Made by a program: the position numbers and the translations under genes
In this document: positions 1 to 64,000 of the stretch, one piece after another
How positions within the stretch are numbered: position 1 is the first letter of the stretch
Layout of the letters: every line of letters starts with the position of its first letter
Notes under the pieces: generated by a model
The model's input: only the letters and a program-made list of their open reading frames with translations
Database searches by the model: none
Told to the model about the DNA's origin: nothing
From: Desulfovibrionaceae bacterium
Lineage (GTDB): Bacteria > Desulfobacterota > Desulfovibrionia > Desulfovibrionales > Desulfovibrionaceae
Assembly (NCBI GenBank): GCA_009773665.1
Contig: WSYE01000002.1
Span: forward strand, 124,001-188,000
DNA: 64,000 bases
Direction of reading: 5' to 3'

Positions 1-542
1 TTGCGGCACAGGTAGGTAAACACGTTCTTGTCCAGCGCCTGGACCATGCTGCGATCCACCATGCGCTGCGAGGGCCGCGACAGCCGATGCGACAGGCCGT
101 GCCCGCCGGTGAGGCGCGAATCGGCCTGGGCTTCCACATAGGCGTGGGCCAGATTTCCCGGAAGCGACGTGCGGACCATGACGCCCGGCACGTAAAGAGT
201 GTGCGCCACCACGTCCGCCGCCAGATGGGACATGTACCCCAGGGCGTGGACCTTCAGCTGTTCGCTGTCGGCAGCCTGGGAGAGGAGCGCGGCGGATTCC
301 CAGTTGTGGCTGTGGCCGGGGCGGATGCGCGTGCCCTTGCCCACGAAGAAGTCCGCGCTCAGGCAGCCATACAGATAGGTGTTGGGGAACTGGGTGAGAA
401 GCGCCGCCACGGCGGGCGGCACCAGATCCAGATTGGCCAGCACGAAGCGTGCGGCCGCAGTGTGGACGCCAGGCCCCCAGGCCAGGGCCTCGCCGGGCGC
501 GAGAAGAACCATCGCGAAGGAAAGAACCAAAAGGAGCGCCAC
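1..542 (-). CDS. zinc-dependent phospholipase C-like protein (partial)
   Basis: The reading frame runs off the left edge, so only the first ~180 residues are visible. It starts with GTG at 542, preceded by a GATGGAGG ribosome site 7 bases upstream, with an in-frame TAA just before it. The N-terminus is a signal peptide (hydrophobic stretch ending near ALA, residues ~1-21), followed by WGPGVH and later GHSHNW, the histidine-rich pattern of the zinc-dependent phospholipase C family (PF00882) seen in many environmental bacteria. HLAADVVAHT adds further likely metal-binding histidines. It is probably exported and acts on a lipid or related ester; the substrate is unknown. It is the neighbour of, and in the same direction as, the acetyl-CoA synthetase-like gene. 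Confidence 0.7.
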   Translation of the reverse strand, partial: MALLLVLSFAMVLLAPGEALAWGPGVHTAAARFVLANLDLVPPAVAALLTQFPNTYLYGCLSADFFVGKGTRIRPGHSHNWESAALLSQAADSEQLKVHALGYMSHLAADVVAHTLYVPGVMVRTSLPGNLAHAYVEAQADSRLTGGHGLSHRLSRPSQRMVDRSMVQALDKNVFTYLCR

Positions 543-635
543 GACTAAGCCTCCATCACCTTATGCAGACGGGGATGTATGTATGTCCTCAACCGGGCAA
601 GTCAAGTTACAGCCCGTTCATGCGCGCAGCAGGGA

Positions 636-2372
636 TCAAAACAGGGCGTCCTTGTCTCCCAGCAGCGTGGACATCACCGACGGGTCGGCAAGCCCGGACA
701 CGTCGCCCATGCGGCCCTCCGCCGCGCCGCGCAGGGCGTTTCGGGCGATCTTTCCGGAGCGCGTCTTGGGCAGCTCCTCCACGATGCGGATGGACAACGG
801 AAACTCCGGCCCGGAAACCTCGCGGCGCACGGCGTCTGTCAGCACTGATTCCATGTGCTCCGGGTCGGCGGCCTCGGCCCGCAACGTGGCGTAAACCACC
901 ACCGTATCGCCCGACGCCACGGCTGCGGCTTCGGCCACGTCAGGATACGCCGCCACGCAGGCCTCAACATCCACCAGCGGCAGATCCGATCCCGCGAGCT
1001 CCGAGCGTCCCTGGATGATGAACTTGCCGTCCGGCGTGGTCTGCACCAGATCGCCCGTGTCGTAATGCTCTTTCGCGTCCAGGCTCCCCTCCACCAGCCG
1101 TACGGCCATGCCCGGCCAGGGCGACAGGATGGCCAGATGCCCGCCCGCCTGAACGCCGGGCTCCACGCCTGCCTCCACACCAGATAGCGGCGCGAGGCCC
1201 CCCTGGCTGCCCGACAGCATGAGCACGCCTCCAGTCTCGGTCTGGCCCCAGGCGTCCACCACCGGGGCGCGCCCCTTGCCCACCGAGCGGGCCAGCCAGC
1301 TCCGGTTCTCCGGGGTGAGCTTCTCGCCCACGCTCACGATGAACTTCAAGGATGGCAAATCGCGCGCGGCGGGCCAGGCCTCGCCCTCGCGCATCAGCTG
1401 CCCGGTGAGGGCCGGGGTGGTCAGCAGCGTGGCCACCTGATGCTTCTGGGCGATGCGCCAGATGCGGTCCGGCTGAGGATAGCCGGGGGAGCCCTCATAC
1501 AGGAGCGTAGTAGCCCCCAGGCACAGCGGGGCGTACACGGCGTAGGCGTGGCCCATGATCCAGCCGGGCTCGGCCTGACACCAGATGGTCATTCCCGGGC
1601 CGACCCCGAAGCCTTCGCGTGCCGAGGACGCGCAGGCGGTCAGGAATCCGCCCGCCGAGTGCACAACGCCCTTGGGGTGGCCCGAAGAGCCGGATGTGTA
1701 CAGGATGAACAGCGGATCGGACGCGCCGTGCATCGCGCCCGGAAGATTGGGCGGCGTGGGATGGGCCGCTATGGCCTCGTGCCACCAGACGTCGCCGGGG
1801 CGCTGGTCCTCCATGGGGCGGCCCGTTCGGCGCACGAGCACTCTGCGCGGCACGTCCTGGGGCTGAACCAGGGGGACGGGACGCCCGGCCTTGTAGAAGC
1901 CGTCGGCGGTGATGAACAGCTTGGCCTTGCAGGCTCCGAGGCGCTCCGAGATCACCGCCGGGGACAACCCGGCAGGGAACACCAGATGCACCGCGCCCAG
2001 GCGCGCCAGGGCCAGCATGGACACCACCAGCTCCGGCAGTGCCGGAAGCGCGATGCCCACCACGTCCCCCGCGCTGACCCCGAGCCCGGCCAGCACCACG
2101 GCGGCGCGGCGCACGTCCGCCAGGAGCCTGCCATAGGTGAAGACCACGGCCTCGTCCTCGGGCTCGCCCTGCCAGATCAGCGCGGGCACGTCGGCGCGCC
2201 CGGCGGCCACGTGGCGGTCCAGGCAGTTGGCGCTCACGTCCAGGGTCGCGCCCGCGAACCAGCCGGGGGCGGCGTCGAAGGAGTCGGGGCAGGCCTTGGA
2301 CCAGGGTTGGCTCCAGGTCAGGAGTTCATGGGCGCGCTCGTTCCAGAAGCGTTCGCGGTCGTGGGCGTTCAT
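636..2372 (-). CDS. AMP-forming acetyl/acyl-CoA synthetase-like protein
   Basis: A 578-residue member of the ANL (AMP-binding) superfamily, closest in look to acetyl-CoA synthetase: it would activate a short carboxylic acid with ATP to the acyl-adenylate and then to acyl-CoA. Visible motifs are the P-loop YTSGSSGHPKG (225-235), WGQTETGG (375-382), YDTGD (437-441) and the C-terminal lysine motif PKTRSGK (Lys541). It is shorter than typical Acs (~650 residues), and the hinge motif after Gly455-Arg456 reads SELAGSD rather than the usual DDVI, so substrate and activity are uncertain. The start ATG has AAGGAG 5 bases upstream. It is divergent from a Pat-like acetyltransferase, the class of enzyme that controls Acs by acetylating the PKTRSGK lysine. 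Confidence 0.8.
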   Translation of the reverse strand: MNAHDRERFWNERAHELLTWSQPWSKACPDSFDAAPGWFAGATLDVSANCLDRHVAAGRADVPALIWQGEPEDEAVVFTYGRLLADVRRAAVVLAGLGVSAGDVVGIALPALPELVVSMLALARLGAVHLVFPAGLSPAVISERLGACKAKLFITADGFYKAGRPVPLVQPQDVPRRVLVRRTGRPMEDQRPGDVWWHEAIAAHPTPPNLPGAMHGASDPLFILYTSGSSGHPKGVVHSAGGFLTACASSAREGFGVGPGMTIWCQAEPGWIMGHAYAVYAPLCLGATTLLYEGSPGYPQPDRIWRIAQKHQVATLLTTPALTGQLMREGEAWPAARDLPSLKFIVSVGEKLTPENRSWLARSVGKGRAPVVDAWGQTETGGVLMLSGSQGGLAPLSGVEAGVEPGVQAGGHLAILSPWPGMAVRLVEGSLDAKEHYDTGDLVQTTPDGKFIIQGRSELAGSDLPLVDVEACVAAYPDVAEAAAVASGDTVVVYATLRAEAADPEHMESVLTDAVRREVSGPEFPLSIRIVEELPKTRSGKIARNALRGAAEGRMGDVSGLADPSVMSTLLGDKDALF

Positions 2373-2539
2373 GGCTCTCCTTGGCGGGGCTTAAGCGTCT
2401 TGCGGGCAGGCGTCCGGGAATTTCTCCCAAGCCCTGGTCGCGATACGAAAATGAGGCTTGCCGGAATGTTCCAGGACAACTATCCTGGACCCACAGGAAA
2501 GTATCAGCCCAACCCCAGGATTTCAACAAGCGGCGAACC

Positions 2540-5230
2540 ATGAGCGTTGCCAATCTCGACGGACTCTTCAGGCCCAACTCAGTGGCCGTGATCGGCGCGA
2601 CCAACGAGCCCGGTCACGTCGGCTGCGTGGTCATGGAAAACCTGCTGGCGGGCAAGTTCCTTGGCCCGGTGATGCCCATGTCCCTCACGGAAGACTCCGT
2701 GCTGGGCATCGAGGCCTACAAGGGCGTGGACACCCTGCCCCTGACGCCTGATCTGGCCATCCTGTGCGTGCCCCCCGAAGAGGCCCCGGAGTACATCTAC
2801 CGCCTGGGCCGACGCGGCGTCAAAGCAGCCGTGGCCCTATGCCCCGGCTACGCCAGGCTCACTCCCGGCGAAAAGTGGGAAGTGCAGGAGAAGATGCTCT
2901 CCGCCGCCGAGGACGAGGACATCCGCATCCTCGGCCCCTCCGGCCTTGGCCTCATCATCCCCCCCATCGGCCTGAACGCCAGTCTGGTCAAGGCCGAGCC
3001 GCCCAAGGGGCGCATCGCCTTCATCTCCCAGTCGGCCTCGCTGTTCACGGGCGTTCTGGACTGGGCGCGCGGCCACGGCATCGGCTTCTCCTACGTGGTG
3101 TCGTTGGGCGACCGGCTGGACCTCAAATACCACGACCTTTTCGACTACCTCTCCTCCGACCCCAACACCCGCTCCATCCTGCTCTATCTGGAGAGCGTGT
3201 CCGACGCCCGCAAGTTCATGAGCGCAGCCCGCGCCGCAGCCCGCAACAAACCGGTGCTGGTGGTCAAGCCCGGACGCAGGCGCGGCCCCAGCGGCGAGTC
3301 CCTGGCCAAGCCGGGACAGGGCCTGGACGAGGTGTACCACGAGGCTTTCCGGCGCGCGGGCATGCTGCGCGTCTTCGAGATCGACGCCCTGTTCGACGCC
3401 GCCCAGACCCTGGCCCGCTCCCAGCAGCTCAAGGGCGACAAGCTGGCCATCGTGACCAACGGCGGCTCCGTGGGCGTGATGAGCGCGGACACCCTGGTGG
3501 AACGCGGCGGCAAGCTGGCCGGATTCTCCGAGCAGACGGTCCTGGCCCTGCGCGAGCTGCTCGGTCCCAACTGGCTGCGCGACGGCATCGTGGACATGGG
3601 CCTGACCGCCTCGCCCGAGCACTACACCCAGGCCCTGGCCACGCTCCTGAAGGACAAGGAATCAAACGCCGTGCTGGTGATGCACGTGCCCTTCGCCGCA
3701 GTTGCCGGGGAAGAGGCGGCCAAGGCCGTGATCGCGGCGGCGGCCAAGAACCAGCGCCCGGTGTTCACCTGCTGGCTGGGGGCTGGCGTGGCCGAACCGG
3801 CCCGTGCCCTGTTCAGCCAGGCGGGCATCCCCACCTACGCCACGCCCGACACCGCCGTGCGCGCCTTCCTGGACATGGCCAACCACCGCCGCACCCAGGA
3901 GCTGCTCATGGAGATGCCCGCCAGCATCCCCGCCGGGTTCACCCCGGACACCGAGGTGGCTCTGGGCGTGATCCAGGCCGTGCTGGAAGAGGGGCGCGGC
4001 GAGCTGACCGAGCCGGAAGCCAAGGTGGTGCTGGCTTCCTACGGCATCCCGGTCATTCTTTCCCGGCTGGTCAGGACCGTGCCCGAAGTGCTGGAAGCGG
4101 CTCAGCAGATCGGCTACCCGGTGGCCATCAAGGTGGTCTCCCCGGATATCCCCCAGCCCTTCGACGTGGGTGGCGTGGTGCTGGACGTCGAGGACGCCGA
4201 GGAACTGCGGCAGGCGGCCCAGGCCATCAAGGCCCGCGCGCGCAAGCTGGAACTCGGGGCGGACATCAAGGGATTCATCGTGCAGAAGATGGGACGCCGG
4301 GGCGCGCAGGAGCTTCTGGTGCAGGCCCAGGTGGACCCGGTTTTCGGCCCGTTCCTGCGCTTTGGACAGGGCGGCCTCGCAGCGAAACTCTCCCAGGACA
4401 AGGCCATCGCGCTGCCGCCGCTCAACATGAGCCTGGCGCGAGATCTCATCAGCCGCACCCGCGTTTCGGCCTTCCTGCGCGGCTTCGGGGGCAGGCCCCC
4501 GGCGGATATCGACGCCATCAGCCTGACCATCATCCAGGTGGCCCAGTTGGTGATCGACATTCCGCAGATCCAGGAGATCGACATCAACCCCCTGTTCGCG
4601 GACAGCCAGGGGGTCGCGGTGCTGGGCGCGCGCATCCGCGTGGCCGACGCCACCGCCGCCGGGCAGGACCGGCTGGCCATCCGCCCCTACCCCAAGGAGC
4701 TGGAGCAGCCCGCCGTCCTTAAGAACGGGCGCAAAATCCTGGTGCGCCCCATCCGCCCCGAGGACGAACCGGCGCACCACGAATTCTTCAAGCACCTCTC
4801 GCCCGAGGACCTGCGCTTCAGATTTTTCGGCGTGGTGCGCGAACTCTCCCACATGGAGATGGCGCGCCTCACCCAGATCGACTACGAGCGCGAGATGGCC
4901 TTCATCGCCACCGCCCCAGGTGAGGACGGCACCCCCGAAACCCTGGGCGTGGTGCGCGCCTCCGCCAAGCCGGACAACAGCACTGCCGAATTCGCCATCA
5001 TCGTGCGCTCCGACCAGAAGAGCCAGGGCCTGGGGCGGCTTCTCATGGAAAAAATCATCGGCTACTGCCGCAGCCGGGGCACCGGCGCAATCACCGGGCA
5101 GGCCCTCCTGGAGAACAAGGGCATGCAGGGCCTGGCCGAGAAGGTGGGGTTCGAGGTCTGGCGCAACACCGACGACGAAGTGGTGGAGATGCACCTGGAC
5201 CTCAAACAGCCCCCCGGCCTTTACCGATAA
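2540..5230 (+). CDS. Pat-like acyl-CoA synthetase/GNAT fusion
   Basis: An 896-residue protein. An N-terminal CoA-binding Rossmann domain (~1-130, starting SVAVIGATNEPG) is followed by a succinyl-CoA-ligase-like region (~140-430, with ISQSASLFTG), an ATP-grasp subdomain (~470-690) and a C-terminal GNAT acetyltransferase (~730-896, with the acetyl-CoA loop QKSQGLGRLL). This is the architecture of protein lysine acetyltransferase Pat/YfiQ. The SHTG phosphohistidine motif of working ADP-forming acetyl-CoA synthetases is missing: the aligned stretch reads SLAKPGQGLDEVY. The ligase part is therefore probably regulatory. The frame is open to 2381, but ATG at 2540 (MSVANLDGLF) fits the family start. 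Divergent from the Acs-like gene, it plausibly acetylates that enzyme (inference). Confidence 0.85.
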   Translation: MSVANLDGLFRPNSVAVIGATNEPGHVGCVVMENLLAGKFLGPVMPMSLTEDSVLGIEAYKGVDTLPLTPDLAILCVPPEEAPEYIYRLGRRGVKAAVALCPGYARLTPGEKWEVQEKMLSAAEDEDIRILGPSGLGLIIPPIGLNASLVKAEPPKGRIAFISQSASLFTGVLDWARGHGIGFSYVVSLGDRLDLKYHDLFDYLSSDPNTRSILLYLESVSDARKFMSAARAAARNKPVLVVKPGRRRGPSGESLAKPGQGLDEVYHEAFRRAGMLRVFEIDALFDAAQTLARSQQLKGDKLAIVTNGGSVGVMSADTLVERGGKLAGFSEQTVLALRELLGPNWLRDGIVDMGLTASPEHYTQALATLLKDKESNAVLVMHVPFAAVAGEEAAKAVIAAAAKNQRPVFTCWLGAGVAEPARALFSQAGIPTYATPDTAVRAFLDMANHRRTQELLMEMPASIPAGFTPDTEVALGVIQAVLEEGRGELTEPEAKVVLASYGIPVILSRLVRTVPEVLEAAQQIGYPVAIKVVSPDIPQPFDVGGVVLDVEDAEELRQAAQAIKARARKLELGADIKGFIVQKMGRRGAQELLVQAQVDPVFGPFLRFGQGGLAAKLSQDKAIALPPLNMSLARDLISRTRVSAFLRGFGGRPPADIDAISLTIIQVAQLVIDIPQIQEIDINPLFADSQGVAVLGARIRVADATAAGQDRLAIRPYPKELEQPAVLKNGRKILVRPIRPEDEPAHHEFFKHLSPEDLRFRFFGVVRELSHMEMARLTQIDYEREMAFIATAPGEDGTPETLGVVRASAKPDNSTAEFAIIVRSDQKSQGLGRLLMEKIIGYCRSRGTGAITGQALLENKGMQGLAEKVGFEVWRNTDDEVVEMHLDLKQPPGLYR

Positions 5231-5249
5231 CCTGCCGGTAAGCTTCGCT

Positions 5250-5705
5250 CTATTTCTTCAGCCGCATTGTGGTCTTGAAGGGCCTGAATCCCAGTTTGTC
5301 GTAGAACGCCCTGGCGTTGTCGTTGCCTGCCGTAACCTCGAGGTTTTCGGTTTTTGTCCCTTTGGACGCAAACCAATCGAGAGAGTCCTTAGCCAGGGCC
5401 AGCCCGATGCCCTTGCCACGCATGGAATCATCCACGAAGAGCGATTCCAGCGTGCCGTTCATGCCGTCGTCGATGAAGCTCAGGCAGTAGCCCACCAGCA
5501 CACCGTCCGATTTCACAAGCCGCACCCGCAGCCCGTTCACCCCGGAGGCTATCCAGCGCTTCTTGCGCGAATCGATGGTGCGGCCCTTGAAGGCGTCGCC
5601 GAAATCCTTGCAGCATACGGCCTGATAGGCGTTCAACTGCTCCCACATGGGGGCGATGAGGTCGATGGCTTCGGCTCCGGCGGTTTCGTATTCGATCTGG
5701 GGCAT
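5250..5705 (-). CDS. GNAT family N-acetyltransferase
   Basis: A 151-residue single-domain GNAT protein that would move an acetyl group from acetyl-CoA to an amine of unknown identity. The family core is clear: LESLFVDDSMRGKGIGLALAKDSLDWF (~88-114) contains the RGKGIG pyrophosphate-binding loop, and NDNARAFYDKLGFRPF (~128-143) is the usual C-terminal motif B. The start ATG follows AAGGAGC at a normal distance. It converges on the Pat-like gene with only 19 bases between stop codons. The short inverted repeat TACCG...CGGTA (about 5222-5240), which spans that stop, could help termination, but it is too weak to call. Confidence 0.85.
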   Translation of the reverse strand: MPQIEYETAGAEAIDLIAPMWEQLNAYQAVCCKDFGDAFKGRTIDSRKKRWIASGVNGLRVRLVKSDGVLVGYCLSFIDDGMNGTLESLFVDDSMRGKGIGLALAKDSLDWFASKGTKTENLEVTAGNDNARAFYDKLGFRPFKTTMRLKK

Positions 5706-5891
5706 AATTCGCTCCTTCGACGTGGTTTCGTGTCTGATGCCAACATATCACGCCACACACCACGGGGAAAGCGCCAGATTAACACGCAAATACTATACGT
5801 GTTCATGTAATTTGTGATGGCGGATTGTCCTGAGACCAATTGCGCCGCACCAGACGCCCACGCAACGGAGCAAACCTGACGCTGGACCAGC

Positions 5892-6863
5892 TCAGCGCAT
5901 CACCGAGGCGTAGAGCGAGCGCAGCATGGCCACGGGAAGGCCGGATTCCCAGCCGCCCAGAACCATGGCCGTCAGACACACTGCCCCGAACAGCCCCACT
6001 CCGCCCACCAGCCCCGCAAAGCGCGATACTGGTCTGTTCAGAAACCGCAGGCTGAGGGTCTTCTCTTTGGGGCAGGCCTCCACGCACTGGCCGCAGGCCA
6101 CGCACTGGGTCGAACGCGCGGCAGCCCCCGGCGTGATGTCCATGGGGCAGGCACGCTGGCAGCGCCCGCAGCCGTCGCACGTAACGTCATCACGCTTCAC
6201 GGAGCACGGCCCTACCCGGCCCAGAAGCCCCAATAGCGCGCCGTAGGGGCAGAGCCAGCGGCACCAGGCGTTGCGAAATATCAGCCCCGCCGCCAGTAAC
6301 ACCCCCAGCACGATCAGGAAGATGTTGGAGGGGTGCAGGAAGAGCTTCAGCAGATGGGCGTCGGCGGTCAGGTTGTACGCACTGGTCATAAACTGACGCG
6401 TGGTCGCAGGGTCCATGAGCACCCCGATGGACAGCAGGAAAAAGCCCAGCAGCAGGTATTTGACCATGCCTGCCAGCCTATCGGCCAGCTTGGGAACGCT
6501 TCGGCCAAGCCCGCCGCTCTTTCCGGCCTCGCCCACCAGATCAGACACCAACCCCACCGGGCAGACGAAGCCGCAGAAGCTCTTGCGAAACAGAAAGGAG
6601 CAGGCCATGGCCGCCAGCAGGATGCTTAGCCCTGCCGGATGCACGGTGTCGTAGGTTCCGGTGAGGATCAGGTTCTTGAGGCCCATGAGGGCCGCTATGG
6701 GCAGGATGGCCTCAATGCCTGCCGGACGCGGAACAAAGGCTGCCTGGGAATTCGTGGTCCATTCCAGGAAACGCATGAACTGCCAGCCAGTATAGACGCA
6801 GCTTGCCGCGAAAACGTACTGCACGGCGCGGCGCGCGGTCTTGGCCGTAATTGTTGCAAACAT
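5892..6863 (-). CDS. NapH/MauN-like membrane 4Fe-4S polyferredoxin
   Basis: A 323-residue integral membrane iron-sulfur protein. It has about five hydrophobic segments, the two CxxxCP motifs of the NapH/RnfA-associated family (CGFVCPVG ~116-123 and CRWLCPYG ~202-209), and two ferredoxin clusters on one soluble loop (CDGCGRCQRACP ~229-240 and CVACGQCVEACP ~254-265). Such proteins carry electrons between the quinone pool and a cytoplasmic or periplasmic partner. No partner reductase lies next to it, so the pathway is unknown. The start ATG has GGGAG upstream. It stands alone, divergent from the dehydrogenase gene at 7233. Confidence 0.85.
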   Translation of the reverse strand: MFATITAKTARRAVQYVFAASCVYTGWQFMRFLEWTTNSQAAFVPRPAGIEAILPIAALMGLKNLILTGTYDTVHPAGLSILLAAMACSFLFRKSFCGFVCPVGLVSDLVGEAGKSGGLGRSVPKLADRLAGMVKYLLLGFFLLSIGVLMDPATTRQFMTSAYNLTADAHLLKLFLHPSNIFLIVLGVLLAAGLIFRNAWCRWLCPYGALLGLLGRVGPCSVKRDDVTCDGCGRCQRACPMDITPGAAARSTQCVACGQCVEACPKEKTLSLRFLNRPVSRFAGLVGGVGLFGAVCLTAMVLGGWESGLPVAMLRSLYASVMR

Positions 6864-7232
6864 TCTCTTACTCCCTTGGGCGTGTTGCCACCAGATGCAC
6901 CAAGACTCCGGGGCCGTGGAACACTCGGCCCGGCCCGGAAGCCGCCCGGCAAACTACGTCGCTCAGACGCGATACGCTGTCGGCCTCCCGACAGGGGGAC
7001 GGATAAAACGCCTGTTCGTGCGCGAAGGCAAGGGACAACTGCGTCGCCAGACATGGGAACGTATGCGGTGCGCGGTTCTCGTGCGCACGTCTTCTGGCGT
7101 GCGACAGGCCGCCGGTCCTTCGTGGGGCTTCTTGCATTGAAGCCGCAAATGAAGGATGTACTGGCGCAAGGCTTGCGACAGGTTCGCAGGTCGCCGATGC
7201 AATCGCGCCGTCCAACAGGAGGAAGCAATTCC
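6864..7232. other. divergent intergenic region
   Basis: A 369-base gap between two divergent genes, with no convincing gene. The only structure noted is the perfect inverted repeat CTGTCGG-CCTC-CCGACAG at 6977-6994, a possible operator or small hairpin. The ribosome site of the following gene (AGGAGGA) lies at about 7217-7223. Confidence 0.4.
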
Positions 7233-8329
7233 ATGACCATGACATCCATATTCCCCGCACGCTACGTCCAGGGAGCAGGCACTCTCTCCCTGCTACCGGA
7301 AGAGGCTGCCCGGCTCGGGACAAATGCCCTGGCCCAAATGCCCTGGCCGTCATCGACAAAGTTATGCGTTCCACTGTCGACAAGGCCCTGGCAGGCCAGG
7401 ACAAACTTACGCTGACCTATGAGACTTTCACCGGAGAGTGCAGCGACGAGGAGATCGAACGGCTGGCCGGTGTGGGTAGGCAGGCAAAGGCCGACGTCGT
7501 CATAGGCGTCGGCGGCGGCAAGCCTCTGGACACGGCCAAGGCCGTGGCGCACGCGCTGAAACGTCCGGTGGTGATCGTGCCCACGCTTGCATCCACCGAT
7601 GCCCCGTGCAGCGCGCTGTCGGTGATCTATACGCCCGAAGGAGCCTTCAAGCGTTATCTGCTGCTGCCGCGCAACCCTGACGTGGTGCTGGTGGACAGCG
7701 AGGTGATCGCCAACGCGCCGGTCCGCTTTCTCGTCTCGGGAATGGGGGACGCCCTGTCCACATGGTTCGAAGCGCAGGATTGCCAGGAGAGCGGCGCCGC
7801 CAACATGACCGGGCGCTCCGGGACCATGACGGCCTTCGCTCTGGCGCGCCTGTGCTTCGACACGCTCATGGCCGACGGCGTCGCGGCCAAGCGTGATTGC
7901 GGGAAGAAGACGGTCACGCCCGCGCTGGAGCGGGTCATCGAAGCCAATACGCTCCTGAGCGGCCTGGGATTCGAAAGCGGAGGATTGTCCGGAGCGCACG
8001 CCATCCACAACGGGTTCACCGTGCTGCCAGAGACCCACTCGTGCTGGCACGGCGAGAAAGTGGCCCTGGGCACGCTGTCGCTGTTGATGCTCACCAAGCG
8101 CCCGGCGGAACTGGTCTCCCAGGTCTACGACTTCTGTATGGCCGTGGGGTTGCCGGTCTGCCTGGCGGACATCGGCCTTGCCAAGGCAACGGACGAGCAG
8201 TTGCAGGCCGTGGCCAGACTGGCCTGCGCGCCGGGAGAAACCATCCACAACATCGCGGGCGGCGTCACCCCCGAACGGGTCGTGGCGGCTATCAAGGCGG
8301 CAGACGCCGAAGGGCGCAGGCGCAAATAA
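7233..8329 (+). pseudogene. gldA: glycerol dehydrogenase, frameshifted by a 14-bp duplication
   Basis: An iron-/zinc-type polyol dehydrogenase of the GldA class, which oxidises glycerol to dihydroxyacetone with NAD. Reading starts at ATG 7233 behind AGGAGGA and gives MTMTSIFPARYVQGAGTLSL, the normal N-terminus. It then hits two adjacent copies of CAAATGCCCTGGCC (7321-7334 and 7335-7348), which shift the frame. Removing one copy restores LGTNALAVIDKVM and joins the frame that runs to 8329. That remaining ~320-residue part has the NAD loop GVGGGKPLDTAK, the substrate/metal segments PTLASTDAPCSA and MGDALSTWFEA, and the metal histidines in GAHAIHNGF and HSCWHGEKVA. As read it cannot make a full protein, but it is otherwise undamaged, so the lesion is recent, phase-variable or an assembly error. 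Confidence 0.85.
7321..7348. repeat. 14-bp tandem duplication
   Basis: Two perfect head-to-tail copies of CAAATGCCCTGGCC inside the glycerol dehydrogenase gene. Fourteen is not a multiple of three, so the extra copy breaks the frame. Loss of one copy by slippage would repair the gene exactly. Confidence 0.95.
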
Positions 8330-8332
8330 AAA

Positions 8333-8372
8333 CGGCCCCATGCGCCGGAGAACACTCCTGCGCATGGGGCCG
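8333..8372. terminator. bidirectional rho-independent terminator
   Basis: A perfect 13-bp stem (CGGCCCCATGCGC, 8333-8345, pairing with 8360-8372) with a 14-base loop lies between two convergent genes. On the minus strand it is followed by TTTTTATTT, so it mainly ends the leuS operon; on the plus strand it is followed by CGTTTA. Confidence 0.9.
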
Positions 8373-8386
8373 CGTTTAAATCCAGT

Positions 8387-10879
8387 CTAGCTGGCGACGA
8401 TGTTCACCAGCTTTCCGGGCACGTAGATGACCTTCCGAACGGTCTTGCCCTCAATATGCTTGACCGCGTTCTCTTCGGCCAGGGCCGCAGCCTTCACGGA
8501 CTCCTCGTCTGCATCAGCCGCCACCTCGATCTTGCCGCGCAGCTTGCCGCACACCTGCACGACAACCGTAACGGTGTCCGTGACCAGGGCGGCGGGGTCG
8601 TGGATGGGCCAGGGCTGGTCGGCCAGCAGCTTCTTGTGCCCGAGCATCTCCCAAAGCTCCTCGCAGATGTGCGGGGCCATGGGCGAGAGCACGGTAATCA
8701 GTGCGTTGACCGCCGAGGACACCGCCTGGGGCGACTCCTGCTTGAGCGCGTCCACGTTGGCGTACAGGAAGTTCAACATCTCCATCACGGCGGCGATGGC
8801 CGTGTTGAACTGGAACTGGCCCTCGATGTCCTTGGCGACCTTGGCCACCATGGCGTGCTCGCGGCGGCGCAGCTCCTTCAAGAGGGGCGAGAGCTCCTGC
8901 GGGTCCAAGGCCAGGCAGCCGTCCGTGGGCCGGATCACGCCGGAAAGCTCGTCCGTCACCAGACGCCACACGCGAGACAGGAAGCGCGCCGCGCCCTCGA
9001 TGCCCGTGTCGGACCACTCCAGGTCCTTCTCGGGCGGAGCCGCGAACAGCATGAACACGCGCACGGTGTCCGCGCCGTATTTGGCCACCATCACGTCCGG
9101 GTCCACCACGTTGCCCTTGGACTTGGACATCTTGGCCCCGTCTTTTATGACCATGCCCTGGGTGAGCAGGTGGGCAAAGGGCTCGGCGTGCTCAATGTAG
9201 CCCAGGTCGCGCAGGGCCTTCACGAAGAAGCGCGAATACAGAAGGTGCAGGATGGCGTGCTCGATGCCGCCCACGTACTGGTCCACCGGGGACCAGTATT
9301 TCACGGCCTGCGCATCGAAAGGCGCGTCGTCCTTCTGGGGGCAGCAGTAGCGCAGGAAGTACCAGCTGGACTCCACGAAGGTGTCCATGGTGTCGCACTC
9401 GCGCTTGGCCGGGCCGCCGCATTTGGGGCAGGCGGTGTTCACGAAGGACTCGGTCTCCGCCAAGGGGGAGCGGCCGTCCGCGCGCACCTGGATGTCCAGG
9501 GGCAGCACCACGGGCAGATCCTTCTCCGCAACCGGGACCACGCCGCACTCGGCGCAGTAGACCATGGGGATGGGCGCGCCCCAGTAGCGCTGACGGGAGA
9601 TGTTCCAGTCGCGCAGGCGGTAGTTCACCGCGCGCGTGCCCTTGCCCTCGGCCTCCAGCCAGTCCGCGATGCCAACCTTGGCGTCGTTTGAATCCTGGCC
9701 GGTGAACGCGCCGGAATCGTGCAGCACGCCGGGGTCGGTAAAGGCTTCGGGGAGCGCTGCGGCATCCAGGGCCTGGCCCTTGGGGTTTATGACAACCTTG
9801 AGGGGAAGATCGTACTTCTTGGCAAATTCGAAATCGCGCTGATCGTGGGCCGGAACGGCCATGACCGCGCCGGTGCCGTAGCCCATAAGCACGAAGTTGG
9901 CCAGATAGATGGGCATCTTCGCGCCGGTCACGGGGTTCAGGCAGTAACTGCCCGTGAACACGCCCTCTTTCTCCAGATCGTCGGCCTGACGCTTGATGCG
10001 GTCCAGGTTCTTGATCTTCTCGATGAAGACCTTGGCTTCGGCCTCGTTAGGCTTGCCAGCGATGAGCGTGGCGGCCAGGGGATGCTCGGCGGCGATGGAC
10101 ATGAAGGTCGCGCCCCAGAGGGTGTCCTGGCGGGTGGTGAATACGCGCACCGCGCCGGAGCCGTCCTCCAGAGGGAAATCGATCTCGCAGCCCACGGACT
10201 TGCCGATCCAGTTGCGCTGCATGGTCAGCACGCGCTCCGGCCAGCTGCCCGAGAGGATGTCCAGGTCGGCCAGGAGTTCTTCAGTGTAGTCGGAGATGCG
10301 CAGGAACCACTGCTCCAGGTCCTTCTGCTCCACCTCGGTGTCGCAGCGCCAGCACTTGCCGTCCTCCACCTGCTCGTTGGCCAATACCGTATGGCAGTCC
10401 GAGCACCAGTTCTGGGGCGAGTTTTTGCGGTAGACCAGCCCCTTCTCAAAGAACTTCAGGAAGAACAGCTGCTCCCAGCGGTAGTAGGAGGGGTCGCAGG
10501 TGGCAAGCTCACGCTCCCAGTCCAACGAATAGCCCATCTTCTGAAGCTGGGTGCGCATGTTGTCGATGTTCTCGTAGGTCCACTTGGCCGGATGCAGGCC
10601 GTGCTTGATGGCTGCGTTCTCGGCGGGCAGGCCGAAGGCGTCCCAACCCATGGGGTGCAGCACGTTGAAGCCGTGCATGCGCTTGAACCGCGCCACCACG
10701 TCGCCGATGGTGTACACGCGCACGTGGCCCATGTGGATGCGCCCCGAAGGATAGGGGAACATCTCCAGCACGTAGTACTTGGGGCTTTTGCCGTCGGCCT
10801 CCACGTGAAAGTGGCGACCGGCGGTCCACCTGGACTGCCATTTGGACTCGATGGAAAGCGGCTCGTAGCGTGTCATCAT
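8387..10879 (-). CDS. leuS: leucyl-tRNA synthetase
   Basis: An 830-residue class I aminoacyl-tRNA synthetase that charges tRNA-Leu in the cytoplasm. The HIGH signature appears as HMGH (residues 49-52, after PYPSGRI), the KMSKS signature is intact near residue 580 ([10 protein letters not shown]), and the middle contains the CP1 editing insert and a zinc-ribbon-like CxxC pair region ([13 protein letters not shown]). The length is normal for bacterial LeuS. The start is ATG at 10879, overlapping the TGA of nusB as TGATG; a second ATG follows at 10876. It is the last gene of the rib-nusB-leuS operon and is followed by a strong terminator. Confidence 0.97.
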
Positions 10880-11367
10880 CAGGCTTCTTTTTTGTTCCTG
10901 GAGAGGTCTTTCGTGGTTGCGAACTTGCCCTGGGCCACGTCCTTTGACACGGCGTCCAGGATGCCGTTGACGAAGGACGGGGAGTTGTCGTCGCCGAATT
11001 CCTTGGCCAGCTCCACGGCCTCGTTCATGGCCACGCGCAGGGGGATGTCCTCCCCGTGGAGGATCTCGTAGAGGGCCACGCGCAGGATGGTCAGCTCCAC
11101 CTTGGCGATGCGGGCGATCTTCCAGTTCTGGGAGTGCTGCTCGATCAGCTTGTCCAGCTCGTCGCGCCGGTTCCACACACCCTTCACCAGTTCAAGCACG
11201 TATTCCTGGGCCGACTCGTAGGACTCGACCATGTCCGGGTCCATGGGGGCGGTCTCCACGGCCTTCAGGAGTGCGCGATCGTTGACCGGGGCCTCGAAGT
11301 CGAATCCGTAGAGGACCTGGAAGGCGCGTCTGCGGGCCTTGCGCCTGGGGGTCTGGGGTCCTGACAC
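10879..11367 (-). CDS. nusB: transcription antitermination factor NusB
   Basis: A 162-residue all-helical NusB, the RNA-binding partner of NusE/S10 in rRNA antitermination. Family features are [17 protein letters not shown] near the start (R-A-x-Q-x-L-Y) and the central [32 protein letters not shown] stretch, with [10 protein letters not shown] and FVNGILD closest to family consensus. It uses a GTG start at 11367 that directly abuts the TAG stop of ribH, with GGAG inside the ribH end as its ribosome site. Translational coupling in the operon is therefore likely. Confidence 0.95.
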
Positions 11368-11838
11368 CTAGATCTGCTCCAGCACGCGGACCAGCTCCAG
11401 GGCGGCGGAAGCGGCTTCCACGCCCTTGTTCCCGGCCTTGGTTCCGGCGCGCTCGATGGCCTGCTCCAGGTTGTCGGTGGTCAGCAGGCCAAAGCCCACG
11501 GGAACGCCGGAATCCAGGCTCACCTGGGCCAGGCCCTTGGTGCATTCGCCCGCCACGAAGTCGAAGTGGGGGGTGTGGCCCCGCACCACCGCGCCCAGGC
11601 AGATGATGGCGTTGTACTTGCCGGTGGCGGCCAGTTTCTTGGCGGCCAGGGGCATCTCGAAGGCTCCGGGCACGCGCACGATGGTCAGGTTCTCGCGCTC
11701 GCCGCCGTGGCGCAGGATATAGTCGATGGCTCCGCCCACCAGACGGTCCACGATGGTGTCGTTGAAGCGGGCGGCCAGGATGGCGAAGGACAGGCCCTTG
11801 GCGGTCATCTGGCCTTCTATGGTGCTGATGTGGTGCAT
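11368..11838 (-). CDS. ribH: 6,7-dimethyl-8-ribityllumazine synthase
   Basis: A 156-residue lumazine synthase, which condenses 3,4-dihydroxy-2-butanone 4-phosphate with the ribitylaminopyrimidine in the penultimate step of riboflavin synthesis. It usually assembles into pentamers or icosahedral shells. Visible motifs are the N-terminal [52 protein letters not shown] (with the catalytic histidine in RGHTPHFD) and [29 protein letters not shown]. The length is normal. It sits between ribBA and nusB in the same direction with almost no spacing. Confidence 0.97.
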
Positions 11839-11848
11839 GGCGCGTTCC

Positions 11849-13066
11849 TTACTTGTTCTCGAGTTTGAGCATGTGGCCCATTTTGTCTTTCTTGGTCTGA
11901 AGGTAATCGAGGTTCTGCTCGCAGGCGTTCATCTCGATGGGCACGCGCTCCGTCACTTCAAGCCCGTAGCCTTCCAGCCCCACGATCTTCTTGGGGTTGT
12001 TGGTCATGAGGCGCATCTTGGAGACGCCAAGCGCCACCAGCATCTGCGCGCCGATGCCGTAATCGCGCAGGTCCGCCTTGAAGCCGAGCTTCTGGTTGGC
12101 TTCCACGGTGTCCAGGCCCTGGTCCTGGAGGGCGTAAGCCTTGATCTTGTTGGCCAGACCAATGCCCCGGCCTTCCTGGCGCATGTAGAGCACCACGCCC
12201 GCGCCCTCGCGGTCGATGATGCGCAGCGCCTGCTGGAGCTGTCCGCCGCAGTCGCAGCGAAGCGATCCCAGCACGTCGCCGGTGAGGCATTCGGAGTGCA
12301 CGCGCACCAGGGTGGGCTCTCCGGGCTTGATGTCGCCCTTGACGATGGCCAGATGGGCCTTGGTGTCCTGACCCTCGGTTTCGAACGCGATGACCTTGAA
12401 GCCCTCGCCGTAGCAGGTGGGCAACTGGGCCTCGGCCACCTTGCGCACCGAGAGGTGCCCGAAGCGCATGCGGTAGCGGATGAGGTCCGCCACGGAGGCG
12501 ATCTTCAGGCCGTGGGTCTTGGCGAATTCGATCAGGTCCGGCATGCGGGCCATGTTCCCGTCGTCGCGCATGATCTCGCAGATCACCGCGCAGGGCTTGC
12601 ATCCGGCCAGCCGGGCCAGGTCCACGCCGCCCTCGGTCTGTCCGGCGCGCACCAGCACGCCGCCGTCCTTGGCGCGCAGCGGGAAGATGTGGCCCGGGGA
12701 GACTATGTCCTCGGCTTTCACGTCGTCGGCCACGGCGGTCAGGATGGTGGTGGCCCGATCGAAGGCGGAGATGCCCGTGGTGACGCCCGTACGGGCCTCA
12801 ATGCTTACTGTGAACCCGGTTCCGAACTGGGACTGGTTCTGGTCGGTCATCATCGGGAGCTTCAGCTTGTCGATCCACTCGGACGACATGGGCAGGCAGA
12901 TGAGGCCGCGTCCGTGAACAGCCATGAAGTTGATGATTTCGGGAGTGACCTTTTCTGCGGCGATGGTCAGATCGCCCTCGTTCTCACGGTCCTCGTCGTC
13001 CACCAGGATGATCATCTTACCCTGGCGGATCTCCTCGATTGCTTCCTCGGTAGTGCAAAGGGGCAT
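11849..13066 (-). CDS. ribBA: RibBA: DHBP synthase / GTP cyclohydrolase II
   Basis: A 405-residue bifunctional riboflavin enzyme. The N-terminal half makes 3,4-dihydroxy-2-butanone 4-phosphate from ribulose 5-phosphate: [12 protein letters not shown] and [15 protein letters not shown] are visible. The C-terminal half (~205-405) opens [22 protein letters not shown] carries the three zinc cysteines, followed by [13 protein letters not shown]. One oddity is that the motif normally written GGHTEA reads AGQTEG, putting glutamine at the position of the metal-binding His153 of E. coli RibB. The start ATG at 13066 has AGGAGG upstream; the frame is open further but the upstream part is antisense to ribE. 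It is cotranscribed with ribE upstream and ribH downstream. Confidence 0.93.
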
Positions 13067-13152
13067 GGGAAAATCCTCCTGACGGCGGCTGCTGGAGCGC
13101 AACCGCCGGAACACTTTTCCGTAGTTCCTAAAGTGAAAAAGGGCAAGCGGAC

Positions 13153-13800
13153 TTAGAATCCGTGCTTGGCGAGAAAATCCGCCGTAATGGCGGAGGGTTT
13201 GGCTTTTGCGGCGTGCGGAGCCAGCATGCGGGCCACGTACTTTCCTATGATGTCGCACTCCATGTTCACGGCGCGCCCGTTGCTCCAGCCGGAAATGGTG
13301 GTTTCGCCCTGGGTGGCCGGGATGATGTTCACGTCGAGCCAGTCCTGGCCGCACCCGTTCACGGTGAGGCTTATGCCGTCCAGACAGACGGACCCCTTCT
13401 CCACCACGAACACGCCGAACTCGGCGGGAAAGTTCAGGGTGTAGCGAACGGATTCGCCAGCAGGAGCGCTCCCGTCCACGCGGGCCAGACAGTCCACATG
13501 GCCGCTGACCATGTGCCCTCCCAGACGGTCGCCCAGGGCCAAGGCCCGCTCCAGGTTCACGCGCGATCCAGCGCCCAGCTGCCCGAGGTTGGTCTTGTCC
13601 AGGGTCTCGGCGGAGGCGTACGCGCTGAAGGCGTTGTCCGTGAAGCTCTCCACAGTAAGGCACACGCCGTTCACCGCGATGGATTCGCCCAGCACGATCT
13701 CGCGCAGGGGGTAAAGCGCCCTGATGGACAGACGCATCTGTCCGCCGCGCTTTTCGAGCGCCTCCACCTTGCCCATGCCTTGCACCAGTCCCGTGAACAT
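13153..13800 (-). CDS. ribE: riboflavin synthase alpha subunit
   Basis: A 215-residue riboflavin synthase that dismutates two lumazine molecules to riboflavin. It starts [15 protein letters not shown], the standard N-terminus, and contains two similar lumazine-binding barrels, each with the family pattern (first [16 protein letters not shown], second [14 protein letters not shown]), plus [12 protein letters not shown]. The start ATG at 13800 follows GGGAGG; the 19 upstream in-frame codons do not match the family. It is the first gene of the visible rib operon. No ribD is adjacent, and no FMN-riboswitch-like sequence was recognised upstream. Confidence 0.95.
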
Positions 13801-14146
13801 GTCCGCCTCCCACATATGACCTGCCAGTCGTTTGCCCGGACAGCGCGGCTTTGTCAAAGCGTGCGCCCCGACGCAACACGGAGCGCTGTCATCGCATTAT
13901 CTGGTCCAAGTGCTTTCTCTTTGCGAACTTGCCCGTGACCAGGCTTCTCTTCTTTTCATTTCTAGAAACACCCCGCCTGCGGCATGAGACCCGGCACAAA
14001 CGAGCGCGTCGCGTCGGCTGCAACGCGCTTAGCAGTAATCCAAAATTTCTGATTTCAACATGAAAATGTGCATCAGCTGTATTTACATTATGCGTGCATT
14101 TCGTGTATCGCGTCGGGACACCACCCGCGAATGCAAGGAGATCCAT
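13801..14146. other. divergent control region, rib operon / mucR-like gene
   Basis: 346 bases between the start codons of ribE (minus) and the MucR-like gene (plus). The right half is AT-richer than the surroundings and should carry both promoters. I saw no conserved riboswitch core and no convincing gene. AAGGAGAT before 14147 is the ribosome site for the regulator. Confidence 0.4.
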
Positions 14147-14545
14147 ATGGATGACTATTTGAAGGAAGCATTGGAAATCGTCAAAGCCCAGGCCAGCGTC
14201 CGCAACATGACTGAGGAGGAAATCACCTCCATGGTCAAGAAGGTTGCCGAGGGCATACGCGGCATCAGCGAAGGGACCCCCACTGTTGAGGAAGGCACCA
14301 CCCCCGCCCTGGACCCCAAAAAGGCCATCAAGGAAAAATCCGTTACCTGCCTGGAGTGCGGAAAGGTGTTCAAGATTCTCACCAAGAAGCATCTTGCCAC
14401 TCACAACGTCACCGCCGACGAATACAGAGCAAAGTACGGCTACAAGAAGGGCACCCCCCTGGTGAGCAAGTCCCTCCAGCGTGAGCGCCGTGCCAAGATG
14501 AAAGACATGAAGCTTTGGGAGAAGCGCAAAAAGGCTCCCAAGTAG
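14147..14545 (+). CDS. MucR/Ros-family zinc-finger transcriptional regulator
   Basis: A 132-residue DNA-binding protein of the MucR/Ros family. The zinc finger lies at about residues 65-85: VTCLECGKVFKILTKKHLATH supplies the Cys2-His2 ligands, followed by the family helix NVTADEYRAKYGYKKGTPLVSKSL and a basic tail. In other proteobacteria these proteins silence AT-rich horizontally acquired genes and control exopolysaccharide genes. That is suggestive here, because an AT-richer polysaccharide region lies 19 kb away, but no link is shown. The start ATG at 14147 has AAGGAGAT upstream; the frame is open 29 codons earlier without a ribosome site. A strong terminator follows. Confidence 0.88.
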   Translation: MDDYLKEALEIVKAQASVRNMTEEEITSMVKKVAEGIRGISEGTPTVEEGTTPALDPKKAIKEKSVTCLECGKVFKILTKKHLATHNVTADEYRAKYGYKKGTPLVSKSLQRERRAKMKDMKLWEKRKKAPK

Positions 14546-14577
14546 CCTTCGCGCCTTACGTATTTTCCATCACCCGC

Positions 14578-14615
14578 AACACCGCCCCCTCTGCCCAGGC
14601 ACAGGGGGCGGTGTT
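14578..14615 (+). terminator. rho-independent terminator after mucR-like gene
   Basis: A perfect 13-bp stem (AACACCGCCCCCT at 14578-14590 pairing with 14603-14615) with a 12-base loop, followed by GTTTCG. It begins 32 bases after the stop of the regulator. Confidence 0.85.
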
Positions 14616-14641
14616 GTTTCGTGCGGGCGCGCAGTATCTCG

Positions 14642-14842
14642 CTATGTTGCGGCCTGAGCGTCTGCCGCCGGGAACGTGGCCTCCCCGGCACATTGACGAA
14701 GCGCCGCCTCCACATACACCTCATGAGTCTCGAACAGGAATCTGCACCCGCTGTTGCGGCACCAGCGCACACGGGTGACGGTTTGACCGAGCTTGTCGGT
14801 TTCCAGGACGCGGGTATCCTTCCCGCAGCGGGGACACCACAT
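14642..14842 (-). CDS. small Ogr/NrdR-like zinc-ribbon protein
   Basis: A 66-residue protein with one zinc ribbon: CPRCGKDTRVLET near the N-terminus and CRNSGC followed by RFLFETHEVYVE give a Cx2C...Cx4C pattern like phage Ogr/Delta activators and the N-terminus of NrdR. The rest of NrdR (the ATP cone) is absent. The start ATG has GGAG upstream. Small zinc ribbons of this kind are common in prophages, which fits the next genes and the CI-like repressor nearby. Its target is unknown. Confidence 0.6.
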   Translation of the reverse strand: MWCPRCGKDTRVLETDKLGQTVTRVRWCRNSGCRFLFETHEVYVEAALRQCAGEATFPAADAQAAT

Positions 14843-15004
14843 TATTTACTCCTTGGTCTTTCGGGCGGGGGAGGAGGACGGCCCCCTCCCCGGATTTCAT
14901 ACGCATCGTGTGCCCAGGTGGCCCGCCCGATCCGGCCTGTCGTATGGGGTACGGCGCGCGCACCGCTGGTAACCGGCGCGCCGCGCACTCATATTTCGTA
15001 GTAT

Positions 15005-15289
15005 TCACAGTGAAATGTGCTGGCCAGCATGCAGGCTTCCGGGATAATCCCGGCCAGCTCCCGAGCGTAGATCAGCCATATGCCGCTCCTCGGCCAGATA
15101 CTCCGCGCTGGCTTCTGCAGACGGCTCGAACCGCGAGCAGTTGCCCCTGGCCGAGGTCCGGCAGGAGGCGAGACCCTGTATGCACAGCACCGGGTCGTGG
15201 CGCACATGGTCCGTTATTTCCTGGCAGTAGCCGACCACCCAATCCCTGCTGTCCCAGTGGACGCAGTCCGAGCATCGTGGGTCGATCAT
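15005..15289 (-). CDS. small cysteine-rich phage-like protein
   Basis: A 94-residue protein I do not recognise by name. Its N-terminal half has spaced cysteines (RCSDCVHW, GYCQEI, LCIQG, SCRT, NCSRFEP), the look of small phage or plasmid zinc-binding proteins; the C-terminal half is featureless. The start ATG at 15289 has AGGAGG 9 bases upstream and overlaps the stop of a 36-residue ORF as ATGA, which supports both being translated. Confidence 0.5.
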   Translation of the reverse strand: MIDPRCSDCVHWDSRDWVVGYCQEITDHVRHDPVLCIQGLASCRTSARGNCSRFEPSAEASAEYLAEERHMADLRSGAGRDYPGSLHAGQHISL

Positions 15290-15396
15290 GGCCTGCGACC
15301 TCCTGGGAGCGCCTCCGGACTCCCTGACTCTCCCCGCTCAGCCTTGGCCTTGGCGACCCGCACCTCCGCCAACCCGATAGCTCCTGAACCCGGCAT
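15286..15396 (-). CDS. 36-residue coupled small ORF
   Basis: A tiny ORF beginning MPGSGAIGLAEVRVAKAKAE with AGGAG 7 bases before the ATG at 15396. It ends in a TGA that overlaps the ATG of the next gene (15289), a typical translational-coupling layout. The middle is Ala/Lys/Glu rich and could be helical. No function can be assigned. Confidence 0.4.
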   Translation of the reverse strand: MPGSGAIGLAEVRVAKAKAERGESGSPEALPGGRRP

Positions 15397-16344
15397 GTCG
15401 GCACTCCTGTTCTAGTAGACCGGGGCGTACCCTGGCTCATTTTACGCCCCGGCCAGTTCATACATGCGTGCGCCTGATTCCCCCTGGGAGGTTCGGGGGG
15501 CCGGATGGGTGACCCCTCACCGGCTTCGGGTCGTCTAGATAACCTAGACAATCTCGTCATGCTGCCGACCAGACCGCATGGATTGCGGCCTTCCCTCACA
15601 CCCGCCTTGCCCGCTTGATTGGGCGTCAGGGCGCATAGCGCCTTGGGTCTTCCGGTACCAGCCTCACCGCGTCTGTCCTGACCGGCATGCATAACGTGCC
15701 CCGAATTTATTCTTTTTATTATTTTTGTCAAGCGTAATTGAGCTATACGAATACCATTTGATAATGGGCCCTTAAACAGATTATTCACCGAACTGCCATG
15801 AAATTATTTCTTTAAAGAATTTTTTCAAATGGAATATACCTTGAAATCGTCTTCTACACATGTCGACTGGTCGCGGCATCTCGCAGCTTTCGGAGATGGC
15901 CCGCCTGCAGGAGAACAGACGAGCGCCAGGGGCAGTTCACTTGAGGGGGAATACTGACTTGAACGATTTTACGAACAGCTGTCTGACGCGCCGCCTGGGG
16001 CGCCGACACCTTGCGGAGAACAAAAACTCGGCTGGCAACAGGCTTTGCCCGCCCACGGACACGACGGCAGAAAGAAAGGAATGAGCGTGGCGAACAGCCG
16101 CGCCCGGCAAGACAGAGGAAAGAGCGATGGATGAAAGAGAGTCGCAGCGCGCAAAATGCCTGCCCGCGCGCCACAACACCTTATGATGCCGGGGGAAGAG
16201 CCAGCGCTGCCCCGCCCGATAGCGGACAACGGCAGGCTGTGAGCAAGAGCATGGGCTCATACCGGTCGGGGGGAAGGCAGTCCGCCTGCCATGCGGCGCG
16301 GCACTCTGACGTTCACGCGCCCTCCCACACAGCCGGGCGAGACC
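15397..16344. other. 948-base stretch without a convincing gene
   Basis: Several short open frames exist on both strands but none has a good start and recognisable content. One candidate is 15860-16084 (+, 74 residues, MSTGRGISQLSEM...). The part at about 15700-15860 is strongly AT-rich compared with its surroundings, consistent with promoters or decayed foreign DNA. A perfect 10-bp inverted repeat lies at 15420-15452. The context (small phage-like genes on the left, CI-like repressor on the right) suggests a prophage or integrated-element remnant. Confidence 0.4.
15420..15452. repeat. 10-bp inverted repeat (hairpin)
   Basis: CCGGGGCGTA (15420-15429) pairs perfectly with TACGCCCCGG (15443-15452) across a 13-base loop. 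There is no T-run on either side, so it may be an operator, an mRNA structure before the small ORFs, or a weak terminator. Confidence 0.5.
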
Positions 16345-17091
16345 TTATTTGCGGGTCATGTCCGACCAGGCCCAGACCACGCGCCCCACGATGGCGCGAC
16401 GCAGGTCGCCGTGGAAATCGGTCTCCAGGCTGTGCACGGAAGGGGGATAGAAGCGCTTGTCCGGGTTGTCCGACACGTAGGTGAGCAGCGTCTGCCCTTC
16501 CTTACGGCTGGTGTAGACGCGTTTGACCGCGACCTCGGCGTCGGGGCCGGGCTCACGCACCAGAAAGATGGAGCCGTCGGGCTCAGGTCGAAAATCGTCG
16601 CGGTCCACCAGCACGATGTCCAGGGGGTGCAGCGTGGGCACCATGGACTCCTGCCCTTTGCCCACTTCCATGGCAACCAGGTTGGTGCGGTAGCGAATGG
16701 AGGCTTGGTCTTTCATGGCCAGCACCCAGCCGCGCACGGCGTCCTCGGGAATGAGACCCGGCCCGGCGGCCACGGCCCCCTGGGCCAGGGGAATGGCCAT
16801 GTAGTTCTCGGCTGAAGGCTGGGTGGCGAAGTCCGCCACGCCGCCGGACTTCCTTGCGGCCACGAATACCACCGGTTTGGTGGTATCGCGCTCCTCGTCC
16901 GGGAAGAGAATGCGCGCCCCCAGGGCCTCCAGTATGCGCGCCACGGTGTCGAAGCGTGGAACGGCCTTGCCGGAGAGAAATTTGGAGACGTTGGGCTGCC
17001 CGACTCCGGCCTTTTCGGCCAGAGCCGAGGGACCGCCGTGATCGCGCGCAAGGCGGGCGATGCCCTGCTTGACTGTGTCCACCATGCTCAT
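16345..17091 (-). CDS. CI-like repressor, HTH plus S24 peptidase
   Basis: A 248-residue phage-type repressor. The N-terminal helix-turn-helix (about 20-55, PSALAEKAGVGQPNVSKFLSGK) is followed by a linker and a LexA/CI-like S24 domain with the catalytic serine in GKGQESMVPTL (Ser149) and the lysine in VAVKRVY (Lys190). Such proteins hold prophage lytic genes off and may self-cleave after DNA damage. The AAGPG sequence near residue 109 could be a cleavage region but this is unsure. The start ATG has AAGGAAG upstream. No integrase, capsid or terminase is in the window, so this is a remnant, a domesticated regulator or the edge of a decayed element. Confidence 0.8.
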   Translation of the reverse strand: MSMVDTVKQGIARLARDHGGPSALAEKAGVGQPNVSKFLSGKAVPRFDTVARILEALGARILFPDEERDTTKPVVFVAARKSGGVADFATQPSAENYMAIPLAQGAVAAGPGLIPEDAVRGWVLAMKDQASIRYRTNLVAMEVGKGQESMVPTLHPLDIVLVDRDDFRPEPDGSIFLVREPGPDAEVAVKRVYTSRKEGQTLLTYVSDNPDKRFYPPSVHSLETDFHGDLRRAIVGRVVWAWSDMTRK

Positions 17092-17406
17092 GGGCGTGCT
17101 TCCTTGTTGGCGATGCTTAAAGATATTTCACGCGCAAGTAAACTATCACATAAGAATACCCGCACGGGGAACCTCTCCTCGAAGCGTGCCTGTATACGCC
17201 TTACTGCCCTGACCTTGTAAAGCATTTCGCTTCAAATGCAACTAAAAACATGACGCACGCGTGTACCCCGTCCATCCCGACGATGCACCCGTTCGACCGG
17301 CCACGGCTCCGACATTTATTTTGCGATTCTTTTTCCGAGTGGGTGCCGCAGGACTGACGGCGTAGCGCCCAACGGACGAAATACTGGCACCGACCCACAG
17401 ACGGAC
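17092..17406. other. intergenic region upstream of CI-like repressor
   Basis: 315 bases between the repressor start and the end of the sigma-54 activator. The repressor-proximal 60 bases are AT-rich and hold a candidate operator (17122-17147). The rest shows no gene. GTGGGTGCC...GGCACCGACCCAC (about 17340-17399) is an imperfect inverted repeat just past the activator stop and may be its terminator. Confidence 0.4.
17122..17147. promoter_or_regulatory. candidate repressor operator
   Basis: GATATTTCAC-GCGCAA-GTAAACTATC is an imperfect inverted repeat: the 10-base arms match at 8 of 10 positions, with a 6-base spacer. It starts about 30 bases upstream of the CI-like repressor start, where autoregulation would be expected. 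Assignment is by position and symmetry only. Confidence 0.45.
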
Positions 17407-18747
17407 TTATTTTTCGTCCTCTTGCCCCAGGCGAAGGATCTTGCGCAGGGTGTCCTTGGTGATGCCGAGTTCCCGGCAGGCGGCGTTGCGGTTGCCCATG
17501 TTGCGTTTCACGGCCTTCACGGCGGCGTGATAGCGCACCTCGTCCATGGTCAACGGGCCGTCCCCTGAAAGCGGGCGGATGGCCGGACGCAGGGTTCGCG
17601 GCAGGTGGTCCACCTGAATGAGCCCGCCGGGGCACAAAATACAGGCGTACTCCAGAATATTCTCAAGCTCCCGGATGTTTCCCGGATAGCCGTAGCGCGT
17701 CAGGATACGCATAACTTCGAGCGTCACGCCCCGGATGTCCTTGCCCAGCGATTGCCGCCTGCGAGCCAGGGCGTGCTCCACCAGCAGGGGTATGTCCTGG
17801 CTGCGCTCCCGCAGGGGCGGCAGGGTCAGCTGCACCACGTTCAGCCGGTAGTAGAGGTCGCCACGGAAGGCCCCCTCATCCACCATGCGGGCCAGATCGC
17901 GGTTGGTGGCCGCAATTACACGCACATCGGCGGGCACGCTCTCCACGCCGCCCAGCGGTTCAAAGACGCGCTCCTGCAGGGCTCGCAGGATCTTGGATTG
18001 CAGGGAGTAGGGCAGATCCCCCACCTCGTCCAGCAGCAGGGTGCCGCCATCGGCCAGTTGGAAGCGCCCCGGCTTGTCCCGGCGGGCGTCGGTGAAGGCC
18101 CCGGCCTTGTAGCCGAACAGCTCGGACTCCATCAGATGCTCAGGCAGCGCGCCGCAGTTCACGGCCACGAACGGCCCGGAGGAGCGCCCGGAGAGCCTGT
18201 GGATGGCCCGCGAGAAGAGCTCCTTGCCGGTGCCCGATTCGCCGAGCAGCAGCACTGTGGAATCGCTTCCAGCGATCTGGGGCAGGATGCGCACCAGCTC
18301 CGACAGGTGGGGGTCTGTGGTGCAGAAGTCGTTGGACGAGGTGCAGCCCACAATGCGCTCCACCGCACTCTCGCCGCTCAAGTCGCGAAGGGTCTCGACC
18401 CCGCCGATGATCCTGCCGTCCTGGTCCTTGAGCGGAGCCGCGCTCACGCTCACCTGGACGGTGACCCCGTCGGGGCGGTGCACGCTCATGATGCGGTGGG
18501 CAATGTGGCGGTCTTCCTGGATGCAGGAGCGCAGCACGCACACGTCCTTGCAGTTGTCGGTGCGGAACAGCTCCCAGCACTTGCGGCCTACGGCCTCGCC
18601 GTGGCTTACGCCGGTGATGAGCTCAGCCGACCTGTTCAGGAAGGTTATGTTCCAGTCCAGATCTATGGTAAAGACGCCATCGGCCACGCTGTCCATGATG
18701 AAGGAGCACATGGACGTGCACGGGAAAGGCCGCTCGAAATTTTTCAT
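17407..18747 (-). CDS. sigma-54-dependent activator with PAS domain
   Basis: A 446-residue enhancer-binding protein. An N-terminal PAS domain (~15-125) is followed by the AAA+ domain (Walker A GESGTGKE 169-176; sigma-54 contact loop GAFTDA 216-221, a variant of GAFTGA; Walker B LLLDE 237-241) and a C-terminal Fis-type helix-turn-helix (~405-446, NRNAACRELGITKDTLRKIL). There is no receiver domain, so the signal is probably sensed by the PAS. That domain has four closely placed cysteines (57, 66, 70, 75) which could bind metal, an Fe-S cluster or a redox signal. It is divergent from the 19012 gene, whose promoter looks sigma-54 dependent, and it is the natural candidate to control it. Confidence 0.92.
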   Translation of the reverse strand: MKNFERPFPCTSMCSFIMDSVADGVFTIDLDWNITFLNRSAELITGVSHGEAVGRKCWELFRTDNCKDVCVLRSCIQEDRHIAHRIMSVHRPDGVTVQVSVSAAPLKDQDGRIIGGVETLRDLSGESAVERIVGCTSSNDFCTTDPHLSELVRILPQIAGSDSTVLLLGESGTGKELFSRAIHRLSGRSSGPFVAVNCGALPEHLMESELFGYKAGAFTDARRDKPGRFQLADGGTLLLDEVGDLPYSLQSKILRALQERVFEPLGGVESVPADVRVIAATNRDLARMVDEGAFRGDLYYRLNVVQLTLPPLRERSQDIPLLVEHALARRRQSLGKDIRGVTLEVMRILTRYGYPGNIRELENILEYACILCPGGLIQVDHLPRTLRPAIRPLSGDGPLTMDEVRYHAAVKAVKRNMGNRNAACRELGITKDTLRKILRLGQEDEK

Positions 18748-18828
18748 ACCGCCCCTTTCAAGGCCCCCCGGACCTCGCGCAGCACGACCCCACTGTGCCC
18801 CCCTAGCCTATCGCGGTCAATCCGATAC

Positions 18829-18845
18829 GGACGATTATTTCGTCC
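18829..18845. promoter_or_regulatory. 6-bp palindrome upstream of activator gene
   Basis: GGACGA-TTATT-TCGTCC is a perfect inverted repeat 82 bases upstream of the activator start codon. It may be an operator for the activator gene or a second upstream site for the divergent promoter. Confidence 0.35.
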
Positions 18846-18874
18846 TGCCCAACAGCCCCCATACCCGGTGAAAT

Positions 18875-18894
18875 TACAATATGCTGATATTGTA
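18875..18894. promoter_or_regulatory. perfect 8-bp palindrome, candidate activator site
   Basis: TACAATAT-GCTG-ATATTGTA is perfectly symmetric and lies 12 bases upstream of the -24 element of the sigma-54 promoter and between the two divergent genes. Fis-type C-termini of sigma-54 activators bind such dyads. The distance (centred near -50) is shorter than the usual -80 to -150, so it may also serve autoregulation. Confidence 0.6.
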
Positions 18895-18906
18895 CATTTT
18901 TTGAGT

Positions 18907-18922
18907 TGGCCCGGTTTGTGCT
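18907..18922 (+). promoter_or_regulatory. sigma-54 (-24/-12) promoter
   Basis: TGGCCCG-GTTT-GTGCT matches the sigma-54 consensus TGGCACG-N4-TTGCW, with the essential GG and GC exactly in register. Transcription would start near 18933, about 80 bases before the ATG of the downstream gene. Confidence 0.8.
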
Positions 18923-19011
18923 CTTTTTTTCACAAGCGGGGCGTGGGCAGCCCCTGAACCCCAACAAGGAGAGCCGGGCGCTCTCCATATATAACGCGAG
19001 GAGGAAGGGAC

Positions 19012-20046
19012 ATGACACTTACACTCACCATCTCGGGACGTCGTTGCGATCTGTCGCTGCATCCCGTGTCTTCCAAGACTGTCGAGCGCATCCAGAGTAT
19101 GGGGCGCAAGTTCTACACAAAGAAGTACATTCACTGGTGGCGCAACGGCAACACCAGCACCTGCGGCATGAAGTTCGACGATGAATGCTCCGTGCGGGTA
19201 AACCTGGGTGGCGAGAACCTCCCCTTTGACTCCGCTGCCATTTCACAGTCCGCAGTGCTGCTGCGCCGCCGCCACTACCTGGAGAGCAAGGCCCGCTATC
19301 TGGCGTTGCTCGGCTATGACGACGAATACTGCAACATGACCTGGACCTGGAGCAACATCACCGAATACGACCCAGCGAAGTTCGACTTCTTCGTGCATCG
19401 CTGGGACCGCATCCTGGGCGAAGAGGACTTCCTGATCCTGGACGACGTGCGCTACGCGAGCGATTTCGCGGACGAACAGGACTGGGGCGGCAGCTGCGGC
19501 TTCAGCCTGGTGGACCCCAGGGTCATCGACCTGGACGAGGTGCGCCGCGAACTTGGCATCGAACCTCCCGCGCCCAAGGCTCCAAAGGCGCGCGCGCCCA
19601 AGAAGGCCGCAGCGCCCGAAGTGACGGCCCAGGCGTCACCCAAGACGGATCCAGCGCAGCACGCCCCCATCGTCGAGGATTTGCAGCCCGCGCCTCCGTG
19701 CGACAACGGCCTGGCCGAGTTGATCATCGGGGTGGACAACCCCAACGCCACAGGCATGCACGGCTGCACCACCTGCAAGAATTCCATCCGGGTGGATCTG
19801 CGCATCGAGGATGATGTGGTGGTCCAGGCAGGCGGATGGGCCGCCGGATGCGACTACAGCAAGCAATGTCTTACCGCCCTGGCCTCGATGCTTCCGGGCA
19901 TGACCGTGTACGACTGTTACACCCTGACCAACGAGGACCTGCACCCGCTGCTGAAGAGGGTCATCAGGAAGCTCGACTGCGACACCTTCACGGTGGGAGC
20001 GCTCAAGCTTGCCCTGCGCGACTGGGAAAAGAGGAACGCCGCCTGA
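19012..20046 (+). CDS. unknown domain fused to IscU/NifU-like scaffold domain
   Basis: A 344-residue protein with three parts: an N-terminal domain I do not recognise (~1-185; rich in Trp, Tyr and acidic residues, Cys at 12, 51, 59, 107, 162), an Ala/Pro/Lys linker (~186-225) and a C-terminal domain (~232-344) resembling IscU/NifU. The three scaffold cysteine positions are recognisable: GCTTC (252/255), AAGC (280) and LDC (323). The ending LDCDTFTVGALKLALRDW aligns well with the IscU C-terminus. The CGD of IscU is CKN here, so the Asp that tunes cluster release is gone. It may bind or carry an Fe-S cluster or metal. The start ATG follows GAGGAGGAAGG, downstream of a sigma-54 promoter. The gene is monocistronic, with terminators after it. 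Confidence 0.7.
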   Translation: MTLTLTISGRRCDLSLHPVSSKTVERIQSMGRKFYTKKYIHWWRNGNTSTCGMKFDDECSVRVNLGGENLPFDSAAISQSAVLLRRRHYLESKARYLALLGYDDEYCNMTWTWSNITEYDPAKFDFFVHRWDRILGEEDFLILDDVRYASDFADEQDWGGSCGFSLVDPRVIDLDEVRRELGIEPPAPKAPKARAPKKAAAPEVTAQASPKTDPAQHAPIVEDLQPAPPCDNGLAELIIGVDNPNATGMHGCTTCKNSIRVDLRIEDDVVVQAGGWAAGCDYSKQCLTALASMLPGMTVYDCYTLTNEDLHPLLKRVIRKLDCDTFTVGALKLALRDWEKRNAA

Positions 20047-20069
20047 TCAGCAACGCAGAACCCAGCATC

Positions 20070-20104
20070 ACGGGCTGAAGGGACCCCACCCCCCTTCAGC
20101 CCGT
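20070..20104 (+). terminator. terminator hairpin after IscU-like gene
   Basis: ACGGGCTGAAGGG (20070-20082) pairs perfectly with CCCTTCAGCCCGT (20092-20104), starting 24 bases after the stop codon. There is no T-run, but the position and 13-bp stem support termination. Confidence 0.65.
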
Positions 20105-20267
20105 CAGGGCAGGAGCGTCCGGCGCGGCGGCAGCACGTTCGAAAGATCTCGCGGCCGCCGCACAGCCCAGGCCGCACTACATCCCGTGCGACCGGTTGGC
20201 GCCAAGAGTACGCCCCCTGCCACTCCGGCAAACGCCGCCCACATGCGCTGCCGGAGTCTCCACGCGC

Positions 20268-20298
20268 AGGCCCCGGACGGATCGTCCGTCCGGGGCCT
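20268..20298. terminator. strong rho-independent terminator
   Basis: A 14-bp perfect stem (AGGCCCCGGACGGA, 20268-20281, with 20285-20298) closed by a 3-base loop and followed on the plus strand by TTCGCTTT. It lies between the convergent IscU-like gene and the ABC permease gene and probably serves both. Confidence 0.8.
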
Positions 20299-20322
20299 TT
20301 CGCTTTGACGGCAAAGAGCCCT

Positions 20323-21489
20323 TCACCCCGACCTCAGCGCCTCCACGATGTTCAGGCGCGACGCCCGCAGCGCGGGCAGAAGCCCGCCGCTCACACCCAT
20401 GAACAGCGCGAAGCCCATGGACCATAGGGCGATCTCGCCGGTCAGGCTAAACTTGAAGGCCAGTTCCGCGAAGGTCTGGAAGTTGGTGGTGGAGAAGGTC
20501 ATGAAGGACAAAAAGGCCGAGAAAAAGAGCCCGGTCGCGCCGCCCAGAAAGCCCAGCAGCAAAGATTCCGCCAGAAACGCCGTCAATATTGCCCGGCGCT
20601 TGAACCCCAGGGCCCGAAGCGTCCCGATCTCGCCGATGCGTGTGGCCACAGCCGAATACATGGTGATCATGGCCCCGAGCATGGCCCCGATGGAGAAGAT
20701 GGCCGTAAGCGAGATGCCCAGTACCCGCAGGAAACGTGACAAAGCCTTGGACTGGTCCTCGTAGTACTGGCGCTCGCGCTTCACCTCGGCCTGAAGCCTT
20801 GGGTCGGATTCGATGTCCGCTCTGTATGCGTCGAAATCATCGTAGTTTTTCAGCTTGGCCACCACCACGGAATAGCTCTGGCGGCGAAACGCCTGCATGA
20901 GCTGCTCCGCTTCGCCCCAGATTTCCGACGCAAAGCCCGTGTTGCCCGCGTCGAACACGCCCACCACGGACCACTCGCGCTGCCCGAAAGTGAGCGTCTG
21001 GCCCAAAGCCACGCCCGCGAACTTGGACAGGACGCTTTGCCCCACCATGATCTCCGTGGAGCCGGGCTCGGGCATGCGCCCGGCCACCAGCTTCACCTGG
21101 GGCCGAAGCTCAAGCGACACCGGGCTCACCCCCCGGATGACCACGTTGGAGGCCGCACCGCTGCTTCGCTTGGCCAGCGAGATGAGGATCACGATCTCGC
21201 GCGCGGCCAGAAGCCGACCCTGCGCGTCCAGGGCCACCTGGGGTTGCGTGGCAGCCACCTGGGCCACTTGGCGCTCCAGGGTGGACTGCACCTCGGTTTC
21301 GGAGCTCTTGCGCATCACCACCACGTTGTCCGGGCTGCCCGTGGAAACCAGCGTCTGACGCAGCCCCTCGGCCAGCATGAGCGTGGCCGTGAACACGAAC
21401 ACCACCAGGGCCATGCCCCCGGCGGTAAGTATCGTGGTGGCCCGCCGGGTGAGCAGGTTGCGCCAGGAATAACTGAGCGGGATGGCCAC
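20323..21489 (-). CDS. FtsX/MacB-type ABC transporter permease (second)
   Basis: A 388-residue membrane subunit of a MacB/LolCE-type exporter. One membrane segment near the N-terminus (~18-40) is followed by a large periplasmic MacB-core domain (~45-260). Three C-terminal membrane helices (~265-385) carry the FtsX pattern, including LGISLTAIFSIGAMLGAMITMYSAVATRIGEIGTLRALGFKRRAIL. It starts with GTG at 21489, 4 bases after the stop of the first permease gene. With the ATPase and the HlyD-type adaptor it forms a four-gene operon that would drive export of a lipid, lipoprotein, peptide or small toxin from the inner membrane. Confidence 0.9.
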   Translation of the reverse strand: MAIPLSYSWRNLLTRRATTILTAGGMALVVFVFTATLMLAEGLRQTLVSTGSPDNVVVMRKSSETEVQSTLERQVAQVAATQPQVALDAQGRLLAAREIVILISLAKRSSGAASNVVIRGVSPVSLELRPQVKLVAGRMPEPGSTEIMVGQSVLSKFAGVALGQTLTFGQREWSVVGVFDAGNTGFASEIWGEAEQLMQAFRRQSYSVVVAKLKNYDDFDAYRADIESDPRLQAEVKRERQYYEDQSKALSRFLRVLGISLTAIFSIGAMLGAMITMYSAVATRIGEIGTLRALGFKRRAILTAFLAESLLLGFLGGATGLFFSAFLSFMTFSTTNFQTFAELAFKFSLTGEIALWSMGFALFMGVSGGLLPALRASRLNIVEALRSG

Positions 21490-21493
21490 GGGT

Positions 21494-22654
21494 TCAGCCT
21501 ACCTTTCGCAACGCCACGGCGATGCGCACCCTGGCCGCATATATGGCCGGATAAATTCCCGACAGGATGCCCACGGCCAGCCCCGCCACCACACCGTACA
21601 TGATCGTCTCGCGAGACACCGCGAACACCGGGAAGAAATCGGTCATGAGGGTGCCGAAGGCCTCGGCGCAGGGCAGGATGAGCACAAGCCCCAGCCCCGC
21701 CCCGGTCAGGCTTATCACCAGGGCCTCGCCCGCGATGAGAAGCGCCACGGTCCGCGCGCTGAAGCCCAGGGTTTTCAGCACAGCGTACTCTCCGGTGCGC
21801 TCCCTGGCGGACATGGCCATGGTGTTGGCCGACACCGCCAGGATGATGAGCACCACCACGAAGCTCACCAGCCGAATGGCCAGGATGATGGCCTCGGACA
21901 TGGATACGAAGCTCATCTGGAAGGCTTTTTCCGTCTCGGTGAGGGTTTCGGCCAAAGAGTTTGCGAACTGGGCGTCCACTGCGCGCGATATCTCAGCGGC
22001 CTTGTTCGGATCGTTTATGCCCACCATGTAGAAGCCCACCTGCCCGGCGCGCGACGGGTAGTTCACGCGCATGGTCTCGTCCAGGTAGGCCCAGTGGAAG
22101 AAGAGCTGGCTCTCGTCCGTGCCGGAGCGCGCCCCCCGGTAGATGGCCCGCACAGTCATCACCCAGTCGCCAGGGAAAATCGTGCCGCGAAGGGTGATGT
22201 TGTCCCCGACTTTCCAGCCGAAGCGCTTGGCCAGCTTGGCCCCCACCAGACAGCCCTTGCGGTCGCGCAGGAAGTCCGAGCGCTGCGCGGGGTCGTCGAG
22301 GACGTATTCCGGATACAGATCCAGCAGGGTTTGCGGTTCGTAGGCGAAGTTGGCGAAGAAGTTCTTCTCGTCGATGTAGATGCCGCCGAACCAGTTGCCC
22401 TGGCACACCAGGGTGACGCCAGGCACGGCGCGGATCTTGTCTTTGTAGGCCATGGGCAGCGAGAACATGAGCGACACGGAACTGCGCGTCACCAGCCGGT
22501 TGGCGGAGCTGGCCTCCACTCCGGCGTACCAGGCGTCGATAACCGTGCGCAAAAGCCCGAATGCCAGGATGGCCACCATGACGCCCAGGATAGTCAGAAA
22601 CGAGCGCAGCCGATGCCGGAAGGCGTTCCTAATGGCCAGCCGGATCAGCAACAC
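21494..22654 (-). CDS. FtsX/MacB-type ABC transporter permease (first)
   Basis: A 386-residue permease of the same family, with the N-terminal helix ([31 protein letters not shown]), a periplasmic domain and three C-terminal helices ([42 protein letters not shown] is typical FtsX). The GTG start at 22654 is preferred: it has GGGGGAG upstream and gives the family N-terminus [10 protein letters not shown]. It lies inside the end of the ATPase gene (26-base overlap), so the two are translationally coupled. Two different permeases imply a heterodimeric, LolCE-like transporter. Confidence 0.88.
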
Positions 22655-23333
22655 GAGACAGCTCCCCCTTGTCCAGGTTGCGCAGCACGTGGGCCTGCTG
22701 CGCGGCGCGCGGGTCGTGGGTGACCATGATGATGGTCTTTCCCATCTCACTGCTCAGGCGGTCCAGCAGGTTCAGGATGTCCTCGGCGCTGACGCGGTCC
22801 AGGTCGCCGGTGGGTTCGTCGGCCACCAGGATGTCCGGGTCGGTGACGATGGCCCGGGCGATGGCCACGCGCTGCTGCTGCCCGCCGGAGAGCTGGGCCG
22901 GGTAGTGGTCCATGCGGTCGTCAAGCCCTACTGCGGCCAGGGCGGACTCGGCGTGCTCGCGGCGCTCCCGGCGCGTAAGATTCGTGAGCAGAAGCGGCAG
23001 CTCCACGTTCTCCAGGGCGGTCAGCACCGGGATCAGGTTGTAGAACTGGAAGATGAACCCGACGCTTCGGCTGCGCCACTCGGCAAGCTCGGTCTCGTCC
23101 AGCAAAGTGATGTCCTGCCCGTTCACCACGATCTGCCCGGCGTCGGCCCGGTCGATGCCCGCAAGACAGTTCAGCAGCGTGGACTTGCCGGAGCCCGACG
23201 GCCCCATGAGGGCCAGGAACTCTCCGCGCGCAATATCGAAGGAGATGTCCGTCAGCACCGGAATGACCTGCCCGCCGCGCTGGTAGGATTTGGCCAGCCC
23301 GCGAATCTCAATCAGCGTCTCAGGAATGGTCAT
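22629..23333 (-). CDS. LolD/MacB-type ABC transporter ATPase
   Basis: A 234-residue nucleotide-binding subunit. Walker [10 protein letters not shown] (~44-52), Q-loop [24 protein letters not shown] signature [14 protein letters not shown] (~148-161), Walker [13 protein letters not shown] (~168-179) and the H-loop MVTHDPRAA are all intact. The insertion and spacing pattern is that of LolD/MacB/FtsE ATPases. The start overlaps the end of the upstream adaptor gene (ATGA-type overlap at 23330-23333). It powers the two FtsX-type permeases encoded downstream. Confidence 0.95.
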
Positions 23334-24535
23334 TTGCCTGCCGCCGACACAGCTCCGCCGTCCGTGAGGGAATCCGGCGGCGAGATCACCACGCGTTCGC
23401 CGGGCTTCAGCCCTTCAACAATCTCCAACATATCCCCAAGCGCCTGTCCGGTCTTTACCGGGGTCAGCCGGGCCACGCCTGCGTCCACCAGGAACACGGC
23501 CTTTCCGCCGCTGCGCTCGACTATGGCCTTTACAGGCACGGCCAGCCTGGGGGCGCGCTCCCCAGGCGTGGGCGCGCGTTCCAGAAAGGCCACTTTGGCG
23601 CTCATCTGGGGCAATACGCGCGGGTCCAGCTTGTCGAAACGAACCTTGACCATCACCGTGGCCTTGGTCTTGTCCGCCGTGGGCACGATCATGTGCACGT
23701 AGCCGGGGAAGCGCTCCTCGCCGTAGGCGTCCAGCATGATCTCAACGGGCTGGCCCTGGCGGATTTTGGAGAGGTTGGATTCGGACACGTCGGCCTCGAT
23801 CTGAAGCGAACCAAGGTCCGCGATGGTCACCACCGAGGCCTTGGCCGTGCTGGACGCGCCAATGGGGGTTACGATGTCGCCCACGTCCGCGCTCTTGGTG
23901 AGCACCACGGCGTCGAACGGCGCACGCAGCACGGTGTATTCCTTGTTGGCGCGGGCCAGCTCCAGGGCGGCCTTGCGCCCTTCCAGCACGCGCACGGCGT
24001 TCTCGTGGGCGGCCTGGGCCTTGCGGTAGCGGGCCACGGCCTGGTCGAACTCGGAGCGGGCCACCACAGCGCGCTTTTCCAACTGGGCGAAGCGGTCGTG
24101 GTTCAGCTTCGCGTCTACCAGTTCGGCGTTGTCCTGGTCCACGCGGAAGCGCGCCGCAGCCAGGTCAGCCTCGGCCTGCTTGAGCGAAGCGTTCACGTCG
24201 TCGCTCTCCAGGCGCGCCAGCACGTCGCCTTGCTTCACGCGGCTGCCTTCCTCCACGCCCAGCCACACCAGCCTGCTGGTCACCTTGGAAGCCAGTGCGG
24301 CCTTGCGGTCGGCCACGGCGTAGCCCGTGGCGTTCACCAGAGTCAGCGCGCGCGTGGGATGAACCATCACCGCAGGGCTCGTTTCCACCTCGTGCTTACG
24401 GGGCATCAGCAGGACCCCCCCGGCCAGAACGATGGCGGTCAGAATGAACCACAGCCACTTGCGGGACCGCTTCCGGACGCCAGTTGCGCCCTGTCCGGAC
24501 CGGTCAATTCGTAATTTTTCGAGATCTTGTTTCAT
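23330..24535 (-). CDS. HlyD/MacA-type periplasmic adaptor
   Basis: A 401-residue membrane-fusion protein of the MacA/RND type. An N-terminal membrane anchor (~26-45, WLWFILTAIVLAGGVLLM) is followed by a biotinyl-lipoyl-like half (VTSRLVWLGVEEGSRVKQGDVLARLES), a long alpha-helical hairpin (~100-190), the second lipoyl half (YTVLRAPFDAVVLTKSADVGDIVTP) and beta-barrel/membrane-proximal domains. The family start MKQDLEKLRIDR at 24535 is preferred over ATG at 24550; neither has a strong ribosome site. As first gene of the operon it should link the ABC permeases to an outer-membrane channel, which is not encoded here. Confidence 0.88.
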   Translation of the reverse strand: MKQDLEKLRIDRSGQGATGVRKRSRKWLWFILTAIVLAGGVLLMPRKHEVETSPAVMVHPTRALTLVNATGYAVADRKAALASKVTSRLVWLGVEEGSRVKQGDVLARLESDDVNASLKQAEADLAAARFRVDQDNAELVDAKLNHDRFAQLEKRAVVARSEFDQAVARYRKAQAAHENAVRVLEGRKAALELARANKEYTVLRAPFDAVVLTKSADVGDIVTPIGASSTAKASVVTIADLGSLQIEADVSESNLSKIRQGQPVEIMLDAYGEERFPGYVHMIVPTADKTKATVMVKVRFDKLDPRVLPQMSAKVAFLERAPTPGERAPRLAVPVKAIVERSGGKAVFLVDAGVARLTPVKTGQALGDMLEIVEGLKPGERVVISPPDSLTDGGAVSAAGK

Positions 24536-24642
24536 AGCGAGGCGAACCATAGCCTAGCCAGCACCCCTGGTCATCAGCAAATTCCGTCATGCAGATGCCC
24601 TGGACAAGATGCAAGCGTTGGCATAAAAAAGTGACTATCATC

Positions 24643-25464
24643 ATGCCCACCGAACCAGCCAGCACCGCGAGCCAGGCCGTACGCGGGGTCTTTGCCACCG
24701 AGACAACCACCTCGGTCGGCTTTGGAGCCACCAAACGCCGGGTTAAGCAGACCGTCTACGTCTATGCCGAGGAAGCTGAAGACGGCATGATGGCCTGCCG
24801 CAGCCTGAGTTCCGAATTCATTCCCCAGGGCAACAAGCGCATGGTTTCGCGCGAGGAGCTGCTCAAATCGTTCGTTCCCGCCCCACATATATACCTGAGC
24901 AAGGTGCTGCCCGCCATGGCCGCCCTGGAACAGGCCGTGGATTCGGCCGAGCGCTGCCGCAAGGAAGGCCATCTCTTCAGCGCTGAATTCGAATTCAAAC
25001 ACTCGCTGCGCCTGGACGAGAACCACATCCGAGCCTCTTTCGGCCTGGGACTGACCTATCTAGACCGTGGTGATCCTGACAACGCCCACATCGTGTTCCG
25101 CAAGCTCTCCAGGTTGGAGGGTCTCAGCAACCCGGACTACAAGCACCTTTTCAACGAGTTCGGCATCAAGCTGCGCAGAAACGGCATGTACCCCCAGGCC
25201 CTGGGGCACTACGGCAAGGCCCTGCGCCTGAGCCCTGACGATGAACATCTGCTCTACAACCTGGCCCGCGCGCTCTTTGAGAAGGGAAGGCTGAGAGCGG
25301 CCCTGCGTTTTCTGGACAAGGCCCTGACCATCAGCCCAAACTTTCCGGAAGCCCTTGAGTTCCGGCGGCGTATAACCGACATGCTCACCATGACCATCAT
25401 CGACGACACGGAGCTTTCATCAGGCAGTGCCAGCCCCAAAGGCACCTCACCGGAGAAGCCATGA
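24643..25464 (+). CDS. tetratricopeptide repeat protein
   Basis: A 273-residue protein (291 if started at ATG 24589). The N-terminal ~80 residues are unrecognised (VYVYAEEAEDGMMACRSLSSEFIPQGNKRMVSREELL). From about residue 100 there are three or four TPR units, for example FEFKHSLRLDENHIRASFGLGLTYLDRGDPDNAHIVF, NGMYPQALGHYGKALRLSPDDEHLLYNLARALFEKGRLRAALRFLDKALTISPNF. It probably acts as a protein-binding scaffold. It overlaps the next gene by four bases (ATGA at 25461) and begins a three-gene operon with a CheX/MshEN-like protein and a lipoprotein. The start is uncertain because neither ATG has a good ribosome site. Confidence 0.85.
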   Translation: MPTEPASTASQAVRGVFATETTTSVGFGATKRRVKQTVYVYAEEAEDGMMACRSLSSEFIPQGNKRMVSREELLKSFVPAPHIYLSKVLPAMAALEQAVDSAERCRKEGHLFSAEFEFKHSLRLDENHIRASFGLGLTYLDRGDPDNAHIVFRKLSRLEGLSNPDYKHLFNEFGIKLRRNGMYPQALGHYGKALRLSPDDEHLLYNLARALFEKGRLRAALRFLDKALTISPNFPEALEFRRRITDMLTMTIIDDTELSSGSASPKGTSPEKP

Positions 25465-26345
25465 GCTTTCAGTTTCTCGGCCACTACCTGCTTGGGCGCG
25501 GCGTGGTCACCCAGGCCCAGATCGACGAGGCGGCAGCCTATCAGGCCGAAGCCAACCGCCGTCTGGGCGACTTGGCCGTGGAAGGCGGCCTGCTCACCCA
25601 GACTCAGGTGGACGAAATACTCGAACGCCAGCGCGAGACGGACTTGAACTTCGGCACGCTGGCGGTTTCCCTTGGATTCGTCAGAAGGCGCGACCTGGAC
25701 GCCCTGCTCTTCCGCCAGCAGGTACACCTGGTACACCTGGGCGAGGCGCTTTTGACCCTCGGGCACCTGACGGTCCGCCAATTCTGCGACTACCTGAACG
25801 ATTACGCCGCACTGGAACGCGCCCGCAAGGACGCCCTGACCCGACTGTTCGAAGGGCACTGCGCCCGCGAGGCCCTGAGATCCCTGGTGGACACTCTGGA
25901 GCGCGCCTTCCTGCGCTTCGCCCATTGCCCCCTGAAGGCCCAGGCCTACCTGGACGACCTGGCTATGGAAGCCCTGCCCCTGCACCACACCATGGAAATC
26001 CCCCTCAATTCAGCCTCATCCATGCGCTTCACCCTGCACATCGGGCGCGACATGCTCGACGCAATTGGCACGGCATGCAGGCGCGACGGCGAATCCGGAG
26101 GCACTCCGGAGGAGGCGCTGGCAGAGGTCCTGGACATCCTGGACATCATCAGCATCTACCTGTGTTCGAGCATCAAGCCACACGAGCTTCCCACTCCGGA
26201 CTGTTCGTCGGGTATCCCCGACCCCAGCGGGAAGGGCGAGCTCCACGAGGGCTGCCTGCGCCTTCAGCTGGCTTGTCCCGTGGCCTGCGTCGGCCTTACC
26301 GTGGCGCTGGTCACCAACCGCGACAACCCGAAGGAGTCCGCATGA
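25461..26345 (+). CDS. MshEN-type N-domain plus CheX-like C-domain protein
   Basis: A 294-residue protein. The N-terminal half (~4-105) has two helical repeats of the kind LGHYLLGRGVVTQAQIDEAAAYQAEANRRLGDLAVEGGLLTQTQVDEIL, the pattern of the GspE/MshE N-terminal domain, which can bind cyclic di-GMP. The C-terminal part (~125-294) resembles the CheX phosphatase-like fold (APLNSASSMRF-like strand, EEALAEVLDILDIISIYLC helix), but the catalytic E...N pair is not obvious, so this is a tentative match. It overlaps both neighbours by ATGA and is probably translated at equal level. A signalling role is inferred. Confidence 0.6.
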   Translation: MSFQFLGHYLLGRGVVTQAQIDEAAAYQAEANRRLGDLAVEGGLLTQTQVDEILERQRETDLNFGTLAVSLGFVRRRDLDALLFRQQVHLVHLGEALLTLGHLTVRQFCDYLNDYAALERARKDALTRLFEGHCAREALRSLVDTLERAFLRFAHCPLKAQAYLDDLAMEALPLHHTMEIPLNSASSMRFTLHIGRDMLDAIGTACRRDGESGGTPEEALAEVLDILDIISIYLCSSIKPHELPTPDCSSGIPDPSGKGELHEGCLRLQLACPVACVGLTVALVTNRDNPKESA

Positions 26346-26758
26346 AAACACCGTCATCCCCCCTGATGCTGTCCGCATTGCTGGCCGTACTGCTCCTGAG
26401 CGCGTGTTCGCCCATCTCCAGGGCGGACATCGCAGGCGAGCCGACGGTCTACTGCACGGTGAACAGCCCGCCGGACCCGCTGCTCCTGGGCTACTGGAGG
26501 CGCATCCCGCCCGGAAACTTCAACCGTCCCCACGTGTTCAACTACTGGCTGGTCAAGAAGGGAGACCGCTACGCGCTGTACTACCATTGGGACGACAAGC
26601 GCGGGAAGGTGGTCCGGGGCTGGTTCCCGTTCGTGATCGACGGCAAGACTATGACCTCCTCCGAGGACCCGAGCATCTACTTCGTGAAGGACGGACAGGT
26701 TTTCCACAACTACGGCGGCAGGCCCTTCGACTCCCCCATGATGAAGGTCGGGAACTGA
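26342..26758 (+). CDS. predicted lipoprotein
   Basis: A 138-residue exported protein. The N-terminus MKTPSSPLMLSALLAVLLLSAC ends in a lipobox (LLSAC, Cys22), so it should be lipidated and anchored in a membrane. The mature part is rich in aromatic residues and beta-strand-like (VFNYWLVKKGDRYALYYHWDD), with no family I recognise. Its ATG overlaps the upstream TGA as ATGA, so it is coupled to the CheX-like gene. The true start is ATG 26342; the frame is open earlier only as a shadow. Confidence 0.75.
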   Translation: MKTPSSPLMLSALLAVLLLSACSPISRADIAGEPTVYCTVNSPPDPLLLGYWRRIPPGNFNRPHVFNYWLVKKGDRYALYYHWDDKRGKVVRGWFPFVIDGKTMTSSEDPSIYFVKDGQVFHNYGGRPFDSPMMKVGN

Positions 26759-26787
26759 GGCAGCGCGTAGGCTGCCGAGCTCCGACC

Positions 26788-26815
26788 TTGACATGAGCCT
26801 GTAACAGGGTAGACT
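26788..26815 (+). promoter_or_regulatory. sigma-70-type promoter for amino-acid ABC operon
   Basis: TTGACA (26788-26793), a 16-base spacer, then TAGACT (26810-26815): a perfect -35 and a 4/6 -10. It lies ~60 bases before the ATP-binding-protein gene. Confidence 0.6.
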
Positions 26816-26877
26816 TTCTGGGTTTGCCTGTTTTTGCAAATCAGCCCGTTTTACGTCACCCAGGAGGAAAGCGCCCG

Positions 26878-27606
<729 letters not shown>

Positions 27607-27636
27607 ACACACTAATTCAAACCGGAGGAGGTTTCG

Positions 27637-28452
27637 ATGAAGCGTCTTGCCACGGCTCTTACGGCCATCCTGGTCCTGGCTTTCCTGGTATCCCCGGCCT
27701 TCGCGGGCAAAATCGAAGACATCAAGAAGAGGGGCACGCTGATCGCCGGCGTGAAGGATTCCCAGCCCCCCTTCGGCTATGTTGACGAAAAGACCAACCA
27801 GATCGTCGGCTTCGAAATCGACATCATGAAGTTCCTGGCCGACAAGCTGGGCGTCAAGCTGGATGTGAAGGCCGTCACCTCTTCCACCCGCATCCCCATG
27901 CTCACCCAGGGTGAAGTGGACATCGTGGCCGCCACCATGACCCACAAGAAGGACCGCGAGGGACAGATCGACTTCTCCATCACCTACTTCATGACCGGAC
28001 AGCGCCTGCTGGTGAAGAAGGGCGGCCCCATCAAGTCCGTGAAGGACCTGGCCAGCAAGAAGATCGGCTCTGTGAAGGGTTCCACCTCCGAGCAGAACGC
28101 CAAGAAGGCCGAGCCCACCGCCACCATCGTCTCCTTCGAGACCTACCCCGAGGCCTTCCTGGCCCTCAAGCAGGGCAAGGTTGAGGCCGTGACCACCGAC
28201 GAAGCCATCCTCGTGGGCCTCAAGTTCTCCGACGAGAAGCCCGAAGCCTGGGACATCGTGGGCGACTACATCTCCCCCGAGCCCTATGGTTTCGGCCTGG
28301 TCGAGAACGACTCCAAGCTCCGCGACTTCGTGAACGTCTCCCTGATGGAGATGTGGGAGTCCGGCGAGTACAAGAAGGTCTACGACAAGTGGTTCGGCAA
28401 GGACACCAAGAACTACATTCCCCTGACCTGGACCATGGAACTCTGGCCGTAG
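27637..28452 (+). CDS. periplasmic amino-acid-binding protein
   Basis: A 271-residue solute-binding protein of family 3. A classical signal peptide with cleavage after SPAFA (residue ~23) is followed by KIEDIKKRGTLIAGVKDSQPPFGYVD, then GFEIDIMKFLADKLGVKLDVK, RIPMLTQGEVDIVAATMTHKKDR and KWFGKDTKNYIPL. The Arg in SSTRIPML and the Asp in VTTDEAIL are placed to hold the amino-acid backbone, as in GltI/GlnH-type proteins. Glutamate, aspartate or glutamine is likely, suggested also by asnB in the same run. The ribosome site is GGAGGAGG. A hairpin follows and probably lowers read-through into the permeases. Confidence 0.93.
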   Translation: MKRLATALTAILVLAFLVSPAFAGKIEDIKKRGTLIAGVKDSQPPFGYVDEKTNQIVGFEIDIMKFLADKLGVKLDVKAVTSSTRIPMLTQGEVDIVAATMTHKKDREGQIDFSITYFMTGQRLLVKKGGPIKSVKDLASKKIGSVKGSTSEQNAKKAEPTATIVSFETYPEAFLALKQGKVEAVTTDEAILVGLKFSDEKPEAWDIVGDYISPEPYGFGLVENDSKLRDFVNVSLMEMWESGEYKKVYDKWFGKDTKNYIPLTWTMELWP

Positions 28453-28565
28453 CATTTGCTGGCGCAAGCGGCGTAACCACGCCTTGAGCGCATGAACGAC
28501 AGGTTCCCCTTTCCCTCCGGGCGCGCACGCCCCGGAAGCCGGGAACGCGGGAACCGGCATGATCG

Positions 28566-28595
28566 CCGGAGGGGCCTGAAAGCCCCTCCGGTTTT
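28566..28595 (+). terminator. intra-operon terminator/attenuator
   Basis: CCGGAGGGGC (28566-28575) pairs perfectly with GCCCCTCCGG (28582-28591) across a 6-base loop and is followed by TTTTC. It lies between the binding-protein and permease genes, the usual place for a hairpin that keeps binding-protein mRNA in excess. Confidence 0.85.
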
Positions 28596-28619
28596 CGACA
28601 ACCTCACCGGAGCAGCACG

Positions 28620-29318
28620 TTGGCCTATCAGTTCGACTGGGAACTCGTGGTGTCCGGCCAGTACGGCGACTGGATCGTCGACGGCCTCATCACCACCCTC
28701 CAGATATCCGGAATCTCCATCGGCTTGTCCCTGGTGCTCGGCACCATGGCGTGCATCATGCGCCTGTCCAAGTTGAAGCCGCTGGAATGGATCGCGTGGA
28801 CCTACATTGAGTTCTTCCGCAACACGCCGCTTCTGGTGCAGATTTTCTTCTGGTATTTCGGCTCCTACACCGTCCTGCCGGACTCGGTGAACGCCTGGCT
28901 CAACACCGTGAACCAGGAGTTCGCCTGCGGCGTCATCGCCCTGACCTTCTACACCGGAGCCTTCATCGCCGAAGACCTGCGCTCGGGCATCTTCGCCATC
29001 CCCAAGACCCAACTGGAGGCGTCGCGCGCCTGCGGGCTGTCTTTCATGCAGGCCATGGGCTACGTCATCCTGCCCCAGGCCTTCAGGATCATCATTCCAC
29101 CGCTCATTTCGCAGTTTTTGAACCTCATCAAGAACTCCTCGCTGGTCATGACCATCGGCGTGGCCGACCTGACCTACATGGCCCGCCAGATCGAGGCGCA
29201 CGCCTTCCACGGTCTGGAAGCCTTCACCGTGGCCACGCTCATCTATCTGTCCATCTCGCTGGTGGTCTCCTTCTCCATTCAACAGTACAACATGCGCGTG
29301 CTGCGCGCGGCGAGGTAG
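28620..29318 (+). CDS. amino-acid ABC transporter permease (first)
   Basis: A 232-residue HisM/GltJ-type inner-membrane permease with about five membrane helices. The family pattern is clear: FRNTPLLVQIFFWYFGSY, YTGAFIAEDLRSGIFAIPKTQLEASRACGLSFMQAMGYVILPQAFRIIIPPL (the EAA coupling loop to the ATPase) and NSSLVMTIGVADLT. It uses a TTG start at 28620 with GGAG upstream; no better start is available near the family N-terminus. It is followed 7 bases later by the second permease. Confidence 0.93.
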   Translation: MAYQFDWELVVSGQYGDWIVDGLITTLQISGISIGLSLVLGTMACIMRLSKLKPLEWIAWTYIEFFRNTPLLVQIFFWYFGSYTVLPDSVNAWLNTVNQEFACGVIALTFYTGAFIAEDLRSGIFAIPKTQLEASRACGLSFMQAMGYVILPQAFRIIIPPLISQFLNLIKNSSLVMTIGVADLTYMARQIEAHAFHGLEAFTVATLIYLSISLVVSFSIQQYNMRVLRAAR

Positions 29319-29325
29319 CGCGGCC

Positions 29326-30021
29326 ATGCATTGGGACGTTGTCTGGAACAATTTCGACTATTTTCTCTGGGGAGCCTACCCCAAAGGCCCGCTGGGCGGA
29401 CTGGCCATGTCCATCCTCATGGCCCTGGGCGGCATCTTCGGGGCGTTCTGGCTTGGCCTTCTGATCGGCGTGTGCAGGCTCTCCAAGCGCGTGTGGCTGC
29501 GCGCCCCGGCCATGGTCTACATCGAGATCATCCGTGGCACGCCGCTGCTCATGGTCATCTTCTGGTTCTACTTCCTGGCCCCGGTCATCATGGGCAAGAG
29601 CCTGCCGGACTGGCAGTCGGCCATCATCGCGCTCATCGTGTTCACCAGCGCCTACATCGCGGAGATCGTGCGCGCGGGCGTTCTCTCGCTCCCCAAGGGC
29701 CAGATGGAGGCCGCGCGCGGCTCCGGGCTGTCGCACGCCCAGACCATGATCCACATCATCCTGCCCCAGGCGCTCTTCAACATGATCCCGTCCTTCGTGA
29801 ACCAGTTCGTCTCGCTCACCAAGGACACCTCCCTGGCCTACATCATCGGCGTGAGCGAACTGACCAAAACCGCCACACAGGTCAACAGCCGCACCATGAA
29901 GGCCCCCTTCGAGATCTTCATCACCGTGGCCGCCCTGTACTTCGTGGTCTGCTTCGTGCTGACCGAGCTGTCTCGCCGCCTGGAGACCAAAATCAACCGG
30001 TATCAGGCCAGGGGGCGGTAG
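29326..30021 (+). CDS. amino-acid ABC transporter permease (second)
   Basis: A 231-residue GltK/GlnP-type permease paired with the preceding one. Features are IEIIRGTPLLMVIFWFYFLAPVIMG, the coupling loop SLPKGQMEAARGSGLSHAQTMIHIILPQALFNMIPSF and LTKDTSLAYIIGVSELT. About five membrane helices are visible. It ends 8 bases before asnB, so the importer and asparagine synthetase are probably one transcript. Confidence 0.93.
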   Translation: MHWDVVWNNFDYFLWGAYPKGPLGGLAMSILMALGGIFGAFWLGLLIGVCRLSKRVWLRAPAMVYIEIIRGTPLLMVIFWFYFLAPVIMGKSLPDWQSAIIALIVFTSAYIAEIVRAGVLSLPKGQMEAARGSGLSHAQTMIHIILPQALFNMIPSFVNQFVSLTKDTSLAYIIGVSELTKTATQVNSRTMKAPFEIFITVAALYFVVCFVLTELSRRLETKINRYQARGR

Positions 30022-30029
30022 GTCAGATT

Positions 30030-31919
30030 ATGTGCGGCATAGTCGGATTCACCGGCCCCTCCGATCCGGCCATTATCCGGGCCATGTGCCGGACTATCAC
30101 GCATCGCGGCCCGGACGACGAAGGCTATTTCGACCATCCCCAGGTCAGCCTGGGCATGCGTCGCCTGGCCATAGTGGACCTGTCCGGAGGGCGCCAGCCC
30201 ATCGCCAATGAAGATGGATCCGTGGTCACAGTCTTCAACGGCGAGATTTACAACCACGCCGAGATGCGTCGCTCTCTTGAAGAGTCGGGACACACCTTCG
30301 CCACCCACCATTCCGACACCGAAACCATTGTTCATGCCTACGAGCAGCACGAGGACCTCTGGCCGGAGAAAACCCGTACCAACGGAATGTTCGGGCTAGC
30401 CATCTGGGACCAGACCCGGCAGCGCCTGCTCCTCTACCGCGACCGTATGGGAAAGAAGCCCCTATACTGGGCCCCAATCCCCTCGGGCATCGCCTTCGCC
30501 TCCGAGATAAAGTCCCTGCTCAAACACCCCGAGGTGTCCACCGAATGGGACTTCCAGGCGCTCTACCATTATTTCGGGCTGAAAAACGTCAGCGCCCCGC
30601 GCACGGCCTACAGGCAGATACGCCAGCTTCAACCCGGCCATTACCTGGTCTGGACTCCCGGCGGCGGGCTCGAAGCGCCACGCCCCTACTGGAGCCTGGA
30701 TTTTTCTCCCGGCGGGTGCGCCCCTCCCAGCGAGGATGAAGCGGCCGCGCACATACTCAATCTGCTCACGGACTCGGTACGGTTGCGCATGGACTGCGAC
30801 GTGTCCTACGGGGCCTACCTGTCCGGGGGTATGGACTCCAGCGCCGTTGCCTCTCTCATGGCCCGGTTCCAGTCCAAACCAGTGAAGACCTTTTGCCTGG
30901 GCTATGCCGACCTGGAAGGCGGGCAGCAGGCAGGGAAATCCCAGGACATCCTCTTCTCGCGCATGATGGCCAAGCGCCTGGGCACGGATCACCACGAGCA
31001 CATAATCACCGCCCATGATTTTCTGAGCGGCTTCCAGGGCGTGATGGAAGCGTTCGACGAGCCCTTTTCCGGCACCGTTTCCACCTATTTCCTTTCGGAA
31101 TACATGCGACGCCACATCACCGTGGCCGTGTCCGGCGACGGCGCGGACGAGCTTTTCGGCAGTTATCTGGCCCACCGCCTCGCGTTTCCGGTGCAGGCGT
31201 GGCTCGGACTGAAAGCACGCGGCATAACCCGCTTCGAGGACCTGAACTCGGCGCAACGCGACTCCCTGACCCCCTTTAGCAACCCCGAGCAGCTGGCCTT
31301 TCTAGACCGCGTGGCCGTTCCCTCCCTGGCGGGGTGGCGCGCAGGTCTGGACGTGTTCAGCCACGCGGAGCGACGCGCACTCCTGGACCCTGAATTCCTG
31401 GACGCCGCCGGACAGGAAGTGGGCAGGAACCCGTATGAGGCCATCGAGCGAGATCTCACCGCCCACGACGCGCTGAACCGCAGCCTGGAGACCGACCAGC
31501 GCGAGCTCCTGCCCAACCAAGTGTTGCCTTTCGTGGATCGCCTGTCCATGGCTCACTCCATCGAGGTACGCTGTCCGTTCCTGGACCACCGGATAGTGGA
31601 ATATGTGAACCGGCTGCCGGGGTCGTACAAGATCCAGGGGACGTCCACCAAGCACATCCTGCGCAAGGCCCTGGTCGGCCTGCTGCCGCCGGAGCTCATA
31701 AACCGGCCCAAGGAGGGCTTCGTCCAGCCGGTGTACACCTGGATGCGCGGGCCGCTCAAAGCATTCGCAGTGGAGGCCATGAACTCCCTGCCGCCCACAC
31801 TGGTGAAACGGGAGACCGTGGACCGCCTGCTCGCCGGGTTCATGGCCGGGGATCAGAGCCTGAACGCCAAGGCGTGGAGCCTTGTATGCTTTGCCTCCTG
31901 GCAGGGACATACGAAGTGA
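30030..31919 (+). CDS. asnB: asparagine synthase (glutamine-hydrolysing)
   Basis: A 629-residue AsnB-type enzyme. The N-terminal glutaminase domain begins MCGIVGF (Cys2 nucleophile exposed after Met removal), with HRGPDDEG and RLAIVDLSGGRQPI. The synthetase domain has the PP-loop SGGMDSS near residue 265 and the VSGDGADELFGSY loop. It would make asparagine from aspartate, glutamine and ATP, or amidate a glycan precursor, as many AsnB paralogues in polysaccharide loci are thought to do. The true start is ATG 30030; a longer frame upstream is antisense-like read-through of the permease gene. It lies between an amino-acid importer and a glycan gene set. Confidence 0.93.
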   Translation: MCGIVGFTGPSDPAIIRAMCRTITHRGPDDEGYFDHPQVSLGMRRLAIVDLSGGRQPIANEDGSVVTVFNGEIYNHAEMRRSLEESGHTFATHHSDTETIVHAYEQHEDLWPEKTRTNGMFGLAIWDQTRQRLLLYRDRMGKKPLYWAPIPSGIAFASEIKSLLKHPEVSTEWDFQALYHYFGLKNVSAPRTAYRQIRQLQPGHYLVWTPGGGLEAPRPYWSLDFSPGGCAPPSEDEAAAHILNLLTDSVRLRMDCDVSYGAYLSGGMDSSAVASLMARFQSKPVKTFCLGYADLEGGQQAGKSQDILFSRMMAKRLGTDHHEHIITAHDFLSGFQGVMEAFDEPFSGTVSTYFLSEYMRRHITVAVSGDGADELFGSYLAHRLAFPVQAWLGLKARGITRFEDLNSAQRDSLTPFSNPEQLAFLDRVAVPSLAGWRAGLDVFSHAERRALLDPEFLDAAGQEVGRNPYEAIERDLTAHDALNRSLETDQRELLPNQVLPFVDRLSMAHSIEVRCPFLDHRIVEYVNRLPGSYKIQGTSTKHILRKALVGLLPPELINRPKEGFVQPVYTWMRGPLKAFAVEAMNSLPPTLVKRETVDRLLAGFMAGDQSLNAKAWSLVCFASWQGHTK

Positions 31920-32476
31920 ACGCCAAAGTCCAGCCCGAACTCGCCGGGGGCAAGGTCCGACTCGTCCCTTTAAGTGATGAGCATCTTGCCAAATCCCTGG
32001 AGTGGGTGAACGATCCCTACATCATGTCCACAGTGCTGCGGGTCACGCCTGTCACCTGGGAAGACCAGCGGCGTTGGTACGCAGCCATCCTCTCCGACCC
32101 TGCGAAGATGGTCTACGCGATCTTGAGGGCTGGTGACGGAATCCACATCGGCAACACGGGCCTATATCACCTTGACCTGACCCATCGCCGCGCCGAGTTC
32201 TGGATCTACCTCGGCGACCAGGACAGCCGAGGCACGGGGGCGGCCAGCGAAACCCTGACCCTGATGAAGGCGCTTGCTTTCGAGCATCTTGGGCTGACCA
32301 AGCTCTACCTCCACGTCGGGCTGGACAACATGCCCGCCCGATGCCTATACACCCGCCACGGTTTCAAGAAGGAAGGAGTGTTACGACATCATTACATCAT
32401 CGACAGCAAACCCGTCGATATCGTCGTGATGTCCCAACTCGAAAACGAATATGACCACGAATCACACACTACTTAA
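31916..32476 (+). CDS. RimJ/RimL-type acetyltransferase
   Basis: A 186-residue GNAT protein of the Acetyltransf_3 type. RLVPLSDEHLAKSLEWVNDPYIMSTVLRVTPVT is the usual N-terminal pattern, HIGNTGLYHLDLTHRRAEFWIYLGDQDSRGTGAASETLTLM holds the acetyl-CoA loop, and GLDNMPARCLYTRHGFKKEGVLRHH is the C-terminal motif. It probably acetylates a sugar amine or other small amine in the locus. The GTG start at 31916 overlaps the asnB stop (GTGA), and its own end overlaps the following radical SAM gene by 26 bases: three tightly coupled genes. An upstream ATG at 31874 is possible but lies inside asnB. Confidence 0.8.
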   Translation: MNAKVQPELAGGKVRLVPLSDEHLAKSLEWVNDPYIMSTVLRVTPVTWEDQRRWYAAILSDPAKMVYAILRAGDGIHIGNTGLYHLDLTHRRAEFWIYLGDQDSRGTGAASETLTLMKALAFEHLGLTKLYLHVGLDNMPARCLYTRHGFKKEGVLRHHYIIDSKPVDIVVMSQLENEYDHESHTT

Positions 32477-33392
32477 TAATAATCGGTCTGAAGAAGCAGT
32501 CGGTTTCCCTGCGGTAGTCCTTATCGACAACTGCAACGCGTGCAACCTGCGCTGCTCCATGTGCGACCACCCTAACATGACAAAGCACCGCAAGGTGCAA
32601 ATCATGGACATGGACCTCTACCGCAAGATCATCGATGAGATCGCGTTGGAGAATCCGTCCGCCAGGGTCTGGCAAATTTTCTTCGGCGACCCCTTCATGT
32701 GCCGCGACATGCCCGAGCGCATCCACTACGCCAAGGAGAAGGGTCTCACTGACGTGGTGCTCAACACCAACGGCATGCTCATGAAGCCCGAAAAGGCCCG
32801 CGCGATCATCGAGGCAGGGTTGGACGCCATGTACGTGGGCATCGACGCCGCCGACGCCGCCACCTACGAACAGATCCGTGTGGGCGGCAAGTACGAGACC
32901 GCCGTTGCCAACGTGCTGGCCTACCGCGACATCCTGCGGGAGATCGGACGCCCGGAGCAGAAGCTCTTCGTGCAATTCGTGGTCAGCGATATAAACCAGG
33001 ATCAGGTGGAAGCCTTCAAGGCCTTTTGGACCTCCAAGGGCGTCAACGTGAAGATCCGCCCAAAGGTCAGCTGGGCTGGGCTCGTAAGCGCAGAGAACCT
33101 TCTTGAGAATGAGCAGGTGGGACGCAGGCCCTGCTACTGGCTCATGCGCACCATTAACATCTGCGCCGACGGAAGGGTTGCGTTGTGCTCAGTGGACGTA
33201 CATTGCCGTGTGCCTTGCGGCGACGCCAACACCAGTTCCATCAAAGAACTCTGGGCAGCCCTGTTGCAGGAATACCGCCGCATGCACAACGAGGGCCGTT
33301 TCGCCGAGCTCCCCGGAATGTGCCGCGCCTGCCGGGACTGGCAATCGGGCTACGCAGATTTCGCTCTTGCCGACCCTGCACAAGGGGTATGA
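32451..33392 (+). CDS. radical SAM/SPASM protein
   Basis: A 313-residue radical S-adenosylmethionine enzyme. CNACNLRCSMC (~28-38) contains the CxxxCxxC motif for the catalytic 4Fe-4S cluster, and the C-terminal part has further cysteines typical of a SPASM-like region (CADGRVALCSVDVHCRVPCG, then CRACRDW). The product is unknown; enzymes of this look in polysaccharide loci modify sugars or small precursors. A second, related radical SAM gene lies at 49858-50835 on the other arm of the locus. It overlaps the acetyltransferase gene. Confidence 0.85.
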   Translation: MTTNHTLLNNNRSEEAVGFPAVVLIDNCNACNLRCSMCDHPNMTKHRKVQIMDMDLYRKIIDEIALENPSARVWQIFFGDPFMCRDMPERIHYAKEKGLTDVVLNTNGMLMKPEKARAIIEAGLDAMYVGIDAADAATYEQIRVGGKYETAVANVLAYRDILREIGRPEQKLFVQFVVSDINQDQVEAFKAFWTSKGVNVKIRPKVSWAGLVSAENLLENEQVGRRPCYWLMRTINICADGRVALCSVDVHCRVPCGDANTSSIKELWAALLQEYRRMHNEGRFAELPGMCRACRDWQSGYADFALADPAQGV

Positions 33393-33611
33393 CCACTCTC
33401 CTGCAGAACATGGCCCTGGCGACACACATTGCGGCTCCTCGTAAAGAAGCGCTTCTGGGCCTAACACCGGGAGTCTATTCTCTCTATCTGAGGGTTAACA
33501 GGACCTGCGCTGATCGGCTAAAACGGTGGCACCACCTCTCAGAATCATCCCTTAGCCCGACATTCATGTTGCGTACAACCGACATTTCCAGCGCATCAGG
33601 AGCTTAACACA

Positions 33612-34496
33612 GTGCAAGTGTATTCACAGGCATATTGCAATTCTTTACCTAAATTTGACAGAAGTGTTTCCCTTGTAAGCTGGGCATACAATGAGGAAGA
33701 GATCATCGAGAATTTTGTTCGTCGAGCTGATGCCTTGCTGGCCTCTTGTGTCGACGACTATGAGATCGTGATTGTTGATGACGGCAGCAATGATCGTACT
33801 CCGCTGATACTCTCTCGGCTAATGACCGAAATCCAACATCTGCGTGTGCTGACCAATGAGGTTAACCGTAACGTGGGGTTTTCCTCCCGCAGGGCAGTAG
33901 CTGCGGCATCCAAGGATTACATCTTTTGGCAGACTGTGGATTGGTCCTACGACATCGGACTCCTGCGCATCTTTTTAGAAATGCTGAAGACGCACGACGT
34001 GGTTGCTGGGGTTCGCCGGGCTCCCGTCAAGATTCAAATGCGTCTGATAAAGCCTCTGGTATTATTTTTCAAAATTTTTGGACTGAAGCATCTCACTCAG
34101 CGTTCGGACACTGTGCTTAAAGCCCTTGTATCGGTCATTAACTACAGCCTGATCAGGCTTCTTTTTGGCCTCCAGCTCTCTGATTACCAAAATGTTGTTT
34201 TTTATCCTGCACAGATCATCCAGCCCTTAATTACAACTGCTGAGGCCGACAGTTCCTTCGCGAATCCGGAATTACTCTTCAAAGCCATCATGAAAGGCGC
34301 CTCGATCGCTGAAGCCCCTATAAACTTCATACCCAGAAGCGCCGGCCAGGCAAAGGGAACCCGGTTCAAGGCCATCAAGGCATCCATTCTCGACATCTTC
34401 AAATTCTGGTGGAAGTGGCGCGTGCTGGCACGCATCGACAAGGCGCCTGGCGGCCGGGTCGCCAGGCTAAACCCGGCCCAGTGGCCGCAGTCGTAA
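33612..34496 (+). CDS. family 2 glycosyltransferase
   Basis: A 294-residue cytoplasmic GT2. The GT-A fold signs are LVSWAYNEEEIIENFVRRADALL, YEIVIVDDGSNDRTPLIL (the DDGS nucleotide-binding Asp pair), VNRNVGFSSRRAVAAASKDYIFWQTVD (acceptor-side DxD replaced by TVD), and a hydrophobic C-terminal third. No clear membrane helix is present, so it may work on a lipid-linked acceptor at the membrane surface. GTG start at 33612 with AGGAG upstream. From here the DNA becomes noticeably lower in GC, marking the start of the probable horizontally acquired patch. Confidence 0.8.
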   Translation: MQVYSQAYCNSLPKFDRSVSLVSWAYNEEEIIENFVRRADALLASCVDDYEIVIVDDGSNDRTPLILSRLMTEIQHLRVLTNEVNRNVGFSSRRAVAAASKDYIFWQTVDWSYDIGLLRIFLEMLKTHDVVAGVRRAPVKIQMRLIKPLVLFFKIFGLKHLTQRSDTVLKALVSVINYSLIRLLFGLQLSDYQNVVFYPAQIIQPLITTAEADSSFANPELLFKAIMKGASIAEAPINFIPRSAGQAKGTRFKAIKASILDIFKFWWKWRVLARIDKAPGGRVARLNPAQWPQS

Positions 34497-34792
34497 AGCA
34501 CTGACACTCTGACAAGACGCCTCCGCCGAGACCGACTCGAGACTTATTACTCTCCCCGACCAGGTAGTCAGCCTGGAATAACCACATTTACGCTGCACCA
34601 CCGAGGACCAGGACGTCCTTACTCAACACCTTGAGGACCCAGGTGAAAACTTCGAGACCACTGCGTAATTCGTTGAGAGGCATGTCTACCGCCCCTGGCA
34701 GAGTATTTTGAGGTGAAATTTCTGTTTCAGCGCTCGATTTTGCCTTCACTCGCCATTGGGCGGGTTTGCTTGGCGCATTTCTAGCCCCCCGC

Positions 34793-35815
34793 CTATTTGA
34801 CCATGCCCCAACACTTTTTCAGGTTGAAGGCCATTGCCAACAAGTGGAATTCCAGTTCCACCTTGTCCTGGCCGAGGTATCTGGCCCGACAGAGGTGGTA
34901 GGTGCGCTTGAACGTGCCAAAGGCCCGTTCAACTTTGGCTCGAACCGAGCTAATCAGCCGGTTCACCCGCCGTTCGACCCTACTCAATGGCAAGCCTCGA
35001 TGCGCCCTGCACATGATACCACCGCAGAAACCATTGCGGACCAGCTGTTCCCGATTGGCCCGGCTGCTATAGCCCTTGTCCGCGAACACCACGCCGCCTA
35101 GCGGCAGTGGCACGTCTTGAAGCAGACGCGGCAACTCCTTTACGTCCGAATGGTTGGCCGGGGTCACGTGGCCGCCCAACACGAACCCGTCACGACTCCG
35201 TAGCCACATGCATCTTGTAGCCGTAATACGCCTTGTTGCCCTTGCGTAGCCAAGCCGCTTCCGCGTCGTCCGAGTACGTCTCCGTGACGCCCGGCTCGCC
35301 CTCGGACTCCTCGCGGTCCTGCGGGAGCAGTTCCAGCGTTTTGGTCGGCCGACGGGCCGAGGACACCACACTCGCGTCCACGATGGCCCCTTCGCGAACC
35401 AGAACGCCACCACGCTCAAGCTGGTGATTCAACTTGTCCAGCAGGCGCTTGTTGAGTTTTTTTCCAGCACACTATTGCGGAAACGGTAGATGGTGGTTGC
35501 GTCCGGGACCTGCTCGTCATCCAGCGACAGCCCGGCGAAGCGCACGAAGGACAGACGATCGATCAGCCCCTCTTCAACAGCCTCGTCGCTCAAGTTGTAC
35601 CAGCGCTGAAGCAACAGAACCTTGAAAATGAGCATCGTCGGGTAGGCCGGATTGCCCACGGCGTCAGGCTGACGCTTCAGCCGCTTGTTGAGAAGACGCT
35701 CCAAAGGCTTCCAATCAATGATCCGGTCGATCTCGTACAGGAACGTGACTTTTCGCTTGCGCAGGGAAACCCGGTAGTCCGCTATGCCAGGAGCCTTCTT
35801 CGCGCGTTCGGCCAT
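34793..35815 (-). pseudogene. IS5-family transposase, element A (frameshifted)
   Basis: A broken DDE transposase reading MAERAKKAPGIADYRVSLRKRK at its start (35815). It has the IS5-type blocks LLQRWYNLSDEAVEEGLIDRLSFVRFAGLSLDDEQVPDATTIYRFR, VREGAIVDASVV, YYGYKMHVATES, VFADKGYSSRANRE and VRAKVERAFGTFKR. A one-base loss in the A/T run near 35455 and a second shift near 35195 break the frame, so no active enzyme can be made. The sequence is about as similar to copy B as expected for recent relatives. Confidence 0.85.
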
Positions 35816-35880
35816 GATCGCCTCCACCCTGAAAGATGAAGGCATTATGCTTCATATTACATACGGTTAAGCGTAATATT

Positions 35881-37147
35881 GAGACCACTGCGTAATTGGT
35901 TGAGAGGCGTGTTTACTCTCCCATGCGGAGCATTTTGAGGTCGAATTTATGTTTCAGCGCCCAATTATGCCTTCATTCGCCTTTGGGAGGGGTTGGTTGG
36001 CGCATTTCAAGCATACTTCCCCCGCCTATTTGACCATGGCCCAACACTTTTTCAGGTTGAAGGCCATTGCCACCAAGTGAAATTCCAGCTCCACCTTGTC
36101 CTGGCCGAGGTATCTGGCCCGGCAGAGGTGGTAATTGCGCTTGAACGTACCGAAGGCCCGCTCCACCTTGGCTCGCACCGAGCTGATCAGCCTGTTCACC
36201 CCACGTTCGACCCTGCTCATCAACGGCAAGCCTCGAGGCGCCTTGGACATGATCCCATCGCAGAAACCATTGCGGGCCAGCTGTTCCCGATTGGCCCGGC
36301 TGCTGTAGCCCTTGTCCGCGAACACTACGCCGCCTGGCGGAAGCGGTACGCCTTCCAGCAGAGGCGCGGCAGCTCCTTTACGTCCGAATGGTTGGCCGGA
36401 GTCACGTGGCCGCCCAGCACGAAGCCGTCACGACTGTCTGTAGCCACGTGCATCTTGTAGCCGTAATACGCCTTTTTGCCCTTGCGCAGCCACGCCGCAT
36501 CCGCGTCGTCCGAGTACGTCACCGTGACGCCCGGCTCACCATCAGACTCTTCGCGGTCCTCCGGGAGCAGGTCCAGGGTTTTGGTCAGTCGCCGGGCCGA
36601 GGACACCACACTCGCGTCCACAATGGCCCCCTCGCGAACCAGAACTCCACCGCGCTCAAGCTGGTGATTCAGCTTGTCCAGCAGGCGCTTGTAGAGGTTT
36701 CTCTCCAGGAGTCTGTTGCGGAAACGGCAGATGGTGGTTGCGTCCGGGACCTGCTCGTCATCCAGCGAAAGCCCAGCAAAACGCACGAAGGACAAACGGT
36801 CGATCAGCCCCTCTTCAACCGCCTCGTCACTCAAGTTGTACCAGCGCTGAAGCAGCAGAACCTTGAACATGAGCAGCGCGGGGTAGGCCGGATTGCTTAC
36901 AGCGTCAGGCTGGCGCTTCAGGCGTTCGTTGAGAAGGCGCTCCAAGGGCTTCCAGTCGATGAGCCTGTCGATCTCGTCAAGGAACGTGACTTTACGCTTG
37001 CGCAGGGAAACCCTGTAGTCAGCTATGACAGGAGCCTTCTTCGCACGTTCGGCCATGATCACCTCCGTCCTGAAAGATGGAGACATAATGCCATAAATTA
37101 CGGATGGTTAAAAGAAATTTCTGGCACTTTTCCCGTGCAGTGGTCTC
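35881..37147 (-). mobile_element. IS5-type element B, nested in element A
   Basis: A 1267-base element bounded by GAGACCACTGC (35881-35891) and GCAGTGGTCTC (37137-37147), inserted into the 5' leader of element A and flanked by direct repeats of AATATT (35875-35880 and 37148-37153). It contains one transposase gene with a single frameshift. Confidence 0.88.
36026..37056 (-). pseudogene. IS5-family transposase, element B (one frameshift)
   Basis: MAERAKKAPVIADYRVSLRK starts at 37056. The first ~240 residues run normally through RWYNLSDEAVEEGLIDRLSFVRFAGLSLDDEQVP and TPANHSDVKELPRL. A one-base loss (CTCTGCTGG where CTCCTGCTGG is expected, near 36355) then shifts the frame, and the C-terminal ~100 residues (VFADKGYSSRANREQLARNGFCDG... 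to the stop at 36026) continue in another frame. It is the least damaged of the three copies. Confidence 0.85.
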
Positions 37148-37183
37148 AATATTTGATAGTTTTGCCGTGCAGTGATCTCCTTC

Positions 37184-37521
37184 CTGATGGATCGTCAGCG
37201 GCAGCCCGGAGAGGGTCCTGCTCAATGAAGAGTAATCCGGGACCGACTCCTTGGTCGAGAGATGAAGAAAGTCCCGAAGAAAAAGCTAGTGGAGCAGCGC
37301 CACTCGATGCCGAGATCGCTGTCGATCCCCTCGAATTACCCCACAAGGTGCATACGGATATACCGGCATGGAGGAATTGAAGCGTGGCCCTTGTCAGAGT
37401 AAAATGGTTTGCACAGCTTCTCGGCCAAAGCGTCGAAGCCGGACTTTCGCAGAATCTGTTGGATAAGGTCGTAAAATGCGTATACACGAGAGCGGGGAAT
37501 CTCATCCCAGGTCAGGCACAT
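37184..37521 (-). pseudogene. IS1182-like transposase N-terminal fragment
   Basis: MCLTWDEIPRSRVYAFYDLIQQILRKSGFDALAEKLCKPFYSDKG...PPCRYIRMHLVG matches the N-terminal region of IS1182-type transposases. The next codon is a stop where the family has Tyr, followed by FEGIDSDLGIEWRC and, after a frameshift, YSSLSRTLSGLPLTIHQE. It stops where element A begins, so A may have inserted into it. It is dead; the stretch from 37522 to 37626 holds only its upstream remains. Confidence 0.7.
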
Positions 37522-37626
37522 CGTCCCCTATTGATTGCCCTGACGCCCAAGTTCGATCTCATCACCTCGCGCCACTCGATGCCTGGATTCTCGGTCACTT
37601 GGCGGTGTTTTTCAACACCCAGATAG

Positions 37627-38881
37627 GAGACCACTGCACGGCAAATCCGCGAAAATTTTTATTAACAATTCAGAATGTCTGGCATAACCACGCCATCTTG
37701 CGGACTGGAGGCGGTCATGTCCGAGCGTGGGAAGAAGGTTCTTGGCATCCCGGACTACACTGCAACCCTGCGCGCCCGGCGCAAGTCCACGTTTCTGGAC
37801 GAGATCTACCGGCTCATCGACTGGAAGCCGCTAGCGCCTTCTGAACAAGAGGCTGACACGCCAGTCTGACGCTGTGGGCAATCCTGCCTACCCGGCGCTC
37901 GTCAAGTGCAAGATCCTGCTGCTTCAGCGCTGGTACAACCTCGGCGACGAGGCGGTCAAGAAGACCTGCTCGACCGCATTTTTCATATGCTTTGCTGGTC
38001 TTTCCCTGGACGACGAGTTGGTGCCCGACGCCACCACCATCTGCCGTTTCCGAAACGGTCTCCTGGATCTCAACCTCTACAAGGGCCTACTGTACAAGCT
38101 GAACCAACAGCATGAGCGCGGCGGCGTTTTGGTTCGCGAGGGGGCCATCGTGGACGCAAGCGTGGTGTCCTCGTCGCGACGGCCGACCAAAATCCTCGAC
38201 TTGCTCCCGTAGGACCGCGATGAACCCGATGCGGAGTTCGGCGTCACGGTGACGTACTCAGATGACACGAACGCAGCGTGGGTGCACAAGGACCGCAAGG
38301 CATACTACGGTTACGAGATGCACGTGGCCACAGACAGCCGAGACGGTTTCGTGCTTGCCGGGTATGTGACCCCGGCCAACCGGTCAGACGTCAAAGAGTT
38401 GCCGCGATTGCTCCAAGAGGTCACGCTGCCTAGCGGTGGTCTTGTCTTTGCAAATAAGGGCTACAGCAGCCGGGCCAATCGGGAGCAGCTGGCCCGCTAC
38501 GTTTTCTGCGATGGGATCATGTCCAAGGCGCACCGTGGCGTGCCGTTGAGTGGGGTCGCGGCGGGTGAACAGGCTGATCAGTTCGGGGCGGCCCAAAGTG
38601 GAGCGAGCCTTCGGCACGTTCAAGCGAAGCGACCAGTTACACAAGGCCCGATATCTCGGTCAGGACAAGGTGGAACTGGAGTTTCACCTTGTGCCAATGG
38701 CCTTCAACCTGAACAAGGGCTGGGCCACGGTCAAATTAGCGGGAGAGGTGCGCTTGAATTGCGGCTATCTGCCCATCACAGTTCAAATTCAGGCAAGCCA
38801 GGGCGCTGAAACGGAAATTCAAACTCAAAATGTTCCGCTGGGGGAAGCAGGCACGAGCCCCAACGAATTACGCAGTGGTCT
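37627..38881 (+). mobile_element. IS5-type element C, degenerate
   Basis: A third related element, opposite in direction, bounded by GAGACCACTGCACGG (37627-37641) and the matching TACGCAGTGGTCTC (ending 38881). GATAG flanks both ends (37622-37626 and 38882-38886), a possible 5-base target duplication. It is 1255 bases long. Confidence 0.8.
37717..38740 (+). pseudogene. IS5-family transposase, element C (multiply broken)
   Basis: The transposase reads in pieces: MSERGKKVLGIPDYTATLRARRKSTFLDEIYRLIDWKPL, then after a frameshift GNPAYPALVKCKILLLQRWYNLGDEAV...DASVVSSSRRPTKILDLLP with an in-frame stop at 38210, then TYSDDTNAAWVHKDRKAYYGYEMHVATDSRDG..., then another shift before ERAFGTFKRSDQLHKARYLGQDK. 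It is clearly older than copies A and B. Confidence 0.8.
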
Positions 38882-39051
38882 CGATAGGCCTGTTGACGTC
38901 AGGCTGTACGTAACGTATTATTCTTTTTTGGGCGGTGAAAGACGACGACTTCCCGGAAATGCTTTTTTTGAAAGGTGCGGCCCTGTCCAATTCTCAAAAG
39001 ATTGAAGCTTGCGTACGTGACCTGCTCAGTCACTCCTGAAAAGTTGGCCCT

Positions 39052-40110
39052 ATGACTCCAGCTATTGATCTAAAACGTTTACGCATGAGGTTTGCCCTAC
39101 TAATCTTTCTCGGCGTGATTATTTCAGCCATCAACCTCGTGCTTCCCGTAACGGTCTTCTGCAATGAGCACAGCTATGCCCAGCAGGTCATTGTAGACCT
39201 CATCGCACAGGAGGAACCGCTCAACGCAGACTTGAACGGATTCGGCGGTATAGAAACTTTCAAGGGGTCTAGCGTACGGTGGGCCAACGGGCCTGTTGCA
39301 GAAATCCGCTTCATCTCATCCGCAGACAAGCATGTCGAAATCGACATTGCGTGCGCAAGCCCGTTTTCGGGACAATCCATCGAAATAATTGCCAACGGCG
39401 AGGCGATAGCAAACCTCAGCCTGTCGAAAGCCATCGTACTCCCTGACCAATTCGAGTATAAGACTACTTTTAAACTTCGTAAGGGGGAAAACGTGGTCCG
39501 CCTTCGTTTCGACAAATGGAATGAGGGCGACAACACATTTGCGCCTGCTGACACCCGGACTATGGCCGCACTTTTATCCCGATTTCGGATCATCGGCCCG
39601 GTTACTCAGACCACGAACCGTGAACACAAGAAACAAGCCAACATTTCCAATTGTTTGACCGACCTTACCACTGCCCTCCGTCCTCCACAGGTCTTCAACC
39701 TTCTTAAGACGCCTGACTCACAATACATTCAACTCGTGGGACTTGCTCCAGAACACCAGCACATCGAAGGGAGAACCAGGTCTGCCTACGGACCAAATAC
39801 TAGGGCAGTTATCATCGGAAAGGGCCACGAGAAAGTCCGAATTGATTTCAGCCTGCGCTCCGAAATAGAAGGGCAGGGTGTGCGAATCCTTTTAAACGGT
39901 TATCTCATCGAATCCTTTGACCTGAATCCGGCATTAACGGGCCGTAGCATCGAGTTTATACTACGCCGGGGATTGAACGAGCTATCCATAAACTATTACC
40001 GATCAGAGACTGTTGTTGAAGCCCCTTATCCTTTCATGGGGCGTCCTTCATCAGTTTATCAGACTTTTATGCTTACCCTCACCCCTGATGGTCCCCCATC
40101 ACAGGGCTGA
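39052..40110 (+). CDS. secreted beta-sandwich protein of unknown function
   Basis: A 352-residue protein. A hydrophobic N-terminal segment (~14-37) acts as a signal or anchor. Two similar beta-rich domains follow (~60-195 and ~215-345), each ending in the same kind of sentence: KLRKGENVVRLRFDKWNEGDNTFAPADTR in the first and LRRGLNELSINYYRSE in the second, with SIEIIANGEAIANLSLS / GVRILLNGYLIESFDLN before it. This internal repeat, seen by eye, suggests tandem carbohydrate-binding-like sandwiches. It precedes an 805-residue membrane protein by 38 bases and they likely work together on a glycan outside the cytoplasm. Not recognised by name. Confidence 0.6.
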   Translation: MTPAIDLKRLRMRFALLIFLGVIISAINLVLPVTVFCNEHSYAQQVIVDLIAQEEPLNADLNGFGGIETFKGSSVRWANGPVAEIRFISSADKHVEIDIACASPFSGQSIEIIANGEAIANLSLSKAIVLPDQFEYKTTFKLRKGENVVRLRFDKWNEGDNTFAPADTRTMAALLSRFRIIGPVTQTTNREHKKQANISNCLTDLTTALRPPQVFNLLKTPDSQYIQLVGLAPEHQHIEGRTRSAYGPNTRAVIIGKGHEKVRIDFSLRSEIEGQGVRILLNGYLIESFDLNPALTGRSIEFILRRGLNELSINYYRSETVVEAPYPFMGRPSSVYQTFMLTLTPDGPPSQG

Positions 40111-40148
40111 ACTGAGCCAAGCCCTTTTACAAATTTCCACGCCGATTC

Positions 40149-42566
40149 ATGGACATGAGTAAAGACACCGCCAGAGAAACTGGATTGCACATTTCCCCAT
40201 TCCAGCGCGCCCATGCCCGAATGGGCGTCTGGATCTCGATAGCTTTCAGCGTCTGTTGCCTTGCCTATTTCACAGGCCTGACCAAGATAGCCCCGGCCTA
40301 CCTAGCATGCATGGCCGGTGCCTTCATGCTAAGCTTGGCGCCTGGGTTTTCACTGTTTTCTTTGTTTTCGCTCTACCAACATCATACCTATCCCAAGTTC
40401 ACAATTTTTCTGGTTTCAATCTCAATGGGCATGACGTTCAACTTTCTTGTGAACGTAGCTGCCTTTATCGCACGCCCTGGACTCCAGACCACCCTTGATA
40501 CCTACATGCTCGTCGTGCTTGCGCTGTACGCGTTCATTCTCACGCGATGGAGAAGGCAAGGTCTTCTCCGTGCTCCAGACTTGGCGGCGCTTAAATCTCG
40601 GGAATTTCTTATTTGCACGGGACTGTTCCTGGTGTTCAGCTTGGTTCTCTATTTGCGTTATCCTGCCGTGCTCTTCTCGGAAGAACTTCTGGTGGTCCGA
40701 AAAATCACGGACAACATGACAATCGCCCACAATAATATATCCATCAGCGTCGGCGAAACGGCCACCTATTTTTTTGTCCCCCTATACATGTTTATCGCAA
40801 TGGCAGGCAAGATTGCGGGCATTGATGCCTACGCAGCTATTCCTGGATTATGGCCTTTCACGGCCTTAGTTTCGATCTTGTGTTTAGTTAAAGTGAGCCA
40901 TCTGCTAACCGGACGCTGGGCTACCGGATTGGCACTTGGAGCCATGGCCTTTGTGTACTCCGTCTTTCTACAGTCTGTAAGAGCTGATTTATTTGTAATC
41001 TTCGCACCCTATCCCGACCGCTATGCCTTTTCCTCTGCACTGTTGGTACCCTTGGCGGTGTTTCATTTCCTAGTCCACATGGAACACAAAAAGATAAATC
41101 TTCCAACATTCATAGGCCTCATCTATCTGATTGTGGAAATGACCTTCATCCACGCGAGAGAAACCATTTTCACTTTAGTGATTATCTTTTCAGTCTGCGG
41201 TGTATTGGCACTGGACTACAAAGCAAACCGCCAACACATGCTACGTATATTATGGCTGATCGCTTTAGTGGCCATGTGTCTTGCAGCGTACAAGGTTGTG
41301 AACCTCATCATCCAGCCGTTTCTGAAAGAATTCGTTGCTGGGCATCGCCAAGCGATGTTAGCCGCCCTGAAGACGCTTTGGGCTACCAAGGGTTTTCTTG
41401 GCATATTTGGGGACCTGGACGAGTACTCTAACTGGGGGTACGGTCGATTCCTGTCTATCTATTGGGGAGAAGGTGGGTATTTCTACCTTCCGGTAGCGAT
41501 CATGATCCTGCCGCTGTATGTGTTCTGCACGGACCGGATCAGCATGCTCTTCATTCCATTCGCAATAAGCCTGTTCGGACTCTACTCCATCTGGGGAGGA
41601 ATTCGGCTTATACTCGGCATAGCCGTCGGCGTCCCCTTCGTATTCGACTGCTATTCTATCCTTGGAATACTACTCACATTGGTATTTGCTGACATCCTGC
41701 GTGTCGCGGTCTTAGGCCTTTTACAAATCAAAAATCTGCCTGCGAAATTAGCGGTGTCATTGGGGACCATTATTTTATTTTTTCAATTTTCTTCGTTTTT
41801 GCTACACGAATTCAAATGGTTTCTGCGCTGGGTAAGAATGTATGACATGGTTTTCTACCTTGCTACTTTTGTGTCTGTAGTGATACAGCAGCACAGGATA
41901 ATTCGAAAACTCCCCTTACCAATCGCGGACGCGCTACGTAGAGATGACGCTAAATTCAAAAAAAGTTTGCCCCAAACTTTACTAGTTTGCGCTGCAGTTA
42001 TGTTTGCCATGGGCAGCCCCTTGTCGGGAAATAAAAACGCATATCCGTCCCCTTATTTCCGGGCACCACTTCCCATCGACGAAACCGGCACCATCAGTAC
42101 AATTATATCCAGTTACCCCATCAATGCCGATATCACACCTCACAGCATGACTGTAATAGACTTCATCCGCTCGGCAATACCCCCTGGCGGCAACTGGCTA
42201 GGAACAGACACTCTCATTCCGTTGCTGGCTTCGAATCAGTTTTCTCCCGTCGTGGTAGTGAAGGGAAATTTCCATGGTGGCTACGAGATGAACCATCCTT
42301 TCATCACACGGTGGATGCCAGGTCACGACCCGAACAACCCCACGTCTTTATTCGACCTTCTTGCCGTTTTAAGCCCTCGGAGCTTCGGGAAATTACTTGC
42401 AGATCATTCTATCGGCTGGATGTTCATCGACCGGAAGTCACATCAGCGATTTGTAGAACTCACGGGCGATGCCACAACTAATGGCCTGCTCTCTCTCGTC
42501 TATTCAGACCTCGATGTGCTGATCTACAAAGTTTGTCTCCCATCCTTGGATGAAACGGCACAATGA
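40149..42566 (+). CDS. large polytopic membrane protein, GT-C-like
   Basis: An 805-residue inner-membrane protein with about 14 hydrophobic helices up to residue ~560 and a C-terminal soluble part (~610-805). Loop signs such as VLFSEELLVVRKITDN, with the acidic pair SEE after the first helices, and the overall layout recall GT-C glycosyltransferases, but no family motif is decisive. The C-terminal domain includes DFIRSAIPPGGNWLGTDTLIPLLASNQFSPVVVVKGNFHGGYEMNHPFITRW. It is AT-rich compared with flanking core genes. Start ATG 40149; ATG 40155 is an alternative. It is adjacent to the secreted repeat protein and not followed by an operon partner for 344 bases. Confidence 0.6.
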   Translation: MDMSKDTARETGLHISPFQRAHARMGVWISIAFSVCCLAYFTGLTKIAPAYLACMAGAFMLSLAPGFSLFSLFSLYQHHTYPKFTIFLVSISMGMTFNFLVNVAAFIARPGLQTTLDTYMLVVLALYAFILTRWRRQGLLRAPDLAALKSREFLICTGLFLVFSLVLYLRYPAVLFSEELLVVRKITDNMTIAHNNISISVGETATYFFVPLYMFIAMAGKIAGIDAYAAIPGLWPFTALVSILCLVKVSHLLTGRWATGLALGAMAFVYSVFLQSVRADLFVIFAPYPDRYAFSSALLVPLAVFHFLVHMEHKKINLPTFIGLIYLIVEMTFIHARETIFTLVIIFSVCGVLALDYKANRQHMLRILWLIALVAMCLAAYKVVNLIIQPFLKEFVAGHRQAMLAALKTLWATKGFLGIFGDLDEYSNWGYGRFLSIYWGEGGYFYLPVAIMILPLYVFCTDRISMLFIPFAISLFGLYSIWGGIRLILGIAVGVPFVFDCYSILGILLTLVFADILRVAVLGLLQIKNLPAKLAVSLGTIILFFQFSSFLLHEFKWFLRWVRMYDMVFYLATFVSVVIQQHRIIRKLPLPIADALRRDDAKFKKSLPQTLLVCAAVMFAMGSPLSGNKNAYPSPYFRAPLPIDETGTISTIISSYPINADITPHSMTVIDFIRSAIPPGGNWLGTDTLIPLLASNQFSPVVVVKGNFHGGYEMNHPFITRWMPGHDPNNPTSLFDLLAVLSPRSFGKLLADHSIGWMFIDRKSHQRFVELTGDATTNGLLSLVYSDLDVLIYKVCLPSLDETAQ

Positions 42567-42910
42567 CGCGTTTGTCGCCATCCTCCCCACTGGGTAGACT
42601 AATGTGGCAGGCCCTTGCATCGTTTTTTTTGCATCGCACTTTATCAGCGATGTTGCTGTAGATCGGCTCTCCGGCGAGACCAAATTGCGGGATCAGACTT
42701 TCAAAGTGCGGCTCGTCCCTTTAGGGTGCAACTTTTGTGAACTTGCATGGAGGCCACGACGGATGCTATTTTACGAATGATGGAGAGCTTCCGCAACCAT
42801 TGGCGGCATCATCAAACCAAGAACCAACGCTAAGTTGCTGTACTCGCTAATACTTTTAGTACTTAACTATTAAGGCCTCTTTTTGTAAAGGATGCCCCCG
42901 GAGGATACAA
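42567..42910. other. intergenic stretch with possible IS debris
   Basis: 344 bases without a gene. It contains GAGACCAAATTGCGG (about 42677-42691), reminiscent of the IS5-type repeat ends in this region, and a direct repeat TTGCATCG separated by a T-run near 42614-42636. The end (GGAGG at about 42898-42904) is the ribosome site of the next gene. Confidence 0.35.
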
Positions 42911-43945
42911 ATGAAGACCATACTCATCACGGGAGGGGCCGGCTTCATCGGCTCTGCGTTTACTCGCTACATTTACCAAAATTATCCTGGATACAACATC
43001 ATTGTTGTTGACGCCTTGACCTATGCCGGAACGGTTGACAACCTACCCGTCAAAAACTGGCAATTGCAGGACGAACGGTTTAGTTTCTGGTACGGAAACG
43101 TCCTCAACGGGGAGTTGATGGACACACTTATTTCTCAGTCGGACATGGTAGTGCATTTCGCAGCTGAGAGCCACGTTACGCGCTCCATTTACGACAACAC
43201 TCAGTTCTTTCAAACAGACGTGCTTGGTACGCAAATCGTTGCCAACGCTGTTTGCAAGTACAAAGATCGTCTTGAACGCTTCGTTCATATATCGACTTCT
43301 GAGGTTTACGGAACGGCTGAATGCGACCATATGGGCGAGGAGCATCCTCTGAACCCATTGAGCCCCTACGCAGCCGCCAAATGTGGCGCAGACCGACTTG
43401 TGTATTCATACTATGCCACCTATGATATTCCTGCTGTTATTGTAAGGCCTTTCAACAACTACGGTCCGCGCCAGCACCTAGAAAAGGTTATACCCCGGTT
43501 CATTACCTCTGTGATTCTGGGGGAGGAATTGCGAGTTCACGGTAACGGCCAGTCAGCGCGTGACTTTATCCACGTGGACGATACCTGCCGGGCCGTGGAC
43601 GCCATCCTGCACGCGCCTTCCGAAAAGGTTGTGGGGGAGGTCTTTAACCTCGGCTCGGGTCAACATCGCACCATCCTCTCTCTGGCCGAGGACATCACCG
43701 GCCTGATGTGCAGTTCTGACAACTGCTACATCCACGTAGGCGACCGCCCTGGCCAGGTCATGCGCCACACCGCAGACGCCAGTAAGATTGAACGCGTTCT
43801 GGGCTTCACCCCTAAGGTCAAATGGGAAGAGGGTCTGGCAAGGACCGTGGAATGGTACAAGAACAACGAATCGTGGTGGCGCAAGCAGCTCTGGATGCGC
43901 GAAATTCCAATCGTGACCGCTTCAGGGAAACGGGAGTTACATTAA
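42911..43945 (+). CDS. NAD-dependent nucleotide-sugar 4,6-dehydratase/epimerase
   Basis: A 344-residue short-chain dehydrogenase of the RmlB/LegB type. The Rossmann loop TGGAGFIGS (residues 8-16) and the catalytic YAAAK (Y-x3-K, ~156-160) are intact. The active-site sentence reads HISTSEVYGTA where RmlB has HxSTDEVYG; TSEVYG is more typical of UDP-sugar 4,6-dehydratases and UDP-xylose-type enzymes. NNYGPRQHLEKVIPRFI is the sugar-binding part. It should form a 4-keto-6-deoxy sugar for the aminotransferase immediately downstream (1 base between them). GGAGG precedes the ATG. Confidence 0.85.
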   Translation: MKTILITGGAGFIGSAFTRYIYQNYPGYNIIVVDALTYAGTVDNLPVKNWQLQDERFSFWYGNVLNGELMDTLISQSDMVVHFAAESHVTRSIYDNTQFFQTDVLGTQIVANAVCKYKDRLERFVHISTSEVYGTAECDHMGEEHPLNPLSPYAAAKCGADRLVYSYYATYDIPAVIVRPFNNYGPRQHLEKVIPRFITSVILGEELRVHGNGQSARDFIHVDDTCRAVDAILHAPSEKVVGEVFNLGSGQHRTILSLAEDITGLMCSSDNCYIHVGDRPGQVMRHTADASKIERVLGFTPKVKWEEGLARTVEWYKNNESWWRKQLWMREIPIVTASGKRELH

Positions 43946-43946
43946 A

Positions 43947-45077
43947 ATGAAGGTCGAGTTCTACCGTCACGCCCTGGACCAGACAGACATCGACAACGTG
44001 GTCAAAGTATTACAATCAGTGTTTCTGACCACAGGGCCTGTCACGTCCGAATTTGAGCGACGCTTCAGCGAGTACACAGGACTTCCACATGTTGTTGCCC
44101 TCAACTCTTGCACATCAGCAATGCAGTTAGCTCTGATGGGGCTTGGTGTTGGCCCGAACGACGAAGTAATCACCACCGCGATGACTTTTATCGCTTCAGC
44201 CACTTGTATTGAGCATTGCGGCGCAACCCCGGTTCTTGTGGATGTGGACTCCTCTACTGGATGTATCGATCCCTCTGCTGTTGAAGCAGCCATCACCGCA
44301 CGAACTAAGGCGATTCTTCCTGTTCATCTTTATGGAGTTATGTGCGACATGCGCGCACTCAAGGATATCGCAGACAGACACGGGCTTTTCCTAATTGAAG
44401 ACTGTGCTCACTGCATTGAGGGCGAACGCGATGGAGTGCGTCCAGGAGAGCTCTCAGACGCCGCATGCTATAGCTTCTATGCCACTAAGAATCTTTCCTG
44501 CGGCGAGGGAGGGGCCATTGCCACCCGTAATCATGAACTGGCTAAACAGGTGAAGCTCTTGTCCTTGCATGGGATGAGCAAAAACGCTGCCGGACGTTAC
44601 CATGGCGCCTACCAGCACTGGGACATGCTGACCCTCGGATGGAAGTGCAATCTTGACGACATCCACTCGGCCCTACTGCTTGACCAGCTCTCCAGACTTG
44701 ACGCCCTTTGGGGTAGACGGAAGGCCATTTTCGATCGGTACGAGGAAGCCTTTGGCTCCGCAGGCATTCACCGTCCGTGCGTAAAGGGCAAAAGCGCCCA
44801 CCATCTTTATACCATCTGGGTTGACCCTGACAGACGAGATTCGCTTCTCCACGAGATCCAGTCCAGAGGTATTGGCGTTGCTGTAAATTTCCGGGCCATT
44901 CACTTGCTCACCTATTTCCGTGAAACCTTCGCGTACAAGCAGAGTGACTTTCCCATGGCTGAACGCATCGGCTCCAGTACAGTTTCGTTGCCTCTTTACC
45001 CCCTAATGCAGGAAGAGGAGGTGGACTACGTGATCAAGACGGTGCTTGAACTGTATTTCCAGCAAAAAGGAGATTGA
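43947..45077 (+). CDS. DegT/DnrJ/EryC1-type sugar aminotransferase
   Basis: A 376-residue pyridoxal-phosphate enzyme that would put an amino group on the 4-keto sugar made by its neighbour. YATKNLSCGEGGAI (~180-193) contains the PLP lysine, AHCIEGERDGVRPGE the cofactor region, and DDIHSALLLDQLSRL the substrate part. The length is typical. Together with the dehydratase this is a two-step branch to a 4-amino-4,6-dideoxy sugar; whether the donor is dTDP- or UDP-linked cannot be told. The gene ends just before IS relics. Confidence 0.88.
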   Translation: MKVEFYRHALDQTDIDNVVKVLQSVFLTTGPVTSEFERRFSEYTGLPHVVALNSCTSAMQLALMGLGVGPNDEVITTAMTFIASATCIEHCGATPVLVDVDSSTGCIDPSAVEAAITARTKAILPVHLYGVMCDMRALKDIADRHGLFLIEDCAHCIEGERDGVRPGELSDAACYSFYATKNLSCGEGGAIATRNHELAKQVKLLSLHGMSKNAAGRYHGAYQHWDMLTLGWKCNLDDIHSALLLDQLSRLDALWGRRKAIFDRYEEAFGSAGIHRPCVKGKSAHHLYTIWVDPDRRDSLLHEIQSRGIGVAVNFRAIHLLTYFRETFAYKQSDFPMAERIGSSTVSLPLYPLMQEEEVDYVIKTVLELYFQQKGD

Positions 45078-45254
45078 TGGCGGCCATGTGCAGACCGCAC
45101 ACTACTGTTCATTTACAACCGCATGGCTGGTTTCATCTGTCTTTTGGCGTGAGGAGGCGACGAGAACGTGCCATCGACGGTCCGTACTTCTGAAGCCATG
45201 CCCGGCCTTTGATGCTGGACGCGCACCATGACGCATACGCTTTGAGCCCGAGGC

Positions 45255-45474
45255 CAAGCCCAAGATTCATGGCGCTCTCTCCCTTGGGGCGATGATACCA
45301 TGTAGACCGGGGTAAACCGAGCATCCGACATTGCCGGGAAATACTGAGCCTAGGATGACCTGTTTCGACCATCCCACGCCTCGCTCCCGACTCACCGTCG
45401 AGCGAAGGCTCTCTCCAAAAAATCCTTGGAGTTGAGAGACCAAGCCCAAGCGTGAACAAATCATTCGCATTCAC
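45255..45474 (-). pseudogene. IS3-family transposase fragment
   Basis: Reading on the minus strand across two frames: LQGFFGESLRSTVSRER (end of OrfA, start near 45474) and RRGMVETGHPRLSISRQCRMLGLPRSTWYHRPKGESAMNLGLG (start of OrfB). This is the classic IS3 OrfB N-terminus, but the DDE domain is missing. Confidence 0.7.
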
Positions 45475-45522
45475 AGCCGGTGCGCTAAAAATGATACGTT
45501 ATTTTCAACTACCAACCTCGCC

Positions 45523-45783
45523 TTGACAGTAAGACCGTTCGCGCTTGTCGGCTGGCCTCACAACTTTTTTGCGATCACGTCCTTCAAGGCAAAACGGCGG
45601 GCGAACGTGGTGGGAATCTTTCCCAACGAGCAGTCCATCATCAGGCTCATCGGAGCCATCCTGCTGGAGCAGAAAAACGAGTGGCAGCTCCAAAGCCGTT
45701 ATATGCAGGTCGAGGCCATGGTGGAACTCAACACTCAGATCAACGAAGTCGAACTCACGCAAATTCCACCCGAGGCGGCCTGA
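45523..45783 (+). pseudogene. IS256-family transposase C-terminal fragment
   Basis: The last ~85 residues of a mutator-type transposase: KAKRRANVVGIFPNEQSIIRLIGAILLEQKNEWQLQSRYMQVEAM is the typical end of IS256-like enzymes. It is followed by non-coding sequence with AATTTACACCACGTTGA (45808-45824), the usual right-end neighbour of such elements. The catalytic domain is absent. Confidence 0.8.
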
Positions 45784-45890
45784 ACGACTCCCCCTCAAAG
45801 CCAAAGAAATTTACACCACGTTGAAGGGCGTGACCGAAATTGGCGGGCCAAGACACAATGGGCTATACCTAAAGAAGCACTTATGCCAGT

Positions 45891-46577
45891 TCAACCAAGC
45901 AAAATCCTCCGGCTTGCCGGACCGCAGTTAAAAAGCAAATCCACTGCCGAAAGATGAGACACAAATGTGCCGTGTAGTTGCGGATAGATTGGATGAGTGT
46001 AGTCCTGAAAAACAACCCGGACCCTCTGCCCCTCGAATCGGTCCACAGGAATATAATCTTGTCCTGCAGCGCCCTCGTAGAATATTGTTCCGCCAAAGTG
46101 ACGAACGATGCCGATAAGCCTGTCAATCCTGTCGCCCGCAATACCCAAATCCGAAGACCAGAACAGCGGCGTGTCAATCCCGAAACAAGAACATAACCAC
46201 AAGATGACCGCACAGTCTAATTCGGACAGGCTGGACCAGGGCTTCATGAGCACTTCCTCTAACCCTGGGAAATACTGCCTGAAGTAGGGTGCCTTAGAGT
46301 AATACTGGGTCAGGGTTTTCAGGTGATTTTTCGCCCATGGGAGCGCTTCGTTGATACGCACGTCTCGAACAAGCGGGAATTTCTCCCCTTTCAGCAACAC
46401 CGGCACTGTAAGCCAGTGCGCCCCCGAAAAGGTTTTAATTCGATTGCGGTTACGCCATCCCCCTTTGTCGTACTGAACGTCGTCGTAAAGGACGAACACG
46501 TCGCTCTTGGCGATCTGCTCCAAATAACCTAGCCAGGGCAAATAGCTGGGCTGAAGGATGCCAACGGTCTTTTCCAT
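45891..46577 (-). CDS. WbqC-family protein
   Basis: A 228-residue protein of the WbqC family, found in many O-antigen and capsule loci and thought to be a transferase for modified amino sugars. Family signs are VGILQPSYLPWLGYLEQIAKSDVFVLYDDVQYDKGGWRNRNRIKTFSG at the N-terminus and GGTIFYEGAAGQDYIPVDRFEGQRVRVVFQDYTHPIYPQLHGTFVSHLSAVDLLFNCG at the C-terminus, with the conserved H-x-x-Y-P/D-L-L-F-N-x-G ending. AGGGG precedes the ATG, 7 bases after the stop of the membrane protein upstream. It is the last gene of the minus-strand arm. Confidence 0.85.
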   Translation of the reverse strand: MEKTVGILQPSYLPWLGYLEQIAKSDVFVLYDDVQYDKGGWRNRNRIKTFSGAHWLTVPVLLKGEKFPLVRDVRINEALPWAKNHLKTLTQYYSKAPYFRQYFPGLEEVLMKPWSSLSELDCAVILWLCSCFGIDTPLFWSSDLGIAGDRIDRLIGIVRHFGGTIFYEGAAGQDYIPVDRFEGQRVRVVFQDYTHPIYPQLHGTFVSHLSAVDLLFNCGPASRRILLG

Positions 46578-46584
46578 GTACCCC

Positions 46585-49209
46585 TTATCCTCTGATTCTC
46601 AGCGAGACAAAATGTTCTCCGCCCTGAACTGGCACCGCCACAGTATTCCCCGGCCCTTTCATCGGCCTGACGTTATCTCCATCAACTTCGGCCTCCCAAT
46701 ACCCATGCCAGGGCAATGCGAACACAACTCTCCCTGCATTGCCAGAGTTCATCCGTACGAAGGCCTGGCGCGACGTGACCGTCCGCGCTTCAATGACAGG
46801 GTCTGCTTGAATGGCCAAAGGCCAGACCTCAAGCCGGGTGATGGAAACCTCCGCCTTGACGGGACCCGCTGGATTGATTTCATAGCGTAATTCGCCTTGC
46901 CCCGCCTGGTAAGCGATACGCATTTCATGGTAGCCTTTCCCCACAAGCACCGACTGTTTGCGCGCCCCCCCTGACACGATGCAGTCCAGCGGTTGGTCCG
47001 TTTCGATGTTCATCACAATCTCCACTGCGCTCAGATCGGACTTGGACATTTTCCCCTCGGCCACCAGTGCTCCATGGAGTGGGATGCTTCCACGATTGCG
47101 AAAGAGGGGCCAGACAGGGCGAGTTCTGGAATACAGCTCCTGTCCGTCGGGAACGAAGAAGGCCTGTCCGAGATAGCCCTGGTTCTCGAAACAGGTCACC
47201 TGGCTGCCATTGCCCTGAGAGTTCCAGGTCCAGGACGGCCTGAAATCGTACAAGCCCGAATCAAGGACCTCGGTCTGAATGGGTGATCCGTGCCCGGTCT
47301 TGGCGAGAATATACTTCACGCCCCACAAAGTCAGGCACACCGGATCAATCTGATGCACGTATGTCAGGGACGCGTCCGTACGCACGCTGCGCCCGAAAGC
47401 GTGGATGTCTTGCGGAACCACGCTTCCGCCTGCCTTACGAAACAACTCCATGGATATGGGGAAGAAGGCCAAAGCCTGGAACTGAAGTATGTTGAATTCT
47501 GGCTCCTGGTCATTCCTGACAAAATTCCCCAGCCGCAGTTCCAGCGACTCAGGCAGATCAACAGCCCGAGACCGGTTCAACCGAAAGACCTGGTAGGCTT
47601 CTTCCTGATACAGATTGCGGATCGCATTGGCTGACAAGTCCGACCCACGGGAGAACTCCGCGACCAATCCATATCCCTGATAGCTTGGCCATTTCGCTTT
47701 AGAATGCGCTTCCATGTGTAGCAGCGTATCGGGGCTAAGCATTTGCAGGAGTTGTCCATCGGCACCTACCGGAACCACCAAGTGGGAGAAGGGATTCACC
47801 CGGTATTGAGCGTTCACCGGCACCCCACCCGGCTCCAACGGAACACCCACGCTCGTACCGGGCGCAAGGTTCTCATCGAGCCAGGACAAGGCCTGCTGGC
47901 GGTTTGAGGGTGCAAAAAGGGCCTCCAGCGTGTTCCATTGCTGATGGCCTGCGCCTGTCACGATGACACAGCCAACGGCCCAAGAAGCAAGGATTCCAGG
48001 CTTGCCAAGCTTTCCAGCCCAGGCGAGGATTTGGTCGAAGGCAGCAGCGGCTAAAAGGCAGAGCACGGTTGAAGCGGCGTAGAAATAATAGGTGATGTCC
48101 CGCACCCCCGCACTTCCCACGAACGCATACAGATAGAAGAGGTCCAACCAGAAAAAAAGGAGCAGGAAACCCAGTGCCGTTCGGTCCTTGTCTGTTCGCA
48201 ACGACGCTCGAAGCATGCAGATGAGCAAGGTGGGCAGAACGACCAGATTCACGCTCCGACCAAGCAAAGGCCCAAGGTGCGTCAATCGGTACCACAAGGC
48301 ATCGAACATACCGAACAAGCCCGCCGTTGGAACGACATGACTGATGGACTTGTTGTAGTCTGCCACCAATACGCCAATGCCTGCAAGAAATCTGGGATTG
48401 GCAGCAAAGAATACCGCCACGCACAGCCCGACCACTTTTGCGAGCCGCCTGACGGCAGTTGCACCAAATATGGTTTGTCCCCCAGCGCGTGTCCCCAGAA
48501 GGCAGGCCAGGACGATGGTGATGGCGGCTGGCAGCATGAGGAACTTCATGCTGAGGCTTACCCCAAGTATGCCAGTTGCGATGTACAAATGCGAGTCCCG
48601 GCCCCACTTGGCATATTGAATCTGGAACAGCAGGGAGAGAAGCCCGAGAACCAGGGCTGGGGAATCTACCTTCATACGCTGCTCGAACCCAGGGATGAAG
48701 GGCATTACCGCCACCAGAACTGTCGCTACGATCCCTGCGTTTCTGGACAGGTGGTTGTTCCCAACCCAATAGACGACTACTGGCAGGAACATCAGGAATC
48801 CAAACAGTTTATAGAGGCCAAAGATCTTCCAAGCCCGGAGCAGTTCTTCCGGATAGTTCCAGTAAAGCCTAGGGCTTTCAAAGCGTTTCAGCAGGCCGAG
48901 TTCAACACCCATGCTAATAACCGCCGTACCCAGATGCAGGAAAGGGCCCCCGATATTGAAATAGTAGGAAAACTTGCCTTCATGCAGGCGGGAATAGCCC
49001 AGGCACGCGTGGAGATTGATGCTGCCGTCATCTTCGTAGGTGTTGACGGGGATCATACGGGACGTGTTCAGCCCATAGCCTTCGACGTCCGCAATCCCTC
49101 GCAGGTGGAACACAGCGGCCAAGTTGACAAAGAAAAATACCAGGGCCACCGCAACCGCCGCACGGGAAAGCGAGAAGTCCAAGTCGCCGGGCTTAAGCGC
49201 CACCTGCAC
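46585..49209 (-). CDS. GT-C/ArnT-like membrane glycosyltransferase with YfhO-like end
   Basis: An 874-residue protein. The first ~450 residues have about ten membrane helices, with the first periplasmic loop carrying NTYEDDGSINLHA, an acidic DD pair expected for GT-C lipid-sugar transferases. The rest is a long extracytoplasmic domain ending FALPWHGYWEAEVDGDNVRPMKGPGNTVAVPVQGGEHFVSLRIRG, which resembles the C-terminus of YfhO-type proteins. It probably adds a sugar from a polyprenyl donor on the outer side of the inner membrane. The GTG start at 49209 has GAGGTGA upstream. Confidence 0.7.
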   Translation of the reverse strand: MQVALKPGDLDFSLSRAAVAVALVFFFVNLAAVFHLRGIADVEGYGLNTSRMIPVNTYEDDGSINLHACLGYSRLHEGKFSYYFNIGGPFLHLGTAVISMGVELGLLKRFESPRLYWNYPEELLRAWKIFGLYKLFGFLMFLPVVVYWVGNNHLSRNAGIVATVLVAVMPFIPGFEQRMKVDSPALVLGLLSLLFQIQYAKWGRDSHLYIATGILGVSLSMKFLMLPAAITIVLACLLGTRAGGQTIFGATAVRRLAKVVGLCVAVFFAANPRFLAGIGVLVADYNKSISHVVPTAGLFGMFDALWYRLTHLGPLLGRSVNLVVLPTLLICMLRASLRTDKDRTALGFLLLFFWLDLFYLYAFVGSAGVRDITYYFYAASTVLCLLAAAAFDQILAWAGKLGKPGILASWAVGCVIVTGAGHQQWNTLEALFAPSNRQQALSWLDENLAPGTSVGVPLEPGGVPVNAQYRVNPFSHLVVPVGADGQLLQMLSPDTLLHMEAHSKAKWPSYQGYGLVAEFSRGSDLSANAIRNLYQEEAYQVFRLNRSRAVDLPESLELRLGNFVRNDQEPEFNILQFQALAFFPISMELFRKAGGSVVPQDIHAFGRSVRTDASLTYVHQIDPVCLTLWGVKYILAKTGHGSPIQTEVLDSGLYDFRPSWTWNSQGNGSQVTCFENQGYLGQAFFVPDGQELYSRTRPVWPLFRNRGSIPLHGALVAEGKMSKSDLSAVEIVMNIETDQPLDCIVSGGARKQSVLVGKGYHEMRIAYQAGQGELRYEINPAGPVKAEVSITRLEVWPLAIQADPVIEARTVTSRQAFVRMNSGNAGRVVFALPWHGYWEAEVDGDNVRPMKGPGNTVAVPVQGGEHFVSLRIRG

Positions 49210-49235
49210 TCACCTCATGAGTCAGTTGCATGTCA

Positions 49236-49880
49236 TTACTTGTGACATTTGAGCACCAGCAAATCGTTACCGATAGGACAGCCAGGCCAGTCCATGGAAA
49301 AAAGGACGTCCCTGTAAACGAAGCTGGACTCTATACTGAAGAATTCCCCGATGATGTCGCGCTGCTCTGACTCAACGCGCACATGCTGTCCCTGCTCCAA
49401 CGTCATGAACCAGCGATGCAAGGGAGACGGGTCGTTGGGCACGGCCAGAATATCGATGCACAAGAACACACCGCCGTCCTCAAGGAGCGACAACAGGAAG
49501 AGAAGAACCCGCTTGAGATCCTCCCGGCCGATGTGGTGGAAGCAACAGTTTGACAAAATGCAGTCGAACGGTCCCAGCCCTGCCAGAGCTTGGGTGCTGT
49601 TGACGAAGGTGGACCCTCTGTAGAGCTTGCCTGCATAATCAAGCGAATCCTGGTCGATGTCGTATCCGGTGTAGACGAACCCCCTGCGAGTGAACTCAGG
49701 AGAGAAAATTCCCGCACCGCAACCGAAATCAAGAACGCTTGCACCGACAGGGAACTTCATCGAGTCAAGCAGCGAGTTCAAATGTCTGCGCTGATTGTGC
49801 TTGTTACCTGTGAGCAAACGTTGAGCCCAATCCCCAATCCATGCACGGACCACAGCGCTAGTCCTTATCCTGGGAGGCAT
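49236..49880 (-). CDS. SAM-dependent methyltransferase
   Basis: A 214-residue class I methyltransferase. VLDFGCGAGIFS (~48-59) is the SAM-binding motif I, GYDIDQDSLDYA motif II-like, and FDCILSNCCFHHIGREDLKRVLLFLLSLLEDGGVFLCID motif IV/V. The substrate is unknown; a sugar or a precursor from the radical SAM enzyme upstream is plausible. Its start overlaps the end of that gene by 23 bases. The N-terminal residues up to ~20 are less certain because the start has a weak ribosome site. Confidence 0.85.
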   Translation of the reverse strand: MPPRIRTSAVVRAWIGDWAQRLLTGNKHNQRRHLNSLLDSMKFPVGASVLDFGCGAGIFSPEFTRRGFVYTGYDIDQDSLDYAGKLYRGSTFVNSTQALAGLGPFDCILSNCCFHHIGREDLKRVLLFLLSLLEDGGVFLCIDILAVPNDPSPLHRWFMTLEQGQHVRVESEQRDIIGEFFSIESSFVYRDVLFSMDWPGCPIGNDLLVLKCHK

Positions 49881-50835
49881 TTATCTTATCATCCGCGTCC
49901 CGCATAACCTTCCAGTAGTTGTACTGCCAGGAGCGATACTTCCAGTCGGGACAGCGCGAGCAGATGGCAATCTCTTCTCCCTTGCCAGTGAGGTGCAACT
50001 CGCGAAAACGGGAGAACTCGGGGCCATGCCAGATATCCTTGATACTGCGTTCGTACACATTGGCAAACTTTTCGCTGAAGGCGATGTCCTCTCCGCACAA
50101 TGTTGCGAACCCTCGAGAATCAATATTGAATCGTTCAAAAAGCCACGGACACGGCACGCGGTCTTCAGGGGGAAGGTAGGCACTGTCATCCGCCGATCTA
50201 TCATCGTTGTAGCCCCAGGTGAGGTACTTCCGAATCTGCACCTTGTCGGCGATGGTCGTCCAATAAGCCTCCACCTCATCAACATCCACACCCTGTTGGT
50301 TGATGGCGCTGACGATGATACGCGTGGAGGACTTCAACTTGTTGCGTAAGTCAACAGCCATTCGCACATTGCGGTTCAACGTTACCCAGTCAAGGCCAGG
50401 GCGAGCGAACGCATAGGTGTCGGCGTCGGCGGCGTCGACGCTAAACTCGATCGCATCCACGCCGATGCTGATGAGTCGCGCGAGTTGCTCTTCGGTGAAC
50501 CTGGAACCATTGGTGATGAGTCCGACCTTCGCCCCCTTGGCTTTGGCGTACTCAATCAGTTCGACAGCCCTGGGATGCAACATGGGCTCTCCGCCGCCGG
50601 AGACGCGCAGCATACTGCCATATTGCCCGCACTCGTCGGCAATGCGCTTGAAGAGGTCATCCGGCATAAACAGAGCATCTTTGTAGGACGTCCGGATCTC
50701 GGAATTGTTATACGGACAATTTGGGCACTGAGCATTGCAAACATATATGAAGGACAGGACCACCATCATCGGGAAGTCCTCGGCCTCTTCACGCATGCCG
50801 TAGGCTTCGCGAGTGTGCTGAACAGTTTTTTTCAT
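49858..50835 (-). CDS. radical SAM/SPASM protein
   Basis: A 325-residue radical SAM enzyme. CNAQCPNCP (~33-41) gives the CxxxCxxC cluster motif, GGGEPMLHPRAVELIEYAKAKG is the SAM-binding GGE region, and the C-terminal cysteines (CPWL, LCGEDI, CSRCPDW) fit a SPASM-type auxiliary cluster. It resembles in layout the radical SAM gene at 32451 on the other arm but differs in sequence. It is followed with overlap by a methyltransferase, suggesting sequential chemistry on one substrate. Confidence 0.85.
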   Translation of the reverse strand: MKKTVQHTREAYGMREEAEDFPMMVVLSFIYVCNAQCPNCPYNNSEIRTSYKDALFMPDDLFKRIADECGQYGSMLRVSGGGEPMLHPRAVELIEYAKAKGAKVGLITNGSRFTEEQLARLISIGVDAIEFSVDAADADTYAFARPGLDWVTLNRNVRMAVDLRNKLKSSTRIIVSAINQQGVDVDEVEAYWTTIADKVQIRKYLTWGYNDDRSADDSAYLPPEDRVPCPWLFERFNIDSRGFATLCGEDIAFSEKFANVYERSIKDIWHGPEFSRFRELHLTGKGEEIAICSRCPDWKYRSWQYNYWKVMRDADDKINASQDKD

Positions 50836-50967
50836 TGCAATTCCTTGGTTTTGCTACGCAGAATCCAGAGCCGCATTGACCAGGGTGTGGGCATCGTTAT
50901 GACGGCATAGGCGTGGGACTTCTCTTGAAATACGTGCATGATATTAAGCCACAGGAAGCTTGGCTGT

Positions 50968-51546
50968 CTACCCTCGGCGAGAAGCCACAATCGTATCCAG
51001 CAGGCAGTGGCAGATGGAGTGGTGCAGCACCTCCACCTGGCCATAGGAGTCCACGGGCACGTGGAAGTTGCCGTCGCCCATGGCCCGCAGGGGGTTCTCC
51101 GGCGCGAATCCGGTGAGGGTCAGCACCAGGCAGCCCTTGGCCTTTGCAGCGGCTGCGGCGCGCAGGATGTTCTCCGAACGCCCGGAGGAGCTTATGGCCA
51201 CCAGCACGTCGTCCGGATCAGCGAACATCTCCACGGGTTTCTCGAAGAGGTGCGGGTAGCCGAAGTCGTTGCCGATGCAGGTCAGTCCGGCGGGGTCGTT
51301 GAAGGCCAGGGCGCGCATGCCCCCGGTCTTCCAGAAGTCGGTGGCCATGTGCGAGGAGATGGCAGCCGAGGCCCCGTTGCCTATGAACATGAGCTTGGAA
51401 CCGGCGCGGGTGCGCTCGTCGAGCATCCCGGCTGCCTCGGCCACGCCCGACGGCAGGTCCATGGGCTCGCCTCCGGGCCGGGTATACACGATGGCCTGGG
51501 TCAGGCCGCACATGGTGCGATAGAACTCAGCGGCTGAGCTTTTCAC
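50968..51546 (-). CDS. SIS-domain sugar isomerase (GmhA-like)
   Basis: A 192-residue phosphosugar isomerase-like protein. MFIGNGASAAISSHMATDFWKTGG and VLVAISSSGRSENILRAAAAAKAKGCLVLTLTGF are the SIS domain signatures, and LHHSICHCLLDTI the C-terminal helix of GmhA-type enzymes. It may convert sedoheptulose 7-phosphate to a heptose phosphate or act on another ketose phosphate. The GTG start at 51546 has TAGGAG upstream and lies 10 bases after the flippase stop; the longer frame upstream is antisense. Confidence 0.85.
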   Translation of the reverse strand: MKSSAAEFYRTMCGLTQAIVYTRPGGEPMDLPSGVAEAAGMLDERTRAGSKLMFIGNGASAAISSHMATDFWKTGGMRALAFNDPAGLTCIGNDFGYPHLFEKPVEMFADPDDVLVAISSSGRSENILRAAAAAKAKGCLVLTLTGFAPENPLRAMGDGNFHVPVDSYGQVEVLHHSICHCLLDTIVASRRG

Positions 51547-51556
51547 AGCGAATCTC

Positions 51557-52801
51557 CTACTGCGCGGCCTGGGAGCGGCGCACTTTGAGGAAGAACCAGG
51601 CCAGAGTTGCGGCCAGGATGAACACCACACAGGCAAGAAGCATCTGGGCCACCTGCATGGCGTTTTCGTGTCGGAAGAAAACAAGCCCGGCGAACAGTGC
51701 CACTCCAAGGCCCTGAACCCACATGAACCCGAATTCGTTTCGGGCCTGGGAATACACGAACAGCACGTTGGCGCAGGCCAGAAGCGCCATGGCGGAGCTT
51801 ATAACCGCCAGCAGCGGCCCGGCAGCCTTGTACTGCGCACCGAACAGCACTGTCACCATGAACTCCGAGGCAACCACGCACAAAAGCGCGAATCCGCCGC
51901 CCAGCAGGATGGTGATGCCCATGGACATCCACAGGCTCTTGTCGTTCTGTTCGCCGCTCGCTTTGGCCGTAGCCGCCTCGGTGAACAGCACGCTCATGAG
52001 CACGGCAGGCCCGTAGAAGGCGATGCGCCCCAGGATCGCGCCAGTTGCGTAGAGCCCGGCCTCGGGGCCGGGGCAGAAGTGGCGCACCAGCACCAGGTCC
52101 AGGTTGTTCAGGCACATGGTGATGACGGAGCTGACCACCATGGCCAGGGCGTACTTGCCAACTTCCTTGTGGAAGCCCTGCGGCAGGGGTTCGGGCTTCA
52201 CCGGGAAGATATCGCGCAGGAAAAGAAAAGCCAGTCCGGCCTGGAACAGGATGCCCAGAAGGCCGCAGAGCATGGCTCCGTTCACGCCCCAGCCCAGTCC
52301 GGTGAGGAGCACCAGACTGGCCAGGAAGCGGATGCAGGCGTTGCTGGCTCCTGACAGGCCGAAGCCCATGAATCGTTGCAGGCCCTGGAGCATGCCCGTG
52401 GGAATCGGAGCCATCAGGGACACCGAAACCAGGGCCAGCATGATGTACACCGGAACGATGGACTCCAGGTGCAGGAAATCCTTGAGGAGCGGAGCCAGGA
52501 AAAAACCCGCAGCCGCGATGACCGCCGCCGCCACGGCAGCAACCTTGAGCGCCTGGCTGAAGAGCCCACGCACCCGCCCCATGCCGTCCAGCGCGAATCC
52601 AGCCGTGAAACGGGCCATGATGAGCGGCACCACGCCCAGTGGCGCGGCCAGGATCACAGTGCTGGAGTTCAAGGCGTTGAAGCTGCCGAACTCGTCGGGC
52701 GTCATGGCCCTGCCTATCGTCAACTGAAAGAGGTAGTTGAAGATGTTGCCCGAGTTCATGAGCACGAGAATCAGAAAGTTCTGCTTGAGAAAGCGTTTCA
52801 C
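51557..52801 (-). CDS. polysaccharide flippase (Wzx/MATE-like)
   Basis: A 414-residue membrane protein with about 12 helices, starting MKRFLKQNFLILVLMNSGNIFNYLFQLTIGRAMTPDEFGSFNAL, the family start of polysaccharide biosynthesis flippases (TPDEFG matches the usual xPxEyG). It would move lipid-linked glycan units across the inner membrane. GTG start at 52801 with GGGAG upstream. It is in the middle of the minus-strand glycan operon, between the large unknown secreted protein and the isomerase. Confidence 0.9.
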   Translation of the reverse strand: MKRFLKQNFLILVLMNSGNIFNYLFQLTIGRAMTPDEFGSFNALNSSTVILAAPLGVVPLIMARFTAGFALDGMGRVRGLFSQALKVAAVAAAVIAAAGFFLAPLLKDFLHLESIVPVYIMLALVSVSLMAPIPTGMLQGLQRFMGFGLSGASNACIRFLASLVLLTGLGWGVNGAMLCGLLGILFQAGLAFLFLRDIFPVKPEPLPQGFHKEVGKYALAMVVSSVITMCLNNLDLVLVRHFCPGPEAGLYATGAILGRIAFYGPAVLMSVLFTEAATAKASGEQNDKSLWMSMGITILLGGGFALLCVVASEFMVTVLFGAQYKAAGPLLAVISSAMALLACANVLFVYSQARNEFGFMWVQGLGVALFAGLVFFRHENAMQVAQMLLACVVFILAATLAWFFLKVRRSQAAQ

Positions 52802-52816
52802 GAAGCGCTCCCGGCT

Positions 52817-55708
52817 TTAATCACATTCGGTGGGGCTGCAAGACGTTTGAGAGGCCAGGGCGGCCAGGAAGAGCCACAGGCCGCCGAGGCCCAGCAGTTC
52901 AGACAGGGGCGCGGCTCCCAGCAGCCGCAGCGCGGTGGCCAGAACCGCCGCCGCCAGGAATCCCGTGCAATAATGAACCGGGGCGCTCTTGGCAAGGCCG
53001 GGGGCTTTGGCCGCAAGCCAGGGCCTGAGCGCGCGCCAGACCGGCACCGCCAGCACCGTGCCCACAAGCGACACGGCGCGGAAGATCTCCGGCCCCAGCA
53101 CGAACCCGCAGGCCAGCACCAGGGCCAGAAGCCCGGACCAGACCCAGCCGCGCGGCGCAGCAGGGCGCGCGGCGTCATTGCCGCACAACCAATCAGAAAT
53201 GCGGGCCAGCTTGTCAGGTCCGGCGCGGCGCGTCATACGCCATGCTCCATACCCGGCCAGGATAACGCCCAACCCGGCCAGCCACTTACCCGCCTTGGAC
53301 GCGCCGCCCACAGCTCCCGGTTTCGGGGAGCTGGCGTCGCGGCCAAGACTCGAAAGCTTCGGGCCGGACACGTCTGCCAGGAGCAAGGCCTCCACTTCAA
53401 GCCAGGGGTTTCTGACGAAACGCACCGGGGCCGCCCCCTCGGGCAGGTTTGCCCCTCCCATGGGGAGCCAGTGGGCGCTGACGGCCATGTTCGATGCGCC
53501 TGAAGCGTCCAGCCCCGCAAGGGAGCGATCTTCCCCGGCCATTTGCAGGAGCGCCTCGCCGCCCAGCACCTGCGGCCAGGAAGCCAGACGCTGGCCGGAC
53601 AGCACCGCGCGGGAGCATTCTAACCCCGCGCCCTGCGCGCCGCCGGAGAGCGCCAGGGTGATCTCCGGCCAGGAGGCGCCACCGGAAAGCGTTCCCAAAA
53701 GCGGGGGCAGATACACGGCCAGCCTGGACGCCGCGCCCGGCAGAGGAAGCGTCACGGACGTGCTGCCAACGGAGAGTTCCAGATGCGCGGGTCGGTCTTT
53801 CACGGTCCAGTGTGTGGTGGACACGTCCAGGATGAGCCACTGGGGCGTAAAATGCGGCCCCACAGGCGCGAACTTCAGGCGGGACTCGCCAAGGCTCACG
53901 GGAGTCAGGGCCTGGGCCTCGTCGAAAAGGGTGCGCGCGGAAAACACGCTCTGGCGCGGGGCGTCGTCGGCCAGTGCGTTCAGCGCGGCTCGGCGAAGTG
54001 TGACTGACATCTCCGGCATTTCCTGCTTCTCCTGGCCGGAGGGTGCGAAATGCAGGCGCACGCCGTCCACGCGGGAAGGCATTTCAGGAAATATCGCGGG
54101 GAAGCCCGGCTTCACGGCCACGCGAACGCTCTTGTCCGGACCGTAGACCTCGGCCACCACGGAGGCCAGCCCCTGACGCTCACGCCCGAGCTCCAGCCAC
54201 AGGCTGTAGCGCGTGTTCGCCGACGGCACGAAGGCCGCGCCGGTTTCCAGCACAAGCCCGCCGCTTGCCGATTCCACGGCTAGCCCGTCTTGCGTGGTAG
54301 TGAAGGAAAGCCGCCCAGGCGAGGTGAATAAATTACCGGTAAGCGCCGGATGCACCGCCGCGCCAAAGCCACTCCCCCCCCCGCTCCCAGAACCAGCAAA
54401 CGCCTGGAAGTCCAGGCTCCACAGAGGGTTCTGACTGACGAGACCGTCTGGAGCCTCCACGTCGCAGGACGCTCCGAAACTCGCGCAGCGCTCGGCCATG
54501 GCGGCCACGATGGCCGGGACGTCGCGGCGCGGGGCCACGTTGGCCAGGCGCGAAGCTTCCAACCCCTGCCGGAAAGGGTGTCCGGTCTGGGAGTTCTGGG
54601 GATTTTGGGGCGACTGCACGACGCTGAACCGGGCCAGGGGCATGTCCTTCCAGGGGGCTTGCCCCAGCGCCTGGAGGTTTGCCGCCAGCTCGCCGCGCCC
54701 GGCGAACACCTCCCTGGCCCTGGCCGGGAGGTTGCGGGGCAGGCCCTGGGCCAGAAGTTCGCCGTCCAGGCCGGTGGGCACGAAGAGGATCTTCTCCACG
54801 TTGCGGTCGCGCTCCACGTCCCCCACGTTCTGTTTGAAAAACATGAGCGAGAGCTCTTTGAGCAGCACGCCGGAGCGCTCCGGAGCGATCTCGCGCAGAT
54901 GGCGCCCCACATACAGGCGCAGGATGGTGCGCCCGTCACCCAGGTCGAAGAAGCGCTTGGGCAGCGCGTACCAGTCCAGCACGGTGCGGGCGCGGCTTCC
55001 TGGGTCCAGGGCCACCACGGCGTTCACCTGGACTTCCTGGCCGCGCAAAAGCACCACGTCGATGGCCCCCAGTTCCTGCACGGGCTTGTTGAAGCGGCGC
55101 TGCAGGAAGGTGGACAGCCCGTCCTGGGAGGTGCGCCACAGGTCGTCGGGCGCGCGGTCCAGAAGCCGCGAGAGCTGATACCGCAGGCCTTTGCCGGTCC
55201 AGGAGGCACTGGCAACGGGGATGGACTCGCGCCCTGCTCCGTCGGCCCATTGGGGCGTGAGGTGATCCACGGTCTCCAGGGGATCGGACACGAACACGGC
55301 CCGCTCGCCATTTCCGGAAAGCTCAACCACGAAGCCCAGGCAACCAGGCTGGTCCGGGGAGTCCGTCAGATAGTCCAGGCGTGCTTCGTTGAAATCGGAG
55401 AGCCGGAGCCCCGAATCCGGCCCGGCCAGCTCCAGGCGGCGCACCCCTCCCGGCACTTCCGAAGCGGGCCACGCGGCGGCCTCGGCTGGCAGTGCCAGGG
55501 CGCGCTGCGAGAGCACGCGGGCGTACTTCACCTTGCGCATGGCCACCCGCGCCAACAGCTGCCCGCTCACGGCGGAAGCCCCGTTTGCCCAGAGCGCCGG
55601 TGGCAGGGGCAGGTTCTTGGCCTCGGTGAGCTTCTGGGCGCAGGCGAGGTCCGCCATGCCGGAAACGGCCAGTACAGCCAGCATCAGGAGGAAGAACACG
55701 CGGAGCAT
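52817..55708 (-). CDS. 963-residue secreted/membrane protein of unknown function
   Basis: A large unrecognised protein. A signal peptide (MLRVFFLLMLAVLAVSGMADLACAQ, cleavage near 25) is followed by ~780 residues of periplasmic, beta-rich, Gly/Ser/Pro-containing sequence. Near the C-terminus several hydrophobic segments (WLAGLGVILAGYGAW, GWVWSGLLALVLACGFVLGP, CTGFLAAAVLATALRLLG, LGLGGLWLFLAALA) would span the membrane. Parts such as DLGDGRTILRLYVGRHLREIAPERSGVLLKELSLMFFKQN look ordered, and there are weak echoes of sandwich repeats, but no family is evident. The start ATG 55708 overlaps the TGA of the DUF2079 gene (TGATG), with GGAGG upstream. It lies between DUF2079 and the flippase, so a role in glycan assembly or export is inferred. 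Confidence 0.65.
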   Translation of the reverse strand: MLRVFFLLMLAVLAVSGMADLACAQKLTEAKNLPLPPALWANGASAVSGQLLARVAMRKVKYARVLSQRALALPAEAAAWPASEVPGGVRRLELAGPDSGLRLSDFNEARLDYLTDSPDQPGCLGFVVELSGNGERAVFVSDPLETVDHLTPQWADGAGRESIPVASASWTGKGLRYQLSRLLDRAPDDLWRTSQDGLSTFLQRRFNKPVQELGAIDVVLLRGQEVQVNAVVALDPGSRARTVLDWYALPKRFFDLGDGRTILRLYVGRHLREIAPERSGVLLKELSLMFFKQNVGDVERDRNVEKILFVPTGLDGELLAQGLPRNLPARAREVFAGRGELAANLQALGQAPWKDMPLARFSVVQSPQNPQNSQTGHPFRQGLEASRLANVAPRRDVPAIVAAMAERCASFGASCDVEAPDGLVSQNPLWSLDFQAFAGSGSGGGSGFGAAVHPALTGNLFTSPGRLSFTTTQDGLAVESASGGLVLETGAAFVPSANTRYSLWLELGRERQGLASVVAEVYGPDKSVRVAVKPGFPAIFPEMPSRVDGVRLHFAPSGQEKQEMPEMSVTLRRAALNALADDAPRQSVFSARTLFDEAQALTPVSLGESRLKFAPVGPHFTPQWLILDVSTTHWTVKDRPAHLELSVGSTSVTLPLPGAASRLAVYLPPLLGTLSGGASWPEITLALSGGAQGAGLECSRAVLSGQRLASWPQVLGGEALLQMAGEDRSLAGLDASGASNMAVSAHWLPMGGANLPEGAAPVRFVRNPWLEVEALLLADVSGPKLSSLGRDASSPKPGAVGGASKAGKWLAGLGVILAGYGAWRMTRRAGPDKLARISDWLCGNDAARPAAPRGWVWSGLLALVLACGFVLGPEIFRAVSLVGTVLAVPVWRALRPWLAAKAPGLAKSAPVHYCTGFLAAAVLATALRLLGAAPLSELLGLGGLWLFLAALASQTSCSPTECD

Positions 55709-57267
55709 CACTGCGTCCTCCGCTTGAGGATCATGAAGCCGTCATCCTCCACCACAGTCTCGAACACCCGCAGCGCCTGCTCCAGGTTCTCCTTGAACAC
55801 TGCCGCCAGGGCCTGGTCGCGGCAGGAACCGTCCTTCCACTCGCAGCCCTTGTCCACCACGAACCAGGGGCGCTTCAGGTCCAGCACCACGTACTGAGCC
55901 AGACTTTGGGTCACCGGGAACACCGGCTTCTCGCCTGTGGTGATGAAGCGACGGAAGTCCCTGAAGCTGGCGGAGCCGGAATTTTGGGCGTGGTGCGGCT
56001 CAAAAACGGCCAGGGGGAAGCTGTTGGAGAAGTCGCGGCTCACGGCCTTGCCCCAGTTCAGGCTGTTCTGGGTGATGACCACCACGGACGGATCGTCCGG
56101 CAGGAGCGTCTCCATGGCCCGGATGATACGGGTGTCGCGCGAGTCCGGCCAGTAGCCGGAGAAGCCGCCCGCGCGCCAGAAGTGCACCGACAGGGGCGAG
56201 GGCGAGAGCGCCACGTGCCCGGCCAGCAGCACCAGAAACAGGATGCCCGCCCAGCGGTCCAGGCGGCTGCGGCGCGACTGCACCAGCTCCTTGGCCACGG
56301 GCATGGCCTGGGCGAAGGCCACTATCAGCGGTGCCACCAGCCCGGCCGTATAGTGGTTGGTGATGGAGAAATAATCCGGGCGCGTGGACAGAAGCGACAG
56401 GGCCACCACGGGCAGCGCCACCACCAGCGGGCCGGGGCTCAGAAGCGGCAGGAAGGCCACGGAACCCAGCAGCGCGCCCAAATATCGGATTTTTTTGAAG
56501 TCCCCGAAAATGTTGGACAAGGCCGTGAACGGATGCGTGATGACGAACCAGAGCTTGCCCAGAACCGAGCCGCCTCCGATCCAGGCGAAGGCTCCTGCAG
56601 AGACGCCGACCCCGGCGTCCATGGTGAAGAACGGAATCAGCTTGGCCGTGGCCAGCCAGAACCAGAAGAGGCCCGCGAAAAAGACCACCGTCCCGGCCAC
56701 GCCGCCCCGGCGATGGAAGGCCAGATAGACGCCGCAGGCCGCCGCCTGGATGGCGAAGGTTTCTTTGATGAGGCACAGGCACAGCGCCGCGAAGGCCGCC
56801 CCCCAGGGGTTGTCGTCCTCCACCAGGAAGAAGAACCAGAATCCGATGGGGATGGCCAGATGGTCGGGGTGAAAATCGAACAGGCCATTGTGCCACACCG
56901 CGAAGCTGGCGAAATAGGCCAGTGCGGTGAAGGCCCCGTAGCGCCGGGCCAAAAACGGCAGGGGCAGGCAGAGCATGAAGGCCTGGGCCACCATGAGCCC
57001 AAGGGGCGCGAGCCAGTCCGGCAGCGGGCTTATGAGCCAGGAATAGGCCCAGAGTACCGGCTGTATGTGGCCGTTAAGCGCCCGCCACCACTCGCCGCCC
57101 TGGCTCATGGCTGACAGGTTGCACACGAACACGCCCAGGTCGAAAACAGTGGAGCGAAGCGCCAGATAGCGCATGCAGGCCAGGGCCGTCAGCGCGCCAA
57201 AGAGCGTCAACCCCATGGTCCAGGGCCAGCGCGGGTTCTCGTCGGGGATGATGCCCAGCCTAGCCAC
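55708..57267 (-). CDS. DUF2079 membrane protein
   Basis: A 519-residue polytopic membrane protein of the DUF2079 family (GT-C-like fold). The N-terminal STVFDLGVFVCNLSAMSQGGEWW, with its acidic DLG after the first helix, and NGLFDFHPDHLAIPIGFWFFFLVE are the family signature. About ten helices and a C-terminal soluble part (~390-519) are present. DUF2079 proteins are thought to be lipid-linked sugar transferases. The GTG start at 57267 overlaps the end of the upstream GT-C gene by 8 bases. Confidence 0.85.
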   Translation of the reverse strand: MARLGIIPDENPRWPWTMGLTLFGALTALACMRYLALRSTVFDLGVFVCNLSAMSQGGEWWRALNGHIQPVLWAYSWLISPLPDWLAPLGLMVAQAFMLCLPLPFLARRYGAFTALAYFASFAVWHNGLFDFHPDHLAIPIGFWFFFLVEDDNPWGAAFAALCLCLIKETFAIQAAACGVYLAFHRRGGVAGTVVFFAGLFWFWLATAKLIPFFTMDAGVGVSAGAFAWIGGGSVLGKLWFVITHPFTALSNIFGDFKKIRYLGALLGSVAFLPLLSPGPLVVALPVVALSLLSTRPDYFSITNHYTAGLVAPLIVAFAQAMPVAKELVQSRRSRLDRWAGILFLVLLAGHVALSPSPLSVHFWRAGGFSGYWPDSRDTRIIRAMETLLPDDPSVVVITQNSLNWGKAVSRDFSNSFPLAVFEPHHAQNSGSASFRDFRRFITTGEKPVFPVTQSLAQYVVLDLKRPWFVVDKGCEWKDGSCRDQALAAVFKENLEQALRVFETVVEDDGFMILKRRTQ

Positions 57268-60130
57268 GCGCCCCCCTTGCCGCCAGGAACGAGCGCACAG
57301 TAAGCACGGCCAGGACCAGCAGGCAGACGGACACGGTCAGGCCGGAAACCAAAAGACCAAGCAGGTAGAAACGCTGGGGGCGAAATTCGATGAGAATCTC
57401 CAGATCGACCCCTCCGGCGGGATTGGGCCGCACGTAGCGTGTGGCGTCCGGCCCCAGGCTCTTCAGGACTTTCGGGTCGATCCACCAGGAGTTGGCGAAA
57501 CCGCTGGCCTGCCAGTGCAGCATCTCCGGCCAGGGCATGGCCCTGCCCTCCTGCGCGCCCGTGGCCTGCCAGGAGGCGGGCGAAAGCGGGTCGAAACCCG
57601 GCTGGTCCGCGCCCACAGGGTCGAGCGAACCCTCGCTCCAGGCGGCTCGCAACGGGGGACGCGGGAGGTTGTCGTTCTGAAGGCTGGTCAGGAAGCGCCT
57701 GGACACGAAATCCACGGTGAAGGGTTTGACTTTTTCGCCGACCACCTTGCCGCCGGGTCCGTACCGGTACACCGTGCGCGACTGCGGCTCCCCGTTGCCC
57801 AGGGTGCTCACGAAACCGCGCGCCACGAAATCCTTCAGCTCCTCCGGTGCGGCCTGATCGTCCTCGTTGTCCTTGAACACGCGGTAGCCATCCAGAAGCG
57901 TGGCAGGGGGCGTCTGGGCTGGGGCGGGCACGGGCATGACGTAGGCGCGCCAGCCGGTGTGGAAGGTTTCCTGGAAAAGGAGCGGGAAGCCCTCGGTCAC
58001 GCCGGAGAGACGCACCAGACAGGCCGTGGGGCCGAGTCTGCGAAATTCAAGGGCTGGGGCCGCGTACTCGCGCCCCAGATACAGGAGCGCCTGACGCTTG
58101 CCGGTGCGGTCCGACAGGAAGGCCCGCGTGCGCTCCTCACCCATCACCCGCGTGAGGAGTTCCAGAAAGCGCGGGTCGTCCCCGGCGGAGATGAGCGCCT
58201 GCCCTGGCCGGTACATATCCAGGCCCGCCACGTCCGGAAGCGACGCGGCCACGAGGTCCGCCCCGCCGCCCGAGGCGTCTGCCACGGCCAGCAGTTGGTT
58301 GGCGGCCAACACGTAGGGCGCAGCCAGGGGGTTGCGGTACACGTCCACGGTGTCGAACCGCTTCACCGGCACCAACCCCTTCTGCAGGGCCAGGGTGCGG
58401 TCCAGCACGGGCTTGTAGTTCTTGAAGCCGTCCACCACCGGTTCACCCCGGTAGGCGGGCTGGAAATCCTGGTAGGAGATGAAGAACTCGTCGCGCGGGT
58501 AGATGAGGTACTTCACCGAGGCCAGCCCGAACAACCGGTCCAGCCGGGGGCTGGGCTGCTCGGCGAACATGGTCTTTATGATCTCGTTGCCCAGGGGGTT
58601 GTTGTAGAAAGCCAGGAAAAAGGGCTTGGGCGAATAGGCCGAGGACCACTCGTAGCCGTAGGGCGAATCGCCGGGCCAGCTGATGCCGACAGGCGGCAGG
58701 TAGGCCACGCGGAAACCCGCGCGCTGGTCGCGCAGGAAGGAGTACACTGCCGCGTCCTCGGAATGGATGGGCGTGTGCTTGAGGGCCAGGGGCTGGGGCA
58801 CGCGGTCCTTGGGCGAGTTGTCCAGGAGCTTCTGGCCAAGATACGGAGAGATAAACAGGAGCACCACCAGCAGCATGGCCGCGCGCAAGAGCCACACACG
58901 CTTCACGCCGCGCTCCTCCCAGGCCTGGGGCAGTTGGAAGGCCAGCAGCGCATAGGCCGTGACGATCAGCGGCAGCCAGCGGGTAGTGTTGGAGAACGCG
59001 GCAAAGAGGATGGGCACGAAGCCTTTCAGCAGCCACTGATAGAACGCGAAGCCGAAGGCCGTGCGCGACCCGCACACCAGCAGCACGCCTACCACAGCCA
59101 CCAGGAACAGCCCCTGGGCCTCGGGGCGTCCGCGACGGGCCATGAAGGAGCACAGGGCCAGACCGGCCAGCGCGAGCGACGCCCCCACCCAGGGCACGCG
59201 CAGGCCGCCCGGCGCAGGGAAGGCGTACTCGGTGTCCATGCCGGGACGCAGATCCAGGCGGATGACCGCGTCCACCGGCTGGCTGGTGGACTGGTGGAAG
59301 CCCTCGCGCATGGGCAGCTCCGTGTCCACGGTGACCTCGCCCTTGGCCGAGGCCGACAGCCCCCAGCCATGGCGGATGGCCCCTTTTCCCAGGTAATCCG
59401 CCAAAAACGGGGCCATGAAGTGGATGTTCATGAGCATGGCCAGGGTGAGCACCAGACCTACAGCTACTGTAAGCCTGCCCCGGCCAGGGCCTTTGGCCAG
59501 AAAGTACAGGCTCAGGATGCCCAGCATGGCCGCCGAGCCCACGCCCACGCTGGGGTGCAGCGAGGTAAGGCCGAGAATGAGCCCGCACACGATGACCAGG
59601 CGCGCGGATATGCGCCCCTGCTCCCGGATGGCCCGCACCAGATTGAAATACGCCAGCAGCAGAAGCGGTATGAGCGCGAACCCGGCCAGCATGGGCATGT
59701 GCCCGGCCACCACCCTGCTGTAGGTGTAGGGCGAGAAGGCGTAGAACAGCGCGGCCAGGGTGGCGTAGAACCAGTTGAGGCCAAGCCTGCGGGCCAGGGG
59801 CAGCATGGCCAGCCCCGAGGCCGTGACGAACGCCAGCGGCAACAGCTTGGACATCCACTCCCCGCCGATGACCGCCAGGGGTGTTATCAGCTGCCAGTAG
59901 AGCAGCTCCAGCTTGAAGTAGTGGTAGCGCCCGGTCTCGAAGTAGGAGTCCCAGGTGGAGAAGTGATGCTCGGCCATGGAGCGGAACTGCTCGGCAAAAC
60001 TGGGAATGCCCCAGTCCCAGGTATGGCCCACGAGCCCAGGACGAGACAGCACCCCCGCAAAGGATAGGAGCGCCAGGGCGACGACCGTGGCGGCAGCGGC
60101 CAACGCGGCCAGGGGAAGCGGCTTTTTCAC
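57260..60130 (-). CDS. 956-residue polytopic membrane protein, YfhO/GT-C-like
   Basis: A very large membrane protein. It has about 12 helices (up to residue ~430, with acidic loop residues after the first helix: HTWDWGIPSFAEQFR), a long extracytoplasmic domain (~440-910) and a final helix (~920-945). ETFHTGWRAYVMP recalls the YfhO-type ending. It is probably a glycan-modifying or glycan-transferring enzyme acting outside the cytoplasm. GTG start at 60130. Strong synteny with the DUF2079 gene and the 963-residue unknown suggests a three-protein set. Confidence 0.65.
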   Translation of the reverse strand: MKKPLPLAALAAAATVVALALLSFAGVLSRPGLVGHTWDWGIPSFAEQFRSMAEHHFSTWDSYFETGRYHYFKLELLYWQLITPLAVIGGEWMSKLLPLAFVTASGLAMLPLARRLGLNWFYATLAALFYAFSPYTYSRVVAGHMPMLAGFALIPLLLLAYFNLVRAIREQGRISARLVIVCGLILGLTSLHPSVGVGSAAMLGILSLYFLAKGPGRGRLTVAVGLVLTLAMLMNIHFMAPFLADYLGKGAIRHGWGLSASAKGEVTVDTELPMREGFHQSTSQPVDAVIRLDLRPGMDTEYAFPAPGGLRVPWVGASLALAGLALCSFMARRGRPEAQGLFLVAVVGVLLVCGSRTAFGFAFYQWLLKGFVPILFAAFSNTTRWLPLIVTAYALLAFQLPQAWEERGVKRVWLLRAAMLLVVLLFISPYLGQKLLDNSPKDRVPQPLALKHTPIHSEDAAVYSFLRDQRAGFRVAYLPPVGISWPGDSPYGYEWSSAYSPKPFFLAFYNNPLGNEIIKTMFAEQPSPRLDRLFGLASVKYLIYPRDEFFISYQDFQPAYRGEPVVDGFKNYKPVLDRTLALQKGLVPVKRFDTVDVYRNPLAAPYVLAANQLLAVADASGGGADLVAASLPDVAGLDMYRPGQALISAGDDPRFLELLTRVMGEERTRAFLSDRTGKRQALLYLGREYAAPALEFRRLGPTACLVRLSGVTEGFPLLFQETFHTGWRAYVMPVPAPAQTPPATLLDGYRVFKDNEDDQAAPEELKDFVARGFVSTLGNGEPQSRTVYRYGPGGKVVGEKVKPFTVDFVSRRFLTSLQNDNLPRPPLRAAWSEGSLDPVGADQPGFDPLSPASWQATGAQEGRAMPWPEMLHWQASGFANSWWIDPKVLKSLGPDATRYVRPNPAGGVDLEILIEFRPQRFYLLGLLVSGLTVSVCLLVLAVLTVRSFLAARGARG

Positions 60131-60326
60131 CGGGCGGACCTTGCGGGGACGCGTTCAGGAGCGTGAAATCCGGGCAGGAAGGTCATGGCGCATGCTTGGC
60201 GCAATGATCCCCAGGAACGGTCGGCCTTCACCGCCCGCCACGTCCGGCAGCCACGGCATTCCGGGCCTTCGACGTCCTGGGAGCCAAGCCGCCTGAAGCC
60301 CCTTGCCCGATTCTCGACGGCCAGGG

Positions 60327-61490
60327 TCACGCCCTGCCCTGGAAGGACTCGTCGAACACCCGGTCCAGGATTGCGCTCCAGGCATAGGAATCCATGTAGC
60401 GCAGCGCATTCTCGCGCATGGCGCGCCACAGGCCGGGGTCGGCCAGCAGGCGGCCAATGGCCTCGGCCAAGGGCTCCACGGCGTAGTCCACCACGATGCC
60501 CGCCTCCAGGGTGCGGATGTCCTTGTGGATCTCCGGCACGGGGGTGATTATCGTAGGAAGGCCGCAGGCCAGATAGTCCTTCACGCGGCTGGGATCCGCC
60601 CACTGGGACAGGTTGTTGGGCGAGGGCTTATAGAGCGCCAGGGCGATGTCGTAGCCGGGCAGCATGGCCAGCACCTCGTCGTGGGGCTTGGCTCCGTGCA
60701 GCACCACGCCAGCGCCCAGCGCGGCAAGGCGCGGTTCGTAAGTCTGGTAGACCACCCCGTCCTCCACGGCGTCGTGGGGGGTCTTGCCGATAACGTGCAG
60801 GGTGAGCTGCGGGAAGCGCTCCTTCAGGCTGGGGAAGGCCTCGATGACCATGTCCACGCCCTTCGACGGAGCCAGCGCGCCAAGAAGCACCAGCTCGCTG
60901 GGCTCCTTGGCGGACTTGTCGGGCAGGTCGATCTTTTCCAGGTCAACGCCCACGGGCACCAGGATGTTGCGCGAATCGGGCAGCCCCTGGGAGCGGCGCA
61001 CCTCCTGGATGCGCGGCGAGATGTTCCAGGCCGCGTCGCAATGGCGCACGCAGAAGCGATCCAGCCAGTGGTACACGGCGTTCAGGTACGTGTTGGAGAA
61101 GCGCTCGGGCATCCAGTCGATGGTGTAGAAGATCACGAAGTTGGTGAGCCCAAGCCACTTGAGCAGCACGCCAACAACGGTGTTCAGGGGGTCGGCCCCC
61201 AGGTACACGTCGAACTTTGCGCCCAGGCGCAGGAAATACAACAGCGAGAACACCGCGTCCTTCACGTAGGTCAAAAGCGGCGGCAGGTTCCAGCCGCCCT
61301 GACTGACCTCGCGCGTGAGCCTGCCATGGCGGTATTCCTTCAGGCGGGAGCGGCGGTCCGCGCAGTAGTGGAAGGGGTGGTAGATGACCCCGAGCTTGTC
61401 CGAGCGGGTCTTCAGATAGTTCTCAACAGCCTCGGAGGGGCCGGAGAGGTCCGTGACGTGGCTCACCAGTACGATTGATTTGAAGCGCAT
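60327..61490 (-). CDS. family 1 glycosyltransferase (GT4-like)
   Basis: A 387-residue GT-B fold enzyme. The C-terminal half shows VLLGALAPSKGVDMVIEAF, HVIGKTPHDAV, YDIALALYKPSPNNLSQWADPSRVKDYLACGLPTIITPVPEIHKDI (E-x7-E style donor-binding region with PSRVKDYLACGLP) and a C-terminal closing helix. It transfers a sugar to a lipid-linked or glycan acceptor on the cytoplasmic side. The family-like start MRFKSIVLVSHV at ATG 61490 is preferred over a longer frame that would overlap the fucose synthase gene; 10 bases separate the two genes. Confidence 0.85.
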   Translation of the reverse strand: MRFKSIVLVSHVTDLSGPSEAVENYLKTRSDKLGVIYHPFHYCADRRSRLKEYRHGRLTREVSQGGWNLPPLLTYVKDAVFSLLYFLRLGAKFDVYLGADPLNTVVGVLLKWLGLTNFVIFYTIDWMPERFSNTYLNAVYHWLDRFCVRHCDAAWNISPRIQEVRRSQGLPDSRNILVPVGVDLEKIDLPDKSAKEPSELVLLGALAPSKGVDMVIEAFPSLKERFPQLTLHVIGKTPHDAVEDGVVYQTYEPRLAALGAGVVLHGAKPHDEVLAMLPGYDIALALYKPSPNNLSQWADPSRVKDYLACGLPTIITPVPEIHKDIRTLEAGIVVDYAVEPLAEAIGRLLADPGLWRAMRENALRYMDSYAWSAILDRVFDESFQGRA

Positions 61491-61500
61491 GAATCCGTCT

Positions 61501-62460
61501 TTATTTCCCGTCGAAGCGGGGTTCGGTACGCAGGGAGTCCTGGTGCTCCAGGAACCAGCGGTAGGTGTCGGCGATGCCCTGCTCCAGGGGTATGCTGGCC
61601 TGCCAGCCAAGCCCGTTCAGGCGCGAGACGTCCAGGAGCTTTCTCGGCGTGCCGTCGGGCTTGGTGGCGTCGAACAGGAGCTCCCCGGTGAAGCCGGTCA
61701 CGCGGGCCACGGTTTCGGCCAGTTCGCGGATGGTCACGTCCTGGCCGGTGCCCACGTTGAGAAAATCCTCGCCTTGGTAGTTGGCCAGACACCACAGGAT
61801 GGCCTGGGCGCAGTCGTCCACATGCAGGAACTCGCGGCGGGCGTTGCCCGTGCCCCATACGGTCACGCTGGGCGCGCCGGACTGCCTGGCCTCGTGGAAG
61901 CGGCGCAAAAGCGCGGGCAGCACGTGGGAGTTCACGGTGTCGAAGTTGTCGCCCGGACCGTAGAGGTTCGTGGGCATGAGGCTCACGGCGTCGAAGCCGT
62001 ATTGGCGGCGGTAGGCTTGGCAGGTCTTGATGCCTGCGATCTTGGCCACGGCGTACCACTGGTTGGTGGGCTCAAGCTCACTGGTGAGCAGGTGCTCCTC
62101 GCGCATGGGCTGTGGCGCGAATTTGGGATAGATGCAGGACGAGCCCAGAAACAGCAGCTTCTCGACGCCGCTGCGGTAGGCGGAATCGATGACGTTGCAC
62201 TGGATGATGCAGTTGTTCCAGATGAATTCGGCGGGATAGGCGTCGTTGGCGCGGATACCGCCGACCTTGGCTGCGGCCAGGACCACCGCCTGGGGGCGAA
62301 CCTCGGCCATGAACCGGCGCACGCCCGCCTGATCGGTGAGGTCCAGCTGTGCGCGGTCACGGGTGATGACCTCGACGTTGCCTCGGCTTTCAAGCGCCCG
62401 GACCACGGCTGATCCCACGAGGCCTTTATGGCCTGCAACAAAGATGCGAGAATGATTCAC
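61501..62460 (-). CDS. fcl: GDP-L-fucose synthase
   Basis: A 319-residue NADPH-dependent enzyme that converts GDP-4-keto-6-deoxymannose to GDP-L-fucose by epimerisation and reduction. The Rossmann start is [19 protein letters not shown], the family sentences [44 protein letters not shown] and [20 protein letters not shown] (Y-x3-K) are intact, and [27 protein letters not shown] is typical. GTG start at 62460 chosen because it gives the family N-terminus; the ribosome site is weak. No GDP-mannose 4,6-dehydratase is in the window. First gene of the minus-strand glycan arm. Confidence 0.93.
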
Positions 62461-62617
62461 TTGGAGTCCACCGTAGGAGGAATGGAAGCCCGCGCCTCTT
62501 ACCACGCCCAGGGATGCTTGGCTAGTGCCTCGCCAGAGCCCTGGCGGGGGATGAGACGGATGTTTTGTCGTGCGCGAGTGAGGCCGGAAAGGCTGAGTCT
62601 GGATCTGTGGGGAACGC

Positions 62618-62959
62618 TCAGCCCTGCGCCGCCGGCCCGGCCAAAAACGCCTCCAGTTCGGCCTCCACGGCCTCAAGCCGCCCATGCACCGGAGGAAGGA
62701 CGCCTGCAAGCGCCTGCTGCTCCATGTCCGTGGCCACGGCGGCCAACTCGGGCAGTCCGGCGTTCAGGAGATTTCCCTTGAGGCTGTGCGCCCAGTGAGC
62801 CACGCCGTTCGCGTCCTGGGCCTTGCCAGCGCGCACCAGGAGGATGATGCCGTCAGCCAGCGAGGTCCTGGTGGCCTCGGTCAGCCTTTGCACCGCGTCG
62901 CCCGATAATCCGAAAGTGTCCGAAAAATGCTGCCGGATACGCCTCTCAAGGGCGGTCAC
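62618..62959 (-). CDS. histidine phosphotransfer (Hpt) domain protein
   Basis: A 113-residue single Hpt domain. [26 protein letters not shown] contains the phospho-accepting histidine (HSLKG motif, near residue 57). It would relay phosphate between a hybrid sensor kinase and a response regulator that are not in the window. It begins with GTG at 62959, overlapping the rpe stop (GTGA), so it is coupled to rpe and the siroheme decarboxylase gene. Confidence 0.85.
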
Positions 62960-63618
62960 CGCGCGGACTGCCCCGCAGCTTGCTGGAATGCCAGATGGCG
63001 TTCGTCGTAAGGCGGATGCGAGAAGAAGGCCGAGCCCGAAACCAGCACATCCGCGCCCGCCTCAACCAGCTGCGCGCAGTTCTCCACGGTGACGCCGCCG
63101 TCCAGCTGAATCAGCGTGGACAGGTTCTGCTCGTCGATCATGGCCCGCAGGCGGCGCACCTTCTCGATGCTGAAGGGGATGAAGGACTGTCCGCCGAAAC
63201 CGGGGTTCACGCTCATCACCAGCACCATGGACAGCTGGGGCAGCAGGTATTCCACGGCGGAGAGCGGCGTGGCCGGGTTCAGGGCCACGGCGGGCTTCGC
63301 GCCCAGGCGGGCGATCTCGGCCACTGCGCGCTCAAGATGCACGGTGGCCTCGGCGTGCACGCAGACCAGGTCGGCCCCGGCATCCACGAATTCGTGCAGG
63401 TAGCGCTCGGGCTTCTCGATCATCAGATGCACGTCGAAAAAGAGCTTGGAGCGTTTGCGCAGCGCCTTAACGATAAGCGGCCCCAGGGTGATGTTGGGCA
63501 CAAACATGCCGTCCATCACGTCCCAGTGGACCCAGTCCAGTCCCGCAGCTTCCAGAGCGGCCAGTTCCTCGGCCAGACGCCCGAAATCACACGAGAGCAG
63601 CGACGGGGAGAGTATCAT
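62956..63618 (-). CDS. rpe: ribulose-phosphate 3-epimerase
   Basis: A 220-residue TIM-barrel enzyme interconverting ribulose and xylulose 5-phosphate in the pentose phosphate route. SPSLLSCDFGRLAEEL, VHWDVMDGMFVPNITLGPLIVKALRK, VHLMIEKPERYLHEFVDAGAD, VMSVNPGFGGQSFIP and LDGGVTVENCAQLVEAGADVLVSGSAFF are the family blocks; the two active-site aspartates (in MDG and LDGG) and the metal-binding histidines are present. Its ATG overlaps the upstream TGA (TGATG at 63618). Confidence 0.97.
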   Translation of the reverse strand: MILSPSLLSCDFGRLAEELAALEAAGLDWVHWDVMDGMFVPNITLGPLIVKALRKRSKLFFDVHLMIEKPERYLHEFVDAGADLVCVHAEATVHLERAVAEIARLGAKPAVALNPATPLSAVEYLLPQLSMVLVMSVNPGFGGQSFIPFSIEKVRRLRAMIDEQNLSTLIQLDGGVTVENCAQLVEAGADVLVSGSAFFSHPPYDERHLAFQQAAGQSAR

Positions 63619-64000
63619 CAGGAATCCCCCATGGCGAAATCGACCTTGATCTTGAAAAGCTTCTCGGCAGGCAGGTTCAAGACCGAGATGCCCGTCTTGC
63701 GGCTTATCTCGGCCAGGGCCTCGCGCACCGCCTCCATGGATGGGCCAACGTAGGTGAACCAGACGTTGAAAGTGTGTTGCCGCAGATAGTTGTGGGTGAC
63801 GTTGGGATGGCGGTTGACCTCAGCCACGAAGGCCTCGATCTGGTCCTCCGGCACGCGCGCGGCGCACAGGGTGGACTGCCAGCCCAGCTTGCCCGACTGG
63901 AAGTTGGCGCCGATGCGCCGGATCACGCCGCTCTGCTTGAGCGCGCGCACCCGTGCCAGCACCTCGGCCTCGGTCAGGCCCACCTGCGCGCCCACGTCGG
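63618..64000 (-). CDS. siroheme decarboxylase subunit (AhbA/AhbB, Lrp-like), partial
   Basis: Only the C-terminal ~127 residues are visible; the gene continues past the right edge. RRIGANFQSGKLGWQSTLCAARVP and VTHNYLRQHTFNVWFTYVG are the signature sentences of the AhbA/AhbB siroheme decarboxylases, which make didecarboxysiroheme in the alternative haem pathway of sulfate reducers and some archaea (NirD/G/L/H are related). The HNYLR histidine is the expected catalytic residue. The TTG/GTG near the right edge should not be taken as the true start. Coupled to rpe by overlap. Confidence 0.85.
   Translation of the reverse strand, partial: DVGAQVGLTEAEVLARVRALKQSGVIRRIGANFQSGKLGWQSTLCAARVPEDQIEAFVAEVNRHPNVTHNYLRQHTFNVWFTYVGPSMEAVREALAEISRKTGISVLNLPAEKLFKIKVDFAMGDS

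Follow-up and report, generated by a model that had tools for sequence, protein, structure and literature searches.

An OrpR-like sigma-54 activator gene and a divergent gene for an N-domain–IscU-like fusion protein in Fundidesulfovibrio share a conserved predicted operator

The D. vulgaris complement of 37 EBPs includes several one-component proteins whose genes are divergent from sigma-54 promoters, as set out in part of PMC4641369, and Table 1 of that paper lists the motif GAFTDA for DVU2106 (OrpR) alone. Passages of PMC3897727 describe DVU2106 as binding palindromes located between the EBP gene and the sigma-54 promoter, with a requirement for IHF, and as repressing its own sigma-70 promoter. 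The locus analyzed here carries an activator gene related to DVU2106 next to a different target gene.

The window, i.e., the entire stretch of 64,000 nucleotides that was analyzed, belongs to contig C21 of genome G000, which is 66% complete and whose genus (g1) was taken as Fundidesulfovibrio of the family Desulfovibrionaceae. As initially annotated, it contains two divergent open reading frames, one for a sigma-54 activator of 446 amino acids on the minus strand (17407-18747) and one for the target protein of 344 amino acids on the plus strand (19012-20046), and this gene pair is real. The target protein starts with an N-domain, and a comparison of genomes revealed an N-domain gene with a divergent activator at 22 of the 75 fetched N-domain-bearing loci, which represent part of the places where the N-domain was found. 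The suggested co-occurrence of the gene pair in other genomes was thus confirmed, with the pairing kept in three genera (g1, g29, and g25). On the plus strand, 3' of the target stop codon, a terminator-like 13-base inverted repeat lacking a T run (ACGGGCTGAAGGG / CCCTTCAGCCCGT) was read from the sequence at 20070-20104. The window also encodes a MucR/Ros-family regulator (14060-14545; PF05443, 6.1e-43) and a repressor with an HTH and an S24-peptidase-like domain (16345-17091), relatives of which are located near the activator gene in four other Fundidesulfovibrio loci (L031, L033, L038, and L061). Neighbors that were common within g5, g8, or g45, namely response regulators, a histidine kinase, and a Na/H exchanger, were taken as synteny.

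The activator was predicted to comprise a PAS domain (about residues 16-125), an AAA+ domain (144-307), a lid (313-388), and a C-terminal HTH. The PAS-AAA+-Fis architecture claimed beforehand was recovered by Pfam matches to PAS, Sigma54_activat (1.3e-66), and the AAA lid, with the HTH_8 (Fis) match of 16.7 bits lying under the cut-off of 22. The Sigma54_activat AAA+ domain, a GAFTGA-type loop in the form GAFTDA, and the C-terminal HTH assign the protein to the sigma-54 EBPs, and rpoN is present in the genome of the window. All four cysteines that had been noted in the PAS domain (C57, C66, C70, and C75) were found at these positions. The first three were invariant in the 22 other linked activators and in 13 unlinked paralogues; C75 was kept in 16 and 12 of these proteins, respectively. 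In the family, a PAS search gave matches in 129 of 288 genomes.

The 13 unlinked paralogues examined showed 52-60% identity to the activator. Genes for SGKGG-type (Mrp/MinD-like) ATPases were present within the fetched flank of nine of them, seven of which also had NifX-like proteins nearby, and the orp cluster likewise contains Mrp/MinD-like ATPase and NifX-like neighbors. Neither type of gene was found in the fetched flank of the other four paralogues (L199, L200, L203, and L204). Two genomes (G034 and G321) possess both a linked activator and an unlinked paralogue next to an Mrp/MinD-type ATPase gene. GGGCG-N7-CGCCC sites, or sites close to this form, were located 77-81 bases from a promoter-like site at four of the 13 paralogue loci (L196, L200, L203, and L204), of which only L196 has orp-like neighbors; the remaining paralogue loci had GGGCG-type sites 47-132 bases from a promoter-like site, or none. 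Judged by sequence and gene context, the activator of the window is a paralogue, not an orthologue, of OrpR/DVU2106, as it sits by the N-domain gene and away from orp genes. Because it is such a paralogue and carries the cysteines of the paralogue set, the metal or redox sensing proposed in the initial annotation is supported, albeit indirectly. For OrpR itself, Fievet et al. (2021) reportedly described redox sensing via a [4Fe-4S] cluster in the PAS domain. In OrpR, cysteines of this kind ligate the cluster.

The intergenic region contains a -24/-12 sigma-54 promoter on the plus strand (TGGCCCGGTTTGTGCT, 18907-18922), which fits 10 of 12 consensus positions. Its GG (18908-9) and GC (18920-1) are ten bases apart and in register, just as had been described. 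A best score of at least 10/12 was obtained for 1.5% of 5000 random 250-mers drawn from related loci. When the linked promoters were aligned by their -24 element, a palindrome of the form GGACG-N7-CGTCC emerged, which had been absent from the initial account of this locus. In the window it is located at 18829-18845 (GGACGATTATTTCGTCC, unstranded), and the -24 element follows 78 bases downstream. The 23 linked promoters (the window and 22 loci of g1, g29, and g25) all had their best match to this pattern within 300 bases at a distance of 78-80 bases ahead of the -24 element, with no mismatch over the ten positions in 14 promoters, one in six, and two in three. At this spacing, the -24/-12 score was at least 9 in 22 of the 23 promoters, the exception being L035, the linked promoter of G002, with a score of 8 and GA instead of GC at -12. 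Among 125 starts of N-domain genes, some of which were counted twice where named and unnamed loci overlap, unlinked promoters showed a match with at most one mismatch only at L089, where it was GC-rich and at another distance. From this comparison, the palindrome is likely to be the operator of the activator.

The case for this predicted operator is based on its fixed position beside the gene and not on genome-wide rarity. In the window, the pattern occurred at two places compared to 0.12 expected, the second one (20275-20291) being GC-rich and located downstream of the target gene. A composite of operator and promoter showed no genome-wide enrichment across 34 genomes, with 53 places compared to 68 in the reversed control, and in the window's own genome it was found at one place, the target gene, compared to two in the reversed control. 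When an AT-rich spacer was required, the operator search of seven genomes returned five places, compared to zero in the control. Of these, three are N-domain promoters (G000, G030, and G323); in addition, G034 has one where its linked activator gene ends, and G323 has another elsewhere. The activator was therefore not classed as having a single target. The second AT-rich GGACG-N7-CGTCC site of G034 has the coordinates L041:7554-7570, corresponding to G034:C11:177553-177569.

Beside the operator, the sequence GGTCAA at 18815-18820 (TTGACC on the minus strand) could be the -35 region of the activator's own promoter, and 21 of the 23 linked promoters have it at most 20 bases upstream of the operator. 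By analogy, its position would fit an autoregulation like that of DVU2106. In four g29 promoters (L064, L068, L071, and L073), TGTGA-N6-TCACA-like dyads were observed between operator and promoter, which we take to resemble FNR/HcpR sites.

A different element had been noted initially, namely a 20-base dyad directly upstream of the promoter (TACAATAT-N4-ATATTGTA, 18875-18894, unstranded). The dyad exists and its 8+4+8 arrangement has perfect arms, but it is not conserved: among 212 fetched loci, only L001 and L109 contain it, and these are the window's own DNA. Because it was absent from all other fetched loci, including the sister locus L031, whose activator is 97.5% identical, it was rejected as an operator. 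Taken together, the proposal that the sigma-54 activator controls the IscU-fusion gene is supported by the anatomy of the promoter, the pairing in three genera, and the conserved predicted operator. On comparison of sequences, this regulatory anatomy is well supported, more strongly than by the evidence first presented and with a different operator.

The N-domain of the target protein (residues 1-185; 19012-19566, plus strand) is followed by a low-complexity Ala/Pro/Lys linker (19567-19704, plus strand) with low pLDDT in the model. The proposed structure prediction gave a confident AF2 model of the N-domain (pLDDT 87, pTM 0.79). The domain was found in 85 of 348 genomes and 16 of 59 genera of the class and, among the matches listed, always in the family f1; the named loci with the domain number 42, including two fragments. 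All 47 N-domain rows share, among others, C12, D13, H17, W43, C107, W111, and W113, of which C12, H17, and C107 might form a metal site. The search of Pfam up to an E-value of 1 gave no family for the N-domain, and an NCBIfam match (E 0.36), which overlaps the end of the domain, was at chance level. The same holds true for five Pfam families obtained with the 47 members, each with at most three members and a best E-value of 0.066, and GreB (PDB sequence, E 0.041) was also taken as a chance match. Foldseek against the PDB revealed no fold match (best E 0.13, probability 0.02). In BFVD, matches to five uncharacterized phage proteins were obtained with a probability of 1.00 and a query TM of 0.55-0.64. 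None of 28 candidate stretches from viral_contigs was confirmed by sequence as an N-domain relative, and a search of phages and plasmids gave one weak place (E 0.3) and none, respectively. By these sequence searches, the N-domain defines a family confined to Desulfovibrionaceae among the genomes searched.

Outside Fundidesulfovibrio the N-domain is unfused: among the 40 named loci L061-L100, a C-domain was present only in L061, which is a Fundidesulfovibrio locus. In the seven g1 genomes, all ten N-domain copies are fused to the C-domain. Judged from these sequences, it is the N-domain that is conserved together with the regulator, and the IscU part was added at the level of the genus. Genomes of the Nitratidesulfovibrio type (L085-L089, L176, and L178-L180) contain two diverged N-domain genes in tandem, the first of which has a sigma-54-like promoter (11/12) but neither a linked activator nor the operator at its usual spacing. 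Many stand-alone N-domain genes of g5 and g8 (L146-L174) have promoter-like sites about 60-80 bases upstream, often ending with TATGCA. Since these promoters lack the operator described here, a different activator may act on them.

The C-domain of the target protein (residues 232-344 and stop codon; 19705-20046, plus strand) had been called IscU-like, and the IscU/NifU match on which this assignment depends was found. In Pfam, NifU_N was the only family matched by the whole target protein up to an E-value of 1 (residues 245-343, E=1.5e-7, 32.1 bits with a cut-off of 22), and hhalign of the C-domain with canonical NifU rows gave 99.2% and an E-value of 1.4e-19 over 99 columns. It scored far below what NCBIfam requires for IscU and NifU, and in the full-length model the domain is of low confidence. 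C25, C50, and C93 of the domain align with the three canonical ligand cysteines, which are all present in nine of the ten fused copies, C25 being missing only in L039. The Asp following the first Cys is lost in nine copies, kept only in L036, and replaced by Asn in the window; the His before the last Cys is lost in all ten. A GLPxxK/LPPVK chaperone motif was not found in any of the ten fused copies; new conserved residues occur in GCxYS(R/K)QC. Because the Asp is mostly and the chaperone motif wholly lost, the domain was not filed as an IscU orthologue; by sequence, it is a divergent IscU/NifU_N relative. The subfamily, present in 20 of 199 genomes from 2 of 44 genera (all seven of g1 and 13 of g25), is fused to the N-domain only in Fundidesulfovibrio. 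In g25, at a Solidesulfovibrio-type locus (L053:2896-5036), a stand-alone IscU-like relative with a 12/12 sigma-54 promoter is divergent from another PAS-Sigma54_activat-HTH regulator. The suggested role of the fusion protein as Fe-S carrier or repair factor appears plausible.

Comparison of the N-domain loci revealed a link to hydrogenase genes. At 10 of the 75 loci, in three genera, the N-domain gene is located directly behind cooF and on the same strand in a Coo-type operon (L034, L036, L039, L040, L140, L141, L142, L163, L177, and L185), and at three loci in two genera (L046, L145, and L147) it follows hynB-hynA-hynC-hypC. The copy at L046 (5982-6401), behind hynAB-hynC-hypC, is a gene fragment without the first ~88 residues. 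The Coo operon corresponds to cooMKLXUH-hypA-cooF; it and the Hyn operon were named with the help of NCBIfam matches to their families. The linked hydrogenase operons contain hypA or hypC. Linkage to coo or hyn subunit genes was thus found for 13 of 75 N-domain loci compared to none of 27 control loci, four of which showed weak hypA-like matches. A close CooH (E under 1e-115) together with an N-domain was present in 27 genomes, in 11 of which the genes are adjacent, and many Coo-bearing genomes lack the N-domain gene, for example nearly every g50 genome among those listed; the idea of a strict companion of Coo hydrogenase was therefore rejected. No N-domain copy was found in the fetched flank of the Coo operons of the window's genome (L205) and of G001, G003, and G004, and none of the activator-linked copies is located beside hydrogenase genes. 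In a tree, the Coo-linked copies of g1, g29, and g42 clustered with other copies of their own genus, except for L039 and L185, which have long branches. As these copies mostly group by genus, the Coo placement would have arisen in each of the three genera independently, or been maintained there; the tree agrees with separate recruitment as well as with gene conversion.

These results can be combined in a circuit in which an Fe-S- or redox-sensing sigma-54 activator controls an Fe-S accessory protein with a link to hydrogenases. Resting on position and conservation, this proposal has in our view an even chance of being correct. The OrpR paralogue, a one-component EBP, would bind to GGACG-N7-CGTCC at 18829-18845 and, once bound, switch on the sigma-54 promoter 78 bases downstream. 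In its PAS domain, C57, C66, and C70, together with C75 where present, most likely ligate an Fe-S cluster, by analogy with OrpR. Since the PAS domain would carry such a cluster, transcription would follow redox or Fe-S status, the direction of this response being conjectural. The N-domain probably recognizes a client, and the divergent IscU-type domain probably holds an Fe-S cluster or passes it on. As copies of the N-domain gene adjoin cooF or hynAB-hynC-hypC, [NiFe] hydrogenases or their Fe-S partner subunits would be the likeliest clients. A more far-reaching version is rather unlikely, namely a homeostatic loop in which a cluster-bearing activator controls an Fe-S scaffold dedicated to a client, with the N-domain representing a new adaptor family for maturation or repair of Coo and Hyn hydrogenases and having captured an IscU of its own in Fundidesulfovibrio to form an enzyme-specific fusion for [NiFe] hydrogenases.

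The same circuit might instead serve a general redox or O2-stress protein, which is possible but doubtful; the hydrogenase neighbors would then reflect co-expression, and the IscU-like domain would act as a cluster store or sensor and not as a donor. This would suit the 62 of 75 loci without a coo or hyn match in the fetched flank, the sigma-54-like promoters that many stand-alone copies have of their own, and genera such as g25, in which the N-domain is present and a close CooH is not. It would also suit the IscU subfamily, whose loss of the HscA-type motif and, in most copies, of the Asp would favor holding a cluster over passing it on, as in IscU mutants. However, a shared condition of expression would not require so specific an arrangement as the position right after cooF in three genera and after hypC in two. 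That the IscU-like domain has no Fe-S function, serving protein-protein contacts or the binding of a metal such as Zn or Ni, so that the protein would assist hydrogenases as a nickel or metal chaperone partner, is improbable; hypA or hypC in the linked operons and the new conserved residues in GCxYS(R/K)QC speak for it, but the three ligand cysteine positions are kept in nine of ten fused copies and the N-domain occurs without IscU domain in other genera. An ordinary pairing of an EBP with an orphan accessory gene and no redox link has precedent in the several one-component EBP genes divergent from sigma-54 promoters among the 37 of D. vulgaris (as given in part of PMC4641369), yet the invariant cysteines common to OrpR-type paralogues make it very improbable.

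According to part of PMC6345978, critical gaps remain with respect to Fe-S biogenesis in anaerobes. A scaffold fusion that appears to be governed by an OrpR-type regulator and has hydrogenase-linked relatives offers a concrete and testable case. Two further additions are an uncharacterized protein family, present in 85 of 348 class genomes, and the operator predicted for an OrpR-like regulator.

In comparison to known systems, the activator resembles OrpR (DVU2106) of D. vulgaris Hildenborough, which is likewise a one-component EBP of the PAS-AAA+-Fis type with GAFTDA and has palindromic sites between the EBP gene and the sigma-54 promoter, and it has C57, C66, and C70 in common with the OrpR-type paralogues. 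Near the latter, GGGCG-type half-sites were seen, whereas the predicted operator of the window has GGACG, and the targets of OrpR are the orp genes, whereas that of the window activator would be the N-domain gene. The C-domain is homologous to the N-terminal scaffold of IscU/NifU (PF01592), with the three ligand cysteines in place, and the order of strands followed by helices is matched in its low-confidence model. While IscU/NifU_N keeps Asp, His, and GLPxxK/LPPVK, the subfamily described here has mostly lost the first and entirely lost the other two, and unlike the scaffold it is fused behind an unrelated domain. With respect to the Coo-type energy-converting [NiFe] hydrogenase operon, some N-domain copies follow cooF, whereas the copy of the window lies outside such an operon.
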